DNA of 64,000 nt from a virus. A model generated the notes under the pieces. It was not told where the DNA came from and did no database searches. It worked only from the letters and a program-made list of their open reading frames with translations. This document shows, in pieces, positions 1 to 64,000 of this stretch; position 1 is the stretch's first letter; each line of letters begins with the position of its first letter. Position numbers and translations under genes: made by a program. The stretch is taken from the IMG/VR virus record IMGVR_UViG_3300027770_000025, positions 62,001 through 126,000 of that record. One strand, written 5' to 3'.

Positions 1-1445
1 GTAGGCAGGTTGCTGACAGATACCACTGTGTTCCATGTGGTATCAGGAAAATCTGATTTCATCTCGATGTTACCTTCTCTAATTAAAACTGAGCCTTTGT
101 CCAGGTTATCATAGATATAAGCTTCTACTATTTTAAAATCCCTAGATCCTTGTATATTCATCAAATAATCCTCGTAATCTTCCTCTTTAGATATCCGAGG
201 CATGATCTTCATGAAATGATCTATCTCGCAAAAGAAATAATGGAAAGAAGCATCTTTAGGATAATTTGATTCATTTAGATAGAATAAACCTTTCTTATCG
301 TTCTTTATTACCGTTTCGGGTATCTGAGAAATCCAGAGCATAGAATTTTCTCCGTATAAGTCATCGGTCTCAAATCTTTGAAAATGCGTGTATCCAATGT
401 TCTTAGCTATATCTAGGACATTGAACAGGTTTACTAAAACTGATAGACCGTGTTTTTGAAGACCCGATTTTAAATTATGAACCGTGAAGTTACCTTTATC
501 CGACCAAAAGTCGACATCTTTCACATCCGGATAATCTTTCTTGAATAGCTGGTTACGGCTATCATAGAAATGATAATCCACCATATCTATGATTTCTTTC
601 TTTATCGAAGTATTTGATACAAGAAAAACGTCCTGCCCATTTGATTTCAATCTATTGATGCATTCTATAAGATTAGATTCTACTTTAGCATCATGAACAA
701 AGCAATCTATTATAGAGATTGTTTTTGTATTTCTTAGGGTCTCTCTCTTTTCTATAATACCAATAGCCTTTACATTATTGTCATTCTTTTCCTCCTCAGA
801 TCTAAGAGAAAACATTCCATGCTCACTGTGTCTATATACGCCGCAATTCCAATTATCACATCTTATTTTACCGCGAAGTGAAATCTCATAGTTAAATGCC
901 CAATCAAGATAAGGAAAATCCCTTATCCATTCTTTTAAAATATTCGGAAAGTTTCTAAAAGTTCTACCGAAGCTGACTATATTAGAATCGAGCAGATCCT
1001 GTGTATTAACCTCATCTTTTTTTGGAAATTTATTATGTCCGGGTTCTGTTGGATCAAATGTCCCGTCGGGCATAAGGCTCACGTATCCAGTAGAGTGCAT
1101 AACATAATCAGGATTACTCTCGAGAAAATCTATTTGCATTTGGAGCTTGTCTGAATTATTTAGATAATCGTCACCGTCTAATATAGTTGCATACTTACCT
1201 TTAGAATTTTCGAGAAGATATTTAATGTTCCCGAACGCTCCTAGATTTTCTGAGCTTTCAAATATAATAACCCTTGGGTCATTTGAGAATTCTTCCCTGA
1301 GTAATCTATTTGTACCATCCCCTGAATGATCATCTCTTATAAGGATCTCGAAGTCGAAATTAGTATTCTGTGACGTGACAGATTTTACACATTCGACTAT
1401 ATAGTTTTCAAAATTATATGATGGTATTATTACGCTTAATATCAT
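1..1445 (-). CDS. family 2 glycosyltransferase (3' end outside window)
   Basis: Reads leftward from ATG at 1445 and is still open at the window edge, so the C-terminus is missing. The N-terminus has the GT-A fold hallmarks: SVIIPSYNFENYIVECVKSV at the first strand, RDDHSGDGT for the nucleotide-binding turn, and ILDGDDYL as the DxD metal site. It probably transfers a sugar from a nucleotide donor. It heads the left end of a co-directional sugar cluster, so it may decorate a virion or host surface glycan; substrate unknown. Confidence 0.85.
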   Translation of the reverse strand, partial: MILSVIIPSYNFENYIVECVKSVTSQNTNFDFEILIRDDHSGDGTNRLLREEFSNDPRVIIFESSENLGAFGNIKYLLENSKGKYATILDGDDYLNNSDKLQMQIDFLESNPDYVMHSTGYVSLMPDGTFDPTEPGHNKFPKKDEVNTQDLLDSNIVSFGRTFRNFPNILKEWIRDFPYLDWAFNYEISLRGKIRCDNWNCGVYRHSEHGMFSLRSEEEKNDNNVKAIGIIEKRETLRNTKTISIIDCFVHDAKVESNLIECINRLKSNGQDVFLVSNTSIKKEIIDMVDYHFYDSRNQLFKKDYPDVKDVDFWSDKGNFTVHNLKSGLQKHGLSVLVNLFNVLDIAKNIGYTHFQRFETDDLYGENSMLWISQIPETVIKNDKKGLFYLNESNYPKDASFHYFFCEIDHFMKIMPRISKEEDYEDYLMNIQGSRDFKIVEAYIYDNLDKGSVLIREGNIEMKSDFPDTTWNTVVSVSNLP

Positions 1446-1453
1446 TATAGTGA

Positions 1454-2764
1454 TTAATTCTTATATGAGATGGGATCAAAATAATGTTCATACCATTGGG
1501 TAACTGGAGTATTGTAATAGCTAATCCATCTATGTGCTCCCATACCTAGCCACATTTCAGCAACTGTTCTGTTATCTGGATTTTCTATATTCAATTTTAC
1601 TAATGATGGTAAACTGTTTATATGTTTTGTATTTGACCACCAGAAATTTCCTGAAAAATAATTTTTGAAGTGATAATCAAGAAACATAAAAGACTCTACG
1701 TATAGACATCCGCATACATCACCTTTACTATTAATCAGATCTATTACTGGGGATTTCCATCTTTCTATATTAAAATAGTTCATGCAATCTCTCCAAGAAT
1801 CTATGTATACATTTTCTCCTCTTGACGATCCCTTTGTGTGAAAGTATAAAACAGATCCATTAGGATTTAATCTGCAATAATTTTGAAGATTTATCAGTGT
1901 ATTGAATTCTGCATTATTAACTGAATATCTAACTATTTCTATTTTTATATCAGGGTCATATTTTTTTAAAAGGGACTTAAATGTTTCATAATCTAAGTCT
2001 TTTTGGGAGTACACCCCATAAAAAATCTTATCGGCCCTTTTATAAAGACCAGACTCTTGAATTTTCACGATCTGATCTTCAACGATGCTTTCCCAATGAT
2101 TATCTAAAAAATTATGAGAGAATATAGCCACCCTGCTGTTTCTTAATAATCCTATTCCACCCCACACATCGTATCTCTGGTCCTTGAGAATCCTGTGGAA
2201 TTCGTTATCTCTATTAAAGCTATTGTCCCTCTCATTAGCTATAAATTCAAACCTTTTAGTATATGTTTCCGCTAGTTCGTTCCAAAATTTACTTACAAAT
2301 ATGTTATACCCCTCAGTTTCTTTACTCTGTATGATATCATGGAATGCTAGATATCCATCATCCGATAAGAATTGTTTGTATTTTTCGTAATCGTTCTTAA
2401 CCCCTTCGTATGAGTGATCCCCGTCAATAAAAATAAGATCAAACTTTATATCCAAAGATTTTATCAAGTTAACCGTGTCATTGGAGGTTGAATCCGAAAT
2501 TATGTAGTTATAGCTGGGAAAGCTCTCGCGTATTTTATCAAAATTAGGATGATGTTTGATATCAAGAGATATTACGTTTTCGTAGATATGACACAGTCCA
2601 AAAGAAGTTCCCCCGTAATTAGATCCTATCTCTAGCGCATATTTTCTATTATCACTTGAAGCCAGAAGATCTAGAAGGCCTTTAAATTCTTCTGGCTTTT
2701 GTTCTATGTTAAATGCCAAGCATTTTTCCCAAATTTTATTGAAGTTATATTCCATATTTTTCAT
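1454..2764 (-). CDS. SAM methyltransferase domain fused to glycosyltransferase-like domain
   Basis: 436 aa. Residues about 40-150 form a class I methyltransferase: LEIGSNYGGTS is the SAM-binding loop and FIDGDHSYEGV resembles the Methyltransf_24 / cephalosporin-hydroxylase-like group. From about residue 210 a second domain begins (VAIFSHNFLDNHWESIVEDQ, then YFHTKGSSR and FSGNFWWSN), of the kind found beside glycan-modifying enzymes in polysaccharide loci. Only 8 nt separate it from the glycosyltransferase to its left and 3 nt from the one to its right, so one operon is likely. The methyl acceptor is probably a sugar; that is inference. Confidence 0.7.
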   Translation of the reverse strand: MKNMEYNFNKIWEKCLAFNIEQKPEEFKGLLDLLASSDNRKYALEIGSNYGGTSFGLCHIYENVISLDIKHHPNFDKIRESFPSYNYIISDSTSNDTVNLIKSLDIKFDLIFIDGDHSYEGVKNDYEKYKQFLSDDGYLAFHDIIQSKETEGYNIFVSKFWNELAETYTKRFEFIANERDNSFNRDNEFHRILKDQRYDVWGGIGLLRNSRVAIFSHNFLDNHWESIVEDQIVKIQESGLYKRADKIFYGVYSQKDLDYETFKSLLKKYDPDIKIEIVRYSVNNAEFNTLINLQNYCRLNPNGSVLYFHTKGSSRGENVYIDSWRDCMNYFNIERWKSPVIDLINSKGDVCGCLYVESFMFLDYHFKNYFSGNFWWSNTKHINSLPSLVKLNIENPDNRTVAEMWLGMGAHRWISYYNTPVTQWYEHYFDPISYKN

Positions 2765-2767
2765 TTT

Positions 2768-3562
2768 TTATTCGCAATCGTTTAAATTATATGCACTTGT
2801 CGAAGAGTCAAATCCAAGATTCACTATATGAAATCTTTTATGAAATAGACTCTTATATTTTTTTGACCATCTGATAGCGAACTCTAATTCTGTTCTCATG
2901 TTATCTCTATCGTAAGTCGTAGAGAATTCTCCTATACTTAAGAATCTTTCCCCGTGATGTGTTCCGGGTCTTAATGTAAAACTCGGCCAGTTTATATAGG
3001 TCATCCAGATGTCAGGTATTATCTGTTGTATTGCTGAAGATTCGTCCATAAAAAGGTTACAATTAAGAGGCTGATTCTCGTCATAATACCATTCCCAATA
3101 TTCACCTATTTCTTTAGGTTTTATGTGTTCAGGAAATTTCTTAAATGACTGTGCAAATCCAGCATATCCATATTCTGTATATTTTTCTAATAGATTTATA
3201 TTTTCTGAGATCCTAAAGAAGTCGACAAATAGATAGTCATCCTCCAGGAGGAAGAAATAATCGGTATTTGTATCTATTAGTTTTTCCCTCAAATTGTTTA
3301 GAATCCTTGCATGCCTATATGTGTCATTAAATGAGCCTTTATAAAAATGAGTTATTATTCTATTTTGATTTGGAAATAATTCAGATAATAGTATTTCCAT
3401 CTTTATCTTATCTTCTTCCGTTGATGAATCATCAAAGAATATAACGTTGTCTATAATTTCCATATCTTCACAAAAAACGGTAAATGCTTTAAGTACCCTA
3501 CTTAAAAGATGCAGTCTCTTACAAGATGTTATTGCTAATGATATTTTTTTACCTGTGTACAT
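2768..3562 (-). CDS. GT-A glycosyltransferase
   Basis: 264 aa. ISLAITSCKRLHLLSRVLKA opens the Rossmann-like fold, IFFDDSSTEED follows, and FLLEDDYLF gives the acidic metal-binding triad. Its stop overlaps the start of the upstream acyltransferase by one base, typical of translational coupling. Donor and acceptor cannot be read from sequence. Confidence 0.75.
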   Translation of the reverse strand: MYTGKKISLAITSCKRLHLLSRVLKAFTVFCEDMEIIDNVIFFDDSSTEEDKIKMEILLSELFPNQNRIITHFYKGSFNDTYRHARILNNLREKLIDTNTDYFFLLEDDYLFVDFFRISENINLLEKYTEYGYAGFAQSFKKFPEHIKPKEIGEYWEWYYDENQPLNCNLFMDESSAIQQIIPDIWMTYINWPSFTLRPGTHHGERFLSIGEFSTTYDRDNMRTELEFAIRWSKKYKSLFHKRFHIVNLGFDSSTSAYNLNDCE

Positions 3563-4146
3563 TACGATATCTTTTTAATTGGATTTCCAGCATAGGTTCC
3601 GCTTGAAGTAATACTTTTAATTATCCCAGTATTTAGCCCTATTACTACATCATCGCATATTCTGATCTTCTCTCTAACTGAAGAATTTGTTCCTATGTAA
3701 ACCCTATCGCCTACATCAACGTTACCTGAAATTATAGCTCCTGGCATTAAAGAGAAGAAGCTACCTATATTACAATCATGTCCTATATGATTTCCCCTGT
3801 TCATAATGAGATGGTTTCCTATTTTAATGTCACATGTTAATATACAATTAGCCCCGATGAAATATCCATCGCCCAATTCACATTCCCCCATTATTCGTGA
3901 GGTTGGATGTGCATAGGAAAAATATCTAGTATTGGACGGAAGTCTAGATGCTATTTCAGATCTTGAGTTTGATTCACCAACAGCAATCATAACTTCGAAA
4001 TCACCAGGGGAGAATTCACTTAGTGGAAGAACCATAGGATCTGTTGGGGTGTAATATTTATCATCCACGAATCTTGTCATGATTTCTTCCATCTGAGCCA
4101 TCACTTCTCTTGCATGACCCCCATTTCCTATTAGAGCTCTTTTCAT
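3562..4146 (-). CDS. NeuD/PglD-type sugar O-/N-acetyltransferase
   Basis: 194 aa. The N-terminus (KRALIGNGGHAREVMAQM) is the PglD-N nucleotide-sugar-binding fold. The second half is a left-handed beta helix with hexapeptide repeats (GANCILTCDIKIGNHLIMNR; GDRVYIGTNSSVREKI; VVIGLNTGII). The family acetylates amino sugars or sialic-acid-like sugars with acetyl-CoA. It overlaps the DegT-like gene by 4 nt; this aminotransferase/acetyltransferase pairing is usual for making acetamido sugars. Confidence 0.85.
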   Translation of the reverse strand: MKRALIGNGGHAREVMAQMEEIMTRFVDDKYYTPTDPMVLPLSEFSPGDFEVMIAVGESNSRSEIASRLPSNTRYFSYAHPTSRIMGECELGDGYFIGANCILTCDIKIGNHLIMNRGNHIGHDCNIGSFFSLMPGAIISGNVDVGDRVYIGTNSSVREKIRICDDVVIGLNTGIIKSITSSGTYAGNPIKKIS

Positions 4147-4775
4147 TTAGTTTTATAAATATCAAATTTACTCAAATCTGGGTACGGTAATTCCAAATCA
4201 TCCTGGTGCTTCTTTGTGCCGTCCATATTATAGAATTGTCCCATTAAAAGCATTCCCCTAGTAGCAAGTTCAGGCATCATATAAAAATTCCACCCCAGCA
4301 TATCAAAATAGTCATCATGATATGAGCATTCTCTTCTTCCACTATATCTTGCCCTTTTGAACCAGAGATACGCATCATGGGAATCAGTAAGTATTGCTCC
4401 GCCTTTACTAAGCTTAAAATGCTTATATGGACCAGTAAAAGAAATGCACATATGGGTATCTGGAATATACATGTCTGCAGTAAATCTTAGTGCAGAATCC
4501 CATACCTTACTTGGAAAAAGCTGATAAGCTCCTTTAATGGTCTTACCCTCTACAGGTTCGAATTCTACGTGTGCTCCTGCATGGATGATCTCGCACGGTA
4601 CGGACGGGTACGTCCTCGCGGGTATCTTTATAACCTCGCCTTTTACTTTTTCGTACATCAGAGCAAGAAACAAAGCATTGCTTTGATTGTCCACCGTTAC
4701 CACGTATGGAGCTCCTGTATAATCGGATAGGGCTTTCTCAAAGTCTTCCGTTATTTTATATACACCTGTTGCCAT
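4143..4775 (-). CDS. DegT/DnrJ/EryC1-type aminotransferase, short form
   Basis: 210 aa, against about 370 for the family. It keeps the first half of the PLP fold: YVVTVDNQSNALFLAL (cofactor phosphate loop), VWDSALRF (conserved Asp near residue 93) and FTGPYKHFKLSKGGAI, where Lys118 or Lys121 would be the Schiff-base lysine. The C-terminal substrate domain is mostly absent. It may be a minimal aminotransferase, a dimerising half protein or a decayed gene. First gene of the leftward sugar operon. Confidence 0.65.
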   Translation of the reverse strand: MATGVYKITEDFEKALSDYTGAPYVVTVDNQSNALFLALMYEKVKGEVIKIPARTYPSVPCEIIHAGAHVEFEPVEGKTIKGAYQLFPSKVWDSALRFTADMYIPDTHMCISFTGPYKHFKLSKGGAILTDSHDAYLWFKRARYSGRRECSYHDDYFDMLGWNFYMMPELATRGMLLMGQFYNMDGTKKHQDDLELPYPDLSKFDIYKTK

Positions 4776-4826
4776 TAAATAATGTTTAATTATTCTACTG
4801 CAACAAATGTTTTTTATTTCGTCTTG

Positions 4827-5453
4827 TTATTCGGATATTTCGAAAAACTTATCCTGGATAACCTCCACCTTATTCTTAAGGTTTTTCAGTCTGGAGATCT
4901 CTGATGGATTACCCGATGTATCTATGATTTTCCCGATATGATCGAGTAGCAGATAGCATAAACTTGCTAATTGTGATGTGAATTTACCATGCTCAGTGTA
5001 GTATGGAGCGTATGTGTCTTTGTTCTTTAGGTCTATTAAGTCAACTAAAAAATCTTCTAGATAAGATACAGTTTTTTCTGGGTTTCCTATAAAGATCTCT
5101 TCTCCAGTATCTTCATCCTCTTCAACTGATGCTTTTAAGATTTGATCCATTTCTGATATCATTCTTTCTAGCTCTGATTTGGCATCTATCATATTCCTTG
5201 ACATTTTTAATGCCTCCTCTTTATTGATCTTTGTGAGTGCGTCATAGGGAACAGATACGACTGAAGCCGGCCCGTTTATTAACTGAACCTTTGCCATACC
5301 ATTAGACAATGATAAGAATTTTGCTGGGCCTCTATATGATGTTACCCAATCGCCTTCCACGATATTAGGATCTGAATCGTCATGAAATTCAGATTCCGGA
5401 TCCTCCATAAATTTATCAAGATCGAAATCTTCGAAAAGTTTTACGTGCTTCAA
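4827..5453 (-). CDS. CTS-tagged protein with SH3/KOW-like segment
   Basis: 208 aa. Starts MKHVKLFEDF, a textbook copy of the shared N-terminal tag, with LFE as a candidate cleavage triplet. Residues about 32-76 (VEGDWVTSYRGPAKFLSL, VVSVPYDAL) look like a small SH3-type barrel; the rest is predicted helical. Function unknown. Two bases separate it from the next tagged gene, so the two are co-transcribed. Confidence 0.7.
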   Translation of the reverse strand: MKHVKLFEDFDLDKFMEDPESEFHDDSDPNIVEGDWVTSYRGPAKFLSLSNGMAKVQLINGPASVVSVPYDALTKINKEEALKMSRNMIDAKSELERMISEMDQILKASVEEDEDTGEEIFIGNPEKTVSYLEDFLVDLIDLKNKDTYAPYYTEHGKFTSQLASLCYLLLDHIGKIIDTSGNPSEISRLKNLKNKVEVIQDKFFEISE

Positions 5454-5455
5454 AA

Positions 5456-5674
5456 TTACTTTTTGAATTCTTTCTTAGCTTCAGCGAAATCCTCTTCAGA
5501 TAGCTTCCAACCCTTTTTAACCTTTGAAAGATAAACCTGAGCACCCTTAAGAGTCGGTACTTTAGCCTCCTCGAAATATTGTTTAAGGTCTTTGTAAATT
5601 GCAGGACTGATCCCCTCTTTTTCTGTTATCTTTCCTTCTAATAGGAAGGTTTGGTATGATTTAATGTTTTCCAT
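5456..5674 (-). CDS. small CTS-tagged protein
   Basis: 72 aa. Tag MENIKSYQTF with LLEG as likely processing site, leaving a lysine-rich helical peptide of about 58 residues. Small basic processed peptides of this kind recall T4 internal proteins IPI-IPIII. A GATATATAA box at 5692-5700 lies 18 nt upstream, across the stop of the preceding gene. Confidence 0.65.
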   Translation of the reverse strand: MENIKSYQTFLLEGKITEKEGISPAIYKDLKQYFEEAKVPTLKGAQVYLSKVKKGWKLSEEDFAEAKKEFKK

Positions 5675-5691
5675 TTGTTTGCTTAATTTAA

Positions 5692-5700
5692 TTATATATC
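5692..5700 (-). promoter_or_regulatory. class II box GATATATAA
   Basis: 18 nt before ATG 5674, overlapping the upstream stop. Confidence 0.5.
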
Positions 5701-5979
5701 TCTAATCTTCTCAACTATTACTGAAAGATCCCCTGTCCCTTTTATTAATCTGTGCCAGGTTCCCTTTGGTATTCTAATTGTTGATTTGATTTGTACTGGT
5801 AGCTTGTTATCAATCTGTAATTGCCAATCTGTTTCATGTACCCGATGCACTAATCTATCCTCTTCGTCCCAGTGCCACTTAAATTCTTCAGAACCACTAT
5901 ACTCAGAAAATTTCCTGATTACTGTTTCAGTTCTCCCTGAAGATACTAATGTCTCCTGGTATGGGTGGGATTTTACCAT
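5692..5979 (-). CDS. cupin-like small protein
   Basis: 95 aa, untagged. FKWHWDEEDRLVH, then IRIPKGTWHRLIKGTGDLSV, matches the two cupin halves with His ligands. Similar short proteins occur in T4-like phages, without known role. The start overlaps the end of the upstream tagged gene by 7 nt. Confidence 0.6.
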   Translation of the reverse strand: MVKSHPYQETLVSSGRTETVIRKFSEYSGSEEFKWHWDEEDRLVHRVHETDWQLQIDNKLPVQIKSTIRIPKGTWHRLIKGTGDLSVIVEKIRDI

Positions 5980-6560
5980 GGGTTGCTTGATTTTATGTTT
6001 AGTAGTTTTCTATATCTAGCAACGTTGCAAGACCACCATTTTGCTTTCCATCTCGGGCCTGGATTATCGCATTGCATTCTTTTCTGGAATGATCTGGCTT
6101 TTTTTGGATCATTGTTATTCACTCTCATGCCAGGTTGACCAAACCCGACCTTTACGACTTTGCCCCTATCATTCTTAGCGTATACAGCAAATTTTCTAGG
6201 ACCCCCTGGTGTTCTGAATGGCTTATTCAGATCCACCTTTCTGCCTTGGTATTCTGCCTCGTCTATCTCTTCATCACCTAGATAAAATGGAACATCTAAA
6301 AGAACTTCTTCCCCTTCATAAATTCCAGTTCTCCCCGCATCAGTACTTATCAGAATTAGATCATCTTCATCAAGATCTATTGATCCTGATTCCCAAAGTG
6401 TTCTAGCTTCATTTATTAATGCTAGCCAAGCATCAGACTCTATTCTATAAACGCTTTCCATTAACGGTAAACCGTTATCTATGTGGTACCTTAAACCTTC
6501 GCTTAGATTAGTGTTTATTTGGCTGTGTGTGATCGATTCAAACGTTTGTATATACTTCAC
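5973..6560 (-). CDS. CTS-tagged protein with conserved phage C-terminal motif
   Basis: 195 aa, GTG start (MKYIQTFESI). LSEG at residues 19-22 is a candidate cleavage site. The C-terminal half (KPFRTPGGPRKFAVYAKN, VKVGFGQPGMRV, DNPGPRWKAKWWSCNVARY) is a module recognisable in many T4-like and marine phages, of unknown function. The only nearby promoter-like box is GATATATAA at 6606-6614. Confidence 0.7.
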   Translation of the reverse strand: MKYIQTFESITHSQINTNLSEGLRYHIDNGLPLMESVYRIESDAWLALINEARTLWESGSIDLDEDDLILISTDAGRTGIYEGEEVLLDVPFYLGDEEIDEAEYQGRKVDLNKPFRTPGGPRKFAVYAKNDRGKVVKVGFGQPGMRVNNNDPKKARSFQKRMQCDNPGPRWKAKWWSCNVARYRKLLNIKSSNPW

Positions 6561-6605
6561 AGGGTATTTGTTTATTTGTTAGTAGCGAGCTTTAATAGCT
6601 GCTTA

Positions 6606-6614
6606 TTATATATC
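6606..6614 (-). promoter_or_regulatory. class II box GATATATAA
   Basis: 46 nt before GTG 6560. Confidence 0.5.
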
Positions 6615-6640
6615 AGAAACATTTGTCTAATCCGGATAAA

Positions 6641-6673
6641 TTTTTTTTAGCCGTAACATAGTCCTATATTTGC
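6641..6673 (+). promoter_or_regulatory. class I promoter (plus)
   Basis: TTTTTTTTAGCCG, then CCTATATTTGC. Drives 6694. Confidence 0.7.
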
Positions 6674-6693
6674 ACTTATAAAAGATAAAAAAC

Positions 6694-7173
6694 ATGGAAG
6701 AAGCAGTTAATTATTATTTGCACAGAATCAACACTGAGAAGAAAACAGGTTATATGTTTGGATTTATGCCGTTTCCCGCAGGGTCACCTGTGATGTTTAC
6801 CCTCGTGAATGTTGTTCTGTTTGCTCTTATCGGGATATACTTCAAAGCTCCTTTGTTAATGCTTCCACCCCTATTAACTATCGCATGGGAGCACTACATT
6901 ATATCATATCAAAGAAACATACTATTTGATGATTGTATGGCAAGCGAAGCTCTTATGCAGAACGAATTTAAAACCAAAGGTGCAGATCCTAATTTTCCAT
7001 TAGATCCTTTATACGTAACAAAAAGCGATCGTGAAGAAATATTCGATGAGTGTGAGGAATGGGTGGTAAGGGGTAGCTTAGTTGATAAACTAAAAAGCCA
7101 CCAAGCATTTATTTTAATACTGGTGGCTTCTTATATAGTAGCTTACTTCCTATTGAAGAATCTCGTTATTTAA
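6694..7173 (+). CDS. membrane protein
   Basis: 159 aa. Hydrophobic stretches at about residues 30-62 (one or two passes) and a C-terminal segment (FILILVASYIVAYFLL). The central soluble part is acidic. A plus-strand class I promoter lies 21-53 nt upstream. The end converges with and overlaps the tail of the minus-strand gene at 7166. Confidence 0.65.
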   Translation: MEEAVNYYLHRINTEKKTGYMFGFMPFPAGSPVMFTLVNVVLFALIGIYFKAPLLMLPPLLTIAWEHYIISYQRNILFDDCMASEALMQNEFKTKGADPNFPLDPLYVTKSDREEIFDECEEWVVRGSLVDKLKSHQAFILILVASYIVAYFLLKNLVI

Positions 7174-7999
7174 TTCCTTTCTCTTTTAGGAATTTTTGAT
7201 ATGCTAATTTAACTTTTTCTACTGTTACGTTAAGATCTCTAGAAAGCCTAGAGATTGCAGCTTTTTGGGCTTTAGCTGTATCGTTTTTATAAATAGCTAC
7301 TGCCTTTAATGAGTTGATCAGCGAGTGAACCTTTTCGCCTAATCTAATTTGGTTAATCTTTTGCTCGAATCTTCTAGCAGCTGCTCTGGGACCTTCTGAA
7401 GCTGCAGCGTCTCTGTTCTTAGTGAACATAGTATTATCCTGGATAGCCTCACTAGCAAGTGCAGCAATTTCTCTAGGAGTTCTAGAGTTGAATTCGTTAA
7501 AGGCTTTAATTATTTTAGGGTAGATAGCTTCACCTGAAGTTTCACCCTCGCCACTAATTAGATTTCTGAATTTTTTAACAGTTCTTCGAACTGTCTCAGC
7601 AGAATCTAATCCAATTGCATCAGCAAATGCGGGACCTGTAATATTAAATACACCTTCTTTATCAATCTCTCCGAAATCTTTTATACCATCTATCATGATG
7701 GTGTATGTTCCGTAGTGGTTATCCTTAACCTTACCTAATGCTCTTAGATATAGAGCAGCCAATTGAGGTTTGCCCATGATCTGAAAATCTCTAGCAAGTG
7801 CAGCCTTTTCACCACTGGTTAATTCAGCATCATCATCTCCCCAATCATCTTCATCATCATCTTCATAAAGATCGCTTTCGAATACTGAGCTTAGATCTTC
7901 TTCCTGGTCGGCTTTCCAATCTTCATATATTGAGTCTGCGATTTCCATATCAGTTTGGTAATCCTCAGAGTATTGTTCAAATAGTTTAATGTTTTTCAT
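7166..7999 (-). CDS. CTS-tagged protein, unknown fold
   Basis: 277 aa from the ATG at 7999 (MKNIKLFEQY). An in-frame ATG at 8056 is rejected because it lies upstream of the GATATATAT box at 8021-8029. After the tag comes an acidic linker (about residues 40-58, rich in D/E), then an alanine-rich helical domain ending in a short HTH-like helix pair. Unknown function. Confidence 0.7.
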   Translation of the reverse strand: MKNIKLFEQYSEDYQTDMEIADSIYEDWKADQEEDLSSVFESDLYEDDDEDDWGDDDAELTSGEKAALARDFQIMGKPQLAALYLRALGKVKDNHYGTYTIMIDGIKDFGEIDKEGVFNITGPAFADAIGLDSAETVRRTVKKFRNLISGEGETSGEAIYPKIIKAFNEFNSRTPREIAALASEAIQDNTMFTKNRDAAASEGPRAAARRFEQKINQIRLGEKVHSLINSLKAVAIYKNDTAKAQKAAISRLSRDLNVTVEKVKLAYQKFLKEKGIK

Positions 8000-8020
8000 G
8001 TGTGTTTTTTTATTTATCCC

Positions 8021-8029
8021 ATATATATC
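8021..8029 (-). promoter_or_regulatory. class II box GATATATAT
   Basis: 22 nt before ATG 7999; decides that start. Confidence 0.55.
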
Positions 8030-8272
8030 TTTACACAGTCCCATATATTTACACATGATTTTTTTTCTAAGGACCTTGGTAATCAGTTATTTATGGCATG
8101 TTTATTGAAGTCATTAATGTTAACCTGGGGTAAATTAATAAAAAATTTGATTTTTATTTTTTTTACCCGTGAAATGTTCATAACTTTGTGGAATAACATA
8201 AAGATATGAATATTAACAATTTAAAACAAAAATTACAGAAACCCACCACATTGGTGTTAGTAAGTTATTAAG

Positions 8273-8279
8273 AAGGAGG
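8273..8279 (+). promoter_or_regulatory. strong Shine-Dalgarno sequence of sigma gene
   Basis: AAGGAGG with a 5-nt spacer to ATG 8285. Almost no other gene here has one, as expected in Bacteroidetes, so this site stands out. Confidence 0.8.
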
Positions 8280-8284
8280 ACAAA

Positions 8285-9199
8285 ATGAGACAATTCAAAA
8301 TTACTGAGAGAATTACACCCAGGTCATCTAAATCGATCGCAGCTTACTATACAGAGGTTGAGAGGTATCCTATTATTACACCTCAGGAAGAGGTTGAACT
8401 AGCTAGGAGGATTCAAGAAGGTGATAAGGTAGCAAGGGATAAGCTGGCAACTGCCAATCTCAGATTTGTTATATCTGTTGCTAAGATGTATGGGGGAACT
8501 GGAGATCCTGAAATGTTTAATGATTTGATTTCTGCTGGAAATGTAGGTCTGATAGAGGCCGCAGAGAAATTTGACCCTTCAAGGGGTTTCAAATTTATAT
8601 CATTTGCTGTTTGGCATATTCGTAAGGAAATGCTTAAATACCTAGGTGATAATACCAGAATGGTTAGGATACCCCAAAATAAAACAAACGAGATCCGTGC
8701 TATAATGGAGGTCACGAATACTCTAACAATGAAATTGGGGAGAGAAGCCACAATAGAGGAAGTTATGGAGTATGTGGAGGATACTGGTGATATAAGGGTT
8801 AAGTCTTTATCAATTGACAGAGCAAATATCATGAGTGTAATGAATGCCGACAGAAAACCTGCTTCTCTAGATGCTCCGTTTAAGAATGACGGAAGTAACG
8901 ACAGCACAATGCACGATGTAATTGCAAGTGATCTAAGTAGTGCTGATAGCTTCAGTGTTGCAGAAAACATGGAAAAGATGACAAAGATGCTTACTGCTAC
9001 ACTAAGCCCAATAGCAAAAACCATAGTGTTAAGACGCCACGGAATTGGAGGTGGTTTTGAAGAAAGCTATGGTAGTATTGGACATGACTTAGGAATGTCA
9101 TCAGAAAGAATTCGCCAAATCTATATGAAATCACTTAAGATTATGGGCATCAGAGTTAGAAAATTAAAGTTACAGGGTGATGACATCTTCACTGATTAA
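8285..9199 (+). CDS. RpoD-type sigma factor (Bacteroidetes group)
   Basis: 304 aa, close to the length of Bacteroidetes primary sigma factors, which also lack a long region 1.1. MRQFKITERI is their usual N-terminus. Region 2 is NLRFVISVAKMYGG, DLISAGNVGLIEAAEKFD, FKFISFAVWHIRKEM (the last covering -10 melting and recognition). Region 4 ends in LGMSSERIRQIYMKSL. It should bind host core RNA polymerase and redirect it to phage promoters; which class is not visible. Preceded by a strong Shine-Dalgarno sequence, rare in this phylum, and followed by a bidirectional terminator. Confidence 0.9.
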   Translation: MRQFKITERITPRSSKSIAAYYTEVERYPIITPQEEVELARRIQEGDKVARDKLATANLRFVISVAKMYGGTGDPEMFNDLISAGNVGLIEAAEKFDPSRGFKFISFAVWHIRKEMLKYLGDNTRMVRIPQNKTNEIRAIMEVTNTLTMKLGREATIEEVMEYVEDTGDIRVKSLSIDRANIMSVMNADRKPASLDAPFKNDGSNDSTMHDVIASDLSSADSFSVAENMEKMTKMLTATLSPIAKTIVLRRHGIGGGFEESYGSIGHDLGMSSERIRQIYMKSLKIMGIRVRKLKLQGDDIFTD

Positions 9200-9217
9200 T
9201 AACAAAATAAATCACAT

Positions 9218-9248
9218 AAAAAAGGCCTAAGAAATTAGGCCTTTTTTT
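9218..9248. terminator. bidirectional terminator
   Basis: AGGCCTAAGAAATTAGGCCT with A- and T-runs; ends sigma gene and 9250. Confidence 0.85.
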
Positions 9249-9249
9249 A

Positions 9250-9570
9250 TTAGTCGTTGTTTCTAAATTTATGGGGAAATATCATACGCAGTTCATGTCC
9301 CATTGGGATATCTTTCTTTCTCATTCCAAACACCTTCTCTTCAGGACAGCATGATTTGCCGTCCATCTTGAATCCGTTATTACAACACCATGTCTCAATA
9401 GATCGCGTGTACTGCTGTCCAACAGAGTAAGGAAAGCTAACACCTGAATCGTTTACTAAGTCCTTTATACGGCCACCTAATACGGTAAACGTGATGGCTC
9501 TGTTTTGTCTTGAAGACAGTACAACTTCTCGCCCATCGTTATAAGCTTCAAATAGTTCTAGATTTTCCAT
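9250..9570 (-). CDS. CTS-tagged cysteine-rich protein
   Basis: 106 aa. Tag MENLELFEAY. Contains a tight cysteine cluster (TWCCNNG, KSCCPEEK) that could bind metal. GATATATAA ends 4 nt before the ATG, which would make the mRNA nearly leaderless. Function unknown. Confidence 0.65.
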   Translation of the reverse strand: MENLELFEAYNDGREVVLSSRQNRAITFTVLGGRIKDLVNDSGVSFPYSVGQQYTRSIETWCCNNGFKMDGKSCCPEEKVFGMRKKDIPMGHELRMIFPHKFRNND

Positions 9571-9573
9571 AAC

Positions 9574-9582
9574 TTATATATC
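9574..9582 (-). promoter_or_regulatory. class II box GATATATAA
   Basis: 4 nt before ATG 9570. Confidence 0.65.
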
Positions 9583-9583
9583 T

Positions 9584-9685
9584 TTACCTGCTCCAGTAAG
9601 CATCACCCCAGTTATTGGATGTCCACCAATTCTCCCTGAGTGCAAATCCATGATCTGCTAGAGTGGGAAATGAGTTCCAGTAAAA
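9584..9685 (-). other. 33-codon in-frame extension after UAA
   Basis: Directly after the stop at 9686-9688 the frame continues as FYWNSFPTLADHGF, then ENWWTSNNWGDAYWSR, before a UAA at 9584-9586. The aromatic-rich composition looks coding. Either a recent nonsense mutation cut the tail off or the stop is read through. Confidence 0.45.
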
Positions 9686-10270
9686 TTAAAATTGGTTTTT
9701 GATCCGGTTAACCTTGAGAACAGCATCAAGCTTCTTCTTGTCCCAGTTAAGCAACCTGATGATACTATCATACATCTCCTGGTCGTCCTCGTACATCAGA
9801 AGTTTCTCGGGATCTTTCTCGATGGATCTGGCTAGGTACTTGATGTTAAAACTATTGTTCACGCTGCCCATCATGATCTCTTTTGGATTAGCAAAGAGCT
9901 TCTCAAGCATGTCAGACACCTTATAACAGTTTTCGTTGGACTCAGAATGGTAGCCATCGGCTCCCGATTTAATGCTGAATCCATGCCAGAATTGGTAATC
10001 AGCCTCTCCAATCTCCATGGCGTTGAACACGTGGGTCATTAGATCATCAACATCCTTAAACTCTGTTGGCTCATCCTCGTCATCGTCACCGAATCCTAGA
10101 TCCTCATTAACAGCCTGGGCAAAATCGTAAAACGTGTCGTAAATGCCGGCCAACGTGTAACTCATTGCCAAGTCCCTACTGCCTGCAGTGAGGCTGATCA
10201 CAAATCCCATCGGGCCGCTTTCTGCGCTCTCGTTCAGCAGATAGCTTTCATATTGAGTTAAGTTGTTCAT
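9686..10270 (-). CDS. CTS-tagged protein ending at a possibly leaky or acquired UAA
   Basis: 194 aa. Tag MNNLTQYESY followed by LLNES, a good processing site. Middle part acidic; C-terminus ends KNQF. The same frame stays open for another 33 codons after the UAA. The start overlaps the stop of the upstream gene by one base. Function unknown. Confidence 0.65.
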   Translation of the reverse strand: MNNLTQYESYLLNESAESGPMGFVISLTAGSRDLAMSYTLAGIYDTFYDFAQAVNEDLGFGDDDEDEPTEFKDVDDLMTHVFNAMEIGEADYQFWHGFSIKSGADGYHSESNENCYKVSDMLEKLFANPKEIMMGSVNNSFNIKYLARSIEKDPEKLLMYEDDQEMYDSIIRLLNWDKKKLDAVLKVNRIKNQF

Positions 10271-10716
10271 TATTCTCCTGTGGCCTTTCTGATTAGTAGC
10301 TCGCCTAGAACTTCGATCTCTCCAACCAGCTCCTGGAAGGGGACCTGCTCTATGTTCATTGAGCTCTTTGTTGCGTTGTATAGCTCATTAAGCTTGCCCT
10401 TATATTCGTTCTCGATCTGAGCAAAATCAAGTTCACCCTCAACACCCTGTGTGTAGTAGGGCAGCTTCACCTTGAAGTGATGGTAGGTGAGGAGTGCGTC
10501 TCCGCCCTTCTCTTTGGCACCCTGAGCTATCTTCGTGGCTCCAGCCAGCCTATTACTAGAGAACATCTCTAACGACTCTTGGGCTTCGAGCTCTTCGGCA
10601 ATCGGCACGCAGTTGGGCACGGTCTTGCCTTTCTTTGTTTTTGTGCCAATCTGTTTGTATCCGCTCCAGCATGGTGTGCTCTCATGCAGTTGCTCATATG
10701 TCTTTATCACCTTCAT
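10270..10716 (-). CDS. CTS-tagged protein with CWxGYKQ motif
   Basis: 148 aa. Tag MKVIKTYEQL, HES cleavage candidate, then CWSGYKQIGTKTKKGKTVPN. This CWxGY...VPNC motif recurs in structural and head-associated proteins of T4-like phages, just after propeptides. The C-terminal part is helical. GATATATAA ends 4 nt before the ATG. Confidence 0.7.
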   Translation of the reverse strand: MKVIKTYEQLHESTPCWSGYKQIGTKTKKGKTVPNCVPIAEELEAQESLEMFSSNRLAGATKIAQGAKEKGGDALLTYHHFKVKLPYYTQGVEGELDFAQIENEYKGKLNELYNATKSSMNIEQVPFQELVGEIEVLGELLIRKATGE

Positions 10717-10720
10717 GTTC

Positions 10721-10729
10721 TTATATATC
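10721..10729 (-). promoter_or_regulatory. class II box GATATATAA
   Basis: 4 nt before ATG 10716. Confidence 0.65.
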
Positions 10730-10897
10730 CTTGTCTTCTCTTTGTTCTTCGCCTAGTCTAAAGCGCGGGTCGGGGTCCCCTTGATTTCCCCTGCATCCCC
10801 CTTAAGTTCTGGCTCGGGTCCAAAAGTGCGGTCCAGGTCTTCACCGATTAAAAAACTTGGGGGGTGATGCTCTGGGCGCTCTTTGAAATCCCGCGCA

Positions 10898-10906
10898 GAT
10901 ATATAG
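10898..10906 (+). promoter_or_regulatory. class II box GATATATAG
   Basis: 39 nt before the structural-like gene 10946. Confidence 0.6.
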
Positions 10907-10945
10907 ATAACAGGGTAACCCATTTAAAACTAAGTAACACACAGT

Positions 10946-11686
10946 ATGCCAATACCAACATCAGATATCGCAATTGGAGACATAGCTGCAACATTAATAC
11001 CATCTTCAACCGACGTAAGTTTATACAATTTATATGACCACGCCTCAACAACATCAGGTATAAATGGTGGCTCTTCGGGTTATGCTGGTAACTTTCATAA
11101 CTTGGCTATGGGTGTGAGTTCACCAGATTATTTTGCAAATAAGATATGGGGACAATGGCATTACGGGAGCGATTTGCCCGTCGGAAACTGGGGAAATTAT
11201 AACTATGACGCGAATGTGGTACTTGATTGGGACATCTCGATGGCCGCCAACTTTAAACCCGCCGATTTATTTGCATGTGATATCTACCTTACCGATGCCT
11301 ACAATGGCGGGGCTGGCAACGTGCTATACCTTGTTGCAAATATCTCTTTGGGTGCAGGCCAAAGCAGCGTGGTGACAGATTTTGACACGAGCATACCTGC
11401 TTTTAGCACTTTTCAGACCTCGGGATACATGACCACGGGATACTACATATATGTAGTCCTCAGTTCAAATATAACGGGGTCGAATTGTATTGTCAGGGTT
11501 ATCTCAGGAGGATTTGGTGATACTGATGGGGTGGGACCAGATACAACCAGAACACGTTATAGTAATCAGATAAATGTTGGTATGAGTAATACGTTTAATG
11601 GGATTATCATCTCTGGTTCTACCGTTAGTGCGCAAATAGCCTACAACAAGAGAACATACTTTACGATTGAAGTAAAGCTGAGCTAG
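10946..11686 (+). CDS. probable virion surface/appendage protein
   Basis: 246 aa, rich in G, S, T, N, Y and beta strands, few Lys or Arg, no signal peptide. MPIPTSDIAIGDIA at the start resembles phage tail/collar appendage proteins. A GATATATAG box lies 39 nt upstream, as for the putative late genes. No catalytic motif seen. Assignment rests on composition and context. Confidence 0.5.
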   Translation: MPIPTSDIAIGDIAATLIPSSTDVSLYNLYDHASTTSGINGGSSGYAGNFHNLAMGVSSPDYFANKIWGQWHYGSDLPVGNWGNYNYDANVVLDWDISMAANFKPADLFACDIYLTDAYNGGAGNVLYLVANISLGAGQSSVVTDFDTSIPAFSTFQTSGYMTTGYYIYVVLSSNITGSNCIVRVISGGFGDTDGVGPDTTRTRYSNQINVGMSNTFNGIIISGSTVSAQIAYNKRTYFTIEVKLS

Positions 11687-11774
11687 CCGATGTGGGTTAA
11701 CCTTGTCATGTTAGTGACGGAACACATCTGGTCATCCTAAGTAGGCAAACATCATTCAAGTCATTATAGCCGTT

Positions 11775-11823
11775 GTAGACATTTTGTAGACATTTTGTAG
11801 ACATTTTGTAGACATTGTAGACA
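11775..11823 (+). repeat. 11-bp tandem repeat (GTAGACATTTT)
   Basis: Three full units and a shortened fourth. Confidence 0.85.
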
Positions 11824-11828
11824 AACAC

Positions 11829-11886
11829 ATACCATTATAACCATATTAGCCAAACCTATACCATTATAACCATATTAACCAAACCC
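11829..11886 (+). repeat. 29-bp direct repeat, two units
   Basis: ATACCATTATAACCATATTA then CCAAACC, at 11829 and 11858. Confidence 0.85.
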
Positions 11887-12165
11887 TCAGGTGATTTTGC
11901 TAGGCGGTTTGGCTACCCACCAGATACCTCATATGCGAGGCCCCCTCAAAAGGACCCCTGTGAGGGACCCCTAAATGGTACTCTTTGGTCCCTCCCCTAA
12001 TGTATGGGTCCCCTAGCTTGGCGATCCCAGCCCCTATAACTACCCCTATACGTGAGGGGGCTTTACCCTATATACAGGACCCCCTTTTTTAACCCCCCTC
12101 CACACCCTGGAGGGGCCCTCGTTTCTAGGAAGCCACTAAGTTTAAAAAAATATAGCTAAGTAGGA
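11887..12165 (+). other. C-rich intergenic stretch
   Basis: No gene seen. Strongly C-over-G skewed, with many CCCCT/AGGGGACC-like short dyads (GGGACCCC, GAGGGGG). Confidence 0.5.
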
Positions 12166-12167
12166 GT

Positions 12168-12186
12168 GGGAACGTTGACCACGGTT
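12168..12186 (+). repeat. palindromic element (GAACGTTG-A-CMRCG)
   Basis: Copy GGGAACGTTGACCACGGTT, downstream of the terminator of 12280. Confidence 0.7.
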
Positions 12187-12227
12187 TCACCATAGCTTGC
12201 TAGCTTTTTCCAAAAGGTTTAGCCCAC

Positions 12228-12253
12228 AAAAAAAGCCTAGTGTCCTAGGCTTC
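12228..12253 (-). terminator. terminator of 12280
   Basis: AGCCTAG/CTAGGCT stem with T-run on the minus strand. Confidence 0.8.
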
Positions 12254-12279
12254 TGTGGGGTGTCAGTAAATTGTGTTTG

Positions 12280-12417
12280 CTAAAACTCGAAACTTGCGGT
12301 CCCGACGTAGTTGCCTACGATAACATTAAAAATTGAAATTAGGATTCCGCCGAATGCGATTATCCCTAGACCGATAGCCCAAACTTTAAAAGTGATTTCT
12401 ACTGCTGATGATTTCAT
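12280..12417 (-). CDS. small membrane protein (45 aa)
   Basis: MKSSAVEITF followed by one transmembrane helix (WAIGLGIIAFGGILISIF). Has its own class I promoter and a strong terminator, which supports it as a real gene. Unknown target. Confidence 0.6.
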   Translation of the reverse strand: MKSSAVEITFKVWAIGLGIIAFGGILISIFNVIVGNYVGTASFEF

Positions 12418-12446
12418 ATGAATTAGTTTTAATTGGTTATAAAGTA

Positions 12447-12480
12447 AATGTAAGACATCTAGTCCAGGATAAAAAATATT
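12447..12480 (-). promoter_or_regulatory. class I promoter, weak match
   Basis: Drives 12417; -7 box reads TTACATTTAC rather than TATATTTGC. Confidence 0.5.
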
Positions 12481-12492
12481 ACTGGTTCTTTT

Positions 12493-12669
12493 TTAGAAAA
12501 TAAATTTTATCAACTCCCAGCACCCTATGATCACAGCTAAAGGAACGATGCCTATCTCTAGACCTCTGGCCTTTGAGTAGTTAAAATGAAGAGGGTTTGC
12601 TATCAGTGCCTTTAATACACTGTATAGTAGGAAGAACGGAAATACGATAATCTGAAGTAGTTCTCTCAT
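12493..12669 (-). CDS. small membrane protein (58 aa)
   Basis: Two hydrophobic helices: IIVFPFFLLYSVLKALI and IGIVPLAVIIGCWELI. Class I promoter at 12693-12729. Function unknown. Confidence 0.6.
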   Translation of the reverse strand: MRELLQIIVFPFFLLYSVLKALIANPLHFNYSKARGLEIGIVPLAVIIGCWELIKFIF

Positions 12670-12692
12670 GTGTATATGTTTTAATTGGTTAG

Positions 12693-12729
12693 CACAAATA
12701 TAAAGGGTTATATCGGGATAAAAAAATAA
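12693..12729 (-). promoter_or_regulatory. class I promoter
   Basis: TATCCCG then TTTATATTTGT; drives 12669. Confidence 0.75.
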
Positions 12730-12777
12730 AGCTCTTGGTATTCTGTGGCCGGCGGTTCCTGATGCTGCTCACGTTGT

Positions 12778-12951
12778 CTACTCGTTGCTATCTAGCTGCT
12801 CAATTAGCATTTCTGCAAGGTGACCTATCCATCTGCCTATCTGCCAACATCCAATAATTACAAGAAGTGAATCTGGCAATATGATGATTAAGGATAGCGT
12901 TACACATATCGCAATTATCATGATGGGAATAGTGTGTTTAATAAGCTTCAT
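12778..12951 (-). CDS. small membrane protein (57 aa)
   Basis: Start placed at MKLIKHTIPI; the frame is open further upstream but there runs through the palindromic element at 13062. One long hydrophobic segment (IMIIAICVTLSLIIILP) plus a weaker second. Unknown function. Confidence 0.5.
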   Translation of the reverse strand: MKLIKHTIPIMIIAICVTLSLIIILPDSLLVIIGCWQIGRWIGHLAEMLIEQLDSNE

Positions 12952-13017
12952 AGTTAATGGATTTAAGTTGTTATTTATATAAGGGTTGTTGTCAATTGTT
13001 TCTGTCCGCGGAAAATG

Positions 13018-13052
13018 CTGCGAAGTTGCTGCGAAGTTGCTGCGAAGTTGCT
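13018..13052 (+). repeat. 11-bp tandem repeat (GCTGCGAAGTT)
   Basis: About three units directly before palindrome 13062. Confidence 0.8.
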
Positions 13053-13061
13053 GTAAAGAGT

Positions 13062-13079
13062 GGGAACGTTGACAACGGT
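13062..13079 (+). repeat. palindromic element
   Basis: GGGAACGTTGACAACGGT; directly after an 11-bp tandem repeat. Confidence 0.7.
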
Positions 13080-13160
13080 CTACCCAGCTGCATGCTATTG
13101 CTTTTCCCATCTTTTTCCGGAATTTTTAGTGGGGGTTTTACAGCTGTGCTCTATGGTCGT

Positions 13161-13180
13161 ACCGAGGGCAACGTTCCCGC
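13161..13180 (-). repeat. palindromic element, half conserved
   Basis: Reverse copy: CAACGTTCCCGC intact, other half decayed. Confidence 0.5.
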
Positions 13181-13220
13181 AGCAGCTTAGAGTTTTTGCT
13201 TGGCGAATTCTTTGACCAAT

Positions 13221-13242
13221 AAAAAAGGCCTCGTGTGAGGCC
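13221..13242 (-). terminator. terminator of 13271
   Basis: GGCCTC/GAGGCC stem and T-run. Confidence 0.8.
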
Positions 13243-13270
13243 CCTTCGGTGATTTCGTGAAATGTGTGGG

Positions 13271-13444
13271 TTAGTACCCGTTTCCATCTTCCCACTCTTC
13301 ATCTTGAAGCGGGTGGTGGAACGCTGGTCCTTGTGGGAAGCCATTACCAGAAGCCTGGTGTGCGATTGCGGGTTGGGGTTTGTTGCCCATTTGGTTTGCC
13401 CAAAAAGATTTTGGAGTTACTGGGGAAAATTGGTGGTTTTTCAT
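13271..13444 (-). CDS. small N/Q/P/H-rich protein (57 aa)
   Basis: Starts MKNHQFSPVTPK after class I promoter 13471-13505. Low-complexity Gly/Asn/Gln/Pro/His composition and an acidic tail (DEEWEDGNGY). Probably disordered; unknown. Confidence 0.5.
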   Translation of the reverse strand: MKNHQFSPVTPKSFWANQMGNKPQPAIAHQASGNGFPQGPAFHHPLQDEEWEDGNGY

Positions 13445-13470
13445 ATGACGATTTATTAGTTGGTTACATA

Positions 13471-13505
13471 GCAAATATAAGAATTCCAGTTCAGGATAAA
13501 AAATT
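13471..13505 (-). promoter_or_regulatory. class I promoter
   Basis: Drives 13444; upstream part reads TTTTTTATCCTG. Confidence 0.75.
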
Positions 13506-13722
13506 AAAACCTATTTTTTTCATTTAGTCCGCTAACCTTTTTGCCCTCTGGCAGGATCGTCGATAGCATAAACATTGCTGCCAACATAAAGCTTAAGAAA
13601 CAAAATGCCATCTCGTTGAGAACGCCGGCAAAGTGAATGTAGGTTTGGATATCCCCTGTTGCAGTGAACACCCCGATTAGCATGCAAGCTAAGAATCCTA
13701 AAACGTTTAATAGATTTTTCAT
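13504..13722 (-). CDS. two-helix membrane protein (72 aa)
   Basis: Hydrophobic helices at about residues 5-22 and 36-57, with a basic tail. Class I promoter upstream. Function unknown. Confidence 0.6.
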   Translation of the reverse strand: MKNLLNVLGFLACMLIGVFTATGDIQTYIHFAGVLNEMAFCFLSFMLAAMFMLSTILPEGKKVSGLNEKNRF

Positions 13723-13746
13723 GTGTATATGGTTTAGTTGGTTATA

Positions 13747-13785
13747 GCATAAAAGTAAACAATCCCGCCGCGGGAAAAAAATAAA
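13747..13785 (-). promoter_or_regulatory. class I promoter variant
   Basis: Drives 13722; has CCCGCGGCGGG-like dyad between the boxes and TTTACTTTTATGC as -7. Confidence 0.55.
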
Positions 13786-13809
13786 CCTGAGATTTTTTTA
13801 AATCTCAGG
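13786..13809 (-). terminator. terminator of 13798
   Basis: CCTGAGATTT/AAATCTCAGG stem overlapping the stop codon. Confidence 0.6.
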
Positions 13810-13959
13810 TTCAAGTAAATCCCAGGCAGTTTCTCCGGTCGGGATATTGTTTTTAAGAATTGTGTAATTCGGGTCCATGCCGGAATCCATGACGTCATTA
13901 AGCAACTCATCAAGGGTTGAAAATGATTTTGTGTAGTAATCGCAGTCTAATGTGTACAT
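13798..13959 (-). CDS. small acidic protein (53 aa)
   Basis: MYTLDCDYYTKSFSTLDELL; soluble and acidic. Class I promoter at 13984-14019 and a hairpin (13786-13809) overlapping the stop codon support it. Confidence 0.55.
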   Translation of the reverse strand: MYTLDCDYYTKSFSTLDELLNDVMDSGMDPNYTILKNNIPTGETAWDLLEPEI

Positions 13960-13983
13960 AAGAAAGTGTTTAATTGGTTATCT

Positions 13984-14019
13984 AAATATAAGACATCTGA
14001 TTGGGATAAAAAAATAAAT
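13984..14019 (-). promoter_or_regulatory. class I promoter
   Basis: Drives 13959; TATCCCA then TCTTATATTTAG. Confidence 0.7.
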
Positions 14020-14092
14020 TTTAATAAAATTATAAATAAACTTTTCTGGAGTAATACAGGTTAAGAATCTAAAACCTGTTAACAGTCGCTGT

Positions 14093-14110
14093 ACCGCTGT
14101 CAACGTTCCT
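14093..14110 (-). repeat. palindromic element
   Basis: Reverse copy ACCGCTGTCAACGTTCCT; first of five in a gene-poor stretch. Confidence 0.7.
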
Positions 14111-14178
14111 TAGACTTTTTCCAGATGCTTCCAGATGCTTCCAGATTGTTCCAGGATAATAATCCGGATACATGCGCT

Positions 14179-14196
14179 GGAACGTTGACAGCGGTT
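14179..14196 (+). repeat. palindromic element
   Basis: GGAACGTTGACAGCGGTT; faces the copy at 14093. Confidence 0.7.
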
Positions 14197-14280
14197 TAAA
14201 TACGGAAAAGAATCTGAAAACAGTAGGTGGTTTCCCAGAGAATTCCTGGATTTTTCCAAGCATCTATGGATTTATGGAGT

Positions 14281-14298
14281 GGGAACGTTGACGACGGA
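14281..14298 (+). repeat. palindromic element
   Basis: GGGAACGTTGACGACGGA. Confidence 0.65.
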
Positions 14299-14373
14299 TA
14301 TAGACATGGTACAAATTCAAAAAACCCCTGAGGATTTTCCCTGTTTTTCCGCGGATACACAGGCTATAGATTG

Positions 14374-14389
14374 TGGTCGACGTTCCCGC
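14374..14389 (-). repeat. palindromic element, partial
   Basis: GGTCGACGTTCCCGC, reverse orientation, shortened. Confidence 0.5.
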
Positions 14390-14520
14390 TCATTTCTATC
14401 AGGATCTTTCGTGGTTTAATATAGGATGTTCATGTGGTTTAACGTATGGGTTTCTGATGTATCCATGAAATATCCAGATGTTTTCAGATGTATCCAGGGT
14501 GTATTCAGATGTTTTCAGTC

Positions 14521-14542
14521 GCGGGAACGTTGACGACGGTTT
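14521..14542 (+). repeat. palindromic element
   Basis: GCGGGAACGTTGACGACGGT, then a CAACAGACAG tandem. Confidence 0.7.
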
Positions 14543-14575
14543 AAGCAACAGACAGCAACAGACAGCAACAGTAGT

Positions 14576-14719
14576 TTATTGCTTGTTCTTTCTAATGATG
14601 GGGGTGATTATTCGGTCTAGTATTTCGAAAGATACTATCACCATTCCTAATATAGCTGCTGCTATCATGCTTATAAAGCCCACTGCTAACACCAAAGGTA
14701 ATCTTATTAGTCTTTTCAT
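14576..14719 (-). CDS. small membrane protein (47 aa)
   Basis: MKRLIRLPLV then one helix (AVGFISMIAAAILGMVIV). Lies inside the 3' half of the lipoprotein frame below in another frame; the arrangement ATATGA suggests the lipoprotein once ended at this start codon. Confidence 0.5.
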   Translation of the reverse strand: MKRLIRLPLVLAVGFISMIAAAILGMVIVSFEILDRIITPIIRKNKQ

Positions 14720-14885
14720 ATCTTCTTTTTCTTTTTCTTATACGAAGCTTACATGGCTTCTTCTTATCTACCATCTCCGTGGCCGGCTTTCCTGAGTTGA
14801 GATTCGGAAAATATTTAGCAGGTTCTATAACTTCTTTCTCACATGAAATAAAAAAGAGTGGTATAAGTAACAGTAATTTATTCAT
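14592..14885 (-). CDS. short lipoprotein, 3' part overlapping another gene
   Basis: From MNKLLLLIPLFFISCEKE: a signal peptide with lipobox FISC. About 45 residues follow, then a Lys/Arg run (LRIRKRKRRYEK). Past that point the frame overlaps 14576-14719 and looks non-coding. A one-base shift in the A/G-rich run would give a TGA at the downstream start, so the true protein may be about 58 aa. Confidence 0.45.
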   Translation of the reverse strand: MNKLLLLIPLFFISCEKEVIEPAKYFPNLNSGKPATEMVDKKKPCKLRIRKRKRRYEKTNKITFGVSSGLYKHDSSSYIRNGDSIFRNTRPNNHPHH

Positions 14886-14934
14886 ATATGTATTTATCAG
14901 ATTTATTAAAACTCCTAAAACCCTCCGCGTGCGG

Positions 14935-14958
14935 GAGTATGTTAGCACCATACTATGT
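14935..14958. repeat. inverted repeat AGTATG-N7-CATACT
   Basis: AGTATGTTAGCACCATACT followed by ATGTG; copy 1. Confidence 0.6.
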
Positions 14959-14995
14959 GCAGGAAGTTATGCATTTTTCCACGCATCTTCGGGAC

Positions 14996-15013
14996 GGGAA
15001 CGTTGACAACGGT
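14996..15013 (+). repeat. palindromic element
   Basis: In a 90-bp module with inverted repeat 14935, repeated at 20703. Confidence 0.7.
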
Positions 15014-15048
15014 CTTCGGATTCGTACTAGATAAAAACTCGGGACAAC

Positions 15049-15076
15049 AAAAAAGCAGACCGAAGTCTGCTTTTTA
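15049..15076 (-). terminator. terminator of 15101
   Basis: GCAGAC-CGAA-GTCTGC stem. Confidence 0.85.
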
Positions 15077-15100
15077 TTAAATTACTTTAAAATAATGTTA

Positions 15101-15427
15101 CTAAGAATATTCATCACACTCCCTTAAAAATTCAATATCCATTTCATCAATATCACCTATTGATATTTCATCATATTCTCTGTTTATAAATTTCTTTCCC
15201 TCTATTAAACACTCTGTTATAATCTCCACATTTAAAATAGCTCCTATTAAACTCTCAAACCCCATTCCTGAATCTAGACTTCCGTCTGATAAAGCCTTCT
15301 CTGCCAACTCTCTAATATCGGGCATAGAGTCGCCAGTAATCTTAATGGTTGGGTAAGCTCCTCTTCCGCCTCCCCATAAATTTCCTAGTAAAAATCCTTC
15401 GGCGTGATAACTAATTTTCTTTTCCAT
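15101..15427 (-). CDS. hypothetical acidic protein
   Basis: 108 aa, MEKKISYHAEGFLLGNLWGG; acidic C-terminus (DEMDIEFLRECDEYS). Own class I promoter and terminator. No family recognised. Confidence 0.6.
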   Translation of the reverse strand: MEKKISYHAEGFLLGNLWGGGRGAYPTIKITGDSMPDIRELAEKALSDGSLDSGMGFESLIGAILNVEIITECLIEGKKFINREYDEISIGDIDEMDIEFLRECDEYS

Positions 15428-15453
15428 GTTTGTTTAGCTTTAGTTGGTTATGA

Positions 15454-15491
15454 TGCAAATATAAGAAACTAGATAGAGATAAAAAAATAAA
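15454..15491 (-). promoter_or_regulatory. class I promoter
   Basis: Drives 15427; TATCTC replaces TATCCCG. Confidence 0.75.
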
Positions 15492-15542
15492 ATGTGAAAA
15501 TAATTTAATTCTTAATGACCACACAAACAGATGTTGGAGATC

Positions 15543-15562
15543 GGGGAACGTTGACAACGGTT
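15543..15562 (+). repeat. palindromic element
   Basis: First of a pair spaced about 108 bp (next at 15650). Confidence 0.7.
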
Positions 15563-15649
15563 TTACCCCAACTCTATCTGGAAACTCCCTTCTTCTTTTT
15601 TCTCCAGATAATCCTCTTTTTCCCAGAGTGTTTTCCACCCGGTCTAGGA

Positions 15650-15670
15650 GCGGGAACGTTGACAACGGTT
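15650..15670 (+). repeat. palindromic element
   Basis: Second of the pair, near terminator 15712. Confidence 0.7.
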
Positions 15671-15711
15671 TTACCCTGAGATGTGGATTACTTTAGTAAA
15701 AATTTGTCCAC

Positions 15712-15739
15712 AAAAAAAGCAGACCGAAGTCTGCTTTCT
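15712..15739 (-). terminator. terminator of 15761
   Basis: Same GCAGAC/GTCTGC stem as 15049. Confidence 0.85.
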
Positions 15740-15760
15740 TATTGACTATGAATCAACAGC

Positions 15761-16264
15761 CTATCCTTGTTTAAAGAATAGGTCGTCGACTTTGATTTGT
15801 GTGCTAGCTAAAACATGTTGAAGACAATCAGGACCGAAGCCGGTGTTAATTGATTCTGGGTGTGTTAGCGGTAATGCACACCGGAAGCATTTTCCTTCGT
15901 GCAATAATGATACCTTCTTATCCCTTAGGATCTGTGGATTCTCTAGCGCATTCATAATGAATTTCATAACCTGACCAAGTTGACTTTCGCTTGGAACGTT
16001 GCGGTGTAGTTTGCAAATCATACTGTCTTTGAAAATTGTACCTGCAAAAACGTAACCAGTTTGGCGATCGCCTAATAGGCTAACGAACACGTAGAAAATT
16101 GGAAGCTTAATCTTACGGTCGTTCTTGTCCGTGAGTTGCTTAACCTTTACGGTCATGTGAGTTTCTTTTTCTGTGTTGCGGAACGTGAGTACTGCACGAC
16201 CTGCAAAGAAAAGAGTTGGTAATGCGAGCGGGTTAACATTTGAACGGATAATTGGCTTTCTCAT
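15761..16264 (-). CDS. zinc-finger-like protein (DUF6011-type C-terminus)
   Basis: 167 aa. The C-terminal motif GKCFRCALPLTHPESINTG plus GPDCL matches the CxxC...C zinc site of DUF6011-like proteins common in phages and plasmids. The N-terminal two thirds are beta-rich. Monocistronic. Confidence 0.65.
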   Translation of the reverse strand: MRKPIIRSNVNPLALPTLFFAGRAVLTFRNTEKETHMTVKVKQLTDKNDRKIKLPIFYVFVSLLGDRQTGYVFAGTIFKDSMICKLHRNVPSESQLGQVMKFIMNALENPQILRDKKVSLLHEGKCFRCALPLTHPESINTGFGPDCLQHVLASTQIKVDDLFFKQG

Positions 16265-16288
16265 GGTGTATGTGTTTTAATTGGTTAA

Positions 16289-16326
16289 TGCAAATATAAG
16301 ACCTTAACCCGGGATAAAAAAATAAA
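16289..16326 (-). promoter_or_regulatory. class I promoter, consensus copy
   Basis: TTTTTTTATCCCG, 10 nt, TCTTATATTTGC, then TTAACCAATTAAAA leader to ATG 16264. Confidence 0.85.
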
Positions 16327-16393
16327 GCCCAGACTAATCCGGGTTTATTTTTAATCGAATATTTACACCTCAAGTATAAAAAATTGCTTTTTT

Positions 16394-16640
16394 TTAAACT
16401 TTATAAATCTGCTGGGAATCGTTCAGACCACGGGAACGCTGGTGGTGTTCCCATGCCCCCTTCTTCTTTTTCGGTTTGTATTTGTTGGCATCCTCATTGT
16501 TCAGAAACCACCTTATCCTCTTTCCATCTCACTGTACCGTGCTTATCCTCTATCACCTCATGCTCGTGGTGGGATTCCGTTTTAAAGATTTGTTTATAAT
16601 CTTTAATTTCATAAAGAGATTTTCTGTCTATTATTTTCAT
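16394..16640 (-). pseudogene. small gene with apparent one-base frameshift
   Basis: From ATG 16640 frame one reads MKIIDRKSLYEIKDYKQIF to VRWKEDKVVSEQ and stops at 16494. Removing one G near 16508 continues as KWFLNNEDANKYKPKKKK, then GAWEHHQRSRGL, to a stop at 16394. Both halves look coding. Sequencing error, natural mutation or programmed shift cannot be told apart. A palindrome variant lies inside the 3' half. Confidence 0.5.
16431..16452 (+). repeat. palindromic element, variant
   Basis: GGGAACGCTGGTGGTGTTCCC, a perfect outer dyad with altered centre, inside the frameshifted gene. Confidence 0.55.
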
Positions 16641-16669
16641 TTGATTTCTTTTAAATCCCTCGCGAGCGT

Positions 16670-16693
16670 GAGTATGTTAGTGACATACTATGT
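16670..16693. repeat. inverted repeat AGTATG-N7-CATACT
   Basis: Loop TTAGTGA; upstream of the frameshifted gene. Confidence 0.6.
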
Positions 16694-16963
16694 TTAGAAT
16701 AAACCTAGTTGGCGTATGCTTCTCTCGCCGAACTCCCTGTTTATCTGTTCTATTGTTTGATGACTCCTTGGATCTTCATCTTCAGAATACCAAACTTCAA
16801 ATGTGGTTTCGCCATTTCCGTATAGACTGCGCCCAGCACCACCACCTACAACGGAAGCGCTGGTTCCGTTTGGTAATTCCAGAAATGCAGATTTACCTCC
16901 TGGAACTACCTGGTGTGGTTTAAACACCAGGTCTTCAAAGGTGAAGATTTTTAGTTCTTGCAT
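16694..16963 (-). CDS. hypothetical beta-rich protein
   Basis: 89 aa. MQELKIFTFEDLVFKPH then PNGTSASVVGGGAG; this FxDLxFxPH...G.S.V pattern occurs in small phage/host proteins of unknown role. Start overlaps the preceding gene by 13 nt. Confidence 0.6.
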   Translation of the reverse strand: MQELKIFTFEDLVFKPHQVVPGGKSAFLELPNGTSASVVGGGAGRSLYGNGETTFEVWYSEDEDPRSHQTIEQINREFGERSIRQLGLF

Positions 16964-17121
16964 AGTATCAATCTTACGTTTTCGTTCTCGATAACATCAA
17001 AGGCTTTTCTTTCCTCTGTGATTTGGGTGTTAATCTTTTTAAGAGCTTCAATCATATTTCGGAATGCTGCTTGCATTTCCAAAAATTCTTTTCTGTTTTC
17101 ATCATTTGATTTCTCTGACAT
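16951..17121 (-). CDS. small coiled-coil protein (56 aa)
   Basis: MSEKSNDENRKEFLEMQAAF, continuing as one amphipathic helix. First gene after class I promoter 17147-17184; coupled to 16694. Confidence 0.6.
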   Translation of the reverse strand: MSEKSNDENRKEFLEMQAAFRNMIEALKKINTQITEERKAFDVIENENVRLILCKN

Positions 17122-17146
17122 GGCGTTTGTTTTAATTGGTTACAAA

Positions 17147-17184
17147 GCAAATATAAGAAACATGATTGAGATAAAAAAATAAAA
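17147..17184 (-). promoter_or_regulatory. class I promoter
   Basis: Drives the 17121/16963 pair; perfect TATATTTGC. Confidence 0.8.
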
Positions 17185-17197
17185 GAGAGGATATTTT

Positions 17198-17386
17198 CTA
17201 AGCTCTTTCTATATCTAAATCCCCATATCTGTCACGGACTGGTATCCATCCGTAAATCATTCCAACCTCATCTACCCAATCATAAAGACCCATTCTGTCA
17301 TCCTCATGGGCTTTGTTGTTCCACTCGGCTAAGTCCTTTCTGACTAAGCTCCACCACTCATCTTTTGTTGCTGCTGTTACTGTCAT
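17198..17386 (-). CDS. hypothetical small acidic protein
   Basis: 62 aa, tryptophan-rich (DEWWSLVRKDLAEW). Second gene of a two-gene operon behind 17390; 3 nt gap. Unknown. Confidence 0.55.
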   Translation of the reverse strand: MTVTAATKDEWWSLVRKDLAEWNNKAHEDDRMGLYDWVDEVGMIYGWIPVRDRYGDLDIERA

Positions 17387-17389
17387 AAT

Positions 17390-17611
17390 TTAGTCCTCCT
17401 CTTCGTTTAGTGGGGCAAACATTTTCCTGCCCATGTTAATAAAGTTATCGTACTCTCTTTCTCCCATTGAAGTCTTTAACTCTTCAACAGCTTCTTTGTG
17501 CTCTTTGATTTTTAATCTGGCTTTGTCCCAGTCGCCAGATGCTGCTGATTCTTTAATTTCCCAGTTGGTATCTAATACCTTTCTGAAGATTGCTGATTGT
17601 TCGTCGGTCAT
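17390..17611 (-). CDS. hypothetical helical protein
   Basis: 73 aa, charged and predicted all-helical (DKARLKIKEHKEAVEELK). Class I promoter 17636-17672. Unknown. Confidence 0.6.
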   Translation of the reverse strand: MTDEQSAIFRKVLDTNWEIKESAASGDWDKARLKIKEHKEAVEELKTSMGEREYDNFINMGRKMFAPLNEEED

Positions 17612-17635
17612 GATGTGGTTTATTATTTGGTTAAT

Positions 17636-17672
17636 ACAAAGATAAGAAATTGGATCGGGATAAAAAAATAAA
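17636..17672 (-). promoter_or_regulatory. class I promoter
   Basis: TATCCCG then TCTTATCTTTGT; drives 17611/17386. Confidence 0.8.
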
Positions 17673-17673
17673 A

Positions 17674-17973
17674 CTATAAATCATTTAGAATTTCAAATGA
17701 ACTAATTCGTCTCGAACCAACACCAGTTGCTAGTATTGATTGAATCTCCTTGTCCAAGTCCTCCACCTTTTTAAAATTCCGCGCACCGATAGGGAGGGAA
17801 CGTTGGAGTTGCATGTTGGATATACTGAATCCCGTTCCGCTGGATTGCCAACCACCGTAGTAGTTGTAAGAGAGTGTGTTGTCCTCACGAAGAACAACTG
17901 ATAAAGTTTTTGAGTTTCCCTGTGGTCCGTAAGTCGGATCAAATAGACGGTAAATAATAAGTAGTTTTTTCAT
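17674..17973 (-). CDS. hypothetical protein
   Basis: 99 aa, MKKLLIIYRLFDPTYGPQGN; Gly/Ser/Tyr-rich middle. A partial palindrome element (GGAACGTTGGAG) lies within the gene. Own promoter. Unknown. Confidence 0.55.
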   Translation of the reverse strand: MKKLLIIYRLFDPTYGPQGNSKTLSVVLREDNTLSYNYYGGWQSSGTGFSISNMQLQRSLPIGARNFKKVEDLDKEIQSILATGVGSRRISSFEILNDL

Positions 17974-17998
17974 GGTTGGTTATATTTAATTGGTTAAT

Positions 17999-18036
17999 GC
18001 AAATATAAGATTCCCTGTTGGGATAAAAAAATAAAA
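17999..18036 (-). promoter_or_regulatory. class I promoter
   Basis: Drives 17973; TATCCCA and TCTTATATTTGC. Confidence 0.8.
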
Positions 18037-18055
18037 CTGAATAATTTAACTTACC

Positions 18056-18244
18056 CTACCCTCGTCGTTTGATTATTAGTTTTACCTCAGCAACTAATTC
18101 TTTTGATTCTGTCTTAACCGTTAACGGATTCGCTCCGGGACGATGTGTCTTAAAGAATTTAACAATTGCGGGTACGTTTAGCATACCGCCATTAATTAAT
18201 TCTATAATTTCTGCTCTAATTTCTGTGGTTGTCATTGCGTTCAT
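18056..18244 (-). CDS. small basic helical protein
   Basis: 62 aa from MNAMTTTEIRAEI. The upstream ATG at 18265 sits inside the -7 element of class I promoter 18262-18299, so it cannot be used; 18235 is an alternative start. Basic C-terminus (VKLIIKRRG) suggests nucleic-acid contact, but no family is recognised. Confidence 0.55.
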   Translation of the reverse strand: MNAMTTTEIRAEIIELINGGMLNVPAIVKFFKTHRPGANPLTVKTESKELVAEVKLIIKRRG

Positions 18245-18261
18245 ATTTGTCTTATTAATAC

Positions 18262-18299
18262 TCAAATATAAGATAATAAATCGGAGTAAAAAAATAAAT
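18262..18299 (-). promoter_or_regulatory. class I promoter
   Basis: Drives 18244; its -7 box covers the false start at 18265. Confidence 0.75.
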
Positions 18300-18345
18300 A
18301 CAGATTATTACTGCATGGTGTTTTCTGATGTAGCAGATAGTTCGA

Positions 18346-18363
18346 AACGTTGTCAACGTTCCT
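18346..18363 (-). repeat. palindromic element
   Basis: AACGTTGTCAACGTT is a perfect dyad; opens the left 43-bp repeat. Confidence 0.7.
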
Positions 18364-18392
18364 GCGCCGCAACCTTGTTTGTCTTATGGGAA
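18350..18392 (+). repeat. 43-bp direct repeat, left
   Basis: Identical to 18735-18777; flanks CTS gene 18427. Starts with the palindrome half TGTCAACGTTCC. Confidence 0.9.
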
Positions 18393-18394
18393 TT

Positions 18395-18403
18395 GATATA
18401 TAG
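18395..18403 (+). promoter_or_regulatory. class II box GATATATAG
   Basis: 23 nt before ATG 18427, inside the inserted cassette. Confidence 0.65.
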
Positions 18404-18426
18404 ATTAATAAAAAATAAAAAAACTA

Positions 18427-18729
18427 ATGAAAAATTTTAATTCTTTCGAAGATTTCAGTAACCAAAAAATAAACGAGGCAGCGGGCGTAGCTCCTTTTTA
18501 TGATAGCGTAAGCCAAATGAATGCTATATTAGCAAGTGATGATATTGCGGGTAAAATGGAAATGATGTTCATTGACAGTATGACCTATGCAGAGGATCTC
18601 ACATGGATTCTTAAAAGTAAAGATCGTCCCAGATTTATTTTAAAGGTAACTTTAATAGCTGAGGGCGGAGGATATGGTGCTAAAAAATATACTGTAGGTA
18701 AAGTAGTAAAAACTATTGCAACACCTTAA
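18427..18729 (+). CDS. CTS-tagged protein in an inserted cassette
   Basis: 100 aa, on the opposite strand to its neighbours. Tag MKNFNSFEDF, then KINEAAG as probable cleavage site. Has a GATATATAG box at 18395-18403. The gene lies between two identical 43-bp direct repeats (18350-18392 and 18735-18777) that each start in the palindromic element. Function unknown. Confidence 0.65.
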   Translation: MKNFNSFEDFSNQKINEAAGVAPFYDSVSQMNAILASDDIAGKMEMMFIDSMTYAEDLTWILKSKDRPRFILKVTLIAEGGGYGAKKYTVGKVVKTIATP

Positions 18730-18734
18730 TTGTA

Positions 18735-18749
18735 TTGTCAACGTTCCTG
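18735..18749 (-). repeat. palindromic element, right copy
   Basis: Opens the right 43-bp repeat; outer half lost at the insertion edge. Confidence 0.65.
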
Positions 18750-18777
18750 CGCCGCAACCTTGTTTGTCTTATGGGAA
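18735..18777 (+). repeat. 43-bp direct repeat, right
   Basis: Partner of 18350-18392; 385 bp from copy to copy. Confidence 0.9.
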
Positions 18778-18789
18778 ACCTTGGAGCAC

Positions 18790-18816
18790 AAAAAAAGAGA
18801 CCGAAGTCCCTTTCTC
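18790..18816 (-). terminator. terminator of 18857
   Basis: AGAGA-loop-TCTCT variant with T-run. Confidence 0.65.
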
Positions 18817-18856
18817 TGTGGGTAACCAAACCCATATCAAACACACATGATAATTT

Positions 18857-19054
18857 TTAATCCTCTATTTCGAATTGGTCTTCTTCGGGAATAACGGAAA
18901 GGGTTCTTCCACTATCCCATTTAACAATGATCTGACCTATTCCGTCTACTTTAACTACTGTACCCATAGCTCCCGGTTCGATTGGTTCAATATCATCCAT
19001 AAGAATCATTTTAATTCTTTTTCCTTCGATGTTTTTGCTGGTCAGGTGTTTCAT
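18857..19054 (-). CDS. DUF4314-like small protein
   Basis: 65 aa. The core GKRIKMILMDD, EPGAMGTVVKVD, IIVKWDSGRTLSVIPEED follows the DUF4314 pattern (small SH3-like fold in phages and plasmids). Role unknown. Class I promoter 19079-19116. Confidence 0.7.
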   Translation of the reverse strand: MKHLTSKNIEGKRIKMILMDDIEPIEPGAMGTVVKVDGIGQIIVKWDSGRTLSVIPEEDQFEIED

Positions 19055-19078
19055 TGTCTTTTTCTTTTATTGGTTAAT

Positions 19079-19116
19079 ACAAAGATAACGTTTATATTCG
19101 GGATAAAAAAATAAAA
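19079..19116 (-). promoter_or_regulatory. class I promoter
   Basis: Drives 19054; TATCCCG then GTTATCTTTGT. Confidence 0.8.
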
Positions 19117-19121
19117 TCCGA

Positions 19122-19517
19122 TTATTCCCAATCATCATCTTCCTCTTCCTCTTCTGCGTAGAAGAAACCCTGAGCTTCGCAGGACTCCGGGTTCGGTAAG
19201 CTATTATACTGAGCTACCACATCGTCCTCTAACTCATGAACAAACTTCGGATAGATTACTCCGGGAGTGTTGTCCCCGCCTGGATTGTTCCTGAATACTA
19301 AATCAATTCCTGCACCTCGGTCTTCAGGTAAACCATTTAGCTCGCATAGGAGATCATAAAAATCCTTTCCACCAAACTCTCCGTAACCTTCATAATCAGG
19401 TTCGGTAAATACCCGTCCGTCCGGTGCAATCATATGCACTGTGAATGTTGGACGAGTTGAACAGTTGTTTGCGATTGACTCATCAGTATCGCACGTTTTC
19501 CAGCTAAAGAATCCCAT
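19122..19517 (-). CDS. conserved phage/bacterial hypothetical (MGFFSWKT family)
   Basis: 131 aa. MGFFSWKTCDTDESI and the VHMIAPDGRVF strand are typical of a family widely scattered in phages and bacteria with unknown function. Highly acidic C-terminus. Confidence 0.7.
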   Translation of the reverse strand: MGFFSWKTCDTDESIANNCSTRPTFTVHMIAPDGRVFTEPDYEGYGEFGGKDFYDLLCELNGLPEDRGAGIDLVFRNNPGGDNTPGVIYPKFVHELEDDVVAQYNSLPNPESCEAQGFFYAEEEEEDDDWE

Positions 19518-19543
19518 AGTGTTTTAGTTTTAATTGGTTATGG

Positions 19544-19581
19544 AGTAAAAGTAAGGTATCAGGTCGGGATAAAAAAATAAA
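19544..19581 (-). promoter_or_regulatory. class I promoter
   Basis: Drives 19517; -7 box CTTACTTTTACTC is weak. Confidence 0.65.
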
Positions 19582-19652
19582 AACTGAAAAAATACTCCGC
19601 CGGAGAAAGTAATAAAAACAGATGCTTCTGCTGGAGAAAACAGTATGCAGCC

Positions 19653-19673
19653 GCGGGAACGTTGACAGCGTTC
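19653..19673 (+). repeat. palindromic element
   Basis: GAACGTTGACAGCGTTC perfect; about 60 bp of flank is shared with 20206. Confidence 0.75.
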
Positions 19674-19706
19674 TTCGGATTCGCAGCTGTGGAAAACCTA
19701 CGGCAA

Positions 19707-19735
19707 CAAAAAAGGCAGACCTAAGCCTGCCTTTC
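19707..19735 (-). terminator. terminator of 19753
   Basis: AGGCAG-loop-CTGCCT stem. Confidence 0.85.
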
Positions 19736-19752
19736 AAAAGATTTTAAATCTT

Positions 19753-20061
19753 TTATTCGTCTAATTCGTTTAGTGCTCCTGCAATTTCATTTACAGCCAG
19801 ATCTGTAGAAAGTGATGAATGTCCGCCAATGTGCCATTCTATTAGTTCATTCTCATCCAATACCCTGTATTCCTTCCAATCATAAACTGTAAATACCTCA
19901 CCCTTCTCAGTCTCCATGACCCATTCGAAGTTTACCTTGTCCTTGCCATCATTCGTTTCAGAAACTGGAAGACCTAATATTTTTCGAAGGTCTGATACTG
20001 ATGCATTGAATACATCCCCATGGAAGCTTGTCCCACTTGGTGACTTTGATGGTTTTTTCAT
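19753..20061 (-). CDS. conserved phage hypothetical
   Basis: 102 aa from MKKPSKSPSG; residues read upstream of this Met are the promoter leader. Contains FHGDVFNASVSDLRKILG and EVFTVYDWKEYR...IEWHIGG, a pattern recurring in phage small proteins. Function unknown. Confidence 0.65.
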   Translation of the reverse strand: MKKPSKSPSGTSFHGDVFNASVSDLRKILGLPVSETNDGKDKVNFEWVMETEKGEVFTVYDWKEYRVLDENELIEWHIGGHSSLSTDLAVNEIAGALNELDE

Positions 20062-20087
20062 AATTGTATAAGTTAGTTGGTTATGAT

Positions 20088-20125
20088 GCAAATATAAGAT
20101 TCCTGGTTGGGATAAAAAAATAAAA
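20088..20125 (-). promoter_or_regulatory. class I promoter
   Basis: Drives 20061; TATATTTGC intact. Confidence 0.8.
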
Positions 20126-20205
20126 TGCTAAAATAGTTTTATTTTTCTTTAAGATGTTGAAGCTGTAGATAAAGATGTTACCCACATATAAAAAGATGTA
20201 GAAGT

Positions 20206-20227
20206 CGCGGGAACGTTGACAGCGTTC
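20206..20227 (+). repeat. palindromic element
   Basis: Same spacer module as 19653, with mismatches only. Confidence 0.75.
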
Positions 20228-20261
20228 TTTGGATTCGCAGCTGTCGAAAACCTATGGCAAC

Positions 20262-20290
20262 AAAAAAGGCCAAACCTAAGTTTGACCTCT
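20262..20290 (-). terminator. terminator of 20316
   Basis: GGCCAAACCTAAGTTTGACC stem. Confidence 0.8.
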
Positions 20291-20315
20291 TTAACCAATC
20301 AACCAACTTAACCAA

Positions 20316-20615
20316 TTAATATTTTGGCGGTGTAAAGAACACTATAGTTACTCCGCCTTCTCTAAATCCATCAGATACCATTACGCCATCCAACTTACCT
20401 TTATCTTCTCTGTTAATGTTATACCATTTGGAAATATAGCCAACTACGTCTGAATCTGCAAATCCTATTGGCTCTGGTCCACACATAGAACCCACTGTAT
20501 ATCCTAATTCTTTCAGTCTTCTCTCAGCGGAATTGAATGCGCTAAACGTGCCCGCGGGCGGAAAGGTTTCGGTGTGAAGTATTTCTCTTCCTAAATACGT
20601 TTCTCCTTTTTTCAT
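20316..20615 (-). CDS. hypothetical protein
   Basis: 99 aa from MKKGETYLGR; Met further upstream lies in the leader. Alpha/beta composition. Its trailer carries TTGGTTAA repeats complementary to its AACCAACT leader. Unknown. Confidence 0.55.
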   Translation of the reverse strand: MKKGETYLGREILHTETFPPAGTFSAFNSAERRLKELGYTVGSMCGPEPIGFADSDVVGYISKWYNINREDKGKLDGVMVSDGFREGGVTIVFFTPPKY

Positions 20616-20641
20616 GATTGTTTGTTTTAGTTGGTTATAAA

Positions 20642-20679
20642 GCAAATATAAGATATAGGTTCGGGGTAAAAAAATAAAA
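20642..20679 (-). promoter_or_regulatory. class I promoter
   Basis: Drives 20615; TACCCCG variant. Confidence 0.8.
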
Positions 20680-20702
20680 TACTAAATACCCTTCGCGGGC
20701 GT

Positions 20703-20726
20703 GAGTATCTTAGCACCATACTATGT
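20703..20726. repeat. inverted repeat AGTATG-N7-CATACT
   Basis: AGTATC variant; same 90-bp module as 14935. Confidence 0.6.
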
Positions 20727-20761
20727 GCAGGAGGTTACGGATTTTTCCACGCATCTTCGGG

Positions 20762-20783
20762 GCGGGAACGTTGACAGCGTTCT
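20762..20783 (+). repeat. palindromic element
   Basis: Left flank of CTS cassette 20832. Confidence 0.75.
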
Positions 20784-20810
20784 TCGGATGCTGCTTGGAT
20801 TAAAAATTAG
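20762..20810 (+). repeat. 49-bp direct repeat, left
   Basis: Three mismatches to 21498-21546; includes the palindrome and CTTGGATTAAAA. Confidence 0.85.
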
Positions 20811-20831
20811 ATGTGGTGAGAAAAATAAATA

Positions 20832-21458
20832 TTATAAATTATTAATGATATCAATAAATATCTTTTTGGTCTCTTCTTTACCTATCTTTTCTTCTATGGA
20901 TTTGATAAAATTTATTACAATAGTCTGTTTGTAAATTTCCTGTTCGTAATCCTCCCATCTCTTAGCCTTTCCATCAGGTTTAGTATCCATAAACACCGTA
21001 GGTGCTTTTCCTGTGCATTTAGTTACAAGAGTCTCAACTTCTTTAATAATCCTGTCTACTTCAGTTTTATTTGTAATCACTATCTTTATATTAGGTAACT
21101 CTGATTGAAATTTATCATAGTCAAAATTTTTAGGAACTCTTACAGATACATGAGTAACACCGCCGCCTCTTCCGGTAAAATCTTTAGAGCCAATTCTAAT
21201 TCTAAGAACATTTTCTGAATCAATAGAAGATAAGTTCTTATTATCCTTTTCTCTATCGTATCTAAAATTATAAAAATCACTAGGATTAGTTATTATAAGT
21301 TTATCAAACGAACTTTCATTATCAGATGATATACTTGGATCGTCTTCTTTTACTTTAACATACCCATCAATAGTTGAATTAACATTAAATTTTAATTCAC
21401 TATATGGTAATTGGTCTTCGTTAATTTTTTCGTAGATAAAATCTTTAAATGTTTTCAT
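20832..21458 (-). CDS. CTS-tagged protein in a repeat-flanked cassette
   Basis: 208 aa. MKTFKDFIYE is the closest match here to the T4 IPIII targeting peptide (MKTYQEFIAE), with IYE at the same position as the T4 cut. The body has glycine loop GSKDFTGRGGGVTH and an RVPKNFDYDKF strand; no catalytic motif seen. Flanked by 49-bp near-identical repeats (20762-20810, 21498-21546) and preceded by GATATATAA. Confidence 0.7.
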   Translation of the reverse strand: MKTFKDFIYEKINEDQLPYSELKFNVNSTIDGYVKVKEDDPSISSDNESSFDKLIITNPSDFYNFRYDREKDNKNLSSIDSENVLRIRIGSKDFTGRGGGVTHVSVRVPKNFDYDKFQSELPNIKIVITNKTEVDRIIKEVETLVTKCTGKAPTVFMDTKPDGKAKRWEDYEQEIYKQTIVINFIKSIEEKIGKEETKKIFIDIINNL

Positions 21459-21478
21459 TTCTATTGTTATTTATATAT

Positions 21479-21487
21479 TTATATATC
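21479..21487 (-). promoter_or_regulatory. class II box GATATATAA
   Basis: 20 nt before ATG 21458, inside the repeat-flanked cassette. Confidence 0.6.
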
Positions 21488-21497
21488 TTTAGTTTGA

Positions 21498-21519
21498 GCG
21501 GGAACGTTGACAGCGTTCT
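21498..21519 (+). repeat. palindromic element
   Basis: Right flank of CTS cassette 20832. Confidence 0.75.
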
Positions 21520-21546
21520 TCGAATGCTACTTGGATTAAAACTTAG
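21498..21546 (+). repeat. 49-bp direct repeat, right
   Basis: Partner of 20762-20810 on the other side of CTS gene 20832. Confidence 0.85.
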
Positions 21547-21551
21547 TCCAA

Positions 21552-21581
21552 CAAAAAAGCCTCTTCCGAAGAAGAGGCTCT
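21552..21581 (-). terminator. terminator of 21604
   Basis: GCCTCTTC/GAAGAGGC stem. Confidence 0.85.
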
Positions 21582-21603
21582 TGACCAATTAACCAACTAC
21601 CAA

Positions 21604-21891
21604 TTATAACATTGCTCTCACTTTTGCGAAGTACTTATCAATGTCATTTGCGAACTTAATTGCTCTTGCCTTTGTTTTAGCGTAAGCAAAGAACTCGCAG
21701 AACTCACTATCGAAGTCTATTCCTTTGCAGTTAATTTTTTCTTTGACAAAATCTTCAAAGTCATATGCGCTATCAAACTCTTTAACAGTCATCGCTCTTT
21801 TAGCGTTTCCTGAGATTGACCAATCTTTGAAGCCATCGAGTTTATAGACTTCAAGACCTAATTCTAATTTTAATGCTGTTTCTGATGGCAT
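21604..21891 (-). CDS. hypothetical protein
   Basis: 95 aa, alpha/beta, charged. Third gene of the operon starting at promoter 22332-22369, followed by terminator 21552-21581. Unknown. Confidence 0.55.
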   Translation of the reverse strand: MPSETALKLELGLEVYKLDGFKDWSISGNAKRAMTVKEFDSAYDFEDFVKEKINCKGIDFDSEFCEFFAYAKTKARAIKFANDIDKYFAKVRAML

Positions 21892-21914
21892 GTGTGATTG
21901 GGTTTAGTTGGTTG

Positions 21915-22070
21915 TTAAAACATTTTAATTTTTAATTTTTGTCGAACAGATTCAAAATCTGCACCAGTGACTTCATTCTTACAATCAGAGACTAAATCAC
22001 ATAGTTCATTAAAATCTTTAACTCCTGATTGTTTTGCTAACTTTAGTAACTCTTTGAATCCTTCTGTCAT
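21915..22070 (-). CDS. small helical protein (51 aa)
   Basis: MTEGFKELLKLAKQSG; acidic helices ending in KIKMF. Middle gene of a three-gene operon. Confidence 0.5.
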   Translation of the reverse strand: MTEGFKELLKLAKQSGVKDFNELCDLVSDCKNEVTGADFESVRQKLKIKMF

Positions 22071-22094
22071 AATTATTTGGGTTGGGTTTAGTTA

Positions 22095-22307
22095 TTAAAG
22101 TTTAACAATTTTTGAATCGGTAACCTGAATGCAACAGATGTTAAGACGTTTAATATCTCTTTTTAAATTATCTATAGATAATTTACCTATTACAAAAGAC
22201 TTTGCCCCCTTTTTATTCTCACACTCTACGTGAAAAATCATTGGTGGGTCTAAACCTCCTATCACCCAATCTGGATCTGTAACTACTACACAAAATAGAT
22301 GTTTCAT
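22095..22307 (-). CDS. hypothetical beta-rich protein
   Basis: 70 aa, MKHLFCVVVTDPDW; ferredoxin-like alternation of strands and helices. First gene after class I promoter 22332-22369. The N-terminus is a strand, not the tag. Confidence 0.55.
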   Translation of the reverse strand: MKHLFCVVVTDPDWVIGGLDPPMIFHVECENKKGAKSFVIGKLSIDNLKRDIKRLNICCIQVTDSKIVKL

Positions 22308-22331
22308 ATTAATTTGTTTATTTGGTTATAT

Positions 22332-22369
22332 TACAAAGATAAGAAACTACATCGTGATAAAAAAATAAA
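22332..22369 (-). promoter_or_regulatory. class I promoter
   Basis: Drives operon 22307-21604; TATCACG variant with TCTTATCTTTGT. Confidence 0.75.
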
Positions 22370-22810
22370 TCAGATCATTTTTGATAATCTGTTTACCCTT
22401 TTAAATACTGAGAATTGCTCCTCTGTAATTCCAAGATCCTTTAAGTAGCTGTCGATTATAGCCAAATCTTTCTGTGGCATTTTTTCGATAACTGCGACGG
22501 CCTGAAGGAACGTTGATCCTGTTCCCATTATGGTAGCTATTGATGTTGATGTCTTTACAGACAGGGCACCGGGAATGTTGATTTTAATTTCACCGGTGTC
22601 ATATTTATAAAAACCCCGCTCTTTGTTCTTTGCATGAACAACGGATAAATTAAATATACGGGCAACGTGACCAATGTGCTTAGATGTGGTACGACTATAT
22701 CTGCCGTGCTCTATTAACTTATCATCTTCGATATGTGCTACGATTGTATCATAACTAATGATTTCATTTCCTCTGCGGAATAAGTTCTCTCTTAATTTTA
22801 ATGTTTCCAT
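22370..22810 (-). CDS. conserved phage protein (LRENLFRRGNEI family)
   Basis: 146 aa. N-terminal LFRRGNEIISYDTIVAHI and TSKHIGHVARIF recur in Bacteroidetes phages and related elements; function unknown. Own promoter 22830-22867. Confidence 0.6.
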   Translation of the reverse strand: METLKLRENLFRRGNEIISYDTIVAHIEDDKLIEHGRYSRTTSKHIGHVARIFNLSVVHAKNKERGFYKYDTGEIKINIPGALSVKTSTSIATIMGTGSTFLQAVAVIEKMPQKDLAIIDSYLKDLGITEEQFSVFKRVNRLSKMI

Positions 22811-22829
22811 GGTTGGTTTGATTGGTTAA

Positions 22830-22867
22830 TGTAAAGATAAGAATTCAGATTGGGATAAAAAAATAAA
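22830..22867 (-). promoter_or_regulatory. class I promoter
   Basis: Drives 22810; TATCCCA, TCTTATCTTTAC. Confidence 0.75.
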
Positions 22868-22929
22868 AACCTAAAATAATTCTATTTATTTTTCAGCTGT
22901 TAAATCAGACCAAACAGCTGTTGCAGCTT

Positions 22930-22950
22930 GCGGGAACGTTGACACCGGTT
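22930..22950 (+). repeat. palindromic element
   Basis: GCGGGAACGTTGACACCGGT; between terminator 22992 and promoter 22830. Confidence 0.65.
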
Positions 22951-22991
22951 CCGCTCCAGTCTACAGTAAGGTTTGGGAAAGTTTGGAGCAT

Positions 22992-23021
22992 AAAAAAACT
23001 CTCCTTGGGGTAGGAGAGTTT
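22992..23021 (-). terminator. terminator of 23086
   Basis: ACTCTCCT/AGGAGAGT stem. Confidence 0.85.
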
Positions 23022-23085
23022 AGTAATCCATTTCTTGGTGGCGGCACCTTTACACGACCGGGATTTCCACTTGTGAGGATCTTTG

Positions 23086-23334
23086 TTAATCAACCCAAAC
23101 TTCTTTTGTTACCGAAATGGAACGCCATGCGCTTTTTTCCAAATCAAAGAAGGTTGTTACTGAACTGGGAGCCGAACCTCCTTTTGGGTGACCTGATACT
23201 GGGATGCGAGATAAATCTCTTGTTCCCATTGCTATTCTAAGTTCTCCACCAACTTTGTGGAAATAGAATTTAACTACGCCTTGACGTAATCTGTCTTTAA
23301 GTTGTTCGTGTGTGATTTTTTTAAGTGATGACAT
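23086..23334 (-). CDS. SH3-barrel-like small protein
   Basis: 82 aa. VVKFYFHKVGGELRIAMGT...TFFDLEKSAWRSI matches the family called SH3 beta-barrel fold-containing proteins in Bacteroidetes genomes and phages: a short barrel that ends with the FDLEKxAWRS strand. Role unknown. Confidence 0.7.
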   Translation of the reverse strand: MSSLKKITHEQLKDRLRQGVVKFYFHKVGGELRIAMGTRDLSRIPVSGHPKGGSAPSSVTTFFDLEKSAWRSISVTKEVWVD

Positions 23335-23357
23335 ATGGTTTGTTTTAATTGGTTAAT

Positions 23358-23391
23358 ACAAAGATAAGGTATTTATTCGGGATAAAAAAAT
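23358..23391 (-). promoter_or_regulatory. class I promoter
   Basis: Drives 23334; TATCCCG, CTTATCTTTGT. Confidence 0.75.
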
Positions 23392-23395
23392 GTTT

Positions 23396-23845
23396 TTATT
23401 TTTTCTTTGTTATTTCAATTTCTTTTTTTATAACCATCAAGCCAATAAAATCTTCAAAATTATTTTTAATATTAAGTTCTTTTAATATCTTAGAGGAAAA
23501 TTCTTTTGATTCTCCAACAGAAAAAAATAAAGTTTCATCTGTCTCATGAAAAATTGTAATTGGTATTTCGCATCCAAGTTTTCCTAAGTTTTCTTTCCTG
23601 TGCCATTCCTCCTCCTTAATAATTTCTAATGTTTGGATTTCGTCTGTCATTTCTCCTGTTGGTTTAGGATATTGAAACTTACGCGGGGAAGTTATAAAAT
23701 TTTCAATAAAAGAATATGCACTTTCTTTTTCTAAAGGCTTCTGTGAAATTATTAAAAATTTACGAACAGAGTATTTTTCATAAGGTAGATTCCAATTCGT
23801 GATTGTTTCTAATTTAACTACAGTACCAAAAATCTTGTCTTTCAT
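23396..23845 (-). CDS. hypothetical protein
   Basis: 149 aa, charged alpha/beta protein, Lys-rich end (KKEIEITKKK). Class I promoter 23869-23906. No family recognised. Confidence 0.55.
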   Translation of the reverse strand: MKDKIFGTVVKLETITNWNLPYEKYSVRKFLIISQKPLEKESAYSFIENFITSPRKFQYPKPTGEMTDEIQTLEIIKEEEWHRKENLGKLGCEIPITIFHETDETLFFSVGESKEFSSKILKELNIKNNFEDFIGLMVIKKEIEITKKK

Positions 23846-23868
23846 TTTTATAGTGTTTAATTGGTTAA

Positions 23869-23906
23869 TGCAAAGATAAGATATTGAACCGGGATAAAAA
23901 AATATT
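23869..23906 (-). promoter_or_regulatory. class I promoter
   Basis: Drives 23845; TATCCCG, TCTTATCTTTGC. Confidence 0.8.
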
Positions 23907-23960
23907 TCTAAAACTTTTTCTCCATCGGGAATTCTGCTGGAGAAACTGGTATCCGAATCC

Positions 23961-23980
23961 GGGGAACGTTGACAGCGGTT
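23961..23980 (+). repeat. palindromic element
   Basis: GGGGAACGTTGACAGCGGTT. Confidence 0.7.
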
Positions 23981-24022
23981 CTACTCTGTGCATATGGTTT
24001 TGCATTTAAGATTTTATGCCCA

Positions 24023-24053
24023 CAAAAAAACCAGACCTAATCAGATCTGGTTC
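24023..24053 (-). terminator. terminator of 24074
   Basis: ACCAGAC...TCTGGT stem. Confidence 0.8.
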
Positions 24054-24073
24054 GCATTCGGAATTGGTAAATG

Positions 24074-24268
24074 CTATTTAATAGTTTTCCAACCTATGAT
24101 TTTAATATCCTTTTCTCTTACCCCAATCCATAAGTCAGACTTATTACTCTTACCGTTAATCTTAACCGCTCTCATAGAACTAGAGTAGATAACAACAGTA
24201 TCTTTTGGTACAACTACACCGCTTACCTTAGAGCGTAGTTCTTTTTTAAGTATGACTGCTTGTTCCAT
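24074..24268 (-). CDS. small beta-barrel-like protein (64 aa)
   Basis: Start set at MEQAVILKKEL; the open frame upstream crosses a promoter-like AT-rich stretch. VVVPKDTVVIYSSSMRAVKI suggests a small barrel. Unknown. Confidence 0.5.
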   Translation of the reverse strand: MEQAVILKKELRSKVSGVVVPKDTVVIYSSSMRAVKINGKSNKSDLWIGVREKDIKIIGWKTIK

Positions 24269-24370
24269 ACCATAAATATAACAATTATATCTACGAAATA
24301 AAAATTTTACTAAGCATTTTTTTGTTAAAGTTTTTAGCCTACGCACGAGGTCCACGCTCCCGCACGTGCT

Positions 24371-24394
24371 TAGTATGTTAGCATCATACTATGT
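24371..24394. repeat. inverted repeat AGTATG-N7-CATACT
   Basis: Loop TTAGCAT. Confidence 0.6.
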
Positions 24395-24458
24395 TTAAAA
24401 GGGCCTACAAAAAAGGCCTACCCTAAGGCAGACCTAATTTACGGAAATGAAGTTTATC

Positions 24459-25553
24459 TTAGAAAGGACTTGGTACGAAGTTAGTCATATCAAAATCCTT
24501 TGTCATCATACGTGATGCTTCTACTTGAAGACGACGACGATCGTAATCAGCTATTCTGAAACCGTTGTCGTGGCTAGCGAAGTGTGTTACCCCGTTAATT
24601 AAATCCCAAACGGATGTACCGGTTTTAGCACCTTTCTTTTGACCGGTGGTAAATGTAATGGTGTCGATGTTTGCCGCATGAAATCTAGCACGTGTAGTGT
24701 GCAATGGCACCCAAGCTTCAAGTTCTTTATTGTCAGCATCAGAGAATGCTTTGAGCGAGTCGTGTGCACTTTCTAATTCGAATAGTGAAGCACGTGTGTT
24801 CATAGCTAATCTTAATCTGTTCTCGAACTCTAGTGGGCGGAAACCGCGGTCGGCTAAAAGATTTAATTGTGCCCAGAATGTTTCCATTGAGCGTCCGTCC
24901 ATTTGACCTAACGATAATGACTCTTCAAATGTTTTACCCATTAACCCGTTTGCACAAACTAATCGATGTAAGAATGGACTTACCATAAAGCCTCCGATAG
25001 GACTGTTGGTGAACGAGATACCTCCGTAAAATTCTTCGTCGGCTAAACCACTAATACCCCAGACATTCTTAGGTGATGATGTGTTTATAACCACGCCACC
25101 ATCATTGTTGACCGAGAAATCGTTTACCTCCAGACCATACTTATTAATGATGCTGGATGAGGTGTCGATGAACGTTTGATTTGAAATTAAATCACGTGGG
25201 TCCTTTTGGACGTTAATAATTTCCCTAGTATCGGGGTTAACCACTAGTGATAACGTTGTGCTACCCTTAGCCTGCACCGCCACCTTTAACCTGTTGATAA
25301 GTTGTTGACGTGCTTTGTCACCGAATGATGTGGTAAACGTTTTGTCAAATCCGACGGGTAAGCCAACCACTTTACAGATACCTTTAAAGGCATCGCGATT
25401 AATTTTAATTTGATGATCCTCCAACTTCAGAGTGGTGTCGTTGATGATTTCAATATCCTTGATGCTGACTTCTTTTCGGATAGGAGTTTTGTTAACTGCT
25501 ATCTTCGCTTTGTCATCGAAGGCTTGTTGTGATAATGTTTCAAATTTTGGCAT
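24459..25553 (-). CDS. DUF932-like phage protein
   Basis: 364 aa. FMVSPFLHRLVCANGLMG and VWDLINGVTHFASHD are the signatures of DUF932/phage-plasmid-like proteins, abundant cytoplasmic proteins of unknown function in many phages and plasmids. Own class I promoter 25580-25617. Confidence 0.65.
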   Translation of the reverse strand: MPKFETLSQQAFDDKAKIAVNKTPIRKEVSIKDIEIINDTTLKLEDHQIKINRDAFKGICKVVGLPVGFDKTFTTSFGDKARQQLINRLKVAVQAKGSTTLSLVVNPDTREIINVQKDPRDLISNQTFIDTSSSIINKYGLEVNDFSVNNDGGVVINTSSPKNVWGISGLADEEFYGGISFTNSPIGGFMVSPFLHRLVCANGLMGKTFEESLSLGQMDGRSMETFWAQLNLLADRGFRPLEFENRLRLAMNTRASLFELESAHDSLKAFSDADNKELEAWVPLHTTRARFHAANIDTITFTTGQKKGAKTGTSVWDLINGVTHFASHDNGFRIADYDRRRLQVEASRMMTKDFDMTNFVPSPF

Positions 25554-25579
25554 ATGGCTTTTATTTTTATTTGGTTTCT

Positions 25580-25617
25580 ACAAAGATAAGAATTATGTAC
25601 GGGATAAAAAAATAAAA
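25580..25617 (-). promoter_or_regulatory. class I promoter
   Basis: Drives 25553; TATCCCG, TCTTATCTTTGT. Confidence 0.8.
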
Positions 25618-25626
25618 AGACGGGTT

Positions 25627-26634
25627 TTATAACCCGTCCTCCTCTTCCTCTTTAGCAAAACCAAAGAGAGTGTCAAATGCGTTTCCTTCGCTTTCGATTA
25701 GAGTACGCTCGTGGCTTAAAGCCTCTCTGGCATTCTCATCGTTGCTGAAACGTTTTAAATCATACTCAACATCACCCGTTGCAGATAGAGAATAGAACAT
25801 TCGTTTGTTAACAGGACCACGTCTGTTCTTGTTAAACATCATATACTGGCTGCCTGTTGCTTGATCGTAGCGTAACTCAAGCATACCAGTGGTATTATGC
25901 TTAAGCTTATTAGAACCGACGAAAACGCCTCCTTTTGTAACCTGTTGGATAGCAATAAAGGTTGTGTGGGTTTTAGTATCGTTTCCTGCAAGGTTGTGAG
26001 AGATCATTAGGTCGATCAGCCATTTTTCAGAACCGGTAGAGGTTAGTTTTAGTACCTCCTTAATATCTTCTTGTACCTCGGCAAAAGAGTCAATTAGTAC
26101 TACGTCGTAACCAGGTTTTAAAGCACTCTCAATTACAGTCTTAGGATTGCTGTCGCAATATTCTCCTGTAAATAGAATATCAACCTCGCCGAACTTGGGG
26201 TAACGCTGAACGTATCCATAAAGATCGATCCTTGTCATTTCAGCAGATATGAATAACACCCGATAGCCGTTGGCTGCCAGGTCGGAAAGAATATCTAACG
26301 ACACTGTGGATTTACCCACACCAGGATCGCCGATTAACATGAAGTTACAGGCCTTAGGTATTCCTCCATCGGAGGTGAACACCTGATCTACAGGTTTACC
26401 TGTCTTCATAGGAATGAATAGATCTGGTGAGAAGTATTGCCCACTCATGCGAACCAACTCCAGCGGCTTCTCGATAAATGCCGGTGGTGGTACATTGGCA
26501 CTTACTTGGGAAAGCGGAGGTAGTCCTTGATCTTGTCTTTTTCTAGCAGCAGCTAATCTGACTGCATCTGCGATACGAGCCTTAGCCTCATCGCTCATAG
26601 GTTTTCTTAGTCCTGTTGGTTCTTTGTGTGCCAT
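25627..26634 (-). CDS. RecA/RadA-superfamily ATPase
   Basis: 335 aa from MAHKEPTGLRK. Walker A GDPGVGKST, then VLFISAEM, Walker B VVLIDSFAEV, and TTFIAIQQVTKGG: the order seen in RadA/DnaB-type RecA folds. A zinc finger or Lon-like domain is absent. Likely acts on DNA (recombination, loading or helicase). Among the largest genes in the class I array. Confidence 0.75.
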   Translation of the reverse strand: MAHKEPTGLRKPMSDEAKARIADAVRLAAARKRQDQGLPPLSQVSANVPPPAFIEKPLELVRMSGQYFSPDLFIPMKTGKPVDQVFTSDGGIPKACNFMLIGDPGVGKSTVSLDILSDLAANGYRVLFISAEMTRIDLYGYVQRYPKFGEVDILFTGEYCDSNPKTVIESALKPGYDVVLIDSFAEVQEDIKEVLKLTSTGSEKWLIDLMISHNLAGNDTKTHTTFIAIQQVTKGGVFVGSNKLKHNTTGMLELRYDQATGSQYMMFNKNRRGPVNKRMFYSLSATGDVEYDLKRFSNDENAREALSHERTLIESEGNAFDTLFGFAKEEEEDGL

Positions 26635-26659
26635 CTTATATTGTTTTGATTGGTTATGG

Positions 26660-26697
26660 TGCAAGAATAATATTTCTAACCGGGGTAAAAAAATAAA
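26660..26697 (-). promoter_or_regulatory. class I promoter
   Basis: Drives the RecA-like gene; TACCCCG, -7 TATTATTCTTGC. Confidence 0.7.
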
Positions 26698-26724
26698 TTG
26701 GGGTTAATTTTAAAAATATTTTTA

Positions 26725-26934
26725 TTAACCCATTGTGGAGTAGTTAACCCTGTCCTTATACCTTCTAACCTTACCGTTACCTAGGTAAACATTTAGAACA
26801 CCCCCATTCCATAATGCCATCTGAACCGGTACCCCAACATCAATAGTAATAAAGTTATATTGGTCTTTGTAAACTTTAATGCGGTTGTATTCTATCCGAA
26901 CCACACCGCAATTAATAATTTTTGGATCCCACAT
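26725..26934 (-). CDS. hypothetical beta-rich protein
   Basis: 69 aa, MWDPKIINCGVVRIEYN; strands throughout. Class I promoter 26959-26995. Unknown. Confidence 0.5.
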   Translation of the reverse strand: MWDPKIINCGVVRIEYNRIKVYKDQYNFITIDVGVPVQMALWNGGVLNVYLGNGKVRRYKDRVNYSTMG

Positions 26935-26958
26935 AGTTGATTGGTTTTATGTTTATGA

Positions 26959-26995
26959 TGTAAATATAATAGATCCAACCGAGGTAAAAAAATAT
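26959..26995 (-). promoter_or_regulatory. class I promoter
   Basis: Drives 26934; TACCTCG, TATTATATTTAC. Confidence 0.7.
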
Positions 26996-26999
26996 TTCA

Positions 27000-27008
27000 G
27001 ATATATAG
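27000..27008 (+). promoter_or_regulatory. class II box GATATATAG
   Basis: Before the transglycosylase gene 27027. Confidence 0.65.
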
Positions 27009-27026
27009 TTCAATATAATTATTAAT

Positions 27027-27899
27027 ATGGATAAGATAAAAAGTTTTAAAGAGTTTACTCTTAACGAAAAAGGAAGTGCATTAGGTTTTCTAGGTGGTAT
27101 TCTAACTGGGAATATTGACATCTTCGATAAACCAGATCAATGGTCCGGTATAGGATCACCAATAACCGGCGATGGGGATCTGCCCAATTCTAACACCGTG
27201 GCATCTGGTCCAAATACCATAGGAGCATTAGCACCAGGTTCTTATACACCATCAGGAACTTATACAGCAACACCAGGTAATGATGACTTTGCTCTTTATA
27301 TGCAGCACCAACAAGGCATAGCAGGAGCAGCGGGTCTAGTTAAAGCACTTAACGGAACTGGTAATATGCATCCAGAAACAGTTAAAACTAAAAGCGGAAC
27401 TAGATACGCAAACCTAGTTAAGAACGTACCTTCTGATAGACCACAAGTTAAGAGAGATATTATAGCATCATTAGACAAAGGAGACCAAAAAACTGCAGCA
27501 GGACTATTCCTTAATATGTGGAAAGAGAAATGGTTTTCTAAGCAAAAGCAGGCTAAGACCGCTATCAACCTTCCCAAAAATGCTACGGTAAAAGATGCTA
27601 TCACTAAAGCATCTTCCAAATACAGTGTGCCCTTTGATTTTGCTATTACTGTTGCTATTATAGAATCAGGTTTAAATCCAGCTGCACACGGAGCAACATA
27701 CAAAGGTCTATATGCAATGAAACCCAGTAGCAACTACAGCGGATTGGTTACTCCTATGGGAAACAATTGGGCAGATCCCTATGTTAATGCAGAAAATGGT
27801 ATTAAGTTATTAAAAAATAACATTGCTCAATTCAAGAAAAGTTTAGGTAACGATTGGGCTTCTCTTAAAGTTGGAAGTTGGGCAAACAACTTAGCTTAA
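27027..27899 (+). CDS. CTS-tagged lytic transglycosylase-like protein
   Basis: 290 aa. Tag MDKIKSFKEF, then TLNEKG as processing site. Gly/Pro/Thr-rich linker to about residue 90. The C-terminal domain (from about residue 195) is SLT-like: ITVAIIESGLNPAAHG with Glu213 as catalytic acid, then GLYAMKPSSN and a closing helix. The fold cleaves peptidoglycan between MurNAc and GlcNAc. With the tag it fits an internal head protein that would open the wall during DNA entry, as T7 gp16 does. Lone plus-strand gene with its own GATATATAG. Confidence 0.75.
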   Translation: MDKIKSFKEFTLNEKGSALGFLGGILTGNIDIFDKPDQWSGIGSPITGDGDLPNSNTVASGPNTIGALAPGSYTPSGTYTATPGNDDFALYMQHQQGIAGAAGLVKALNGTGNMHPETVKTKSGTRYANLVKNVPSDRPQVKRDIIASLDKGDQKTAAGLFLNMWKEKWFSKQKQAKTAINLPKNATVKDAITKASSKYSVPFDFAITVAIIESGLNPAAHGATYKGLYAMKPSSNYSGLVTPMGNNWADPYVNAENGIKLLKNNIAQFKKSLGNDWASLKVGSWANNLA

Positions 27900-27919
27900 T
27901 TTTCCACGCAACCACAGAG

Positions 27920-27940
27920 CAGGAACGTTGACAACGGTTT
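27920..27940 (+). repeat. palindromic element
   Basis: Just after the transglycosylase gene stop, before terminator 27980. Confidence 0.7.
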
Positions 27941-27979
27941 CACCCACTACATCATACTTTTTCCCAATTATTAAACACA

Positions 27980-28012
27980 ACAAAAAACCCAAGTCCTTTC
28001 GAACTTGGGTCC
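27980..28012 (-). terminator. terminator of 28047
   Basis: ACCCAAGT/ACTTGGGT stem. Confidence 0.85.
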
Positions 28013-28046
28013 GGAGTCGAATAGTAAACTCCTTTAACCAACCAAC

Positions 28047-28475
28047 CTATTCAGCTTCTTTTATAAGTATATTTTCTAGTAATTTAGCTTGGCGTACATC
28101 TTCATGCGCATCTACACATAGCCACTCACCTGCTGCAGTGAAGACGTATCCATATTCTTCAACATCGCTATTAATGAAATCCTCCACACTGTCGTGGTCT
28201 CTAATCTCTAAATCCTCTCGACGGTCACGGTGATAAGCTACCACGATACCGTCTGCTGGTGAACCGAAATTATGAGTAACCCCTTCAGGTATTTCTACAT
28301 TTTTATTTAATGAAGAAATTGATCCTAATTTGATTAACGATTCAATTTTCTCTTGTGTTCGGAAATGATCTAATAAGATTCTGCCATTATTAGACGGGTA
28401 GCCGTCCCAGTGACAGTAAATTGAACGTACTTTTCCTGTTTGATCTTCGATTGCGATTCTTGAGCGTGTTGCCAT
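28047..28475 (-). CDS. conserved phage/bacterial hypothetical (MATRSRI family)
   Basis: 142 aa. MATRSRIAIEDQTGKVRSIY and CHWDGYPSNNG define a family widespread in phages; function unknown. Own promoter and terminator; trailer carries GGTTGGTTGG. Confidence 0.7.
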   Translation of the reverse strand: MATRSRIAIEDQTGKVRSIYCHWDGYPSNNGRILLDHFRTQEKIESLIKLGSISSLNKNVEIPEGVTHNFGSPADGIVVAYHRDRREDLEIRDHDSVEDFINSDVEEYGYVFTAAGEWLCVDAHEDVRQAKLLENILIKEAE

Positions 28476-28503
28476 AGTTATAATTGTTTTAGTTGGTTAG
28501 TGA

Positions 28504-28540
28504 TGCAAATATAAGATACATGTTCGGGATAAAAAAATAT
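28504..28540 (-). promoter_or_regulatory. class I promoter
   Basis: Drives 28475; TATCCCG, TCTTATATTTGC. Confidence 0.85.
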
Positions 28541-28547
28541 TTTCTAA

Positions 28548-28922
28548 TTATTTACTGTAAACTTTATTACCTAAGCTTACCAACTTACCGAATCTCATAC
28601 CATCGGCAACAGAACCTTGAAACATCCAGTTAGGTGTTACCCTTGGGTTATAAGAAACTTTTTCTGAATCGTTCATGACTGTTAAACCCACATGGTCTAT
28701 GATTTCTATCTCATCACACAGTATCCAAGAGCAGACAGTTTTGTTTGCTCCTTTGAATATTTTAAGTGCTGTAGTCTTTTGATTCTTTAACACACATCCA
28801 GTCATTACGAGTTGAACCTCTTCCGGTGAGTGATAGGAGATGCCGCCGTTGGGTCTTTCTATCTTCCACTTCATAAAGTTTTTGCCTGCTCCTAAATTAA
28901 ATCTGACTCTGATGGTTTTCAT
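28548..28922 (-). CDS. hypothetical protein
   Basis: 124 aa from MKTIRVRFNLGAGKNF; upstream in-frame codons run through the promoter. Beta-rich; WKIERPNGGISYHSPEEVQL recalls small phage proteins of unknown role. Confidence 0.6.
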   Translation of the reverse strand: MKTIRVRFNLGAGKNFMKWKIERPNGGISYHSPEEVQLVMTGCVLKNQKTTALKIFKGANKTVCSWILCDEIEIIDHVGLTVMNDSEKVSYNPRVTPNWMFQGSVADGMRFGKLVSLGNKVYSK

Positions 28923-28946
28923 ATGGCTGAGGTTTGATTGGTTAAC

Positions 28947-28984
28947 GTAAAGATAAGATACATGACCGGGATAAAAAAATAAAT
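28947..28984 (-). promoter_or_regulatory. class I promoter
   Basis: Drives 28922; TATCCCG, TCTTATCTTTAC. Confidence 0.8.
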
Positions 28985-28986
28985 TC

Positions 28987-29382
28987 TTATAATTCTGCAG
29001 TGAATCTACATTCACCATTATCTTCCACACATTTCTTAATTTTGTTTCCTAAGTGAAGCCTTGCATAACTATCCATAATTGTTGAATACTTTGCTTCAGC
29101 AACCCCGAGCTGTTTAGCGAGCACATTAGGATTGTAACCGTTGGATGAACTAAACACCTCATCCAATTTAGACTTAAACTCTCCTAAGTCGGTAATGCAG
29201 GTTTGAATACCTTCGTTGATTGACTCAAGATCTTCTTTATTAAAGAAGTATTCTAATTCGTAAATTTCTCCATCGTCATCTTGCAATTCAATTTCTGAAC
29301 CACCGAAGTTGTTAGCATCGTCCGAGCTTTGTACGCCAAACCAGAATTTACCTTCTATGTCTCCTTGATAGTAACGTCCCAT
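28987..29382 (-). CDS. conserved hypothetical (MGRYYxGDIEGKFWFGVQ family)
   Basis: 131 aa. The N-terminus is characteristic of a family in phages and bacteria without assigned function. The middle is coiled-coil-like. Class I promoter 29410-29447. Confidence 0.7.
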   Translation of the reverse strand: MGRYYQGDIEGKFWFGVQSSDDANNFGGSEIELQDDDGEIYELEYFFNKEDLESINEGIQTCITDLGEFKSKLDEVFSSSNGYNPNVLAKQLGVAEAKYSTIMDSYARLHLGNKIKKCVEDNGECRFTAEL

Positions 29383-29409
29383 TTGATTAATTTTTTAGTT
29401 GGTTAATAA

Positions 29410-29447
29410 TACAAAAATAAGATTCCTAATCGGGATAAAAAAATAAA
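29410..29447 (-). promoter_or_regulatory. class I promoter
   Basis: Drives 29382; TATCCCG, TCTTATTTTTGT. Confidence 0.8.
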
Positions 29448-29451
29448 ACAC

Positions 29452-29485
29452 AAAAAAAAATCCTAAGATGTTATCTTAGGACTTT
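29452..29485 (-). terminator. terminator of 29507
   Basis: TCCTAAGAT/ATCTTAGGA stem. Confidence 0.85.
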
Positions 29486-29506
29486 AGAAGTAGTTGTGCT
29501 TAGTAA

Positions 29507-29743
29507 TTAAGCCGTAACTGCTTTACGAGGGTTGGTCATTTTGAATGCTTGGTTAACAATCTTCATGTTAGAATACTTACCAGAAAGTACTTCACTAACT
29601 GTGCTTGAAGCATATCCAGTTTTAGCTGAAATGATTGCTTGGTCTCCTCTACGGATTTTTGAAGCAATAACCATCATTTTTTGTTCGTAGCTCATCTTGC
29701 TAGAACTTTTGGCTTTAGTAGCCACACTCTTAATTTTGTTCAT
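29507..29743 (-). CDS. small HTH DNA-binding protein
   Basis: 78 aa. A basic N-terminal tail is followed by a helix-turn-helix: DQAIISAKTGYASSTVSEVL, with recognition helix SSTVSEVLSGK as in Cro/XRE repressors. A candidate regulator of the repeated promoters or palindromes in this region, though no binding evidence exists. Lacks a clear class I promoter. Confidence 0.65.
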   Translation of the reverse strand: MNKIKSVATKAKSSSKMSYEQKMMVIASKIRRGDQAIISAKTGYASSTVSEVLSGKYSNMKIVNQAFKMTNPRKAVTA

Positions 29744-29832
29744 GATAAAAGGTTTTAATTAAATTTACATGTATTATAGCAGGAAAACGTGAAAAAGTTT
29801 CTGATGCTGTCTTTCGGATGATGCCATCAGAC

Positions 29833-29854
29833 GGAACGGTGTCAACGTTCCCGC
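29833..29854 (-). repeat. palindromic element
   Basis: GGAACGGTGTCAACGTTCC, best outer symmetry of the set; upstream of the HTH gene. Confidence 0.7.
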
Positions 29855-29889
29855 GGTCTGTCTATGATTTTGGATTTAGTCAAATCCCA

Positions 29890-29921
29890 CAAAAAACCCC
29901 CGGACTTTTGGACCGAGGGCT
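29890..29921 (-). terminator. terminator of 29944
   Basis: CCCCCGG...CCGAGGG stem. Confidence 0.75.
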
Positions 29922-29943
29922 AATTGCTTTGTAACCAAACAAA

Positions 29944-30216
29944 CTACTTAACCAATTTCTGTGTCTTTAAGTGTGTGTAAACATCTTTAAGTTTTGTGTA
30001 ATCCATGCTTTGGGTTTCATCTAAAAGAGTCTCGATGGCATCTGAACCTAAGTCCATCTCCAATTCGCTCTCTTTCCAATTCTTATCTAACATTAGGTAT
30101 CCAAGACCACAGAGTATGTTAAGATCCGCCGAGCTAATAAATTCATTGAGAGAATCCCTCATTATAATATCGTTTACCAACTTACTCTGATTGTTATGTA
30201 GCTCCTGCGTTTTCAT
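29944..30216 (-). CDS. hypothetical helical protein
   Basis: 90 aa, acidic, all-helical. Last gene of a four-gene operon from promoter 31106-31144, followed by terminator 29890-29921. Confidence 0.55.
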   Translation of the reverse strand: MKTQELHNNQSKLVNDIIMRDSLNEFISSADLNILCGLGYLMLDKNWKESELEMDLGSDAIETLLDETQSMDYTKLKDVYTHLKTQKLVK

Positions 30217-30217
30217 C

Positions 30218-30484
30218 TTAGTCTTCCTTAGATGTCTTACCCGAGCCTATTCTCGAATAACTTAAATAAGTTAATATTAGGACTGACCCGATATAACTTT
30301 TAACCGATGTTGTGATTCCGATCCCCATTAACTGTAAACCCCAGATAAGTAACATCGGGATTAATGCAAATGCCACTATGACCAATGCACCTAGGATAAC
30401 TGCTATTGCGATTGTTCCCTTTGAGTTTAACGATCCTTCTGCGATCTTTTTAAATATTTTTGCTAAATTCTTTTTCATATTCAA
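30218..30484 (-). CDS. two-helix membrane protein
   Basis: 88 aa. Two hydrophobic helices (IAIAVILGALVIVAFALIPM; SYIGSVLILTYLSY). Met at 30478 is an alternative start. In the operon of 30749. Confidence 0.6.
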   Translation of the reverse strand: MNMKKNLAKIFKKIAEGSLNSKGTIAIAVILGALVIVAFALIPMLLIWGLQLMGIGITTSVKSYIGSVLILTYLSYSRIGSGKTSKED

Positions 30485-30488
30485 TTTT

Positions 30489-30740
30489 TTAAATTTCCCA
30501 AGGCTGTCTGCCGGAACCGTTGGTCCAGACAGATACGTCGTTAATTAGTATTTCCACGATAGGGCCGTATTGTGCTATTTTGGCCTCTGTGTTCATTCTT
30601 TTAATATAAGCCCCTGGTCTCTTCACTTTATCATAAACGAAAACTTTTCCTCTTTCGTGAATGGCTTTTACTGTGGATCCTCCTGGCTGTAAGCTTAGAG
30701 GGTTAGTTCTGTAGTTGTCGTTTACGTGTAATTCTGACAT
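30489..30740 (-). CDS. hypothetical beta-rich protein
   Basis: 83 aa, short strands and loops (LQPGGSTVKAIHERGKVFVY). Second gene of the operon. Unknown. Confidence 0.55.
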   Translation of the reverse strand: MSELHVNDNYRTNPLSLQPGGSTVKAIHERGKVFVYDKVKRPGAYIKRMNTEAKIAQYGPIVEILINDVSVWTNGSGRQPWEI

Positions 30741-30748
30741 ATTGTATT

Positions 30749-31084
30749 TTAGCTAAATGGATCTAGATCCGGGTTAGGTATTAATTTCCAGCTCTTCTCC
30801 GCTCCTGGGGATCTGGCTAGCATTATATTAGTGGACTCCTCCTTAAGTTTCACTAGAGCCTCATCATATTTACCATCTTTGATAAGGGTGTTAATATCTT
30901 TACATGCAGGGATAGGTAACTCTACCTGATAGACAACTGCGTGGCGGTGTCTGTTGGCATTTGCTCTTAGTACCATCATGCTTAGTTCTCTAGGATCAAC
31001 TTCGAATCCTTCTATTGCTGCATTGAAAGTAACTGGTCTGAAGCTTTCAATTCCGTGTGCGTCTGCTATTCCGTAGTATTTCAT
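30749..31084 (-). CDS. conserved phage hypothetical
   Basis: 111 aa. MKYYGIADAHGIESF, then LRANANRHRHAVVYQV, is a recurring phage motif; no function known. First gene after class I promoter 31106-31144. Confidence 0.6.
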   Translation of the reverse strand: MKYYGIADAHGIESFRPVTFNAAIEGFEVDPRELSMMVLRANANRHRHAVVYQVELPIPACKDINTLIKDGKYDEALVKLKEESTNIMLARSPGAEKSWKLIPNPDLDPFS

Positions 31085-31105
31085 GGTTTGGTTGTTGGTT
31101 ATATT

Positions 31106-31144
31106 TACAAAGATAATATATCTTCTCGTGATAAAAAAATAAAA
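31106..31144 (-). promoter_or_regulatory. class I promoter
   Basis: Drives operon 31084-29944; TATCACG, ATTATCTTTGT. Confidence 0.75.
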
Positions 31145-31213
31145 CCCAATAAAAAAGGAGGTGCTTTTTAGAACACGCTCCTTAGTTTTGAAAATTGGGC
31201 TATGATCTATATA

Positions 31214-31522
31214 TTACGTGTTCCAATACTTTTTTTTGATTTCTAGCAAATAACTCCAAGGTAGATAATGATAGTAGAGAAAGAATCTCTCATACTCTTC
31301 TGGGGTGGGCTTAGTTAACTCGCCTAAACACCAACTTCTAACTAGATCTTCCCTAAGCTTATCTTTCTCTGTTTTTATGGCTAATAATCTCGTAGCTCTG
31401 GCTAGGAACCTCGCCGACGTTCCACCTCGTCTTCTCGATTCTCTTCGAATGATGACGGTTTTTTTAAGAGTCCGAATCACCCTTAGTAAGGTCCTTATAA
31501 GCTTGTGATCTTTTAAATTCAT
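31214..31522 (-). CDS. basic hypothetical protein
   Basis: 102 aa; Arg/Lys-rich N-terminal half (RRESRRRGGTSARFLARATR) suggests nucleic-acid binding. Overlaps the end of the preceding gene by 59 nt in another frame, so its true start may lie further in. Confidence 0.45.
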   Translation of the reverse strand: MNLKDHKLIRTLLRVIRTLKKTVIIRRESRRRGGTSARFLARATRLLAIKTEKDKLREDLVRSWCLGELTKPTPEEYERFFLYYHYLPWSYLLEIKKKYWNT

Positions 31523-31670
31523 CGATTCTTTTTTGTAATGATGCTAAGCTTATTGAAACCCTATTCTCTAGCACCTTAGCTTTTATTTCAGCGGGATTTA
31601 GGTTTCCCTTTTGTGCTAGATGATCTGATATTATATTAAATATCAGATCTGATTCGTTGTTTTCGTACAT
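31464..31670 (-). CDS. small helical protein
   Basis: 68 aa; looks like a short winged-helix-like stretch (LNPAEIKAKVLENRVSISLA). Part of the long operon behind promoter 33980-34017. Confidence 0.5.
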   Translation of the reverse strand: MYENNESDLIFNIISDHLAQKGNLNPAEIKAKVLENRVSISLASLQKRIDEFKRSQAYKDLTKGDSDS

Positions 31671-31682
31671 TGTCTGGTCTGG

Positions 31683-31880
31683 TTATTTTTCTGCCTTCTC
31701 TTCGGTCGTAAGAATACTAATGCTATGCATTAAGATTGTTAATCTGTCCTCCGGGTTAATGTTAGAAGAGTTTAGTGCTTTCTTAAGTGCTATTGCCTGA
31801 AGATAAATTGTTCGAGCAGTCTTTTCAACTTCTTTTCTGTAGTTCTGTAAAAGAGCTTCTGTCTTTGGATCTGTAATCAT
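31683..31880 (-). CDS. small helical protein
   Basis: 65 aa, coiled-coil composition. Operon gene; function unknown. Confidence 0.5.
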   Translation of the reverse strand: MITDPKTEALLQNYRKEVEKTARTIYLQAIALKKALNSSNINPEDRLTILMHSISILTTEEKAEK

Positions 31881-31885
31881 TATAA

Positions 31886-32203
31886 CTATTTCTTTTTATT
31901 TTTATTCGTTTTATTGCACCTGGTCTTGATGCAGACCATATCCTCCTTAGTAACCATAATGATCTTTGGTTTTATCTTAACAGTATCATCGGATTCCCAA
32001 ATCTTAGCGGTAAGGATAGACATGCTATCACCCTTCACCAGATACAATGTATCCATTCGATTTGTGGGTTGTGCAAATTCTGCAAAACTGGGTTCTGGAA
32101 ATTCTCTGTGTCTTCCCGTTGATCGCTGGCCCACAGGACCGCTGGTTGTCTTGCAAGCGGTAAGTGCTAATGCAAAAAATATGATAATGATTTTACTTTT
32201 CAT
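31886..32203 (-). CDS. lipoprotein
   Basis: 105 aa. Signal peptide MKSKIIIIFFALALTAC with lipobox LTAC (Cys17), so it should be lipid-anchored in the host envelope. The mature part is short with a Lys-rich end. Envelope lipoproteins in phages can block superinfection; that is conjecture here. Confidence 0.7.
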   Translation of the reverse strand: MKSKIIIIFFALALTACKTTSGPVGQRSTGRHREFPEPSFAEFAQPTNRMDTLYLVKGDSMSILTAKIWESDDTVKIKPKIIMVTKEDMVCIKTRCNKTNKNKKK

Positions 32204-32212
32204 TTTATAACT

Positions 32213-32521
32213 TTATAATAACAGTTCCTTTTGTACACTATTATCAGGGGTGATTTCAAATCCAGGCATATGCTTATCCACAAAAGATTTAATGAATTGG
32301 CATCTTTCATATTCTTCCTTAATGACAAATAGCGCCATCATACGGTTAATAGCCTTTTGTATCTCTTTAGGATTTGTACCATTTATAGCTTCTTGCCCGT
32401 CTGTAATCAACATCTCATAGGCTTCATAGCATCCTGCAACAAACTCTTTCTTGGATCTTTCGACGAGCTGTTTATTAAGCTCGTTGTGAATTCCTTCTTG
32501 ATCGTCTTCTTCTTCAAACAT
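32213..32521 (-). CDS. hypothetical helical protein
   Basis: 102 aa, acidic start then helices (EIQKAINRMMALFVIKEEYE). Operon gene, unknown. Confidence 0.55.
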   Translation of the reverse strand: MFEEEDDQEGIHNELNKQLVERSKKEFVAGCYEAYEMLITDGQEAINGTNPKEIQKAINRMMALFVIKEEYERCQFIKSFVDKHMPGFEITPDNSVQKELLL

Positions 32522-32526
32522 GATTA

Positions 32527-32748
32527 CTATTCTTTTATATAAATTGTTTTACTTAATCCCAACTCTTTTACTTCACGATATAAAGTACCCCCTTCTGACA
32601 TCATTTCCATTTCAGAACGAAATTCTTTCGATGTGTCGTTATAAATTTTCTCCCTCATTAACGCACCTCTAGCTGAATAAAGCCTTCTTTTAATCTCCTC
32701 GTGGGAAGCTTTATTATCAGTGGTACATACAAATCTTATCGCTGCCAT
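32527..32748 (-). CDS. hypothetical small protein
   Basis: 73 aa, MAAIRFVCTTDNKASHEE; alpha/beta. Five nt before the next operon gene. Unknown. Confidence 0.5.
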   Translation of the reverse strand: MAAIRFVCTTDNKASHEEIKRRLYSARGALMREKIYNDTSKEFRSEMEMMSEGGTLYREVKELGLSKTIYIKE

Positions 32749-32798
32749 ATTTAATTCTCTATATGTATTCTATTACAAAAAATAAAAAAAGTTCTCAA

Positions 32799-33185
32799 TT
32801 ATACCTTATATCTTGTTTTCAAATCCACTCTTTCTTTCTGCGAATTTTTTCTTGTGCTCTTCGCGGGAACGACGGTGGACTGGGACACGTAACTCTTTCT
32901 GGTGTTTCTCGCCTCCTCAAACGTGTCGGCAAACACTCCCATTGTGGTGTTCTCATAGTCACAGTGAGGTGTGTAGGTTTCCATAAACTCGCTCTCCGTG
33001 ATTCTCTTGGTTCCAAGATCCTCGAATTCCCCATGTGATTCTCGATAGTGAGTGACTATTACCCAACCGTCTCCTTGAGAGTGTTTGCTAACTAAAACAT
33101 ATTCGAAGGTGGGAACGTTGGAGTCCATGGCCATGAATCTGGTAGCAAATCTACTTTTTGTGCTGGTCTCTATATACGTTCTCAT
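32799..33185 (-). CDS. hypothetical protein
   Basis: 128 aa, beta-rich with basic C-terminus. Start ATG overlaps the upstream stop (TAATG), showing coupling. Contains degenerate palindrome-like DNA near 32862 and 33112. Confidence 0.55.
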   Translation of the reverse strand: MRTYIETSTKSRFATRFMAMDSNVPTFEYVLVSKHSQGDGWVIVTHYRESHGEFEDLGTKRITESEFMETYTPHCDYENTTMGVFADTFEEARNTRKSYVSQSTVVPAKSTRKNSQKERVDLKTRYKV

Positions 33186-33349
33186 TATGCTAACTGTGAG
33201 CTTGTTCTTAATTGGTTTAACCAGCCTTTAAATACTGTGCGCTCACGTGCACTCATATTACGATTAAAGGTTGCGAAGTTGCCTACTGAGTTTCTGAACT
33301 CCTGTACTAGAACTTCTAATGTGCGTGGGGTGTTTTCTGCTTTTTTCAT
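33185..33349 (-). CDS. small helical protein (54 aa)
   Basis: MKKAENTPRTLEVLVQEF; charged helices. Second gene of the operon from promoter 33980-34017, coupled to 32799. Confidence 0.5.
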   Translation of the reverse strand: MKKAENTPRTLEVLVQEFRNSVGNFATFNRNMSARERTVFKGWLNQLRTSSQLA

Positions 33350-33360
33350 CTTATGTTGGT

Positions 33361-33960
33361 TTAAATGTTTACAATGTTGCCTTCTTCATTAAACTCCGGA
33401 GTAGTCTCTTCAATTCTGAATTCGACGTTTTCGTCAGAGAAGTATTCTTCTACCCCATTTACTATTCTTTTTGCTATTTGTCCTATGTGAGCTTCGAACT
33501 TTTCCGCAGCGTTATTACTAATAGCCTTTAGTGCTTCGTGGCGAGGGTCCTCGCTCATATATGGATTTTCCATTTCGATGATTGTTCTGCCGTCCCAGTC
33601 CATCATACTTACGTATAGATCTTGGAATATTTCCGGGATTCCCAACCAGGTCTTAAACATAGTTTGATTTGTGATCTCTAGCGCATCTGTGATCTGAACT
33701 GTTTCGAAGTAGTCCTCAAACAATATACCCTTTCTGTTATTCTTGAAAACGAATTGATCTCCATTGCGGTCGTAATAATCTTCTCCAAAAAGAGCCACCA
33801 TTTCTGCGTGGGGTGGCTCGAAGAGTGAGCAATCATCAATAGCCCAATCATATGCACTATGTGTTTCATGTTCTTTCATTTCTTCCCTTATCTCTTCTAT
33901 AGCTGTGGCCTTGGCAGATTCGGAAAGTTCTGAATAGTTTAATAACGTTATAGTTCTCAT
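33361..33960 (-). CDS. phage protein of the 'antitoxin-like' YxELSxxAKxxA family
   Basis: 199 aa from MRTITLLNYSELSESAKATA; the upstream Met is in the promoter leader. The motif matches proteins often labelled antitoxin of a toxin-antitoxin stability system in phages, though their role is unproven. A tagged paralogue is at 57892. Head of a nine-gene operon. Confidence 0.6.
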   Translation of the reverse strand: MRTITLLNYSELSESAKATAIEEIREEMKEHETHSAYDWAIDDCSLFEPPHAEMVALFGEDYYDRNGDQFVFKNNRKGILFEDYFETVQITDALEITNQTMFKTWLGIPEIFQDLYVSMMDWDGRTIIEMENPYMSEDPRHEALKAISNNAAEKFEAHIGQIAKRIVNGVEEYFSDENVEFRIEETTPEFNEEGNIVNI

Positions 33961-33979
33961 AGTTGGCTGTTTGTTATAA

Positions 33980-34017
33980 AGCAAATATAAGATTCCTAAA
34001 TCGGATAAAAAAATAAA
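33980..34017 (-). promoter_or_regulatory. class I promoter
   Basis: Drives the nine-gene operon 33960-31214; TATCCGA, TCTTATATTTGC. Confidence 0.8.
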
Positions 34018-34029
34018 ATGTAAACTTTT

Positions 34030-34536
34030 TTAAATAATTAAGTCTGTCCCGGTTTCCTCTATCTTTTCTATCCGTGTTGCAATATCTTCTATTCTAGCAT
34101 CATATCCTTTGATAGCATCTTTCTTCTCCTTAACCAAATCATTCATCTCTTGATATCTAGCCTGAATTTTTTCTGCAATCTTAGGATGAAGCCATTTAGT
34201 AGATGCTGTACTATCTCTTATCTCGTTCTGATTTTTCACTGTAAGCTCGACCAACGTGTTTACATTATATGAATAGTAGTATGGCTTTAATCCACGATTA
34301 TACAGATCCAACGTTTCTGCAACACTTAGATCTTTCTTGGATAACAATTTCTCGATGGCCGTTTGTTCGATGACTGTTTGCTCGGTCTCCCAGTTTAGAT
34401 CTGCTAAATCCGTTACTCGTCGGGTAACTATCAAATCGCCTTCCTTGTTCTCACTCATTGAAAATCTCGGATAATCCATATAACTGTAATAAGGGGCTAA
34501 ACCACGAAACAACCCATCTAAATCTTTTTCATCCAT
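34030..34536 (-). CDS. hypothetical coiled-coil protein
   Basis: 168 aa, Tyr-rich N-terminus, long helical C-terminus (ARIEDIATRIEKIEETG). One nt after the upstream gene, so operonic. Confidence 0.55.
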   Translation of the reverse strand: MDEKDLDGLFRGLAPYYSYMDYPRFSMSENKEGDLIVTRRVTDLADLNWETEQTVIEQTAIEKLLSKKDLSVAETLDLYNRGLKPYYYSYNVNTLVELTVKNQNEIRDSTASTKWLHPKIAEKIQARYQEMNDLVKEKKDAIKGYDARIEDIATRIEKIEETGTDLII

Positions 34537-34537
34537 G

Positions 34538-34750
34538 CTATACTTTTTTCTTTATTTTAATACCGTATGCTTCTCTACCTTTAGCTAAAAGTCGTTCGTA
34601 CTCAGCCACCCCCATGGAACGTCGGAGCTTAATTTTCTTTTTTCTTAACTCCTTAACTAGGTTCCATTTTTTAATACCATCCTCCTCTAAGTTAAATTCT
34701 AGATGCAAAATAAGAATCTCGCTAAAAAGACATCTTTGGTTTTCTGTCAT
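34538..34750 (-). CDS. small basic helical protein
   Basis: 70 aa, strongly basic (VKELRKKKIKLRRSMG). Behind a class I variant with perfect TAATTTTG at 34800-34834. Confidence 0.55.
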   Translation of the reverse strand: MTENQRCLFSEILILHLEFNLEEDGIKKWNLVKELRKKKIKLRRSMGVAEYERLLAKGREAYGIKIKKKV

Positions 34751-34799
34751 TTTTTTATTTTTTGTTAAACGCGGTATCCCTTTCTATTATGAATACTAT

Positions 34800-34834
34800 T
34801 ACAAAATTAAGATAAAACCGCGGGTATAAAAAAT
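34800..34834 (-). promoter_or_regulatory. class I promoter variant
   Basis: TTTTTTATACCCG, then TAATTTTG, a perfect Bacteroidetes -7. Drives 34750/34536. Confidence 0.65.
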
Positions 34835-34920
34835 GTTTCGGATATAAAAAATATTTTTTGTTAAAGTTTTAAACTTTCTTTTATTCGCAAAAAGAAAAAA
34901 GAAAACACGCTTTACAAAAA

Positions 34921-34946
34921 AACCGCGGGAACGTTGACCGCGGTTT
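34921..34946 (+). repeat. palindromic element inside a long hairpin
   Basis: AACCGCGG and CCGCGGTT enclose GAACGTTGA, giving a hairpin that may also terminate transcription. Confidence 0.65.
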
Positions 34947-34979
34947 TCGGATTATTGCAATCCTAAGCCTTTAAAGTTC

Positions 34980-35285
34980 TTACTTCATTCTTTCGTAGTA
35001 ATCCTTATCGTTATCCTTATCCTTATAATTATCCAACCTCTTGCATTCTTTAAACTCTTTAAGCTTTTTGATAACCACATCCTGCTCTGGTGTAGATTTA
35101 TCATCCCGATAAAGCCATTGGAAGAAAAGGAACGAGACCAGCACAAAAACGGGTCGGCAAACACCCGGCCATTTAGTGGGATTCATTTCCATAGATGCCA
35201 GAGATATACATCCTCCAGCTAAAAATACCGAGAGAGCCAAGTACCCTAATACCCTCTTTGTTCTTGTTGATATTGTTTCGTTCAT
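34980..35285 (-). CDS. two-helix membrane protein
   Basis: 101 aa. Helices at about 13-31 and 44-60; C-terminal half charged (KDKDNDKDYYERMK) and presumably cytoplasmic. Unknown. Confidence 0.6.
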   Translation of the reverse strand: MNETISTRTKRVLGYLALSVFLAGGCISLASMEMNPTKWPGVCRPVFVLVSFLFFQWLYRDDKSTPEQDVVIKKLKEFKECKRLDNYKDKDNDKDYYERMK

Positions 35286-35349
35286 AGTTCTGGGTTTAAT
35301 TCATTATATATTATAGAGCTCATCCTGAAAAGAATCCGGGTGTGCGGGA

Positions 35350-35373
35350 GAGTATGTTAGCATCATACTATGT
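35350..35373. repeat. inverted repeat AGTATG-N7-CATACT
   Basis: Loop TTAGCAT, after a CGGGTGTGCGGG tract. Confidence 0.6.
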
Positions 35374-35429
35374 ACCCACCACTTTACCCTTACTCTTCTT
35401 GGGCAACACCGAGCTGTTATCTCATCTTT

Positions 35430-35531
35430 CTATTTACCAAATTTTATTGCAAGGTAACCAATCCCGATAAACCATGCGGCTACAGATAACCATATAATAA
35501 GGTCCTGTGGTGTTTTCTTAGCTAATTTCAT
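35430..35531 (-). CDS. 33-aa membrane peptide
   Basis: MKLAKKTPQD, then one helix (LIIWLSVAAWFIGIGYLAI). Supported by a good class I promoter ending 4 nt before the ATG region. Confidence 0.5.
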   Translation of the reverse strand: MKLAKKTPQDLIIWLSVAAWFIGIGYLAIKFGK

Positions 35532-35534
35532 AGT

Positions 35535-35572
35535 GTAAATATAATAATAGATTACGGGATAAAAAAATAAAT
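35535..35572 (-). promoter_or_regulatory. class I promoter
   Basis: Drives 35531; TATCCCG, ATTATATTTAC; almost no leader. Confidence 0.75.
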
Positions 35573-35583
35573 CGCCCGCTAGT

Positions 35584-35607
35584 TAGTATGTTAACATCAT
35601 AGTATGT
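35584..35607. repeat. inverted repeat AGTATG-N7-CATAGT
   Basis: Loop TTAACAT; one arm base changed. Confidence 0.55.
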
Positions 35608-35660
35608 TTGGGAGGAATTAGGATTTATTGGGAAGATCAGGGTTGGGAACGCGGGCTCGC

Positions 35661-35696
35661 AAAAAACCCCAGAAATGTTTTTTATCTCCGGGGTTA
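35661..35696 (-). terminator. terminator of 35741
   Basis: AACCCC/GGGGTT stem, long A/T loop. Confidence 0.75.
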
Positions 35697-35740
35697 TGAT
35701 TTATATTTGTACTGGTGGGGTTAACTTAACCCTTTTTGAC

Positions 35741-36283
35741 CTAAGCCTCTGGGAAGGCCTTGGATAACAGACTAGCGGATCTTTTATACTCTTCCATATC
35801 AGAGCTGCTAGGGTTATACCTTCTACCCTCTCTAGCCTTACTGTAGCTCACGTATTCCTCTATTAACTTCTCGGCCAACTCTGGGTCTATTCTGAATAAC
35901 CTCACAGTGCCATCCATATCCTCCCAAGCGTCTCTGCCCTCTAGGTACTCATTGTCCTTTAGTAGATATGTGGCGATGGTGGCGTACTCCTCTTCCTCGT
36001 AACCCTCAGCCCTTTCGTTCTCGTCATCCAGGATATAGTAGTACAGGAAGTCTTCATACTCATCCTCGAGATCCATGACATTCAACACCCAGAAGGTGCC
36101 GTCGCTCTTTCTCTTTAGGATACAGTCATCACCTGGGATGCCCAGCACCACGAAATCCCTTTGGGCTTCGGAGTATTCTGTGCCAGCCACAGGATCCGGA
36201 TTATCCGGTTGGTTCCAAGGGGCACTGGGATCGTTGTCCCAATGATCACCTTCGTATAGTTTAAATGATTTTAGATTCTTCAT
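35741..36283 (-). CDS. CTS-tagged acidic protein
   Basis: 180 aa from MKNLKSFKLYEGD; the longer frame crosses the GATATATAG box at 36288-36296. LYE is the likely cut. Very acidic (DEYEDFLYYYILDDENERAE). Unknown; acidity could mimic DNA. Confidence 0.65.
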   Translation of the reverse strand: MKNLKSFKLYEGDHWDNDPSAPWNQPDNPDPVAGTEYSEAQRDFVVLGIPGDDCILKRKSDGTFWVLNVMDLEDEYEDFLYYYILDDENERAEGYEEEEYATIATYLLKDNEYLEGRDAWEDMDGTVRLFRIDPELAEKLIEEYVSYSKAREGRRYNPSSSDMEEYKRSASLLSKAFPEA

Positions 36284-36287
36284 ACAC

Positions 36288-36296
36288 CTATATATC
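36288..36296 (-). promoter_or_regulatory. class II box GATATATAG
   Basis: 5 nt before ATG 36283. Confidence 0.65.
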
Positions 36297-36339
36297 ACCC
36301 TAAGGACCGAGGGCTTTTTCACTCCAGACCTCTAAGGGA

Positions 36340-36396
36340 ACCCGGCCTCCAAATAGATAATCCTAATAAGGTTCCGTCTCCTATAGATAGAGAGAA
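36340..36396 (-). repeat. 90-bp upstream repeat, inverted partial copy
   Basis: On the minus strand reads ATAGGAGACGGAACC then TATTTGGAGGCCGGG; relatives at 37307 and 44053. Confidence 0.65.
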
Positions 36397-36399
36397 GGC

Positions 36400-36878
36400 A
36401 TAGAGTAATCCTAAGAGAACCACATAGAATCATAGGTGTGAGGCGAGGCGAAGGAACCCCAGCCCTAAAGGGTGCATAGGAGGCGGTAAATCGGGGCGGA
36501 GACTTAGGTGCCCAACCGGGGCAAAGGAATCTGGGACACTCTCACCACAAATCCCCACAATTTACCACTTTACACCAGAAATTTCCATATGTTAATAACT
36601 TTGTCAGGACCGTGGGAATCTGAGTCGAGACCGGGCCGGCTGACTGGGAGATCGGGGAAATCTTAGAAATCCCTGATACCCACCCTGGGTGGAAGCTCAG
36701 CCCTCTAGAGGGGTTACTACGAGGGCCTAGGTTTCGCATAGATGTCCAGGTAGTATCTTACTAACATACTATGTTCTGGGCTTCTGTCTTAGGGAATCCT
36801 AGAGATCATAGATATCCCTAGAGTTGGGTTAGACTACGTCCTAGTATCCCTTATAGAATTGGTGTGGGTTGGGGTTGT
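36400..36878. other. gene-free GC-richer spacer
   Basis: No convincing gene on either strand. Many CCTAG/TCCTAA words and GGGG/CCCC tracts, resembling 11887-12165 in style; ends with inverted repeat 36751. Confidence 0.45.
36751..36775. repeat. inverted repeat AGTATC-N7-CATACT
   Basis: Outlying copy in the odd 36.3-36.9 kb gap. Confidence 0.55.
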
Positions 36879-37265
36879 CTATAGCTCTAATCTACTCCAG
36901 GTGCCATCTGAGTTTAGTGACCCAGAGTAAAGGTACTTCTGCTTCCACTCTCTTGGAGATATAAGACTAAGGAACTTTGTGCCATCTCCCTTCTCATATA
37001 GATGATAGCACTCCCCTAATACGGGTTCGAATGATCTGGCTGCCGAGTAGAGTTCTAGATTAAGCACATAGTCTTCTTGTAGTTCCCTTATAAGATGTGC
37101 TATCTCATCTGTTCTCTTCTGTAACGACTTAGTGACCTTGTTTGCCTGTAGTGAGTTAAATGCTGATAGATCTAGTCTCTCTATCTTAGGTGCTGCTACA
37201 TGGTGTGGGTATGGTAGTAGATTAGGTGTTAGTTTAATCCTGTCTGCCTGTGATGGTGTGCTCAT
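36879..37265 (-). CDS. DUF2452-like protein
   Basis: 128 aa. LPYPHHVAAPKIERLDLSAF, then GECYHLYEKGDGTKFLSLIS and PREWKQKYLYSGSLNSDGTW, follows the DUF2452 profile common in Bacteroidetes. Function unknown. Untagged, with no class I promoter in front. Confidence 0.7.
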   Translation of the reverse strand: MSTPSQADRIKLTPNLLPYPHHVAAPKIERLDLSAFNSLQANKVTKSLQKRTDEIAHLIRELQEDYVLNLELYSAARSFEPVLGECYHLYEKGDGTKFLSLISPREWKQKYLYSGSLNSDGTWSRLEL

Positions 37266-37306
37266 GCTCTCTATCTTGATTAAGTGTGATCTATCTATCT
37301 ACTCTT

Positions 37307-37398
37307 ATAAGAGACGGAACATTATCTGTATCTATTTGGAGGCCGGGTCCTCTTGAGGTAAAAGGTCGAAAAGGCCCATTTTGAAATGCGATATATAG
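37307..37398 (+). repeat. 90-bp upstream repeat
   Basis: ATAAGAGACGGAACATTATC through AAATGCGATATATAG; ends in a class II box. Confidence 0.8.
37390..37398 (+). promoter_or_regulatory. class II box GATATATAG
   Basis: Before the broken repeat gene 37420; still intact. Confidence 0.6.
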
Positions 37399-37419
37399 AT
37401 CATATAAAACGGGAGCAGC

Positions 37420-37640
37420 ATGAGACATATAAAACCATATCAGATATTCGAAGCCAGTGCAGCTGCACTTCAGGAACTTACACAAGAGCAGATCGGGTGG
37501 TTGGATAAATGTGCAGCTGGCAGATGGAAGCTTAATCCACTACAAGACTTATTGATGTGGATGGTGATTTCGATTGCTCGTCCAAAAGTCTAACAGATCT
37601 TAAAGGGATTAAGTTCGGGGATGCGAGTGTGATTTTGGAA
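37420..37640 (+). pseudogene. broken copy of the CTS-repeat protein family
   Basis: Starts MRHIKPYQIFEASAA and keeps the conserved LTQEQIGWLDKCAAG, but about two bases are missing near 37545, shifting the frame before VDGDFDC. Similarity to 42203 ends near 37640, inside the first repeat. Its promoter box (37390-37398) and leader match those of 42203. Confidence 0.75.
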
Positions 37641-37673
37641 ACCAGGTCCAGGCGCGTAGGTGACTAGGACCAC

Positions 37674-37700
37674 AAAAAAAGCCTGGAGGTCTCCAGGCTG
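37674..37700 (-). terminator. terminator of 37717
   Basis: GCCTGGAG/CTCCAGGC stem. Confidence 0.85.
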
Positions 37701-37716
37701 TAATGATTCTTCTATA

Positions 37717-39426
37717 TTAATAATTTTCTAGTAGTTCTGGTTTTTCTCTCTTTATCTTTCGGATAACCCCTTCCGGATCCGATGAATGTCTCTGCAATAC
37801 TCGTATATCGACGGGTCTTATTAAATCAAGTAACTCCTTATTGGAAACAATTAAATCAACAACCAAATTGTTATACTCTTTATATTTTGGGTTTGAATAT
37901 GTTATAAAAGAAAGATATCCAACTTTTTCTAATATTTTTGGTTTTAGTAATTTGTAAATAAGCGGCTTTGCATCATCTAAAGAATCTATGAGATTATTTA
38001 TCAAGTGAAATGTTAGTTCTTCTGGTTTAAGTGAAGTTATAATGTTTAAAATTCCATTAACTACATCTTTGTTAATCTCTTTTAAAAATTCCTTTTCTTC
38101 GTTTGATACCCTACCAAGATTTAGTCCTTGTGTAGTGTGATTGAGGAGCTTTTTAAAAGCATCTATATTATTGGATTTTGAAATTCTATTAAGCACCTCA
38201 TTTTTTAAATATTCACTTTCTTCTTTAGATAATTCCTTATTATTCCTATTATAAACAATTAGATCGATGATCAAATTAGCATATTCTTTGGATCCTTTAA
38301 AATCATCTAGATCTTTGTATTTTAAAATTATGATTTCTAATTCATTGAAGACAAAATGAAGTCCTCCAGCTGGATCCTTTTTAAAGGCCTCAAATTTCTT
38401 TATTGTAACATCGATATATCTCTTAAGGAGTTTTGAATCCCCCTTAATCGATTCGAACTGTTTTTGACTCAAACCAACGCCAAGGGTGAGATAATCATTT
38501 TTAAGCTCATCAGGTAAATTATAAAATTGAGTGTCACTTAATCTATTATCTAAATTAACATAAACTGATATGTAATATTTTTTCTCCTTAAATGGGAGAT
38601 TCATAAATTCTTCGTCGCTTATGCCTCCTTTGTATTTTTCTATTTTTTCACGCTCCTTTGCGGTTAATGGTTTAGAAGCAAATAGAGATTCTTTCCCCTT
38701 TAGTTCTGGGGCTATTTTTAAAATTTCACTCCATGATACGCGATTGTCCCCATCATTCATTGCAGATGATATCATGTATTTTTTAGCTTCTTCTCCCTCC
38801 TCGTCTTCATTATATAAATCTGGATTATTTAGAACCTGCAGAACAAAAAAATGCCATTTATCACGAAACTCACCATTAAATATGCTTTTACCTAAATTCC
38901 AGAAGGTGAATTCTTTTTTTGTAGCTTCAATTCTTTTGACAAAATAAAAAGAAGGCTCCAGCTCGCTTAGACGATAATTCCAAAACATATTCCCTGAATT
39001 TCTTGCAATACACCATGAGTATGGTTTATCCCCCTTGTACTGTATACAAGCTCTTGGGGAGTCTGCATAGTAGATTTCAACAGCTGCATCCTTGTATATC
39101 GGATCACCCCCGACTTCTATATCTTCAAAATTTGCTGACCCAAAATTTCTTTGTCCCGCAACATAATCAACAATAAGCTCAACCTCCTTGAATGTTTTAT
39201 AATTATCTATATTGAATCTGGATTCGTCAGGAGGAACCCCTAATCCTTCTATTTTAGCGTTTTTGGCTTCCCTGAATTTTTTATCCCTTAGATCTTTAAA
39301 GTCATCAAGATACCTATTGACAGTTTTCTCATCGTATCCCTGACCTATAAATTTAATTTTTTGGGAATTGAAATCCTCGTTTACTCCTCCTAGAATAAAA
39401 GCCTCAAAGATTTTAATATATTTCAT
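37717..39426 (-). CDS. large CTS-tagged protein
   Basis: 569 aa. Tag MKYIKIFEAF, with GVNED as second candidate cut. Residues about 110-210 hold a module (YYADSPRACIQYKG, YSWCIARNSGNMFWNYRL, PSFYFVKRIEATK) seen in other large phage proteins, then a long stretch of alpha-helical repeats. No active site identified. GATATATAG ends 3 nt before the ATG. Confidence 0.7.
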   Translation of the reverse strand: MKYIKIFEAFILGGVNEDFNSQKIKFIGQGYDEKTVNRYLDDFKDLRDKKFREAKNAKIEGLGVPPDESRFNIDNYKTFKEVELIVDYVAGQRNFGSANFEDIEVGGDPIYKDAAVEIYYADSPRACIQYKGDKPYSWCIARNSGNMFWNYRLSELEPSFYFVKRIEATKKEFTFWNLGKSIFNGEFRDKWHFFVLQVLNNPDLYNEDEEGEEAKKYMISSAMNDGDNRVSWSEILKIAPELKGKESLFASKPLTAKEREKIEKYKGGISDEEFMNLPFKEKKYYISVYVNLDNRLSDTQFYNLPDELKNDYLTLGVGLSQKQFESIKGDSKLLKRYIDVTIKKFEAFKKDPAGGLHFVFNELEIIILKYKDLDDFKGSKEYANLIIDLIVYNRNNKELSKEESEYLKNEVLNRISKSNNIDAFKKLLNHTTQGLNLGRVSNEEKEFLKEINKDVVNGILNIITSLKPEELTFHLINNLIDSLDDAKPLIYKLLKPKILEKVGYLSFITYSNPKYKEYNNLVVDLIVSNKELLDLIRPVDIRVLQRHSSDPEGVIRKIKREKPELLENY

Positions 39427-39429
39427 GCT

Positions 39430-39438
39430 CTATATATC
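39430..39438 (-). promoter_or_regulatory. class II box GATATATAG
   Basis: 3 nt before ATG 39426. Confidence 0.65.
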
Positions 39439-39536
39439 ATTCGGAAGATATCGAAAAAATAAAAGACATACTTAAAAATAGAGCTGAAATATTAGCTATA
39501 TTAAGAGGAAGATAAACCATTTACTTAAAAATAAAT

Positions 39537-39564
39537 TAAAGCAGGCAGTAGTCTGCTTTTTTTG
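39537..39564. terminator. terminator near 39569
   Basis: AAAGCAGGCAGTAGTCTGCTTT; ends gene 39569 on the minus strand. Confidence 0.7.
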
Positions 39565-39568
39565 TGGA

Positions 39569-40150
39569 CTAAGCTTTGATATTGAAGTACGCTAGATCAG
39601 CAGAGGTTGCTTGATCGATTGGCATCACCTTGGATACCGGTGATCCTGGATGGAAGCTTCTAATAACACCATTTGGATCCTGCTTGTATTCTACTGCCAT
39701 AAGTCCAATAGCAGGTGCTGTGTAGCTGCTGAATGCTAGTGGTTTGCTGGCTTTGTCAGGATTTAGTCTGGTATAGGATGGGTATGCATCTGCGTAGGTT
39801 GCTGGACCCCATTTACCATCTTTGTATATGACCCAAATCTGTTTACCATTTTGTGTCTTGGATAACGATACCTTGTAACCCTTATCTAGTAGATATCCAT
39901 ATGACATCACCGAGTCCTGGTCATCCTGTGGTACGAACATTGATTTGGGATACCATGACTTTAACCCACTATCTTCTCCTCCTGTGTTGGCATGTGATGA
40001 CTTCCATCTCTTAGTCTCTCCTGCATCTGATAACAGATACTTAGATCCTTGTGAGGTCTCGAAGTATGTTGTGATAGGAGATAGAGATGGTGACACCAGC
40101 TTCTTTGTGCTGTTGCTCTCGTATAGATTATATGACTTGATGTGTCTCAT
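39569..40150 (-). CDS. CTS-tagged protein
   Basis: 193 aa, tag MRHIKSYNLYESNS. Ser/Tyr-rich beta protein (KQIWVIYKDGKWGPATYADA) that may be a small catalytic or binding fold; not recognised. AATATATAG box 3 nt before the start. Confidence 0.65.
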   Translation of the reverse strand: MRHIKSYNLYESNSTKKLVSPSLSPITTYFETSQGSKYLLSDAGETKRWKSSHANTGGEDSGLKSWYPKSMFVPQDDQDSVMSYGYLLDKGYKVSLSKTQNGKQIWVIYKDGKWGPATYADAYPSYTRLNPDKASKPLAFSSYTAPAIGLMAVEYKQDPNGVIRSFHPGSPVSKVMPIDQATSADLAYFNIKA

Positions 40151-40153
40151 GAT

Positions 40154-40162
40154 CTATATATT
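40154..40162 (-). promoter_or_regulatory. class II box AATATATAG
   Basis: 3 nt before ATG 40150; first base differs. Confidence 0.55.
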
Positions 40163-40177
40163 CCGGTTAATAGTGCG

Positions 40178-40186
40178 GATATATAA
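40178..40186 (+). promoter_or_regulatory. class II box GATATATAA
   Basis: Divergent from 40154; serves 40225-42119. Confidence 0.6.
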
Positions 40187-40224
40187 AATATTAAAAACAG
40201 AACAATAAAAAACAGAACAATAAA

Positions 40225-40554
40225 ATGGAAAGAATTATTAAAACTTATGAGAGCTTCTCCTACTCTCCAGAAAACTTGGGAGACGAGATGGACATTATTA
40301 GGTTTGATGCTGGAGATGAGAAGAAGCTATCAGCTTTAGCAAAAGCTTTAGACCACAGCATTGACTTGGTTAATCCTGATTGGGGAAAGAAGTATCTGGA
40401 TAAAGGACCTATCTACGTTATCAACTCCAAATACTATTATCAACCTTCGAATGGCAAATTGGTTTCTGATGGATCGGGTAAAGGAATTCCTTTTGATGTT
40501 CTTGTTGATGAAGTTGGGGATCAGATCTTAACATTGGATTCAGGGGACATTTAA
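40225..40554 (+). CDS. CTS-tagged small protein
   Basis: 109 aa, MERIIKTYESF with GDE at residues 18-20. Short alpha/beta body. Six nt before the kinase gene: same transcript from box 40178-40186. Unknown. Confidence 0.6.
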   Translation: MERIIKTYESFSYSPENLGDEMDIIRFDAGDEKKLSALAKALDHSIDLVNPDWGKKYLDKGPIYVINSKYYYQPSNGKLVSDGSGKGIPFDVLVDEVGDQILTLDSGDI

Positions 40555-40560
40555 TTTTTT

Positions 40561-41400
40561 ATGGCTAGAGTACTTAACTTTGATCAATATGTTTCGTTGA
40601 GCGAGGGAGTGAGAACTGGAACTAGAAAGGTGCCAGTAAAGCACTTCATACTTGATGGTGCTTCTTCAGCAGGTAAAAGTTCTGCGTTGAAGGATCTGAA
40701 TGATTCTTGGTGTGTTTTAGCGGTTGATTCTTTTTATAACGTTATGTTTGAAGAGCTAGGAAATGAGGATTTTGGAAATTCAGACAAACAAACTATCTCT
40801 GAAATATATCCCGGATGTCCATATGGGTACTCCAAACCAGATGATCCCAACTGGGAGAAAGCTGCAAGATGGTACATGGCTCAGGAAGCAATGTACGGGA
40901 AGATCCTGAATGAGGGCTTAAAAGACGCCACTGGAAAAGTGTTCGGAAAGCCAGCTGACAAGGATAAAGTTATCTATGACGATGTGGAGGGAACCATTAT
41001 GGACATGTTTGGTGCCGGGGATAGACCTAAATGGCTGCTGGTTCATGCACCGATCGATCACACAATAGCTAATGTTAGGAGAAGAGGAGATAGACCTTTG
41101 GATGGTGTTCTTAAAAATTCCTACTGCTTTAAGTACATGGCTCTACCAGAACCTGGTGGAATTGATCCGGATATGTCATGGAGTTCTGATGATATTAGGG
41201 CTTTGCTTCCTGGTGAAGAATGGGTAGAAGAATTCTTAACAAAGCTTGGTGTCTCTGATGATGGAAGAAGATATTGGATTTACACTAAACCCCAGCCACA
41301 AGGAAAATATGACGCGATTATTAATACAAGAGACAGTAGAGGAAATCAAAAGTCAATAGAGCAGATTGCAAAAGAGGCCAAAATAAAATTCGATCAATGA
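40561..41400 (+). CDS. CTS-tagged P-loop kinase
   Basis: 279 aa. Tag MARVLNFDQY, cut candidate LSEG (residues 13-16). Walker A GASSAGKSS (residues 33-41), then VDSFYNVMFEEL, resembles chloramphenicol phosphotransferase/nucleotide-kinase-like proteins; a lid-like Arg stretch (NVRRRGDRP) follows. It should phosphorylate a small molecule, nucleotide or RNA. With a packaging tag it would act at the moment of infection. The stop overlaps the next start (ATGA). Confidence 0.75.
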   Translation: MARVLNFDQYVSLSEGVRTGTRKVPVKHFILDGASSAGKSSALKDLNDSWCVLAVDSFYNVMFEELGNEDFGNSDKQTISEIYPGCPYGYSKPDDPNWEKAARWYMAQEAMYGKILNEGLKDATGKVFGKPADKDKVIYDDVEGTIMDMFGAGDRPKWLLVHAPIDHTIANVRRRGDRPLDGVLKNSYCFKYMALPEPGGIDPDMSWSSDDIRALLPGEEWVEEFLTKLGVSDDGRRYWIYTKPQPQGKYDAIINTRDSRGNQKSIEQIAKEAKIKFDQ

Positions 41401-42119
41401 GACACATTAAATTATTTGAATCTTTTATAAATAAAAAAAATCCGACCTATAAAGAACCTGAGTATGAGTTTAAAGAGTTCTATCGTGCATTTAAGAGCTA
41501 TCCAGAACTAAGATCAATCTTACCGTCTGATATAGATCAGGAGATATTTGAAATAAAATCAGATGGATTTGGTGACGAACCTGAATGGCTAGAAAAACAC
41601 GTAGATCCGCCTAGTAAACCGGACGAGATCACAACAGAAGAGCTATTGGAGATTGCTGGTGATGAGGATCCCCGATTTATTCCCCTCATTATTTTCTGTA
41701 AGGAACTATTAGAATCAGGTAAGATGAAAAAAATCAATCTGGAATATATGCGTCAAGGATTAACTTCAAATTTTAAGAATCATGATTGGGCTATATTAAA
41801 AAAAGATCCGAATTATTTAGATAGCTGTGAGACTGAATATAATAAAGCTATTGATGCAGGATTAACTGATAAAATACTTACTACTACTACTGGGCTAGTT
41901 CAACAATATCCAGATATAAATATAGGCCACGCTCAAGTCTGGACTTATCTCGGGCGATCAATAGAGCACTTCAATAAGGTTGAAAAGAGTGGGGGAAAAT
42001 TACCTTGTACCCAGTTCATAGTGTATGAAGGAAATTATTATACTATAGGCGGAAGAAGAAGAATGTTTTGGCACTTTTATAATAATATAGATCCCACCGT
42101 ATGGTTAATGGATATCTAA
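41397..42119 (+). CDS. CTS-tagged protein coupled to kinase
   Basis: 240 aa, tag MRHIKLFESF. C-terminal part (TQFIVYEGNYYTIGGRRRMF) looks like a ParB/Srx-type or nucleotidyl fold edge but is not assigned. ATGA overlap with the kinase gene suggests a matched pair. Confidence 0.6.
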   Translation: MRHIKLFESFINKKNPTYKEPEYEFKEFYRAFKSYPELRSILPSDIDQEIFEIKSDGFGDEPEWLEKHVDPPSKPDEITTEELLEIAGDEDPRFIPLIIFCKELLESGKMKKINLEYMRQGLTSNFKNHDWAILKKDPNYLDSCETEYNKAIDAGLTDKILTTTTGLVQQYPDINIGHAQVWTYLGRSIEHFNKVEKSGGKLPCTQFIVYEGNYYTIGGRRRMFWHFYNNIDPTVWLMDI

Positions 42120-42143
42120 ATCCACATTTGGTTATTATAATTT

Positions 42144-42169
42144 AAAGCAGACTTTGGTCTGCTTTTTTT
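42144..42169 (+). terminator. terminator of 40225-42119
   Basis: AAAGCAGACTTTGGTCTGCTTT. Confidence 0.85.
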
Positions 42170-42172
42170 ATG

Positions 42173-42181
42173 GATATATAG
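42173..42181 (+). promoter_or_regulatory. class II box GATATATAG
   Basis: Before 42203, just after a terminator. Confidence 0.65.
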
Positions 42182-42202
42182 AGCAGATAAAACGGGAGCA
42201 GC

Positions 42203-43081
42203 ATGAAGTACATTAAGCCATATCAGATATTCGAAGCCAGTGCATCAGCATCTGCACCAGCACTTACAGCGGAGCAGATAGAGTGGCTGGATAAATGTGT
42301 ACATGTAAGCTGGACTCTTAATCCACAAACAGGTCTTGTTGATGTGGATGGTGATTTCTATTGTGTAGATGAGGGTCTGACAGATTTTAAAGGGGTTAAG
42401 TTCGGGAAAGTGGGTGGGTATTTCAGTTGTGAGAAAAATGAGCTCACCTCACTGGTGGGAGCACCTAAGACCGTTAACGGTGATTTCTGGTGTCATGACA
42501 ATGAGCTCACCTCACTGGTGGGAGCACCTCAGACCGTTGGTGGGTATTTCGATTGTAGGGGCAATCAGCTCACCACACTGGTGGGAGCACCTCAGACGGT
42601 TGGTGGTTTCGATTGTGAAGGCAATCGTCTTACCTCACTTGATGGAGCACCACAAGAGGTTAAAGGGTATTTCGATTGTAGGGGCAATCAGCTCACCACA
42701 CTGGTGGGAGCACCTCAGAGCGTTGGTGGGGATTTCAATTGTGATAACAATCAGCTCACCACACTGGAGGGAGCACCTCAGACCGTTGGTGTGGATTTCT
42801 ATTGTAATGACAATGAGCTCACCACACTGGAGGGAGCACCTCAGACCGTTAAAGGGAGTTTCAATTGTGAGGGGAATCCAGTCTCTGAAAGCACTTTAAA
42901 AGCCATCTTTGCGCTAATGCGAAAAGGAATGGCTTATCAGCAGGCTCTAGAAAAACGCTGGCCGAAGATGAAAGATGTAGATAGGGTGCTAATGTATAAA
43001 CAAATGACTAATCTACCACCAGAAGAGATGAGAAAGTACAATGCGTTGGCTACCTATGCTAACATAAAGAGCTATTTATAA
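42203..43081 (+). CDS. CTS-tagged 21-residue-repeat (LRR-like) protein A
   Basis: 292 aa. Tag MKYIKPYQIFEA, then cap EQIEWLDKC...DVDGDFYC, then 8 repeats of FxCxxNxLTSLxGAPxxVGG, then a helical C-cap (QALEKRWPKMKDVDRVLMYK). One repeat is one residue short. These repeats build a solenoid, probably for protein binding. Repeats are near-identical in DNA; variation is concentrated after the F and C positions. Confidence 0.8.
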   Translation: MKYIKPYQIFEASASASAPALTAEQIEWLDKCVHVSWTLNPQTGLVDVDGDFYCVDEGLTDFKGVKFGKVGGYFSCEKNELTSLVGAPKTVNGDFWCHDNELTSLVGAPQTVGGYFDCRGNQLTTLVGAPQTVGGFDCEGNRLTSLDGAPQEVKGYFDCRGNQLTTLVGAPQSVGGDFNCDNNQLTTLEGAPQTVGVDFYCNDNELTTLEGAPQTVKGSFNCEGNPVSESTLKAIFALMRKGMAYQQALEKRWPKMKDVDRVLMYKQMTNLPPEEMRKYNALATYANIKSYL

Positions 43082-43095
43082 TTCACTATATCTCC

Positions 43096-43407
43096 TTAGA
43101 GTAGTCTTGAAGCTATCCTGTCCATGGCTTGGGCTAGCTCGTGATCCTTATCTGTGACCACATCTCCTGCGTCATGAGTTCTGAGCCAGCACTCCACCTC
43201 CTTATAGATGTTGGTCCATTTGGGATGGTGATCCATTTGGTTGCACACCTCTGCTACTTCGTTCATAAACTCCATGGCAACATTGAAATCTGCAAAAACG
43301 TATTTCTTGTACAGCGAGTTGTCGGCAGTAACCCACCCTTCTGTTTGAGTGATTGGCTTTAGTGTCTCCTGGATCTCAAACCCTCTATATTGCTGCAAGT
43401 GTCTCAT
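43096..43407 (-). CDS. CTS-tagged pterin-4a-carbinolamine dehydratase-like protein
   Basis: 103 aa, the full PCD/DCoH length. NVAMEFMNEVAEVCNQMDHH (His60-His61), Pro62, Trp, and RTHDAGDVVTDKDHELAQAM (His78, Asp79) are the PCD motif. The family dehydrates 4a-hydroxytetrahydropterin or acts as a dimerisation cofactor. The N-terminus is MRHLQQYRGFEIQE, a tag variant replacing the usual family start. Confidence 0.75.
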   Translation of the reverse strand: MRHLQQYRGFEIQETLKPITQTEGWVTADNSLYKKYVFADFNVAMEFMNEVAEVCNQMDHHPKWTNIYKEVECWLRTHDAGDVVTDKDHELAQAMDRIASRLL

Positions 43408-43523
43408 ACCGTTTGGGTGTATGTGTAGGTTTTTTTGAAATCAAACTTTAATATATACTAAAAACTAAATAAAAACTTACATATACACCTTGTTATGTGT
43501 TAGTAAAAAATAACTAACTAATT

Positions 43524-44000
43524 ATGAAATACCTAAAATTATTCGAAAATTTTATTTTGAATGAACTGACATCTTATCAACAAGCACCTGTCGAAGTAAA
43601 AGAATTTGCCGAGGGATTAAAATCACATTTAGAAGTAAATGGTTGCAGTGTTTTTGATGTTAAAGGACTATCTTTAGACGATGAAAGAAATCTAGTCTTT
43701 GATGAAAGACCCAAAGGAAAAAATATTATCTTTTCATTGAGTAATGAATTCAGTAACAAATACTTACCTGATGATGATTGTTTGAATGTTTATTACGAAA
43801 AGGGTAACGTTCAAGTAATTTCTTTGATTGTGGATTATTTGAAGGATTTTAATGAAAAAATAGGTAAAGCTACAAATGCTTCTGAAAGAACTGAAGGCTA
43901 TCGAAACGCGATGATAAATGATTATCTTATTTGGGATTTACTTGTCAAAAAAAGTGAAAAGCTTGTGAAGAACTACTCTGTTAAGTTCGTGGGTCGTTAA
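43524..44000 (+). CDS. CTS-tagged protein
   Basis: 158 aa. MKYLKLFENFILNEL: perfect tag with LNE cut. Body alpha/beta, no motif recognised. No clear GATATATA; nearest is TAATATATA near 43450. Confidence 0.65.
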   Translation: MKYLKLFENFILNELTSYQQAPVEVKEFAEGLKSHLEVNGCSVFDVKGLSLDDERNLVFDERPKGKNIIFSLSNEFSNKYLPDDDCLNVYYEKGNVQVISLIVDYLKDFNEKIGKATNASERTEGYRNAMINDYLIWDLLVKKSEKLVKNYSVKFVGR

Positions 44001-44052
44001 TTATTTTTTTATTACACATAACACTATATATCCTCTATTAGTTGCTCTATCT

Positions 44053-44143
44053 ATAAGAGACGGAACATTATCTGCATCTATTTGGAGACCGGGCCTGGTT
44101 GTGGTAAAAGGCCGAAAAGGCCAGTTTTGAAATGCGATATATA
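44053..44143 (+). repeat. 90-bp upstream repeat
   Basis: Second plus copy, also ending in a class II box; contains GGCCGAAAAGGCC hairpin. Confidence 0.8.
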
Positions 44144-44146
44144 TAA
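44136..44146 (+). promoter_or_regulatory. class II box GATATATATAA
   Basis: Before 44174, at the end of repeat 44053-44143. Confidence 0.55.
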
Positions 44147-44173
44147 TAATTAAAATAATAAGAACAACCCAAT

Positions 44174-44647
44174 ATGAAAAAAGAAAAACTAAACGAATCA
44201 GCAGAAGCAGGTGCTATGTTTATTTCGCTACACCCTGATGACTATCACGGAGCGCCAGAGGTTGACACCGTATTTCCCTCTAGTATTCCTGGGGGGTTTT
44301 CCGGTGATGTGTTTCCGACAATTCCTAGCAAAGAAGAGGTTTTTAATGATTGGTTAGCAGCAGGATATAACGCTTTTGATACGGGCTGGGACGGTGATTT
44401 TGATAACCCGCATGAGGTAGAAGAGGGACAGAAGGAGACTTTTGAACTTTATGGCGATATGCCCCTTTATTATGCGACCTATATGATAGTTATGAATGAT
44501 GAACTAAATCCGCAAGAAATAATTGAGAATATAAATTATGATATACAGGAGGAATCTTATAATGGGAATAAGCTCGATCCTGATGATTTTGTTAAGCTTC
44601 TTAACGGTATACAGGGCATTATTGCTGCATATGTATTAACTAGATAA
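44174..44647 (+). CDS. protein with shortened CTS
   Basis: 157 aa. MKKEKLNESAEAG keeps the LNE site but lacks the aromatic part of the tag. Acidic body. A box GATATATATAA lies at 44136-44146, within a repeat shared with 37307. Confidence 0.6.
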   Translation: MKKEKLNESAEAGAMFISLHPDDYHGAPEVDTVFPSSIPGGFSGDVFPTIPSKEEVFNDWLAAGYNAFDTGWDGDFDNPHEVEEGQKETFELYGDMPLYYATYMIVMNDELNPQEIIENINYDIQEESYNGNKLDPDDFVKLLNGIQGIIAAYVLTR

Positions 44648-44667
44648 TTATATAAATCTTAAATTTA

Positions 44668-45486
44668 ATGGAAAAAAAATTAAAATCTTTAGTTTTTAGA
44701 AATAAAACAGGAAGAAGGAGTCCATGGACTTGCAATTTTTATATTGGGTGTTCTAACTCATGCACATACTGCTGCTGTACGTATATTGTTAAACATTCAT
44801 GGTCATCTAGCGTTAAACTCATAAAGCACTTTATCAACGAATCGCATGCATTAGAGATTTTTGAAGAGGAGATAAAAGACAACCTAGCTTCATTACAGGA
44901 AAGGGGAAGACTTTTCTTCTCATTAACAACCGACGCAATGCTTCCCGAGACAAAAGAACTGACGTTTTCCGCTATGAGAATTTGTCATGATAATAATATT
45001 CCCTTTAAGGTTTTAACTAAATGTACAGATTGGGTAAATGGGGAATTCGTAAAAGAATTTGAGAATTCCGGAACAGTATGGGGTTTAGAACCTAAAATGG
45101 AACTTTTTGCTTTTGGCTTCTCCCTTACAGGTCATGATGAAATAGAGATTGGTGCAGGAACGAATGAGGATAGGGTAAAATCCCTTATTAAATTGAAAAA
45201 CCTCGGATTTAGAACGTTTATTAGTTTTGAACCTGTAATAGATTATGAATCCACTTTTTCAATAATGGAAAAATCCTATATGTACTGTGACTTCATGAGA
45301 ATAGGACTAATGAACGGGCCAACACGTGACAAGAATATAGATCGGGTAAAACTTCGTGGCTTCTTTGATCGTGTGAACGCTATGGTTAAATACGTTCCAG
45401 TTTATTGGGGGGATAGCATAATAACATATTTAGAAATAGATAGAGAAAATATGCCACAAAATTGTGTTATTGAAGAGATTTTCTAA
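44668..45486 (+). CDS. radical SAM protein
   Basis: 272 aa. GCSNSCTYCCC gives the CxxxCxxC iron-sulfur site (three Cys plus an extra one). TTDAMLPETKELTF and PFKVLTKCTDW fit the TIM-barrel strands of spore-photoproduct-lyase-like / SPL-like radical SAM proteins. Substrate not visible; DNA or nucleotide modification is possible. Untagged. Confidence 0.8.
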   Translation: MEKKLKSLVFRNKTGRRSPWTCNFYIGCSNSCTYCCCTYIVKHSWSSSVKLIKHFINESHALEIFEEEIKDNLASLQERGRLFFSLTTDAMLPETKELTFSAMRICHDNNIPFKVLTKCTDWVNGEFVKEFENSGTVWGLEPKMELFAFGFSLTGHDEIEIGAGTNEDRVKSLIKLKNLGFRTFISFEPVIDYESTFSIMEKSYMYCDFMRIGLMNGPTRDKNIDRVKLRGFFDRVNAMVKYVPVYWGDSIITYLEIDRENMPQNCVIEEIF

Positions 45487-45489
45487 ATC

Positions 45490-46035
45490 GTGCATAGGGA
45501 TCTAATATTAGAACACGCAAAGAGATGGAGATCTATTGGGATCGATACTGTTTCTATTAAAGTTGAGGGAGAGCACAGATCAAAGAAGCTATACAGAAAA
45601 ACACTAAAGATAAGTGATGAAATATTGAATTCGCCTGATATGCTTTCCGAAGATTTTAATTTTCTTGGCATCTCACTCAGAAATTCAGGTATTTTTTGTC
45701 TTGATATAGAGGCGATTAATAATTCAGTTGATAATTTCTATTCTCTCCTGGCAGAAAGAGAAATAGATCCCAATTCTTTTTTAATGGAAACGAGCCTAAA
45801 TGGTGGACTTCATGCTTATTTCAGAACGGATGATTTGATAATAGAGAATAAACACTTTAATTTTCTGCATGGAATTCATTTTGATATATTAACCAGATTT
45901 AGAGTATTTACCTCGCCTTCAACCTTTAGCGGTAAGAAGTATGAATGGATAGGTACACATTTTGATCGCATCTCATCATTGAATCAGATTCCGAAATTTC
46001 CAGAAGAACTTCACGATCTTATATGTGATATATAA
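45490..46035 (+). CDS. PrimPol/AEP-like protein
   Basis: 181 aa with GTG start 3 nt after the radical SAM gene. FLGISLRNSGIFCLDIEAIN (acidic motif I), then METSLNGGLHAYFRTDD (GG-x-H motif II), match bifunctional primase-polymerase N-domains. It would make primers or short DNA; helicase domain absent. Confidence 0.65.
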   Translation: MHRDLILEHAKRWRSIGIDTVSIKVEGEHRSKKLYRKTLKISDEILNSPDMLSEDFNFLGISLRNSGIFCLDIEAINNSVDNFYSLLAEREIDPNSFLMETSLNGGLHAYFRTDDLIIENKHFNFLHGIHFDILTRFRVFTSPSTFSGKKYEWIGTHFDRISSLNQIPKFPEELHDLICDI

Positions 46036-46061
46036 AGATGAAATAAAATACATTTAATTCA

Positions 46062-46304
46062 ATGAAAAATCTGATAAATTTTAAAAAATTTAGCTTAAAT
46101 GAGTCCGATCAAATCGAGAAATCTATTAATAACATTTCAGATTCTGCTCTTGATATTATTATAGATAAATGCGAGAGTGACGCACTTTTAGCTATAAAAG
46201 AAAATGTTCCTTATCTATATCAGGTGCTTTCAAAAAGATCACAATCTAGAGGAATAGACATTGATAAAATGGTTTCAGCAAAAGCTAAAATGAAATGGAT
46301 CTAG
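46062..46304 (+). CDS. small CTS-tagged protein
   Basis: 80 aa, MKNLINFKKFSLNESD: tag with LNE cut. The mature part would be about 66 residues of acidic helix ending in a basic tail. Followed by terminator 46325-46350. Confidence 0.65.
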   Translation: MKNLINFKKFSLNESDQIEKSINNISDSALDIIIDKCESDALLAIKENVPYLYQVLSKRSQSRGIDIDKMVSAKAKMKWI

Positions 46305-46324
46305 AATAGAGCACAAAGTTAATC

Positions 46325-46350
46325 AAAGCAGACATAAGTCTGCTTTTTTT
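46325..46350 (+). terminator. terminator of 46062
   Basis: AAAGCAGACATAAGTCTGCT and T-run. Confidence 0.85.
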
Positions 46351-46355
46351 GTGGT

Positions 46356-46392
46356 TTTATTTTTTTATCCCGTATAATTGACTTATCTTTAT
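46356..46392 (+). promoter_or_regulatory. class I promoter (plus)
   Basis: TTTTTTTATCCCG then TTATCTTTATG; drives 46415. Confidence 0.75.
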
Positions 46393-46414
46393 GAAAAATT
46401 TAAAACTCAAAATA

Positions 46415-46960
46415 ATGGAAAAATTAGATGGAATAAAAAAAGAAATGATTGATAGGCTTGGTCAAATATCTCCTATGCTTAGACGTGGAGATGAAAGAAG
46501 TAAAAAAATAGCAGGCATTGCAACACATTTGCATGCTTTGTCCTATATGGAGACAGGGGCAAGAAGAACCCGTTTACTTGAGGAGATATCTGATATCTAC
46601 AATGAAATGCAGGTAAAGTATAATCGTGAAATATACGAAGGATCAGGGGGAAAAATCGGATCAGGTAAAATGGTTGCTGCCACAGAAAAAGATCCAATAC
46701 ATGACATTGCAATAAAGAAAATATCAGGTATTGATGTAAATGGATTTAACACAATACAAATAAATATGGCTTTAATGCAGGACCCTATGTCCAGAATAGT
46801 ATTAGGGCAGTTTTACGGTGACGATAAAGCAGCAGACGAATTCTTTAATTTCGTATACCGATCTTTATGGACTTTGCTTCTTTGTTGCTACAGCAACAAG
46901 AGCTACGCAGAAAAAATAGAAAAGATTGTGTGCAAGTTTCCAGCACCTAGTTTAAACTAG
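46415..46960 (+). CDS. hypothetical protein from a plus-strand class I promoter
   Basis: 181 aa from MEKLDGIKKEM. The ATG at 46391 overlaps the promoter's -7 box, so its MKNLKLKI is not a tag. Helical first half, C-terminal WTLLLCCYSNKSY. Unknown; its promoter class sets it apart from neighbours. Confidence 0.6.
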   Translation: MEKLDGIKKEMIDRLGQISPMLRRGDERSKKIAGIATHLHALSYMETGARRTRLLEEISDIYNEMQVKYNREIYEGSGGKIGSGKMVAATEKDPIHDIAIKKISGIDVNGFNTIQINMALMQDPMSRIVLGQFYGDDKAADEFFNFVYRSLWTLLLCCYSNKSYAEKIEKIVCKFPAPSLN

Positions 46961-46978
46961 ATTTATGGTAATGTTACA

Positions 46979-47007
46979 AAAAAGCAGGAAATCACCTGCT
47001 TTTTTAT
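46979..47007 (+). terminator. terminator of 46415
   Basis: AAAGCAGG/CCTGCTTT stem. Confidence 0.8.
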
Positions 47008-47008
47008 G

Positions 47009-47017
47009 GATATATAA
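47009..47017 (+). promoter_or_regulatory. class II box GATATATAA
   Basis: 5 nt before ATG 47023; overlaps the discarded ATG 47017. Confidence 0.65.
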
Positions 47018-47022
47018 TGGAC

Positions 47023-47472
47023 ATGAAGAATCTAAAGACCTATAGAATGTTTGAGAGTGTGATGGAGATGACTCAGTGGCGATTACTACAAACTTTCGAA
47101 GCATTTTCACCTTCTTTTCCAAAAAACAAACACATGAATTCTTTCTTCGGGCGGGAAGAATATAAAATAAAATTATTGACTACTATAGATGGAATTAAAG
47201 TTTATCTAATTAATTCTTCCATCTTAAGTCAAAAATTTCACGTGTGGAACACATATTTAGGTAGTCATCATTATGGTAAAAAAAGTTCTCATATTCCAGA
47301 GGATGAAATTTTTATATCTGATAAAACTCCCGAGAATGAAATTAAAAGAGTAATACTGCATGAGTATGTAGAAAGAGCTATAATGAAAGTTTTAGAAACA
47401 CAATATAATATGTCACCTGAACAAGCATGGGAAATAGCTCATTATTTTGTTAAGAATGATTTAGGTTTATAA
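47023..47472 (+). CDS. CTS-tagged HExxE protein with tandem tag
   Basis: 149 aa from MKNLKTYRMFESVME (the ATG at 47017 lies in the promoter box). After METTQ-like linker comes a second tag-like LLQTFEAF, as if a new tag was added upstream of the old one. HEYVERAIM, then AWEIAH, could bind metal (HExxE...H) as in small metalloprotease-like phage proteins. The first 45 nt are nearly identical to 47490. Confidence 0.65.
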   Translation: MKNLKTYRMFESVMEMTQWRLLQTFEAFSPSFPKNKHMNSFFGREEYKIKLLTTIDGIKVYLINSSILSQKFHVWNTYLGSHHYGKKSSHIPEDEIFISDKTPENEIKRVILHEYVERAIMKVLETQYNMSPEQAWEIAHYFVKNDLGL

Positions 47473-47489
47473 GGTAACCATATAAGAAG

Positions 47490-48548
47490 ATGAAGAATTT
47501 AAAGACCTATAGAATGTTTGAGAGTGTGATGGAGCCGACCCAGGAGCAGATCGGGTGGCTCGACAAATGTGTATATGGAAGCTGGAAGCTTAACACTTCT
47601 ACAGGGCTTGTAGATGTTGATGGGAATTTCAATTGTAACGAACAGGGTCTGACGGATCTTAAAGGTGTTAGATTCGGAGAAGTGAGCGAGGATTTCGATT
47701 GTGAAGACAATCGTCTCACCTCACTTGATGGAGCACCACAAGAGGTTAAAGGGAGTTTCAATTGTAATAGTAATCAGCTCACAAGTCTGGAGGGAGCACC
47801 TCAGGCTGTTAATGGGAGTTTCGATTGCCAGAATAATCAGCTCACAAGTCTGGTGGGAGCACCCCAGAAAGTTGGTGGGGCTTTCAGTTGTTATCGCAAT
47901 CGGCTCACCTCACTCGAGGGAGCACCTCAGACCGTTGGCGGGAGTTTCTATTGTAACGGCAATCAGCTCACAAGTCTTGAGGGAGCACCTCAGAGTGTTG
48001 ATGGTGATTTCGATTGTAGGAGCAATCAGCTCACCACCCTGGTGGGAGCAACTAAGACAGTTGGCAAGCATTTCATTTGTAGTCATAATCAGCTCACAAG
48101 TCTGGTGGGGGCACCTCAGAAAGTTGATGGGGATTTCACTTGTAAGAACAATGCTCTAACCTCACTGGTGGGAGCACCACAGACTGTTAATGAGTTTTTC
48201 AATTGTAGTGAGAATCAGCTCACAAGTCTTGAGGGAGCACCTCAGACCGTTGGTGGAAGTTTCTATTGTATAGATAATCAGCTCACAAGTCTTGAGGGAG
48301 CACCTCAGAAAGTTGGTGGTATTTTCCACTGTGAGGATAATCCAGTTACTGAGAAGACACTTAAAGAAATATTAGATTATATGGGAATGCGTAGATCCTA
48401 TCTAGATGTTGTTAAATCCCGATGGTACCTATTTCCCTTGGAGGATCAGGTGCTGTTATACAGACCTGATTTCGAGTGGATTGGAGCAGAAGAGAGAAGG
48501 AAGTTGGATGCTATGAAAACTTATACCAATATTAAAGGAATGATATAA
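47490..48548 (+). CDS. CTS-tagged 21-residue-repeat (LRR-like) protein B
   Basis: 352 aa. Tag MKNLKTYRMFESVME, cap EQIGWLDKC, 11 repeats, C-cap (SRWYLFPLEDQVLLYRPDFE). The largest family member. Tag shared with the preceding gene rather than with the other repeat proteins, so tags move independently of bodies. Confidence 0.8.
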   Translation: MKNLKTYRMFESVMEPTQEQIGWLDKCVYGSWKLNTSTGLVDVDGNFNCNEQGLTDLKGVRFGEVSEDFDCEDNRLTSLDGAPQEVKGSFNCNSNQLTSLEGAPQAVNGSFDCQNNQLTSLVGAPQKVGGAFSCYRNRLTSLEGAPQTVGGSFYCNGNQLTSLEGAPQSVDGDFDCRSNQLTTLVGATKTVGKHFICSHNQLTSLVGAPQKVDGDFTCKNNALTSLVGAPQTVNEFFNCSENQLTSLEGAPQTVGGSFYCIDNQLTSLEGAPQKVGGIFHCEDNPVTEKTLKEILDYMGMRRSYLDVVKSRWYLFPLEDQVLLYRPDFEWIGAEERRKLDAMKTYTNIKGMI

Positions 48549-48550
48549 TG

Positions 48551-48559
48551 ATATATAAG
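48551..48559 (+). promoter_or_regulatory. class II box GATATATAA
   Basis: Before lipoprotein 48582. Confidence 0.55.
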
Positions 48560-48581
48560 ACAATAAAAAAAACATAATAAA

Positions 48582-49262
48582 ATGAAAAACCTAAAAACGA
48601 TTACTATTTTCCTGTTTGCCACCTTATTAATAGCTGGGTGCTCAGACAGCGTACAAAAAGTGCAAACTGCCCAAGAGAACGAGGCTAAAGCCCTTAAAAT
48701 TCACGAAGGTGCTTTTGCTTTCTGTGGAGCATCTGCTGCAGTGCCTACAGGCAATAAGATCATTATTCAAGGCGTGGAGTTCGATGAAGGATGTGCTATC
48801 TGTCCAGTTCTAACAGGACCTTCCATCTCTAATCTAGACATGTATGGCAGTGGAGGTACTTGGGGAGATTTCGCAGTGGCGTCCAACTTTCAAACACCAG
48901 ACGGAACAGATAAAACAATCTGGAGCCTATTCTGGTACTTTGACACCACTACCACTATTCCTCAGTTCAACCCTGAAAGCAAGAAGTGGGAGTTATCTTC
49001 CCCAGTGAACAGATCATTTACAATTAACCTGGATTCACCAGCAACATCTGAGAGCAACATGTTTGCTATGCCTGGTGTGGTTTTTGATACCACTGAATCT
49101 GGAATTATCTTAGCTAAAGTTTATGGACCACTTAATGAAGCAGCAATTCCTTTGCGTAAAGCAGTAGCTGTTAAGAACGGGGAGACTTCAATAACTGCAG
49201 CAAAAGAAGGATTTCCCTACCCAGTAGGTACCCCAATCCCGACGATGCCAAAGAAAAAGTAA
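48582..49262 (+). CDS. lipoprotein
   Basis: 226 aa. Signal peptide ITIFLFATLLIAGCSD with lipobox IAGC (Cys20). MKNLKTI looks like the tag's first residues but runs into a hydrophobic core, so it is secretory. CAICPVLTGPSIS and conserved Trp/Tyr; no family recognised. GATATATAA at 48551-48559; terminator follows. Confidence 0.7.
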   Translation: MKNLKTITIFLFATLLIAGCSDSVQKVQTAQENEAKALKIHEGAFAFCGASAAVPTGNKIIIQGVEFDEGCAICPVLTGPSISNLDMYGSGGTWGDFAVASNFQTPDGTDKTIWSLFWYFDTTTTIPQFNPESKKWELSSPVNRSFTINLDSPATSESNMFAMPGVVFDTTESGIILAKVYGPLNEAAIPLRKAVAVKNGETSITAAKEGFPYPVGTPIPTMPKKK

Positions 49263-49281
49263 ACACCACCAACATTAAATT

Positions 49282-49309
49282 AAAGCAGACAATTGTCTGC
49301 TTTTTTTGT
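49282..49309 (+). terminator. terminator of 48582
   Basis: AAAGCAGACAATTGTCTGCT and T-run; next class II box starts 2 nt later. Confidence 0.85.
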
Positions 49310-49310
49310 G

Positions 49311-49319
49311 GATATATAA
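49311..49319 (+). promoter_or_regulatory. class II box GATATATAA
   Basis: 4 nt before ATG 49324. Confidence 0.65.
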
Positions 49320-49323
49320 AATC

Positions 49324-50205
49324 ATGAAGCACGTTACCTCATACAACCTATTTGAATCAGAATCAGAACCAATCAGAAAGGTGTTCACCAGAGAGCAGCT
49401 TAGCTGGCTAGATAAATGCACAGAGAACTCCTGGAAATACAATCCATCTACAGGGCTTGTTGATGTGGATGGGGATTTCTATTGTAGCGGCCAGAATCTA
49501 CAAGATTTTAAAGGTGTCAGATTCGGGACAGTTGGAAGGGGTTTCAGTTGTAAGAATAATCAGCTCACCACACTGGAGGGAGCACCTCAGAGTGTTGGTG
49601 GGGATTTCAATTGTTATAATAATCAGCTCACCACACTGGAGGGAGCACCTCAGAGTGTTGGCAATAGTTTCAATTGTGATGACAATCAGCTCACCACACT
49701 AGTGGGAGCACCTCAGAGCGTTGGTGGGGGTTTCAGTTGTAAGAATAATCAGCTCACAAGTCTAATGGGAGCACCTCAGAGTGTTGGTGAGGATTTCGAT
49801 TGTGAGAATAATCAGCTCACGAGTCTTGAGGGAGCACCTCAGGCTGTTAATGGGCGTTTCAGTTGTAGGGATAATGAGCTCACCACACTAGTGGGAGCAC
49901 CTCAGAAAGTTAATGGGGCTTTCAGTTGTGTTGGCAATCAGCTCACGAGTCTGGTGGGAGCACCTCAAACGGTTGGTGAGATTTTCTATTGTGGTGGTAA
50001 TCCAGTCTCTGAATCAACTTTAAAAGTCATCTTTGCGCTAATTCGAAAAGGAATTGCTTATCAGCAGGCTCTAGAACAATACTGGCCGGAGATGGAAGAT
50101 GAAGATAGGGCGTTAATGTATAAACAAATGCCTAATCTACCACCAGAAGAAACAAGAAAATACAAGGCGTTGGCTAACTACAATAACATAAAGGGTTATT
50201 TATAA
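49324..50205 (+). CDS. CTS-tagged 21-residue-repeat (LRR-like) protein C
   Basis: 293 aa from MKHVTSYNLFESE; upstream in-frame ATG at 49306 precedes the promoter box. Cap EQLSWLDKC, 8 repeats, C-cap very similar to protein A (ALIRKGIAYQQALEQYWPEM). Stop and next start overlap by one base. Confidence 0.8.
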   Translation: MKHVTSYNLFESESEPIRKVFTREQLSWLDKCTENSWKYNPSTGLVDVDGDFYCSGQNLQDFKGVRFGTVGRGFSCKNNQLTTLEGAPQSVGGDFNCYNNQLTTLEGAPQSVGNSFNCDDNQLTTLVGAPQSVGGGFSCKNNQLTSLMGAPQSVGEDFDCENNQLTSLEGAPQAVNGRFSCRDNELTTLVGAPQKVNGAFSCVGNQLTSLVGAPQTVGEIFYCGGNPVSESTLKVIFALIRKGIAYQQALEQYWPEMEDEDRALMYKQMPNLPPEETRKYKALANYNNIKGYL

Positions 50206-50960
50206 TGAAGTACATTAAGCCATATCAGATATTCGAAGCCAATGCGGCAGCACCAGCAGCACTTACTGAGGAGCAGATCGAGTGGTTGGATAAATGTGCT
50301 AATCGAACATGGTCACTAAATCCACAGACTGGACTGGTTGATGTGGATTTGGATTTCAATTGTACCGGACAGGGACTTTCAGATTTTAAAGGAGTTAAGT
50401 TCGGGGTGGTTAATAGAAGTTTCTTTTGTCCCCGCAATTCCCTTACTTCCCTTATAGGAGCACCACAACGGGTTGGCGGGGATTTATATTGTAACGAAAA
50501 TGCACTCACCTCACTTGAGGGAGCACCACAACGGGTTGGAATGAGCTTAAATTGTAACAACAATTCACTCACCTCACTTATGGGAGCACCACGAGAGGTT
50601 GGCGGGAGTTTCTATTGTCACACCAATCTTCTAACCTCATTAGAGGGAGCACCCCAACGGGTTGGTGGGGATTTCACTTGTACTAACAATCTTCTCACCT
50701 CACTTGAGGGAGCACCAAAAAGTGTTTTCAGGGATTTCGGTTGTCATGGCAATCCAGTCTCAGAAAAAACATTAAAGAAGATATATGACAAAATGCAAAA
50801 GGGTACCAGTTATCTGGCTGCTGTGGAGAGTCTTTGGAGCGAGATTCCTCAGGACGATCAGGTTCTGCTTTATGCTGATGATTTCAAATGGGTAAGCCCA
50901 GAGCAGGGTAGAGGACTAGTAGCACTAAGGGCTTATCAGGCTCTAAGAGGCATGCTTTAG
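50205..50960 (+). CDS. CTS-tagged 21-residue-repeat (LRR-like) protein D
   Basis: 251 aa. Tag MKYIKPYQIFEANA as in protein A; 6 repeats, more diverged (LYCNENALTSLEGAPQRVGM). C-cap like protein B (PQDDQVLLYADDFK). Translationally coupled to protein C (TAATG). Confidence 0.8.
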   Translation: MKYIKPYQIFEANAAAPAALTEEQIEWLDKCANRTWSLNPQTGLVDVDLDFNCTGQGLSDFKGVKFGVVNRSFFCPRNSLTSLIGAPQRVGGDLYCNENALTSLEGAPQRVGMSLNCNNNSLTSLMGAPREVGGSFYCHTNLLTSLEGAPQRVGGDFTCTNNLLTSLEGAPKSVFRDFGCHGNPVSEKTLKKIYDKMQKGTSYLAAVESLWSEIPQDDQVLLYADDFKWVSPEQGRGLVALRAYQALRGML

Positions 50961-50962
50961 CG

Positions 50963-50971
50963 GATATATAG
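50963..50971 (+). promoter_or_regulatory. class II box GATATATAG
   Basis: 4 nt before ATG 50976. Confidence 0.65.
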
Positions 50972-50975
50972 AGTT

Positions 50976-52496
50976 ATGAAAAGAATAAAAAGTTTTAATG
51001 ATTTTATTAATAGTAATGTTAACGAAGGTGTTTTTAGTAAAATAGCTAGGAGCTTTACCGGAGCCGATAGAAAAGAAATAAATGCTCAGGTAAAGCTATT
51101 AAGAGACACTTACGAGGGATTAAATGACGGAGAAAAGAAAGAATTTTCCGATAGACTACAGCAAAAAATAGATAAAAATAATCAAGGAGGCTCGAGCATA
51201 GCTATTAGGTTACGTGAGAAATTTAAAACCATACTCGATTCGGGGGATTGGTATTCAGAACTAGGAAAAATATCTTCGGATGATGCCGAATATCTAATTA
51301 TGTATATTAGCTCTCTCTATCAATACATAATTAGAGAATATGATAATATAAAAGAAGTAGTTCAAAAAAATAAACTAACTAAAGAGTTAGAAAAATATAA
51401 TGAAGATGTCGCTAAATATAACAAAATTTCTTCATTTATAAAAGATGATTTTGAATCAAAAAAAGAAGAGTTTAATAAATTCTTTAGTTGTATCGACGGG
51501 AGTCCTAATTTTAAGAACAGAGACACATATGCTTTTATAGATAAATTTAATGCTTCTGATAGAAACAAAAAAATATTAGAAACAGACATATTTAAGAGAT
51601 TTAAGGCTTATACTATTGAGTTAAATCAGAAATTAAAAAGCTTTGAATGGAACTCGGGAGAATTTGTAAATACCATTGAACTTTATGACAAAGTCCAAAG
51701 TAGATACGAAGAACTCTTCAATAAGTCACAGGGTATGTCTATAAGACCAGATAAACCCAACTTTCAAATTTCGGGATGGGGTATGGACTTATTAACATGG
51801 GCTGAGGAGAATCTGAAAGATAAAACAATATCAGAGATGGCATTGGATATGACAATGAATAATTTGGATTATGCGAATGGAATGAAATGTGTTGAAATAG
51901 GAACCGAAGATACTAAAGTGGCCATAAAAAATGAAGATGGATTAATTGGTGGAAATATTGTTTATTCTGGGCAAAACTTTAATAATCTTAATTTAGAAAA
52001 TGTATCAGACCTTATCAATAAAGAAGGAGGATATAAGGAAAGTGTTTCGGGAAAAGTTATGTATGTAACTAATAATATACCATATGCTTTCTACTATTGC
52101 TATTTGAGATTTGGATTAGATGCTGATAGACCTAGCCCCAATTTATCTAGAAATTTATTTCCAACAGTTTATAAAATAACTCTAAAAAAAGGAACTAAAT
52201 TTTTTCATAAAAGTGATACCTATATAGATCAAGAAGAATATAAATTAGCTAGTATTTGTGGAATGTCTGGTTATCACTCGGGAAATGAAATAGTGAATGG
52301 CCAGAGTATTGAAGTGTCATTAATTACCAGCGATTGTATTGATACAATAGAGGCAATTAAACCAGGAGAGTTAATTTCATATTTAGAAAGTCCAGAATTT
52401 ACTAAAGATAATCAACTTATAAGTGGAGAAAGATATAAAATAGACCAGAACGAAATAAACTGGTATAAGGAATTAGTTTCACGGTATGGGATATGA
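50976..52496 (+). CDS. large CTS-tagged protein
   Basis: 506 aa. MKRIKSFNDFINSNVNEGVF: tag with VNE cut. Residues about 20-260 helical coiled coil; the last 170 are alpha/beta, with VYKITLKKGTKFFHKSDTYI and VSLITSDCIDTIEAIKPGEL. An ADP-ribosyltransferase-like fold, as in T4 Alt, would fit but no R-S-E triad is evident. Possible injected effector. Confidence 0.65.
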   Translation: MKRIKSFNDFINSNVNEGVFSKIARSFTGADRKEINAQVKLLRDTYEGLNDGEKKEFSDRLQQKIDKNNQGGSSIAIRLREKFKTILDSGDWYSELGKISSDDAEYLIMYISSLYQYIIREYDNIKEVVQKNKLTKELEKYNEDVAKYNKISSFIKDDFESKKEEFNKFFSCIDGSPNFKNRDTYAFIDKFNASDRNKKILETDIFKRFKAYTIELNQKLKSFEWNSGEFVNTIELYDKVQSRYEELFNKSQGMSIRPDKPNFQISGWGMDLLTWAEENLKDKTISEMALDMTMNNLDYANGMKCVEIGTEDTKVAIKNEDGLIGGNIVYSGQNFNNLNLENVSDLINKEGGYKESVSGKVMYVTNNIPYAFYYCYLRFGLDADRPSPNLSRNLFPTVYKITLKKGTKFFHKSDTYIDQEEYKLASICGMSGYHSGNEIVNGQSIEVSLITSDCIDTIEAIKPGELISYLESPEFTKDNQLISGERYKIDQNEINWYKELVSRYGI

Positions 52497-52501
52497 TTTT
52501 A

Positions 52502-52526
52502 AGAAGATAAAGAATTTAAAGACCTT
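52502..52526 (+). pseudogene. relic of a CTS start
   Basis: AGAAGATAAAGAATTTAAAG equals the start of 47490 with ATG changed to ATA; the match ends after GACCT. Confidence 0.65.
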
Positions 52527-52556
52527 GACTAACCCAGCTTTGAATTTCAAAAAAAT

Positions 52557-52565
52557 GATATATAG
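52557..52565 (+). promoter_or_regulatory. class II box GATATATAG
   Basis: 19 nt before ATG 52585. Confidence 0.65.
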
Positions 52566-52584
52566 ATAAAATCAATAGGCTAGT

Positions 52585-52911
52585 ATGAAACACATAAAAT
52601 TATTTGAAAACTACTTTGAATCTGATAATTCATCACCTGGGTTTATTAACGAATCTTTAGAAAAGAAGATTAGTAACGGTAAAATAACAGCTACGATAAA
52701 AAATAAATTAGGTCTTGAAGTTTCTTCAGGGAATTTTGTTTTGCAAATTGGTAGCGGTACAGGTCTTATTATAAAACATCCGGATTTTGATAAAAATAAA
52801 AAACAAATAAAAATTTCTATGGATGGTCCAGAGGGTTTTCGTGACATGTCAGGTATCCCAAATAAAGGTACCTGGTCAATTAATGGAACATATTTAACCC
52901 TCAAAGAATAA
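52585..52911 (+). CDS. CTS-tagged small protein
   Basis: 108 aa. MKHIKLFENYFES with second site FINES. The body is a beta barrel-like domain (VLQIGSGTGLIIKHPDFDKN). Unknown. Confidence 0.65.
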   Translation: MKHIKLFENYFESDNSSPGFINESLEKKISNGKITATIKNKLGLEVSSGNFVLQIGSGTGLIIKHPDFDKNKKQIKISMDGPEGFRDMSGIPNKGTWSINGTYLTLKE

Positions 52912-52956
52912 ATATAATGAATAAATGATCGACCTGCTTTTTTGTGGATATTTGAT

Positions 52957-53412
52957 TTATTTCTCGTCCAGAGGGTAGATGTCTTCGATCCAGCTAGGTA
53001 CTTCATCCAAAACCTCAATCTCATCAGAATACCCATATTTTCTATAATCCTTTAAGGGAAGCACAGAGTACTTTTCTTTTTTATCTTTAGTAAATTGTTT
53101 GTGTGCAAAATCTAGAACCAAATCATCAACCAGTATTGCTATGTGTGCATCTTTAGCCTTTTCTGTTTCTGGAAAGTAAACTATTCTAACAGGTGTTCTG
53201 TTATTTTCACACCATTGATAAAACTCCTGAACATACCAAGCACAGTTTCCTTTCTTCTTATCGAACTCTTTACCAACTCTTAGATCGTAGTTCTTTCCCA
53301 GATCTCTTAGAAATTGATCCGCAATATTTTCCACTCCTGGTTTGCTAACTCTAAAGCTGGTAGGAACCATTTGATTCTCGTAATCATCAAATGTTCTGAT
53401 AAATTTCATCAT
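52957..53412 (-). CDS. CTS-tagged papain/transglutaminase-like protein
   Basis: 151 aa. MKFIRTFDDYEN (second ATG, 53409). KGNCAWYVQEFYQWCENN supplies a candidate nucleophile Cys at a helix start; KDAHIAILVDDLVLDFAH gives His and Asp in the order of papain-like peptidases. Could cleave a host peptide or amide; unproven. GATATATAG 4 nt before the start. Confidence 0.6.
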   Translation of the reverse strand: MMKFIRTFDDYENQMVPTSFRVSKPGVENIADQFLRDLGKNYDLRVGKEFDKKKGNCAWYVQEFYQWCENNRTPVRIVYFPETEKAKDAHIAILVDDLVLDFAHKQFTKDKKEKYSVLPLKDYRKYGYSDEIEVLDEVPSWIEDIYPLDEK

Positions 53413-53415
53413 GCT

Positions 53416-53424
53416 CTATATATC
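53416..53424 (-). promoter_or_regulatory. class II box GATATATAG
   Basis: Before the papain-like gene 53412/53409. Confidence 0.65.
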
Positions 53425-53499
53425 CCCTCTCTCCTTGAAATATATACATTATCCGGCGGGTTTAACCCCCATTTTAGGACCGGAGTGGTTACGATCACT

Positions 53500-53537
53500 G
53501 AAAGACGGGAACTCGCTACTCTCGTCTTTCTTTTTTG
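53500..53537 (+). terminator. hairpin before 53566
   Basis: AAAGACG/CGTCTTT stem then T-run, directly against a class II box. Confidence 0.6.
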
Positions 53538-53546
53538 GATATATAG
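53538..53546 (+). promoter_or_regulatory. class II box GATATATAG
   Basis: Before 53566, right after hairpin 53500-53537. Confidence 0.65.
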
Positions 53547-53565
53547 ATCAAATAAAAGAATACCT

Positions 53566-53916
53566 ATGATGAACATAAAAATGTACGAAAACTTCGTAAA
53601 CGAATCTCCAGAGATGACTAACGTTCCCCAGCTAAGAACTCAAACATCTGATGTTGCCGTGCCTAGTAATGACAATCAGGCAATAACAAGAGAGCAGGAA
53701 GCTATGAGAGCAAGACTTGAATCTGATGTTAAAAGAATGTACCCTAATTTATCAATTAGACACACACAGGACGGACAATCAGGTGTAGCAATAGATAATA
53801 ATGTAATTTACGCTTCGGATCATTACGAGGCTTTTAACGCATTTCTATTTGGCCTTGTAATGGCTAAGATGCAAGAGGGAAGAGGTGGAAACGATAGAAT
53901 GCCAACTAGATATTAA
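53566..53916 (+). CDS. CTS-tagged small protein
   Basis: 116 aa. MNIKMYENFVNESPEM: tag with VNE cut. Gln/Arg-rich helices then short strands. The frame is open upstream, but that part runs through a hairpin and the promoter box 53538-53546. Confidence 0.65.
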   Translation: MMNIKMYENFVNESPEMTNVPQLRTQTSDVAVPSNDNQAITREQEAMRARLESDVKRMYPNLSIRHTQDGQSGVAIDNNVIYASDHYEAFNAFLFGLVMAKMQEGRGGNDRMPTRY

Positions 53917-53918
53917 TT

Positions 53919-54758
53919 ATGATAGACGTAAAATACGGATTTGAAATAGAGGATGTAAGGAGGTTCATCGAGAAGCTTACCCCTTGTAAGAAGGTTACTT
54001 TTATCACTACTTCCAGTAGGAGTCCGTATGTTGAGAAGTTTGGGGAAAGTCCAAAATCTTCACAGTTAGCTAGAAATCTGGCAGAAAAGCTAAAGCAAAG
54101 AGATATTAAGGTTGAGGTTATAGATGCTGCTAAATTAAACATACACAACTGTTTAGGCTGCGTTAGTGAACTACATGGTAATAATTGTGGCGTTAAAGAA
54201 TCAGCTATTAAAGACGATATAAAGAATCCGCATGGGCATCTTAGATGCTGGGCATCACATGATTTTGAAGATGATGAGCTTTACAAGATAGCCAACGCAA
54301 TCTATGATAGTCAGGCAGTTGTCTTCTTTGGATCTCAGAGATGGGGAAGTGTTAATGCAATCTACCAGAAGGTTATAGAAAGGCTTGATTGGATGGAGAA
54401 CATGCACAGCACACTCGGGGAGAAAAGCACGATCGATAACATAATGGCAGGTTTAGTTGTGATAGGTCAGAACTGGCAGGTTGATCAGAGTCTAACCACA
54501 CAGAAGAAAGTACTGGAATTCTTCGGATTTCAAGTACCTGATGAGTTATTTATGGGTTGGCAGTATACAAGAGATTCTAATGAGGAATCACCTGAAGCTT
54601 ATCGAGATGCAGTTGATACTTTCGAGGTTGCTTGGAACACGCCACTATTTCATTGGGAGAAGGAGAAAGGAACTGAATTAAGCACTGACGAGAAACCAAA
54701 TGAATCACAAACTTTCAGAACATTCAACGAATTTGTAAACGAGGTAAAGAAAATTTAA
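53919..54758 (+). CDS. flavodoxin/FMN-reductase-like protein with C-terminal CTS-like peptide
   Basis: 279 aa. KVTFITTSSRSPYVEKFG with phosphate-binding loop and LNIHNCLGCVSEL (Cys pair) fit NADPH-dependent FMN reductases / WrbA-like flavoproteins. Unusually, the last residues read TFRTFNEFVNEVKKI, close to the tag but at the C-terminus. It starts two nt after 53566, so is cotranscribed. Confidence 0.65.
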   Translation: MIDVKYGFEIEDVRRFIEKLTPCKKVTFITTSSRSPYVEKFGESPKSSQLARNLAEKLKQRDIKVEVIDAAKLNIHNCLGCVSELHGNNCGVKESAIKDDIKNPHGHLRCWASHDFEDDELYKIANAIYDSQAVVFFGSQRWGSVNAIYQKVIERLDWMENMHSTLGEKSTIDNIMAGLVVIGQNWQVDQSLTTQKKVLEFFGFQVPDELFMGWQYTRDSNEESPEAYRDAVDTFEVAWNTPLFHWEKEKGTELSTDEKPNESQTFRTFNEFVNEVKKI

Positions 54759-54763
54759 TAGCA

Positions 54764-55837
54764 ATGAGAATTTTGCCATATGAACTTTTCGGATCTTATA
54801 GTAAAAGAAATCTTTTATTTGAGGAATTTATTCCTTCAGGAAACGAAAAATGGCCTAGCAACTGGAAAGAAATGCCAGAGTGGAAAACCTTACAGGATCT
54901 AGGATTTATTGAGACAACTACCGATAGGCAGACAAGACTTAACACTATTATGTTGAAAAACACCCTGATAAATTATCTTTATCCTGCTGGAGTAGTTCTT
55001 CAAGCATCAGGATACATCAGGGATAAAGGAGTTGATTCGGGATACATTAGCAATAAATATGACAATCTCTCTGATATGTTAAATTATCTTATTGTGAGAT
55101 ATTCTAAGGAATCAGAAAGGAATTCAGTAAGTGAAAGAACAGGACCTTTAACTCAAGAACAGATAAAGGCTATAAACGTATTCACACAAGCACCATGGAG
55201 GTGGAACACTAAAACAGAATCTGTTGATGTTGACGGTAAGGTTAGAGTAATGGATTCAAATGGTTTAAATAAAGATGTAATCGGAACTTTTAAATTCGGA
55301 AAGGTAAAAGGAGAATTTGAATTACGAGGCAGTCATTTTGATCTTGACACGTTAGAAAATTTTGCACCAGATTATGTCGGAAAGAATGTGATGATGTTTA
55401 GTACAGATCTGAAAGACATGAAAGGATTTCCTTCAATAGTAAAAGGAAGAATATGGATAAGTGGAACGCCAGGTTCTTTAGAAGGTATACCTATGGAAGC
55501 AGAAGAATTATCGACTGATTATTTTATTGCCAGACCCTGGAATATCAAGAATGCTTTAATCATTCTTGATAGAGGGTCAGTAGATGTGGAAGACACAAGA
55601 GCAGGCGTGGAAGCGATTAAAAGACATTGGGACGATAATCCAGATAGAAGTAAAAAAGCTAGTCAGCTGGCTTCAACAGTTTTAAGCGATGATATAATCG
55701 ATGAATATTTTAAAAATAATCCACTTAAGCTATATATTCTTGACCCTTACCCTGAAATTAAAGCCGGTGTTCTAAAAAGAACAGGTATGAAGGATCTTTC
55801 TGGTGTAGGTAAAGGATTACAGGGAGGATGGTTCTAA
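54764..55837 (+). CDS. CTS-tagged divergent member of the repeat-protein family
   Basis: 357 aa, MRILPYELFGS; weak tag. Residues about 40-120 share LGFIETTTDR...LNYLIVRYSK with the gene at 59387. Then LTQEQIKAINVFTQAPWRWN and VDVDGKVRV equal the cap of the repeat proteins, followed by decayed repeats (SHFDLDTLENFAP). A chimera of two phage families. Confidence 0.6.
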   Translation: MRILPYELFGSYSKRNLLFEEFIPSGNEKWPSNWKEMPEWKTLQDLGFIETTTDRQTRLNTIMLKNTLINYLYPAGVVLQASGYIRDKGVDSGYISNKYDNLSDMLNYLIVRYSKESERNSVSERTGPLTQEQIKAINVFTQAPWRWNTKTESVDVDGKVRVMDSNGLNKDVIGTFKFGKVKGEFELRGSHFDLDTLENFAPDYVGKNVMMFSTDLKDMKGFPSIVKGRIWISGTPGSLEGIPMEAEELSTDYFIARPWNIKNALIILDRGSVDVEDTRAGVEAIKRHWDDNPDRSKKASQLASTVLSDDIIDEYFKNNPLKLYILDPYPEIKAGVLKRTGMKDLSGVGKGLQGGWF

Positions 55838-55854
55838 AATACATAAAAAATACA

Positions 55855-56256
55855 ATGGAGCACATATTAGAGTACGAACAATTTTCAGGGGAATCTTTAA
55901 ATGAAGCAGAAATCATTTATGATGGTGTTAAAATAACATCGGCAAACGACAAAACTGGTAGAGTAATTTTATCTTATGGATTGACAAAGATATTCTATAA
56001 AGTTAAAGCAAAAGTACAAAAGATCGGTATAACATGGTACGATGGACCTATTTCAGTGGTAGCTGCTTGGCAGGACGATAAAAAACAATGTTGGGTTAAG
56101 GATAACACAGGTAAGTTATTTGAGTTAAATCCAGATACATTAAAGATCCTTGCTGCAAAAGCAAAAGCAAAAGCACCGCTAATAGCTTTTACTGGAACTG
56201 GTGAGGTCAAAGGAGTAGAAGGAACATATAACGCTACCTTGACTAAGGTTGCATAA
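55855..56256 (+). CDS. CTS-tagged protein
   Basis: 133 aa from MEHILEYEQF with SLNEAE cut. Beta-rich, with Ala/Lys run (AAKAKAKAP). The longer frame (55828) overlaps the gene before. Unknown. Confidence 0.6.
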   Translation: MEHILEYEQFSGESLNEAEIIYDGVKITSANDKTGRVILSYGLTKIFYKVKAKVQKIGITWYDGPISVVAAWQDDKKQCWVKDNTGKLFELNPDTLKILAAKAKAKAPLIAFTGTGEVKGVEGTYNATLTKVA

Positions 56257-56264
56257 GATATGAA

Positions 56265-56273
56265 GATATATAA
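56265..56273 (+). promoter_or_regulatory. class II box GATATATAA
   Basis: 13 nt before ATG 56287. Confidence 0.6.
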
Positions 56274-56286
56274 AAAAAACTATACA

Positions 56287-56910
56287 ATGGAACACATTAA
56301 ATTATTTGAAAATTACATATTTGAAGCTGCAAACGCAGAGACACTGGAGTCACCAGGGATTGCTAAGGGTGTAGATACAGAAGAGTATTTAGCTAAAGTT
56401 AGGGGTGAAGAAGCTAAAGATAGAGATAAAAACTCGGAGTATTTTGCAGCTTGTAAACAGTTTGCCACTAGCTTTGTTGGTAAATCAATGAAAATTCCTA
56501 ATTACGGGATGATTCCTAAATCAACTTTTACCATGGAAGGATTTGCAGATTGTTGCTTCTCTATTATGAGCATGGCTAAAGGATCTGGTGTTTGGAATAA
56601 CGCAGTTAGAAAAGAAGAATCTAAGCTGGAGACCGGATATTTCCCTACAGCTTTTGTAGCTGGATATGTTACTAAGGATAAAGGATTTGCTGATATTGAT
56701 TTCAATGCAGATATAAACGGACCTAAGAAAGCCCTTGCTCCTGCTTTATCCGGATATTATTGCTATTTAAACGTCCACAAAAGAATCGGTACAGATATTG
56801 ATTTGAAACCAGCACCTGAGAAATTCTCTATGCAAGAGCTGGTTGCTCTGGATCCACAATGGAAGGTATATTTTCAGGGATTGGTTAATTTAGCAACCAA
56901 ATTTCAATAA
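56287..56910 (+). CDS. CTS-tagged protein
   Basis: 207 aa from MEHIKLFENYIFEAAN; upstream ATG at 56260 lies before the GATATATAA box. IFE is the cut candidate. Mixed alpha/beta with Cys (FADCCFSIMSMAKGSG). Terminator 56927-56957 follows. Confidence 0.65.
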   Translation: MEHIKLFENYIFEAANAETLESPGIAKGVDTEEYLAKVRGEEAKDRDKNSEYFAACKQFATSFVGKSMKIPNYGMIPKSTFTMEGFADCCFSIMSMAKGSGVWNNAVRKEESKLETGYFPTAFVAGYVTKDKGFADIDFNADINGPKKALAPALSGYYCYLNVHKRIGTDIDLKPAPEKFSMQELVALDPQWKVYFQGLVNLATKFQ

Positions 56911-56926
56911 TAAAATTCGTAAACAT

Positions 56927-56957
56927 AAAAAAAGGCCTGAGTAATCAGGCCTTTTTT
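56927..56957. terminator. bidirectional terminator
   Basis: AGGCCTGA/TCAGGCCT between converging genes 56287 and 56976. Confidence 0.85.
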
Positions 56958-56975
56958 GTTCCCTGTGATTATCGC

Positions 56976-57389
56976 TTATTCGAAAGTGATAACAATCTTA
57001 GCTCCAGTTTGTTTAGCCAATCTTGATAAACTAGCAAAATCTATAGAGATGTTGGCTTGCTCAATTACCCGGGGCTCGCTAACAGTCTTAATTAACCTGG
57101 TAGGTTTATTAGTTTTGATCATTGGATCTGTACCCCATCTACGATTTTTTGTGGATAATGTTGTCGGAGCAATATTTTTTTGGCCCTTAGAGGAAGTCAA
57201 GCGGCCTTTAACACCCAACGTACTTTTACGTCCCCAAACTGATGCCTTAGTACGACCTAGCGCAACTGCAATCTGATCAGTGGTTGATTTACCTGATGCC
57301 ATTTCTTTCAGAATTGCATCATCTTTTTTTGTCCATGAAGCGTTATTGAACGGAGCTTTCGGATTAACCGTGTTTTTTATGTAAGCCAT
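56976..57389 (-). CDS. Myb/SANT-like DNA-binding protein
   Basis: 137 aa. ASWTKKDDAILKEMASGKS, then DQIAVALGRTKASVWGRKST, is an HTH of the GcrA/SANT type; the C-terminal part is short strands. Class I promoter directly upstream. A candidate phage regulator. Confidence 0.65.
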   Translation of the reverse strand: MAYIKNTVNPKAPFNNASWTKKDDAILKEMASGKSTTDQIAVALGRTKASVWGRKSTLGVKGRLTSSKGQKNIAPTTLSTKNRRWGTDPMIKTNKPTRLIKTVSEPRVIEQANISIDFASLSRLAKQTGAKIVITFE

Positions 57390-57410
57390 ATTTAATTATT
57401 TAAGTTAGGG

Positions 57411-57447
57411 TAAATATAAGATCATATTACGGGATAAAAAAATTTTA
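57411..57447 (-). promoter_or_regulatory. class I promoter
   Basis: Drives the SANT-like gene 57389; TATCCCG, TCTTATATTTAC. Confidence 0.8.
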
Positions 57448-57461
57448 GTGTATATTTTTTA

Positions 57462-57470
57462 GATATATAG
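57462..57470 (+). promoter_or_regulatory. class II box GATATATAG
   Basis: Before the 34-aa membrane peptide 57494. Confidence 0.5.
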
Positions 57471-57493
57471 TATTATTTTACATATTAAACTCA

Positions 57494-57598
57494 ATGGAAA
57501 AATTATTACTATTACTATTAATTGCCCCAGCAGTAGTCTGGGGATGGACAGCAACGATATTCTTTATAGCAGACTACATTAAGTCACGTAGGAATTAA
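57494..57598 (+). CDS. 34-aa membrane peptide
   Basis: MEKLLLLLLIAPAVVWGWTA, one helix, basic tail (SRRN). Preceded by GATATATAG at 57462-57470. Unknown. Confidence 0.5.
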   Translation: MEKLLLLLLIAPAVVWGWTATIFFIADYIKSRRN

Positions 57599-57652
57599 AA
57601 AAAGGCGGGAAATAATTTCTCACCTTTCTATTTTATATTCAACCGGATTAAA

Positions 57653-57841
57653 TTACATACTAGAGAAAATCCAATATAAAATAAGACCAATTCCAAAACC
57701 AACTAAGCTTAAAACTGCGTAATAAGCTACGGTTTCGTTATTGAAAACTTGTCTTTTAGATCTCCCCTGGTAAACATCATAATCCCAATTAATGTCGTCA
57801 TTTAATTCGACCACCGGTTTTTTCTTTTGCTTTGCCATCAC
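57653..57841 (-). CDS. tail-anchored membrane protein
   Basis: 62 aa; hydrophilic N-terminus (MAKQKKKPVV) and C-terminal helix (YAVLSLVGFGIGLILYWIF). Unknown. Confidence 0.55.
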   Translation of the reverse strand: MMAKQKKKPVVELNDDINWDYDVYQGRSKRQVFNNETVAYYAVLSLVGFGIGLILYWIFSSM

Positions 57842-57891
57842 ATTCAGGTTTTTCTGTTATATTATTATTTGTTGATATTTGTTTCGGCGAT

Positions 57892-58572
57892 CTATAACAT
57901 ATTTCCATCCTCGTCAAAAGTGTGACCCCCTGATCTTAGATCCTCAGCTATTGTTTCGTCTGAAGTTAGCTCATCATGGTATGTTTCAAGACTATTATAA
58001 AGGCCTTTGCTTTTTTCTCTTGCCCAATCCGTAATTATAGGATCTATTCTTTCACACACATCATTAACATCAATCTCTATAATCATACCCAGACCTAGAT
58101 CAAGTTCGATCTCCTCGTCACCGTCAACCTCAACGTTTGCTGAGATCGTGTTGTGGTGATAGTAGTTTCTATCATTTCTTTGTATAGTGATGTAGATATT
58201 TTCTGCAATTGAAGCTAAAGCCGTATCAAATTTTCTTGGTGTCTTATCACCTAGACCTACTGATGCTGGTGTTATTCCAAGCTCTTTTAGAAATAATTCA
58301 TTGTCTTTCACTTTTCCTGTAAAAGAAGCACCGTCACCTTGTGAATAGAATCCAGAGAACTGGCAATCAATATCGGCCATACCAATCGCTTCCATTTCTT
58401 CAGTGAATCCCTCTATGATAGGCTCCCACCAATCGTATGATTCTATGTTATAATCTCTATTTCTATCTATGGCATTCTTCTTAGCCTCCGGAGATAGTTC
58501 ATCGAATGTATACGATTTCTCGTCTTCTGATTCAGACAGATTGGAAAATTGAGAGTATTTAAGTATCTTCAT
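57892..58572 (-). CDS. CTS-tagged 'antitoxin-like' YxELSxxAKxxA protein
   Basis: 226 aa. MKILKYSQFSNLSESED is tag plus site LSE; then YTFDELSPEAKKNAIDRNRD, YDWWEPIIEGFTEEMEAIGM, the same family as 33361 but with the classical WW variant. Tagged and untagged paralogues in one genome suggest the tag was added to a copy. GATATATAG 5 nt before the ATG. Confidence 0.65.
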   Translation of the reverse strand: MKILKYSQFSNLSESEDEKSYTFDELSPEAKKNAIDRNRDYNIESYDWWEPIIEGFTEEMEAIGMADIDCQFSGFYSQGDGASFTGKVKDNELFLKELGITPASVGLGDKTPRKFDTALASIAENIYITIQRNDRNYYHHNTISANVEVDGDEEIELDLGLGMIIEIDVNDVCERIDPIITDWAREKSKGLYNSLETYHDELTSDETIAEDLRSGGHTFDEDGNML

Positions 58573-58576
58573 AACC

Positions 58577-58585
58577 CTATATATC
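58577..58585 (-). promoter_or_regulatory. class II box GATATATAG
   Basis: 5 nt before ATG 58572. Confidence 0.65.
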
Positions 58586-58586
58586 G

Positions 58587-58680
58587 AATAAAAGCTCGTT
58601 TAAAAGCTTTTAGCGAGCTTGTTTATCTTTTTAATATCTTCATTAGATAAACGGTAATAAGCTTCGCTAAGCTTATTTAA
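58587..58680 (-). other. three hairpins downstream of tRNA-Met
   Basis: Minus strand: AATAAGCTT/AAGCTTATT, then GTTTATCT/AGATAAAC, then AAGCTCG/CGAGCTT followed by a T-run (likely terminator). No open frame. Confidence 0.5.
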
Positions 58681-58692
58681 ACTGGAGGTGGT

Positions 58693-58766
58693 GGTCCCTA
58701 CAGGGCTCGAACCTGTGACCCTCTGATTATGAGTCAGACGCTACTAACCAACTGAGCTAAGGGACC
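58693..58766 (-). tRNA. tRNA-Met (anticodon CAU)
   Basis: Full cloverleaf on the minus strand. Acceptor GGTCCCT/AGGGACC, D arm AGCTCAGTTGGTTAGT, anticodon loop CTCATAA in stem CTGA/TCAG, T loop TTCGAGC. The encoded CCA lies at 58689-58691. CAU could in principle be Ile after lysidine modification. A class I-like promoter lies 16-52 nt upstream. Confidence 0.93.
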
Positions 58767-58781
58767 TTTGTTATTAATTAT

Positions 58782-58818
58782 ACTCAAATATAAGAAACCG
58801 TTTCTGTTTAAAAAAACT
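58782..58818 (-). promoter_or_regulatory. class I-like promoter of tRNA-Met
   Basis: TTTCTTATATTTGAG kept; the TATCCCG part is replaced by T-tract plus AAACAG. Confidence 0.6.
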
Positions 58819-58950
58819 TTTTTCACAAAAAAGAAAACTTTTTTCCAATATATAGTGTTGGATAACTCGAATCCCACGAATTTTTTCCACTAAGGAGCTA
58901 AAACGTGAAAATATTTTCCACTATGGACGATTCAAATAGTAAAACAACTA

Positions 58951-59157
58951 ATGAAATTAAAGAGACTAAAAACAATAGCGCTCATACTGGCAACGTTTTT
59001 CAATCCCTTGGGATTCGATGCACTATTTGCGATAGTTACAAAGTGGACGGGTTCGTATTTAATCACAGACATCTTATTCTATATGGCTTCTGCTTCCTTC
59101 TTTGCACTATATTTCTTTCTTGGAAAAATTGAAAGGGAAAAAGAATTAGAAAAATAA
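58951..59157 (+). CDS. small two-helix membrane protein
   Basis: 68 aa, MKLKRLKTIALILATFFNPL; helix pairs KTIALILATFF and ASASFFALYFFL. Resembles a small phage membrane family. Another frame (GTG 58905, SD-like AAGGAG before it) overlaps. Confidence 0.6.
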   Translation: MKLKRLKTIALILATFFNPLGFDALFAIVTKWTGSYLITDILFYMASASFFALYFFLGKIEREKELEK

Positions 59158-59161
59158 GATT

Positions 59162-59347
59162 CTAATCTATATCTCCGCTTAGCAGAAAAAATAAGCAATC
59201 TTTCAAATACTCATCTTCGAGTTCATCGAAAACTTCTCTGGGTGCCTTATTGGCTACCAATTCAAATACTTTATGTACAGCTTCTTCACCATATGTTTCT
59301 GAAGCCTCTGCCACTGTCCGTGCCTTTATTACTGTTGTTTTTATCAT
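59162..59347 (-). CDS. small acidic protein
   Basis: 61 aa, MIKTTVIKARTVAEASETYG; helical. Convergent with 58951. Unknown. Confidence 0.5.
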   Translation of the reverse strand: MIKTTVIKARTVAEASETYGEEAVHKVFELVANKAPREVFDELEDEYLKDCLFFLLSGDID

Positions 59348-59372
59348 TTTTATCTAAATATTATTTATTAGA

Positions 59373-59381
59373 GATATATAA
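59373..59381 (+). promoter_or_regulatory. class II box GATATATAA
   Basis: 5 nt before ATG 59387. Confidence 0.65.
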
Positions 59382-59386
59382 CTACG

Positions 59387-59962
59387 ATGAAAAATCTTAA
59401 GCCATTTGCCATATTCGAGGCTTCTTCATATAGTTACACAATCGACGATGTAAAAAGGTTGCCGTTATTTGGGCTATTAGAAAAACTTGGTTTTTATGAT
59501 TCAACTACCGATAGAATATGGAAAAATAGTAATATGAGAATTTATAACGATCTTCTTTATATGAATGAACCTTCTGAATGTATAACTATCTATGGCAATG
59601 GTCCGGTTAGAAAAACTATTAAAGGTATGTTTGGTACCGGTGCACCCCATATACTAAAGAACTTCAATTCTAATATCTCTTCATTAACAGACTGGAATAT
59701 TAGATTTGCTTATCTCGTTAATTGGGCTAGAAAAAGATATGCTAAACAGGGATTAGCTTTTGATCTATCTAAAATTCCTAATATAGAAAGTTATTTAGAA
59801 TCTATCTATAAAGAAGATATTCCAATCTTTATGGGCATTTACAAAGATTTAGATCAAAGATCTAAAGAATTGTTTCTGAAAAAAATAGGGAAGACCGAGG
59901 ATGATCTAAATAAATTGGTTGCTCTTTATAATAAAGCCACTAACATTATGAAATGGACTTAA
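59387..59962 (+). CDS. CTS-tagged protein (LGFYDSTTDR module)
   Basis: 191 aa, MKNLKPFAIFEASS with IFE cut. LLEKLGFYDSTTDRIWKNSN and FAYLVNWARKRYAKQG are shared with the N-terminal part of 54764. Function unknown. GATATATAA ends 5 nt before the ATG. Confidence 0.65.
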   Translation: MKNLKPFAIFEASSYSYTIDDVKRLPLFGLLEKLGFYDSTTDRIWKNSNMRIYNDLLYMNEPSECITIYGNGPVRKTIKGMFGTGAPHILKNFNSNISSLTDWNIRFAYLVNWARKRYAKQGLAFDLSKIPNIESYLESIYKEDIPIFMGIYKDLDQRSKELFLKKIGKTEDDLNKLVALYNKATNIMKWT

Positions 59963-60384
59963 TCCATTCTTCTTAGGTCCCTTTCTACGTCTCTCTCCTT
60001 AATAGATTCCCTTTTGTCATAAAGCTTTTTACCTTTAGCTAAAGCTATTTCCATTTTTAGCCTATTCCTTTCGTCTACAAATATCTTAACCGGGATTATG
60101 GTTAACCCTTTGTCTAGTGAGGAGCTTAGTTTTTTTAACTCTTTCTTTCTGAGGAGAAGCTTCTTATCTCTAAGTGCTTCGTGCTGAAAGGATCCAGGAC
60201 CAGGAGTTATTCCCAGTCCTTTCACCCAAAGTTCCCCTTTATCGAAAATGCAATATGTGTCAACCATAGAAGCCTTACCGTCTTTGATCGCCTTTACCTC
60301 GGTGCCAAATAGGCATATCCCTGCGATATAGGTGTCGATGAAAGTGTATTCGAATCTGGCCTTACGATTAACTATCGATTTCAT
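59959..60384 (-). CDS. smpB: SsrA-binding protein SmpB
   Basis: 141 aa, near the normal size (about 150). NRKARFEYTFIDTYIAGICL, GTEVKAIKDGKASM, and LRKKELKKL are the SmpB core; the basic tail AKGKKLYDKRESIKERD reaches the decoding centre in trans-translation. It partners tmRNA and ribosomes. Rare in phages. Sits next to ClpP, the protease that removes tagged proteins. No tmRNA seen in the window. Confidence 0.9.
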   Translation of the reverse strand: MKSIVNRKARFEYTFIDTYIAGICLFGTEVKAIKDGKASMVDTYCIFDKGELWVKGLGITPGPGSFQHEALRDKKLLLRKKELKKLSSSLDKGLTIIPVKIFVDERNRLKMEIALAKGKKLYDKRESIKERDVERDLRRMD

Positions 60385-60394
60385 TATTTTTGTT

Positions 60395-61246
60395 TTAATC
60401 CGCTGAAACTGCTCTTCCTATTTGTGATTCCCAATCTTTATCGGTTCTAACTTCTCTGTTCTTTTCTATTGAAGCATTTAGAATCTTTGTTGAAATTCCC
60501 ATTTGTTTAGCAACATATTGTAAAGCTGCAATATCCTTAGGAAAACAATGTCCGCCGTATCCCAGATCACCATCAGGACCAGGAACACCCCAATGGGAAT
60601 TACCCAACCTTTCGTCATAACGAGCATATTCGATTACTTTATCGTAATCAATATTAAGCTCCTGACAGATCTGATACATCTCATTAGCAAAAGAAACCTT
60701 AGTAGCTAGAAAAGTATTCGTAACGTACTTAATCATCTCCGCAATAGTCGAGCTGGTTTTAATTACAGGAACTTTGGGAAAAGCTTTAGAGAATATTTGT
60801 TTAACCTTCGTTGTTCCTGGTCTTTCACCTCCGATGATGATTCTATTTTGATTTTTGTAATCATCGTTAGCATTAGCCTCTGTTAAAAATTCTGGATTGA
60901 ATACTATATCAATGTTATCGAATTTTTTATCAAACATCTCTGTTGTTCCTGGTGGAATTGTCGATTTGATAATAACTATATAACCTTCTTTTCCGTGCTC
61001 ATCTACACAATCAGAGATCTCGTTTAAAGCTGAAGATATGATCGAAAGATCACACTCCCCGGTTTTTCTCATTGGGGTAGGTACACATAAGAAAGTGACC
61101 TCAGTGTTTCTTACTACTCCAGATATACCTATAGCATTACTAAATTTCTTTGGATCTTTATCGAAAGCAAATACGTCGAAGTAATTTTTCATTCCTTCGT
61201 ATACTGCGCTTCCAACAAACCCCTGCCCGATAATTCCTATATTCAT
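60395..61246 (-). CDS. UDP-glucose/GDP-mannose dehydrogenase family, short form
   Basis: 283 aa, against about 430 normally; the C-terminal UDP-binding domain is missing. MNIGIIGQGFVGSAVYEGMK (NAD site), TFLCVPTPM, KSTIPPGTT, NPEFLTEANA, and GYGGHCFPKD with the catalytic Cys are all present. Would oxidise a sugar nucleotide to a uronate. Probably serves the same glycan pathway as 1-4775. Confidence 0.85.
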   Translation of the reverse strand: MNIGIIGQGFVGSAVYEGMKNYFDVFAFDKDPKKFSNAIGISGVVRNTEVTFLCVPTPMRKTGECDLSIISSALNEISDCVDEHGKEGYIVIIKSTIPPGTTEMFDKKFDNIDIVFNPEFLTEANANDDYKNQNRIIIGGERPGTTKVKQIFSKAFPKVPVIKTSSTIAEMIKYVTNTFLATKVSFANEMYQICQELNIDYDKVIEYARYDERLGNSHWGVPGPDGDLGYGGHCFPKDIAALQYVAKQMGISTKILNASIEKNREVRTDKDWESQIGRAVSAD

Positions 61247-61252
61247 ATTAGC

Positions 61253-61936
61253 CTATTTTTTCTTTGGATCTTTTTTAGTAACAACCTCATCAATGATACC
61301 GTACTTAACAGCTGCTTCTGCACTTAACCAGAAATCTCTAGTTGCATCCTTCATTACTTGTTCTGGTTTTTTCCCACAGTAACCGCCGAGAAGATCGAAA
61401 AGAATTTTATTACACTCTTCCCATTCTTGCATGTCGATTTTAGCGTCCTGAATGTTTCCTCTGAAACCACCACTCGATTGGTGTAGCATCACCTTACTAA
61501 ATCTCAATGAGCTACGCTTTCCTTTTGCTCCAGCTCCAAGTAAAACAGATCCCATTGAAGCTGCCATCCCTGTGTTAACTGTTCTGATATCTGCAGAGAT
61601 GTATTCCATTACATCGACCATAGATAAACCAGACTTAACTGATCCACCTGGTGAATCGATGTGCATAGTGATATCTCTGTTATCCACAGAATCCAGATAC
61701 ATTAGCTGTGCCTGAACCACCGTTGACATGTTATCATTAACTTCACCAGCAACCCAAAGAATACGATCACGCATTAAACGTGAGAAGATATCCATTTGGG
61801 TTACCCTCATTTCTCTTTCCTCTAAAATATAAGGTGTCATTGATGCTTGGATTTGCTTATCGAAATAATCTAATTTCAATGAAGAAATGTTATGTTCGCT
61901 TCTAGCGTACTTTTCAAATTCTGATTTTTGGTTCAT
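61253..61936 (-). CDS. clpP: ClpP-like serine protease
   Basis: 227 aa. ITMHIDSPGGSVKSG, GMAASMGSVLL (nucleophile Ser127), VMLHQSSGG (His152) and FWLSAEAAVKYGIIDEV are complete. N-terminal extension of about 45 residues resembles Bacteroidetes ClpP. Forms a tetradecamer with a ClpX/ClpA ATPase, presumably the host's. May be an assembly protease or host degradation factor; not the gp21 family. Confidence 0.9.
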   Translation of the reverse strand: MNQKSEFEKYARSEHNISSLKLDYFDKQIQASMTPYILEEREMRVTQMDIFSRLMRDRILWVAGEVNDNMSTVVQAQLMYLDSVDNRDITMHIDSPGGSVKSGLSMVDVMEYISADIRTVNTGMAASMGSVLLGAGAKGKRSSLRFSKVMLHQSSGGFRGNIQDAKIDMQEWEECNKILFDLLGGYCGKKPEQVMKDATRDFWLSAEAAVKYGIIDEVVTKKDPKKK

Positions 61937-61945
61937 ATTCTATTT

Positions 61946-62281
61946 TTAATTGTTTTCTTTTTTTAACTCATCCCACACCACTTTTGTTTCATAAAAGCAT
62001 GTGAGTTTAATTCCGCCTTCAACAAATTCCATTGCTTCGACTATAAGTCCTTCCCATTCTGTCTCATAGTAACCCATATCAGCTCCTGGTTGATTTTCAT
62101 GTTCGACTGTGGTGTAAGGTCCTCCCGGAGGATCAAACATTATAAGCTTATTGTCATCGGTGACTGAAGTCCGATAAAAATCTGCAGAGTATCCTGACAT
62201 TATAAATTCGGTCAGGGATATTCTTTCAACTACTATCTTATCTGAATGGCGATTTATATAAATTGATTCTTTAATATTCAT
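61946..62281 (-). CDS. hypothetical protein
   Basis: 111 aa; beta-rich, FDPPGGPYTTVEHENQPG. Ten nt upstream of clpP on the same strand, so probably co-transcribed. Unknown. Confidence 0.55.
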   Translation of the reverse strand: MNIKESIYINRHSDKIVVERISLTEFIMSGYSADFYRTSVTDDNKLIMFDPPGGPYTTVEHENQPGADMGYYETEWEGLIVEAMEFVEGGIKLTCFYETKVVWDELKKENN

Positions 62282-62361
62282 ATTCTACTTGGATATTTAT
62301 ATTTTTAGATTATAGACGCAAACTTAATTAATAATCCCGGTATATAAAAATAAATTATTGG

Positions 62362-62391
62362 TTTATCCCGGATCCTTTATCATAAAATAGT
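62362..62391 (+). promoter_or_regulatory. class I-like promoter (plus)
   Basis: TTTATCCCG present; -7 (TAAAATAGTG) is degenerate. Drives 62417. Confidence 0.5.
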
Positions 62392-62416
62392 GTATAACCC
62401 CTATAAATTAATTAAA

Positions 62417-63001
62417 ATGAAGGAGAATCAGGAGTCACGTTTAATCTCGATAATAGGTGCACCGAGTTCAGGTAAGTCCACGCTTGCAACATCTATACAT
62501 CACGGATTAAAGATATCAAAAAGAAATTCTGTGTTTGTTGGGGAAGCAGCAACGGACTATATTGCAGAGTGGGGGATACCAAATACACCCACCGATCAAA
62601 TCATCATATTCTATAAGCAACTCGGTAGGGAAAGAATGTATGTTGGATCTAAAGAGTTTATCATCTGTGATTCTAGCTCTATTCTAAACTACTTCTATTT
62701 CAGATCTTTATTTAGCCCTGTTTTAAGCTTAAAGGATATAGCAACAATAAATCATTTACAGAAGGAAATTCTAAAGTCCTTAAGTCAGTGGCATAAAATA
62801 TATTATGTCCCGCCGTTTCTTGATGAAGAAGATCAGAACGATGGTATAAGATACCATAACAAAGAGCAGATAATTAAATTGGATTTGATAATAAAGAATT
62901 ATCTTGAACTTGAAAGAATTCCGTATATCGATCTTTCATCAATACCAATGGAAGAAAGAGATAAATGGATTTTGAATGATCTTACTAAACCACGTAAGTA
63001 A
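62417..63001 (+). CDS. NadR-like P-loop kinase
   Basis: 194 aa from MKENQESRLIS; the longer frame begins in the promoter. IIGAPSSGKSTLATSI is Walker A; FVGEAATDYIAEWG and IICDSS (Walker B) match AAA_28/NadR-like kinases. May phosphorylate ribosylnicotinamide or another nucleotide. Untagged, own class I-like promoter. Confidence 0.7.
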   Translation: MKENQESRLISIIGAPSSGKSTLATSIHHGLKISKRNSVFVGEAATDYIAEWGIPNTPTDQIIIFYKQLGRERMYVGSKEFIICDSSSILNYFYFRSLFSPVLSLKDIATINHLQKEILKSLSQWHKIYYVPPFLDEEDQNDGIRYHNKEQIIKLDLIIKNYLELERIPYIDLSSIPMEERDKWILNDLTKPRK

Positions 63002-63445
63002 TTAGAAAACTGGTATAATAGCCCAAGGTTCTGCAGGGAGCCAATATTGTGCATCATCTATAACCTTTTGCATTTGCTGTACATTTATAGTATTTCTCCA
63101 GTTAGGAGTTTTATTTTTATTTAACCCTATATTAAACCCTGTCATACCAACCCATTTTTTGAGATACTCTTTTGTTGGCATAACTTTTTTATAAGATAAT
63201 TTTCCATCCTTATATCCCATAATATAAATCTCTTCATACAAATTAGTCATATAAACAGGTATCCCTGGCTTATTTCCGACCTTCATTCTGGATAATTCCT
63301 GAACATATTTAACCGGCATAAGAAAAACATAGCTTTTATCTTCTCTATCTTTCTGAGGATTACCCTTAATAAAAACCCATCCTCCCTGTGTCCATGGTAG
63401 GGTGCCTTCATTTAGCCAGATTTGATATTCTAGTAAGTTTTCCAC
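63002..63445 (-). CDS. CTS-tagged protein
   Basis: 147 aa, GTG start, MENLLEYQIWLNEG: tag with LNE cut. Beta-rich body (VFLMPVKYVQELSRMKVG). GATATATAA 3 nt before the start. Unknown. Confidence 0.65.
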   Translation of the reverse strand: MENLLEYQIWLNEGTLPWTQGGWVFIKGNPQKDREDKSYVFLMPVKYVQELSRMKVGNKPGIPVYMTNLYEEIYIMGYKDGKLSYKKVMPTKEYLKKWVGMTGFNIGLNKNKTPNWRNTINVQQMQKVIDDAQYWLPAEPWAIIPVF

Positions 63446-63448
63446 ACC

Positions 63449-63457
63449 TTATATATC
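63449..63457 (-). promoter_or_regulatory. class II box GATATATAA
   Basis: 3 nt before GTG 63445. Confidence 0.65.
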
Positions 63458-63492
63458 AAATCTATAAGATATATATAATGTAAAAAAAAACA

Positions 63493-63501
63493 GATATATA
63501 A
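63493..63501 (+). promoter_or_regulatory. class II box GATATATAA
   Basis: Before 63515; divergent from 63449. Confidence 0.65.
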
Positions 63502-63514
63502 AAATAAATACAAA

Positions 63515-63985
63515 ATGGAAAACATATTAGAATTTGAAACGTTTAATCCTCAAGCTACAGGATCTGCTCCAGCAGGAGTTGAAGTAGCACCTCCGGTTTT
63601 TGGTAATATAGATTTTACCATGTCGGGAGTATCTGATGATGCTATGAAGCTTATTGCAGGACTTATGGCTCAATCGGTATTAGCATCAGGTGAAGCTGAA
63701 AGAATAGCTAGAATGGCAGATACAGACCCAGCTTCGGCAGCGTCTTATCTACAAAAGAAGGTGGAAGGGATCTTAATTGGAGTTCCGGGATTAGCTCCTA
63801 CATTTATTCAGTCTATGAAATCTCAATCTTCAAATATTTCTAAGATTATGGTTCAAACAATTCCAGGATTACTTGGTAGCTTAACAGATAAAGATATTGA
63901 AGCAAACGAATTAAAACCAGATACATCTAAAGCATCTTTCCTAAGTAAACTTAGCGGATTTTTTGCTGACAATCAGGGAGCATAA
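63515..63985 (+). CDS. CTS-tagged helical protein
   Basis: 156 aa, MENILEFETFNPQATG; LEFE variant. Ala/Pro/Gly-rich linker then helices (AMKLIAGLMAQSVLASGEAE). Low-complexity start recalls T4 prohead core proteins. Unknown. Confidence 0.65.
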   Translation: MENILEFETFNPQATGSAPAGVEVAPPVFGNIDFTMSGVSDDAMKLIAGLMAQSVLASGEAERIARMADTDPASAASYLQKKVEGILIGVPGLAPTFIQSMKSQSSNISKIMVQTIPGLLGSLTDKDIEANELKPDTSKASFLSKLSGFFADNQGA

Positions 63986-64000
63986 TCACTATGAGGTCTA

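Follow-up and report, generated by a model that had tools for sequence, protein, structure and literature searches.

Probable capture of a tagged late-type gene into a palindromic early-gene spacer of a giant phage, with duplication of 43 bp

Introduction

Promoter early stem-loop (PeSL) cassettes have been described in T4-type phages (Arbiol et al., 2010; Comeau et al., 2014; both as related in PMC4503421) and, as far as that account extends, they comprise repeated promoter/terminator spacers between small early genes of a hyperplastic region, the genes being shuffled between relatives via the spacers. The internal proteins of phage T4 are provided with a capsid targeting sequence and an (L/I)-x-E site for the prohead protease (PMC9026906). 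The gain of single orphan genes by large phages has mostly been inferred from its end products. In T-even phages, polymorphic cassette loci, reportedly described by Repoila and co-workers in 1994, are said to contain small genes that are present or absent and are bounded by direct repeats.

Here, we analysed a stretch of 64,000 nucleotides (the window; bases 62001-126000 of the 348,582-bp, metagenome-derived IMG/VR virus record IMGVR_UViG_3300027770_000025) from a giant phage with promoters of Bacteroidota type. The window contains an array of small early genes that shares with the PeSL cassettes, as PMC4503421 presents them, the repeated spacers, the hyperplastic region and the shuffling between relatives. 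Unlike in that account, a late head-targeted gene is here inserted in the spacer, in either orientation and with partial duplication of the spacer, and the repeated core is palindromic at the DNA level, with no consistent RNA hairpin; the likeness is one of layout. The capture that we propose thus resembles T4-type cassette shuffling, short of an established identity with PeSL. The presence or absence of repeat-bounded small genes is also reminiscent of the T-even polymorphic loci, a likeness by description with a different phage group.

The array holds two apparent events 2 kb apart, one recent, with identical repeats, and one older, with 92% identical repeats and known foreign homologs, while uninterrupted sister spacers serve as internal empty-site controls. 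Together, the paired events fix the moving unit (late box and coding sequence) and the spacer as acceptor, and offer a directly testable case of how phages may renew their set of head-packaged, presumably injected proteins.

Results and Discussion

Layout of the spacer array

The small-gene array lies at 12 to 35 kb of the window, mostly on the minus strand, and its genes alternate with spacers. Read on the plus strand, a full spacer is composed of an early promoter (TATATTTG type, minus strand), a palindrome and the A-tract of the upstream gene's terminator. The distance from early promoter to palindrome is 65-104 nt (179 in one spacer) and that from palindrome to A-tract stays within 41-53 nt in uninterrupted spacers; terminator, palindrome and TATATTTG-type promoter occur at fixed distances in ~16 spacers. 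The palindrome, of the type GGGAACGTTGACAACGG, is limited to ~12.1-35 kb of the window; the rest of the 348,582-bp record has a single copy, with 1 mismatch.

On the minus strand of window 12161-34943, one half of the palindrome is nearly invariant (GTCAACGTTCCCGC) and the other is variable, and a related core is present in the 373-kb relative G001; this near-invariant half and the related core suggest that the palindrome serves for protein binding and not as an RNA structure. We detected no consistent folding signal for an RNA hairpin at the palindrome in the window spacers (z mostly -1.5 to +1); the neighbouring terminators do fold, by inspection. To either side of the array (24.4-31 kb and 5-10 kb), G001 and the window are collinear, the array genes in between being reordered or replaced. 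G001 has the same GATATATAG boxes, and about seven of its spacers carry a palindrome of its own, AACACCGTYGYCRACGGTGTT.

Another element also recurs in the spacers: AGTATGTTAGCACCATACTATGT, which has inverted repeats and lies next to a GC-rich segment, was observed at window 14918-14958, 16653-16693, 20686-20726 and 24354-24394, and also in G001 (L003 about 15280-15320). A stretch of ~500 bp (window 14076-14590) holds five copies of the palindrome, in either orientation, together with short tandem words (CCAGATGCTT) and no convincing gene; it could be a remnant of lost cassettes.

A tagged gene between perfect direct repeats

The features of the insertion site are the following.

18263..18298, minus strand: intact early promoter of minus-strand gene 18056-18265, the left neighbour, left of the insertion
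18346..18360, no strand: perfect 15-bp palindrome AACGTTGTCAACGTT, the spacer motif of the array
18350..18392, no strand: left 43-bp repeat copy, running on into the native spacer half on the promoter side
18393..18734, plus strand: insert of 342 bp (late box, coding sequence and 5 nt), delimited by the repeat junctions
18395..18402, plus strand: GATATATA late-promoter-like box of gene 18427
18427..18729, plus strand: tagged gene, 100 aa
18427..18480, plus strand: N-terminal tag MKNFNSFEDFSNQKINEA with an I-N-E site followed by A, of the T4-type (L/I)-x-E cleavage pattern
18735..18777, no strand: right 43-bp repeat copy, running on into the native spacer half on the terminator side
18787..18817, minus strand: intrinsic-terminator-like hairpin of the right minus-strand gene, intact, right of the insertion
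18857..19054, minus strand: right neighbour, DUF4314 protein
Predicted empty-site junction: GTCTTATGGGAA directly joined to ACCTTGGAGCAC, 385 bp shorter, with one 43-bp copy

The first-pass annotation had described a plus-strand tagged gene with its own class II box between identical 43-bp copies, and this description was confirmed: 18350-18392 and 18735-18777 are identical over exactly 43 bp (TTGTCAACGTTCCTGCGCCGCAACCTTGTTTGTCTTATGGGAA), the identity ending sharply on both sides, and enclose gene 18427-18729. Across 20 simulated 64-kb sequences (Markov-1), the maximum length of a direct repeat within 1 kb ranged from 12 to 15 bp. The left copy begins 3 nt before the palindrome centre and is joined to palindrome and promoter, without a terminator; the right copy is joined to the terminator and has the second palindrome half only, without a promoter. 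The terminator-side half of the right copy is GGGAAACCTTGGAGCACAAAAAAA, to be compared with GGGAAAGTTTGGAGCATAAAAAAA at spacer 22932. Between the copies, TT, the GATATATA box, a 24-nt leader, 303 bp of coding sequence and TTGTA follow one another, so that the late box starts 2 nt inside the insert and the insert ends 5 nt past the stop codon. As read from these junctions, the insert is late box and coding sequence only.

We also scanned the two 150-nt flanks of 162 window ORFs of at least 50 aa for exact repeats. The longest was the 43 bp around 18427, an exact repeat without equal in the window except within LRR-like genes, followed by 25 bp around a second tagged gene (20832, below), which form part of a 49-bp imperfect repeat, by 23 bp around a spurious ORF that lies within an LRR-like repeat gene and by promoter/palindrome words of at most 19 bp. 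Both top-ranked genes are tagged, for which the chance probability is ~0.005, a rough value based on three tagged among ~36 array genes. Around late tagged genes in four flanking genome stretches (L068-L071), no flank repeats above 10 bp were found. In the spacer left of the insertion, GGTGTTTTCTGRTGTAGCAG (window 18317-18336) is common to the G001 spacers L003:12441 and L003:12823; it lies beside palindromes in both phages, but in opposite orientation to transcription.

The tag and the late box

The tag form MKxxKxFExF...(L/I/V)xE was observed in 23 of the 25 genes with a GATATATA box versus 7 of the 22 genes with early promoters, and [LIV]xE within residues 7-28 in 18/25 late versus 6/22 early genes. 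Window 61253-61936 matches the PHROG 94 head maturation protease (1e-35), of ClpP-like type. We assign late and packaged status from the box, the tag and the cleavage motif alone, and by these marks the 18427 protein is apparently packaged in the virus head. The tagged genes are like those of T4 IPI, IPII and IPIII in the short N-terminal tag, the (L/I)-x-E-like site, the late box and the poorly conserved bodies that differ between relatives (PMC9026906); unlike these, ~25-30 different tagged genes occur in one window. No sequence similarity between the tagged proteins and T4 proteins was detected.

No relative of the 18427 protein was found in Pfam, PHROG, IMG/VR, phage records or GTDB genomes, and none was retrieved by peptide patterns in IMG/VR and GTDB, by tblastn against phage records or by a genome search of 18 related records. 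A match in G005 (E 0.013, 30%) was weak and was discounted, and an AlphaFold model (pLDDT 53) was left unused.

The joined site compared with uninterrupted spacers

The comparator for the 18427 site is an uninterrupted spacer.

19649..19716, no strand: uninterrupted spacer, comparator for the 18350/18735 site (by alignment)

When the flanks of 18427 are joined, they align end to end with the uninterrupted spacers 19655 and 22932, and the alignment crosses the junction (GGGAAA..TTGGAGCA.AAAAAAA). The similarity of the right copy plus terminator to spacer 22932 was above that of all 2000 shuffles. Spacer paralog 29836, tried as a further comparator, gave an alignment weaker than that with 19655 and similar to that with 22932. 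Because the joined flanks align with uninterrupted spacers and the two copies hold complementary halves of the layout, the duplicated 43 bp is, on this alignment evidence, recipient (target) spacer, and a single spacer would have been present before the insertion. The history first put forward for this locus, in which a tagged cassette entered a spacer and the spacer was duplicated, is favoured by the match of the joined site with 19655/22932 and by the complementary copies, and it is also backed by a second tagged gene with the same signature, whose homology with foreign contigs stops at the gene ends, and by the apparent absence of both repeat-flanked genes from syntenic relatives.

A second, older event in the same array

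The second case lies 2 kb from the 18427 site.

20762..20810, no strand: left 49-bp repeat copy beside the second tagged gene, 45/49 identical
20832..21458, minus strand: second tagged late gene, 208 aa, with homologs in six other contigs
21480..21487, minus strand: GATATATA box of the second tagged gene
21498..21546, no strand: right copy of the 49-bp repeat, 45/49 identical
14907..15075, no strand: uninterrupted spacer paralogous to the split 20764/21500 spacer (by alignment)

The joined flanks of 20832 give an alignment of ~146 nt with the uninterrupted 14996 spacer and, again, the left copy goes with the promoter side only and the right copy with the terminator side only. By their coordinates, the duplicated stretches would span -12 to +36 around the palindrome centre at 20832 and -3 to +39 at 18427, and the two genes are oppositely oriented relative to the spacer. 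Repeats of 100% identity at 18427 versus 92% at 20832 suggest either a recent event at the former or ongoing homogenisation by exchange.

The homologs of 20832 were found in six other IMG/VR contigs. With those in L081 and L086, it has 553/636 and 528/641 nucleotide matches (83-87% identity), and this homology spans only window 21462 to ~20822-20827, inside the repeats. Neither palindrome type occurs at the L081 and L086 loci, where flanking repeats do not exceed 10 bp; at both loci, the homolog stands directly behind its own GATATATA box and, in L086, among other tagged genes. Apart from one weak match in L085, no other window protein is common to the loci of the 20832 homologs. Since these homologs lie in contigs without these spacers and the homology is confined between the repeats, the mobile unit is, by this comparison, the late gene and not the spacer; for the older event, the target origin of the duplicated DNA and the minimal extent of the insert are thus seen almost directly.

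The two cases bear on two other explanations. A palindromic spacer may already have been in tandem, with the tagged gene entering later between the copies and no new duplication; gene-free spacers with two palindromes do exist (15544 and 15652, at a distance of 108 bp, have an exact 25-bp stretch in common, and several copies lie in 14076-14590), but in both cases the terminator side is missing from the left copy and the promoter side from the right copy, and exact insertion between copies, twice and with no remainder, is less simple, which makes this course of events decidedly improbable. An assembly artefact of the contig comes to mind for a metagenome-derived IMG/VR record and is hardly credible here, given that the copies have different and functionally sensible flanks, that the gene is intact and that an independent, diverged case with 4 mismatches is found nearby.

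Turnover of the array and recombination between spacers

Adjacent spacers are more alike than expected, both in the window (p=0.027) and in L003 of G001 (p=0.050), and spacers are mosaics, as 20764, which resembles 14996 on the left and 21500 on the right. Similar neighbouring spacers are also found around untagged genes (19655/20209, 94% over 68 nt; L003 12433/12815) and, since they are frequent there too, spacer duplication is not special to tagged genes. The array gene g19122 (19122-19517) has a homolog at L002:7796-8170 with 85% amino-acid identity, in a contig that otherwise shares no window protein, which by this distribution is a single-gene transfer. From the likeness of adjacent spacers and the presence of g19122 in an unrelated contig, it follows at the sequence level that the whole array is turned over through single-gene gain and spacer copying.

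The same observations speak for homologous recombination between spacers, the alternative named in the first-pass annotation, in which the tagged gene, borne on a circle or concatemer segment beside a copy of the same spacer, would have entered by crossing over within the 43 bp; a course of this kind has been proposed for the PeSL-type shuffling of T4-type phages. Its end product is the same as that of insertion with duplication, spacers are mosaic and shared between genes and phages (20764; GGTGTTTTCTGRTGTAGCAG in L003 and the window), neighbours are unusually alike and single array genes do move between phages. However, the donor must already have had the gene beside this very spacer, the 43-bp sequence was in no other IMG/VR record searched and no such spacer accompanies the 20832 homologs; we regard this explanation as possible, if rather doubtful.

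Relatives and a third tagged gene

G001 gave no detectable homolog of either 18427 or 20832, and G005 none that was convincing, in searches run without a positive control for the query. Likewise, G001 has a private tagged gene (L003:14839-15156) between two palindromes, for which no homolog was found in this genome by a search without a positive control. A third tagged gene is also located in the array.

27027..27899, plus strand: third tagged gene, transglycosylase-like C-terminus, without a flanking duplicate, at the same place in G001

Its C-terminal part matches phrog_4067 (2e-4) and the gene is conserved in G001 and G005. The GATATATA box of 27027-27899 directly adjoins the neighbour's early promoter, and a conserved spacer word, TTTTCCACGC, directly adjoins the stop codon of the gene. 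By this comparison, repeat-flanked tagged genes are private and the repeat-free one is old. The notion that tagged insertions always duplicate the spacer was ruled out by 27027; since it sits in the array without a duplicate, duplication is not obligatory. The first-pass annotation had also presented 18427 as a lone tagged gene in a minus-strand array, which stands as to its presence there, but not as to its being alone, as 20832-21458 (minus strand) and 27027-27899 (plus strand) are late tagged genes of the same array.

The empty site with one 43-bp copy that had been predicted for relatives was not encountered in them, the relatives being reshuffled at this point. The loci retrieved through the neighbours g19122 and DUF4314 were rejected as empty sites, having no microsynteny here, and strain variation among L003-L006 and L029-L032 was uninformative, as the loci are identical. 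An exact scan of IMG/VR records gave no match to the 43-bp sequence, a palindrome scan of IMG/VR gave only two single chance sites in unrelated contigs, and no donor of 18427 was found in the records searched.

A discrete insert between direct repeats that start near a palindrome could also point to target-site duplication by a transposase or to integration by a site-specific recombinase acting in trans. Usual transposon duplications are far shorter than 43-49 bp. The insert encodes no such enzyme, Phage_integrase (PF00589) and Resolvase (PF00239) domains are absent from the 348-kb record by searches whose positive controls matched, the duplications differ in length (43 vs 49 bp) and in their start points relative to the palindrome, and one tagged gene has no duplicate, all of which leaves such an enzyme a very small chance. 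A search for endonuclease VII gave no match in any control genome.

Proposed mechanism of capture

We consider it probable that a foreign late gene, made up of the GATATATA box and the coding sequence and little more, was inserted in a palindromic spacer of the early array, the middle 43 bp of which were duplicated in the same event. At the level of sequence, this account comprises the repeats, their target origin, the minimal insert, an older event of the same kind and the lack of a detected G001 homolog of either gene. Capture may have taken place during recombination-dependent replication or double-strand-break repair. On this view, the spacer would first be copied up to 18392 by a fork or a strand end, which would then switch to a foreign template; the tagged gene would be copied from that template, and copying would re-enter the spacer 43 bp behind the exit point, at the palindrome centre. 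The palindrome would favour such a capture, for which no transposase or integrase would be required. The template switch is a step that we purely infer, and microhomology at the switch would be demonstrable only with the donor. With the promoter side of the left neighbour and the terminator side of the right neighbour spared, the insertion would be tolerated, and it may have been kept because both neighbours retain their control elements. The 18427 product would be made late and pulled into the prohead via its N-terminal tag; cleaved behind I-N-E, it would enter the next host together with the DNA. With another case, older and more fully documented, at a distance of 2 kb, such phages seem to gain genes for injected proteins repeatedly by this route.

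A bolder and unlikely extension is that the palindromic spacers are dedicated acceptor sites, at which a palindrome-binding or nicking activity encoded by the phage, with two offset nicks ~40-50 bp apart, would admit units of late promoter and gene for injected proteins in either orientation, duplicating the spacer core. If true, this would amount to a gene-acquisition system without integrase or transposase.

Other repeats

Four tagged paralogs (window 42203-43081, 47490-48548, 49324-50205 and 50205-50960) have repeats of ~21 residues (LTSLEGAPQxVxGxFxC) and long internal DNA repeats, and likely recombine among themselves. In the array of another phage, two identical 60-bp hairpins (L009:3933-3992 and 5063-5122) carry a parS-like TTTCACGTGGAAC core in the loop.
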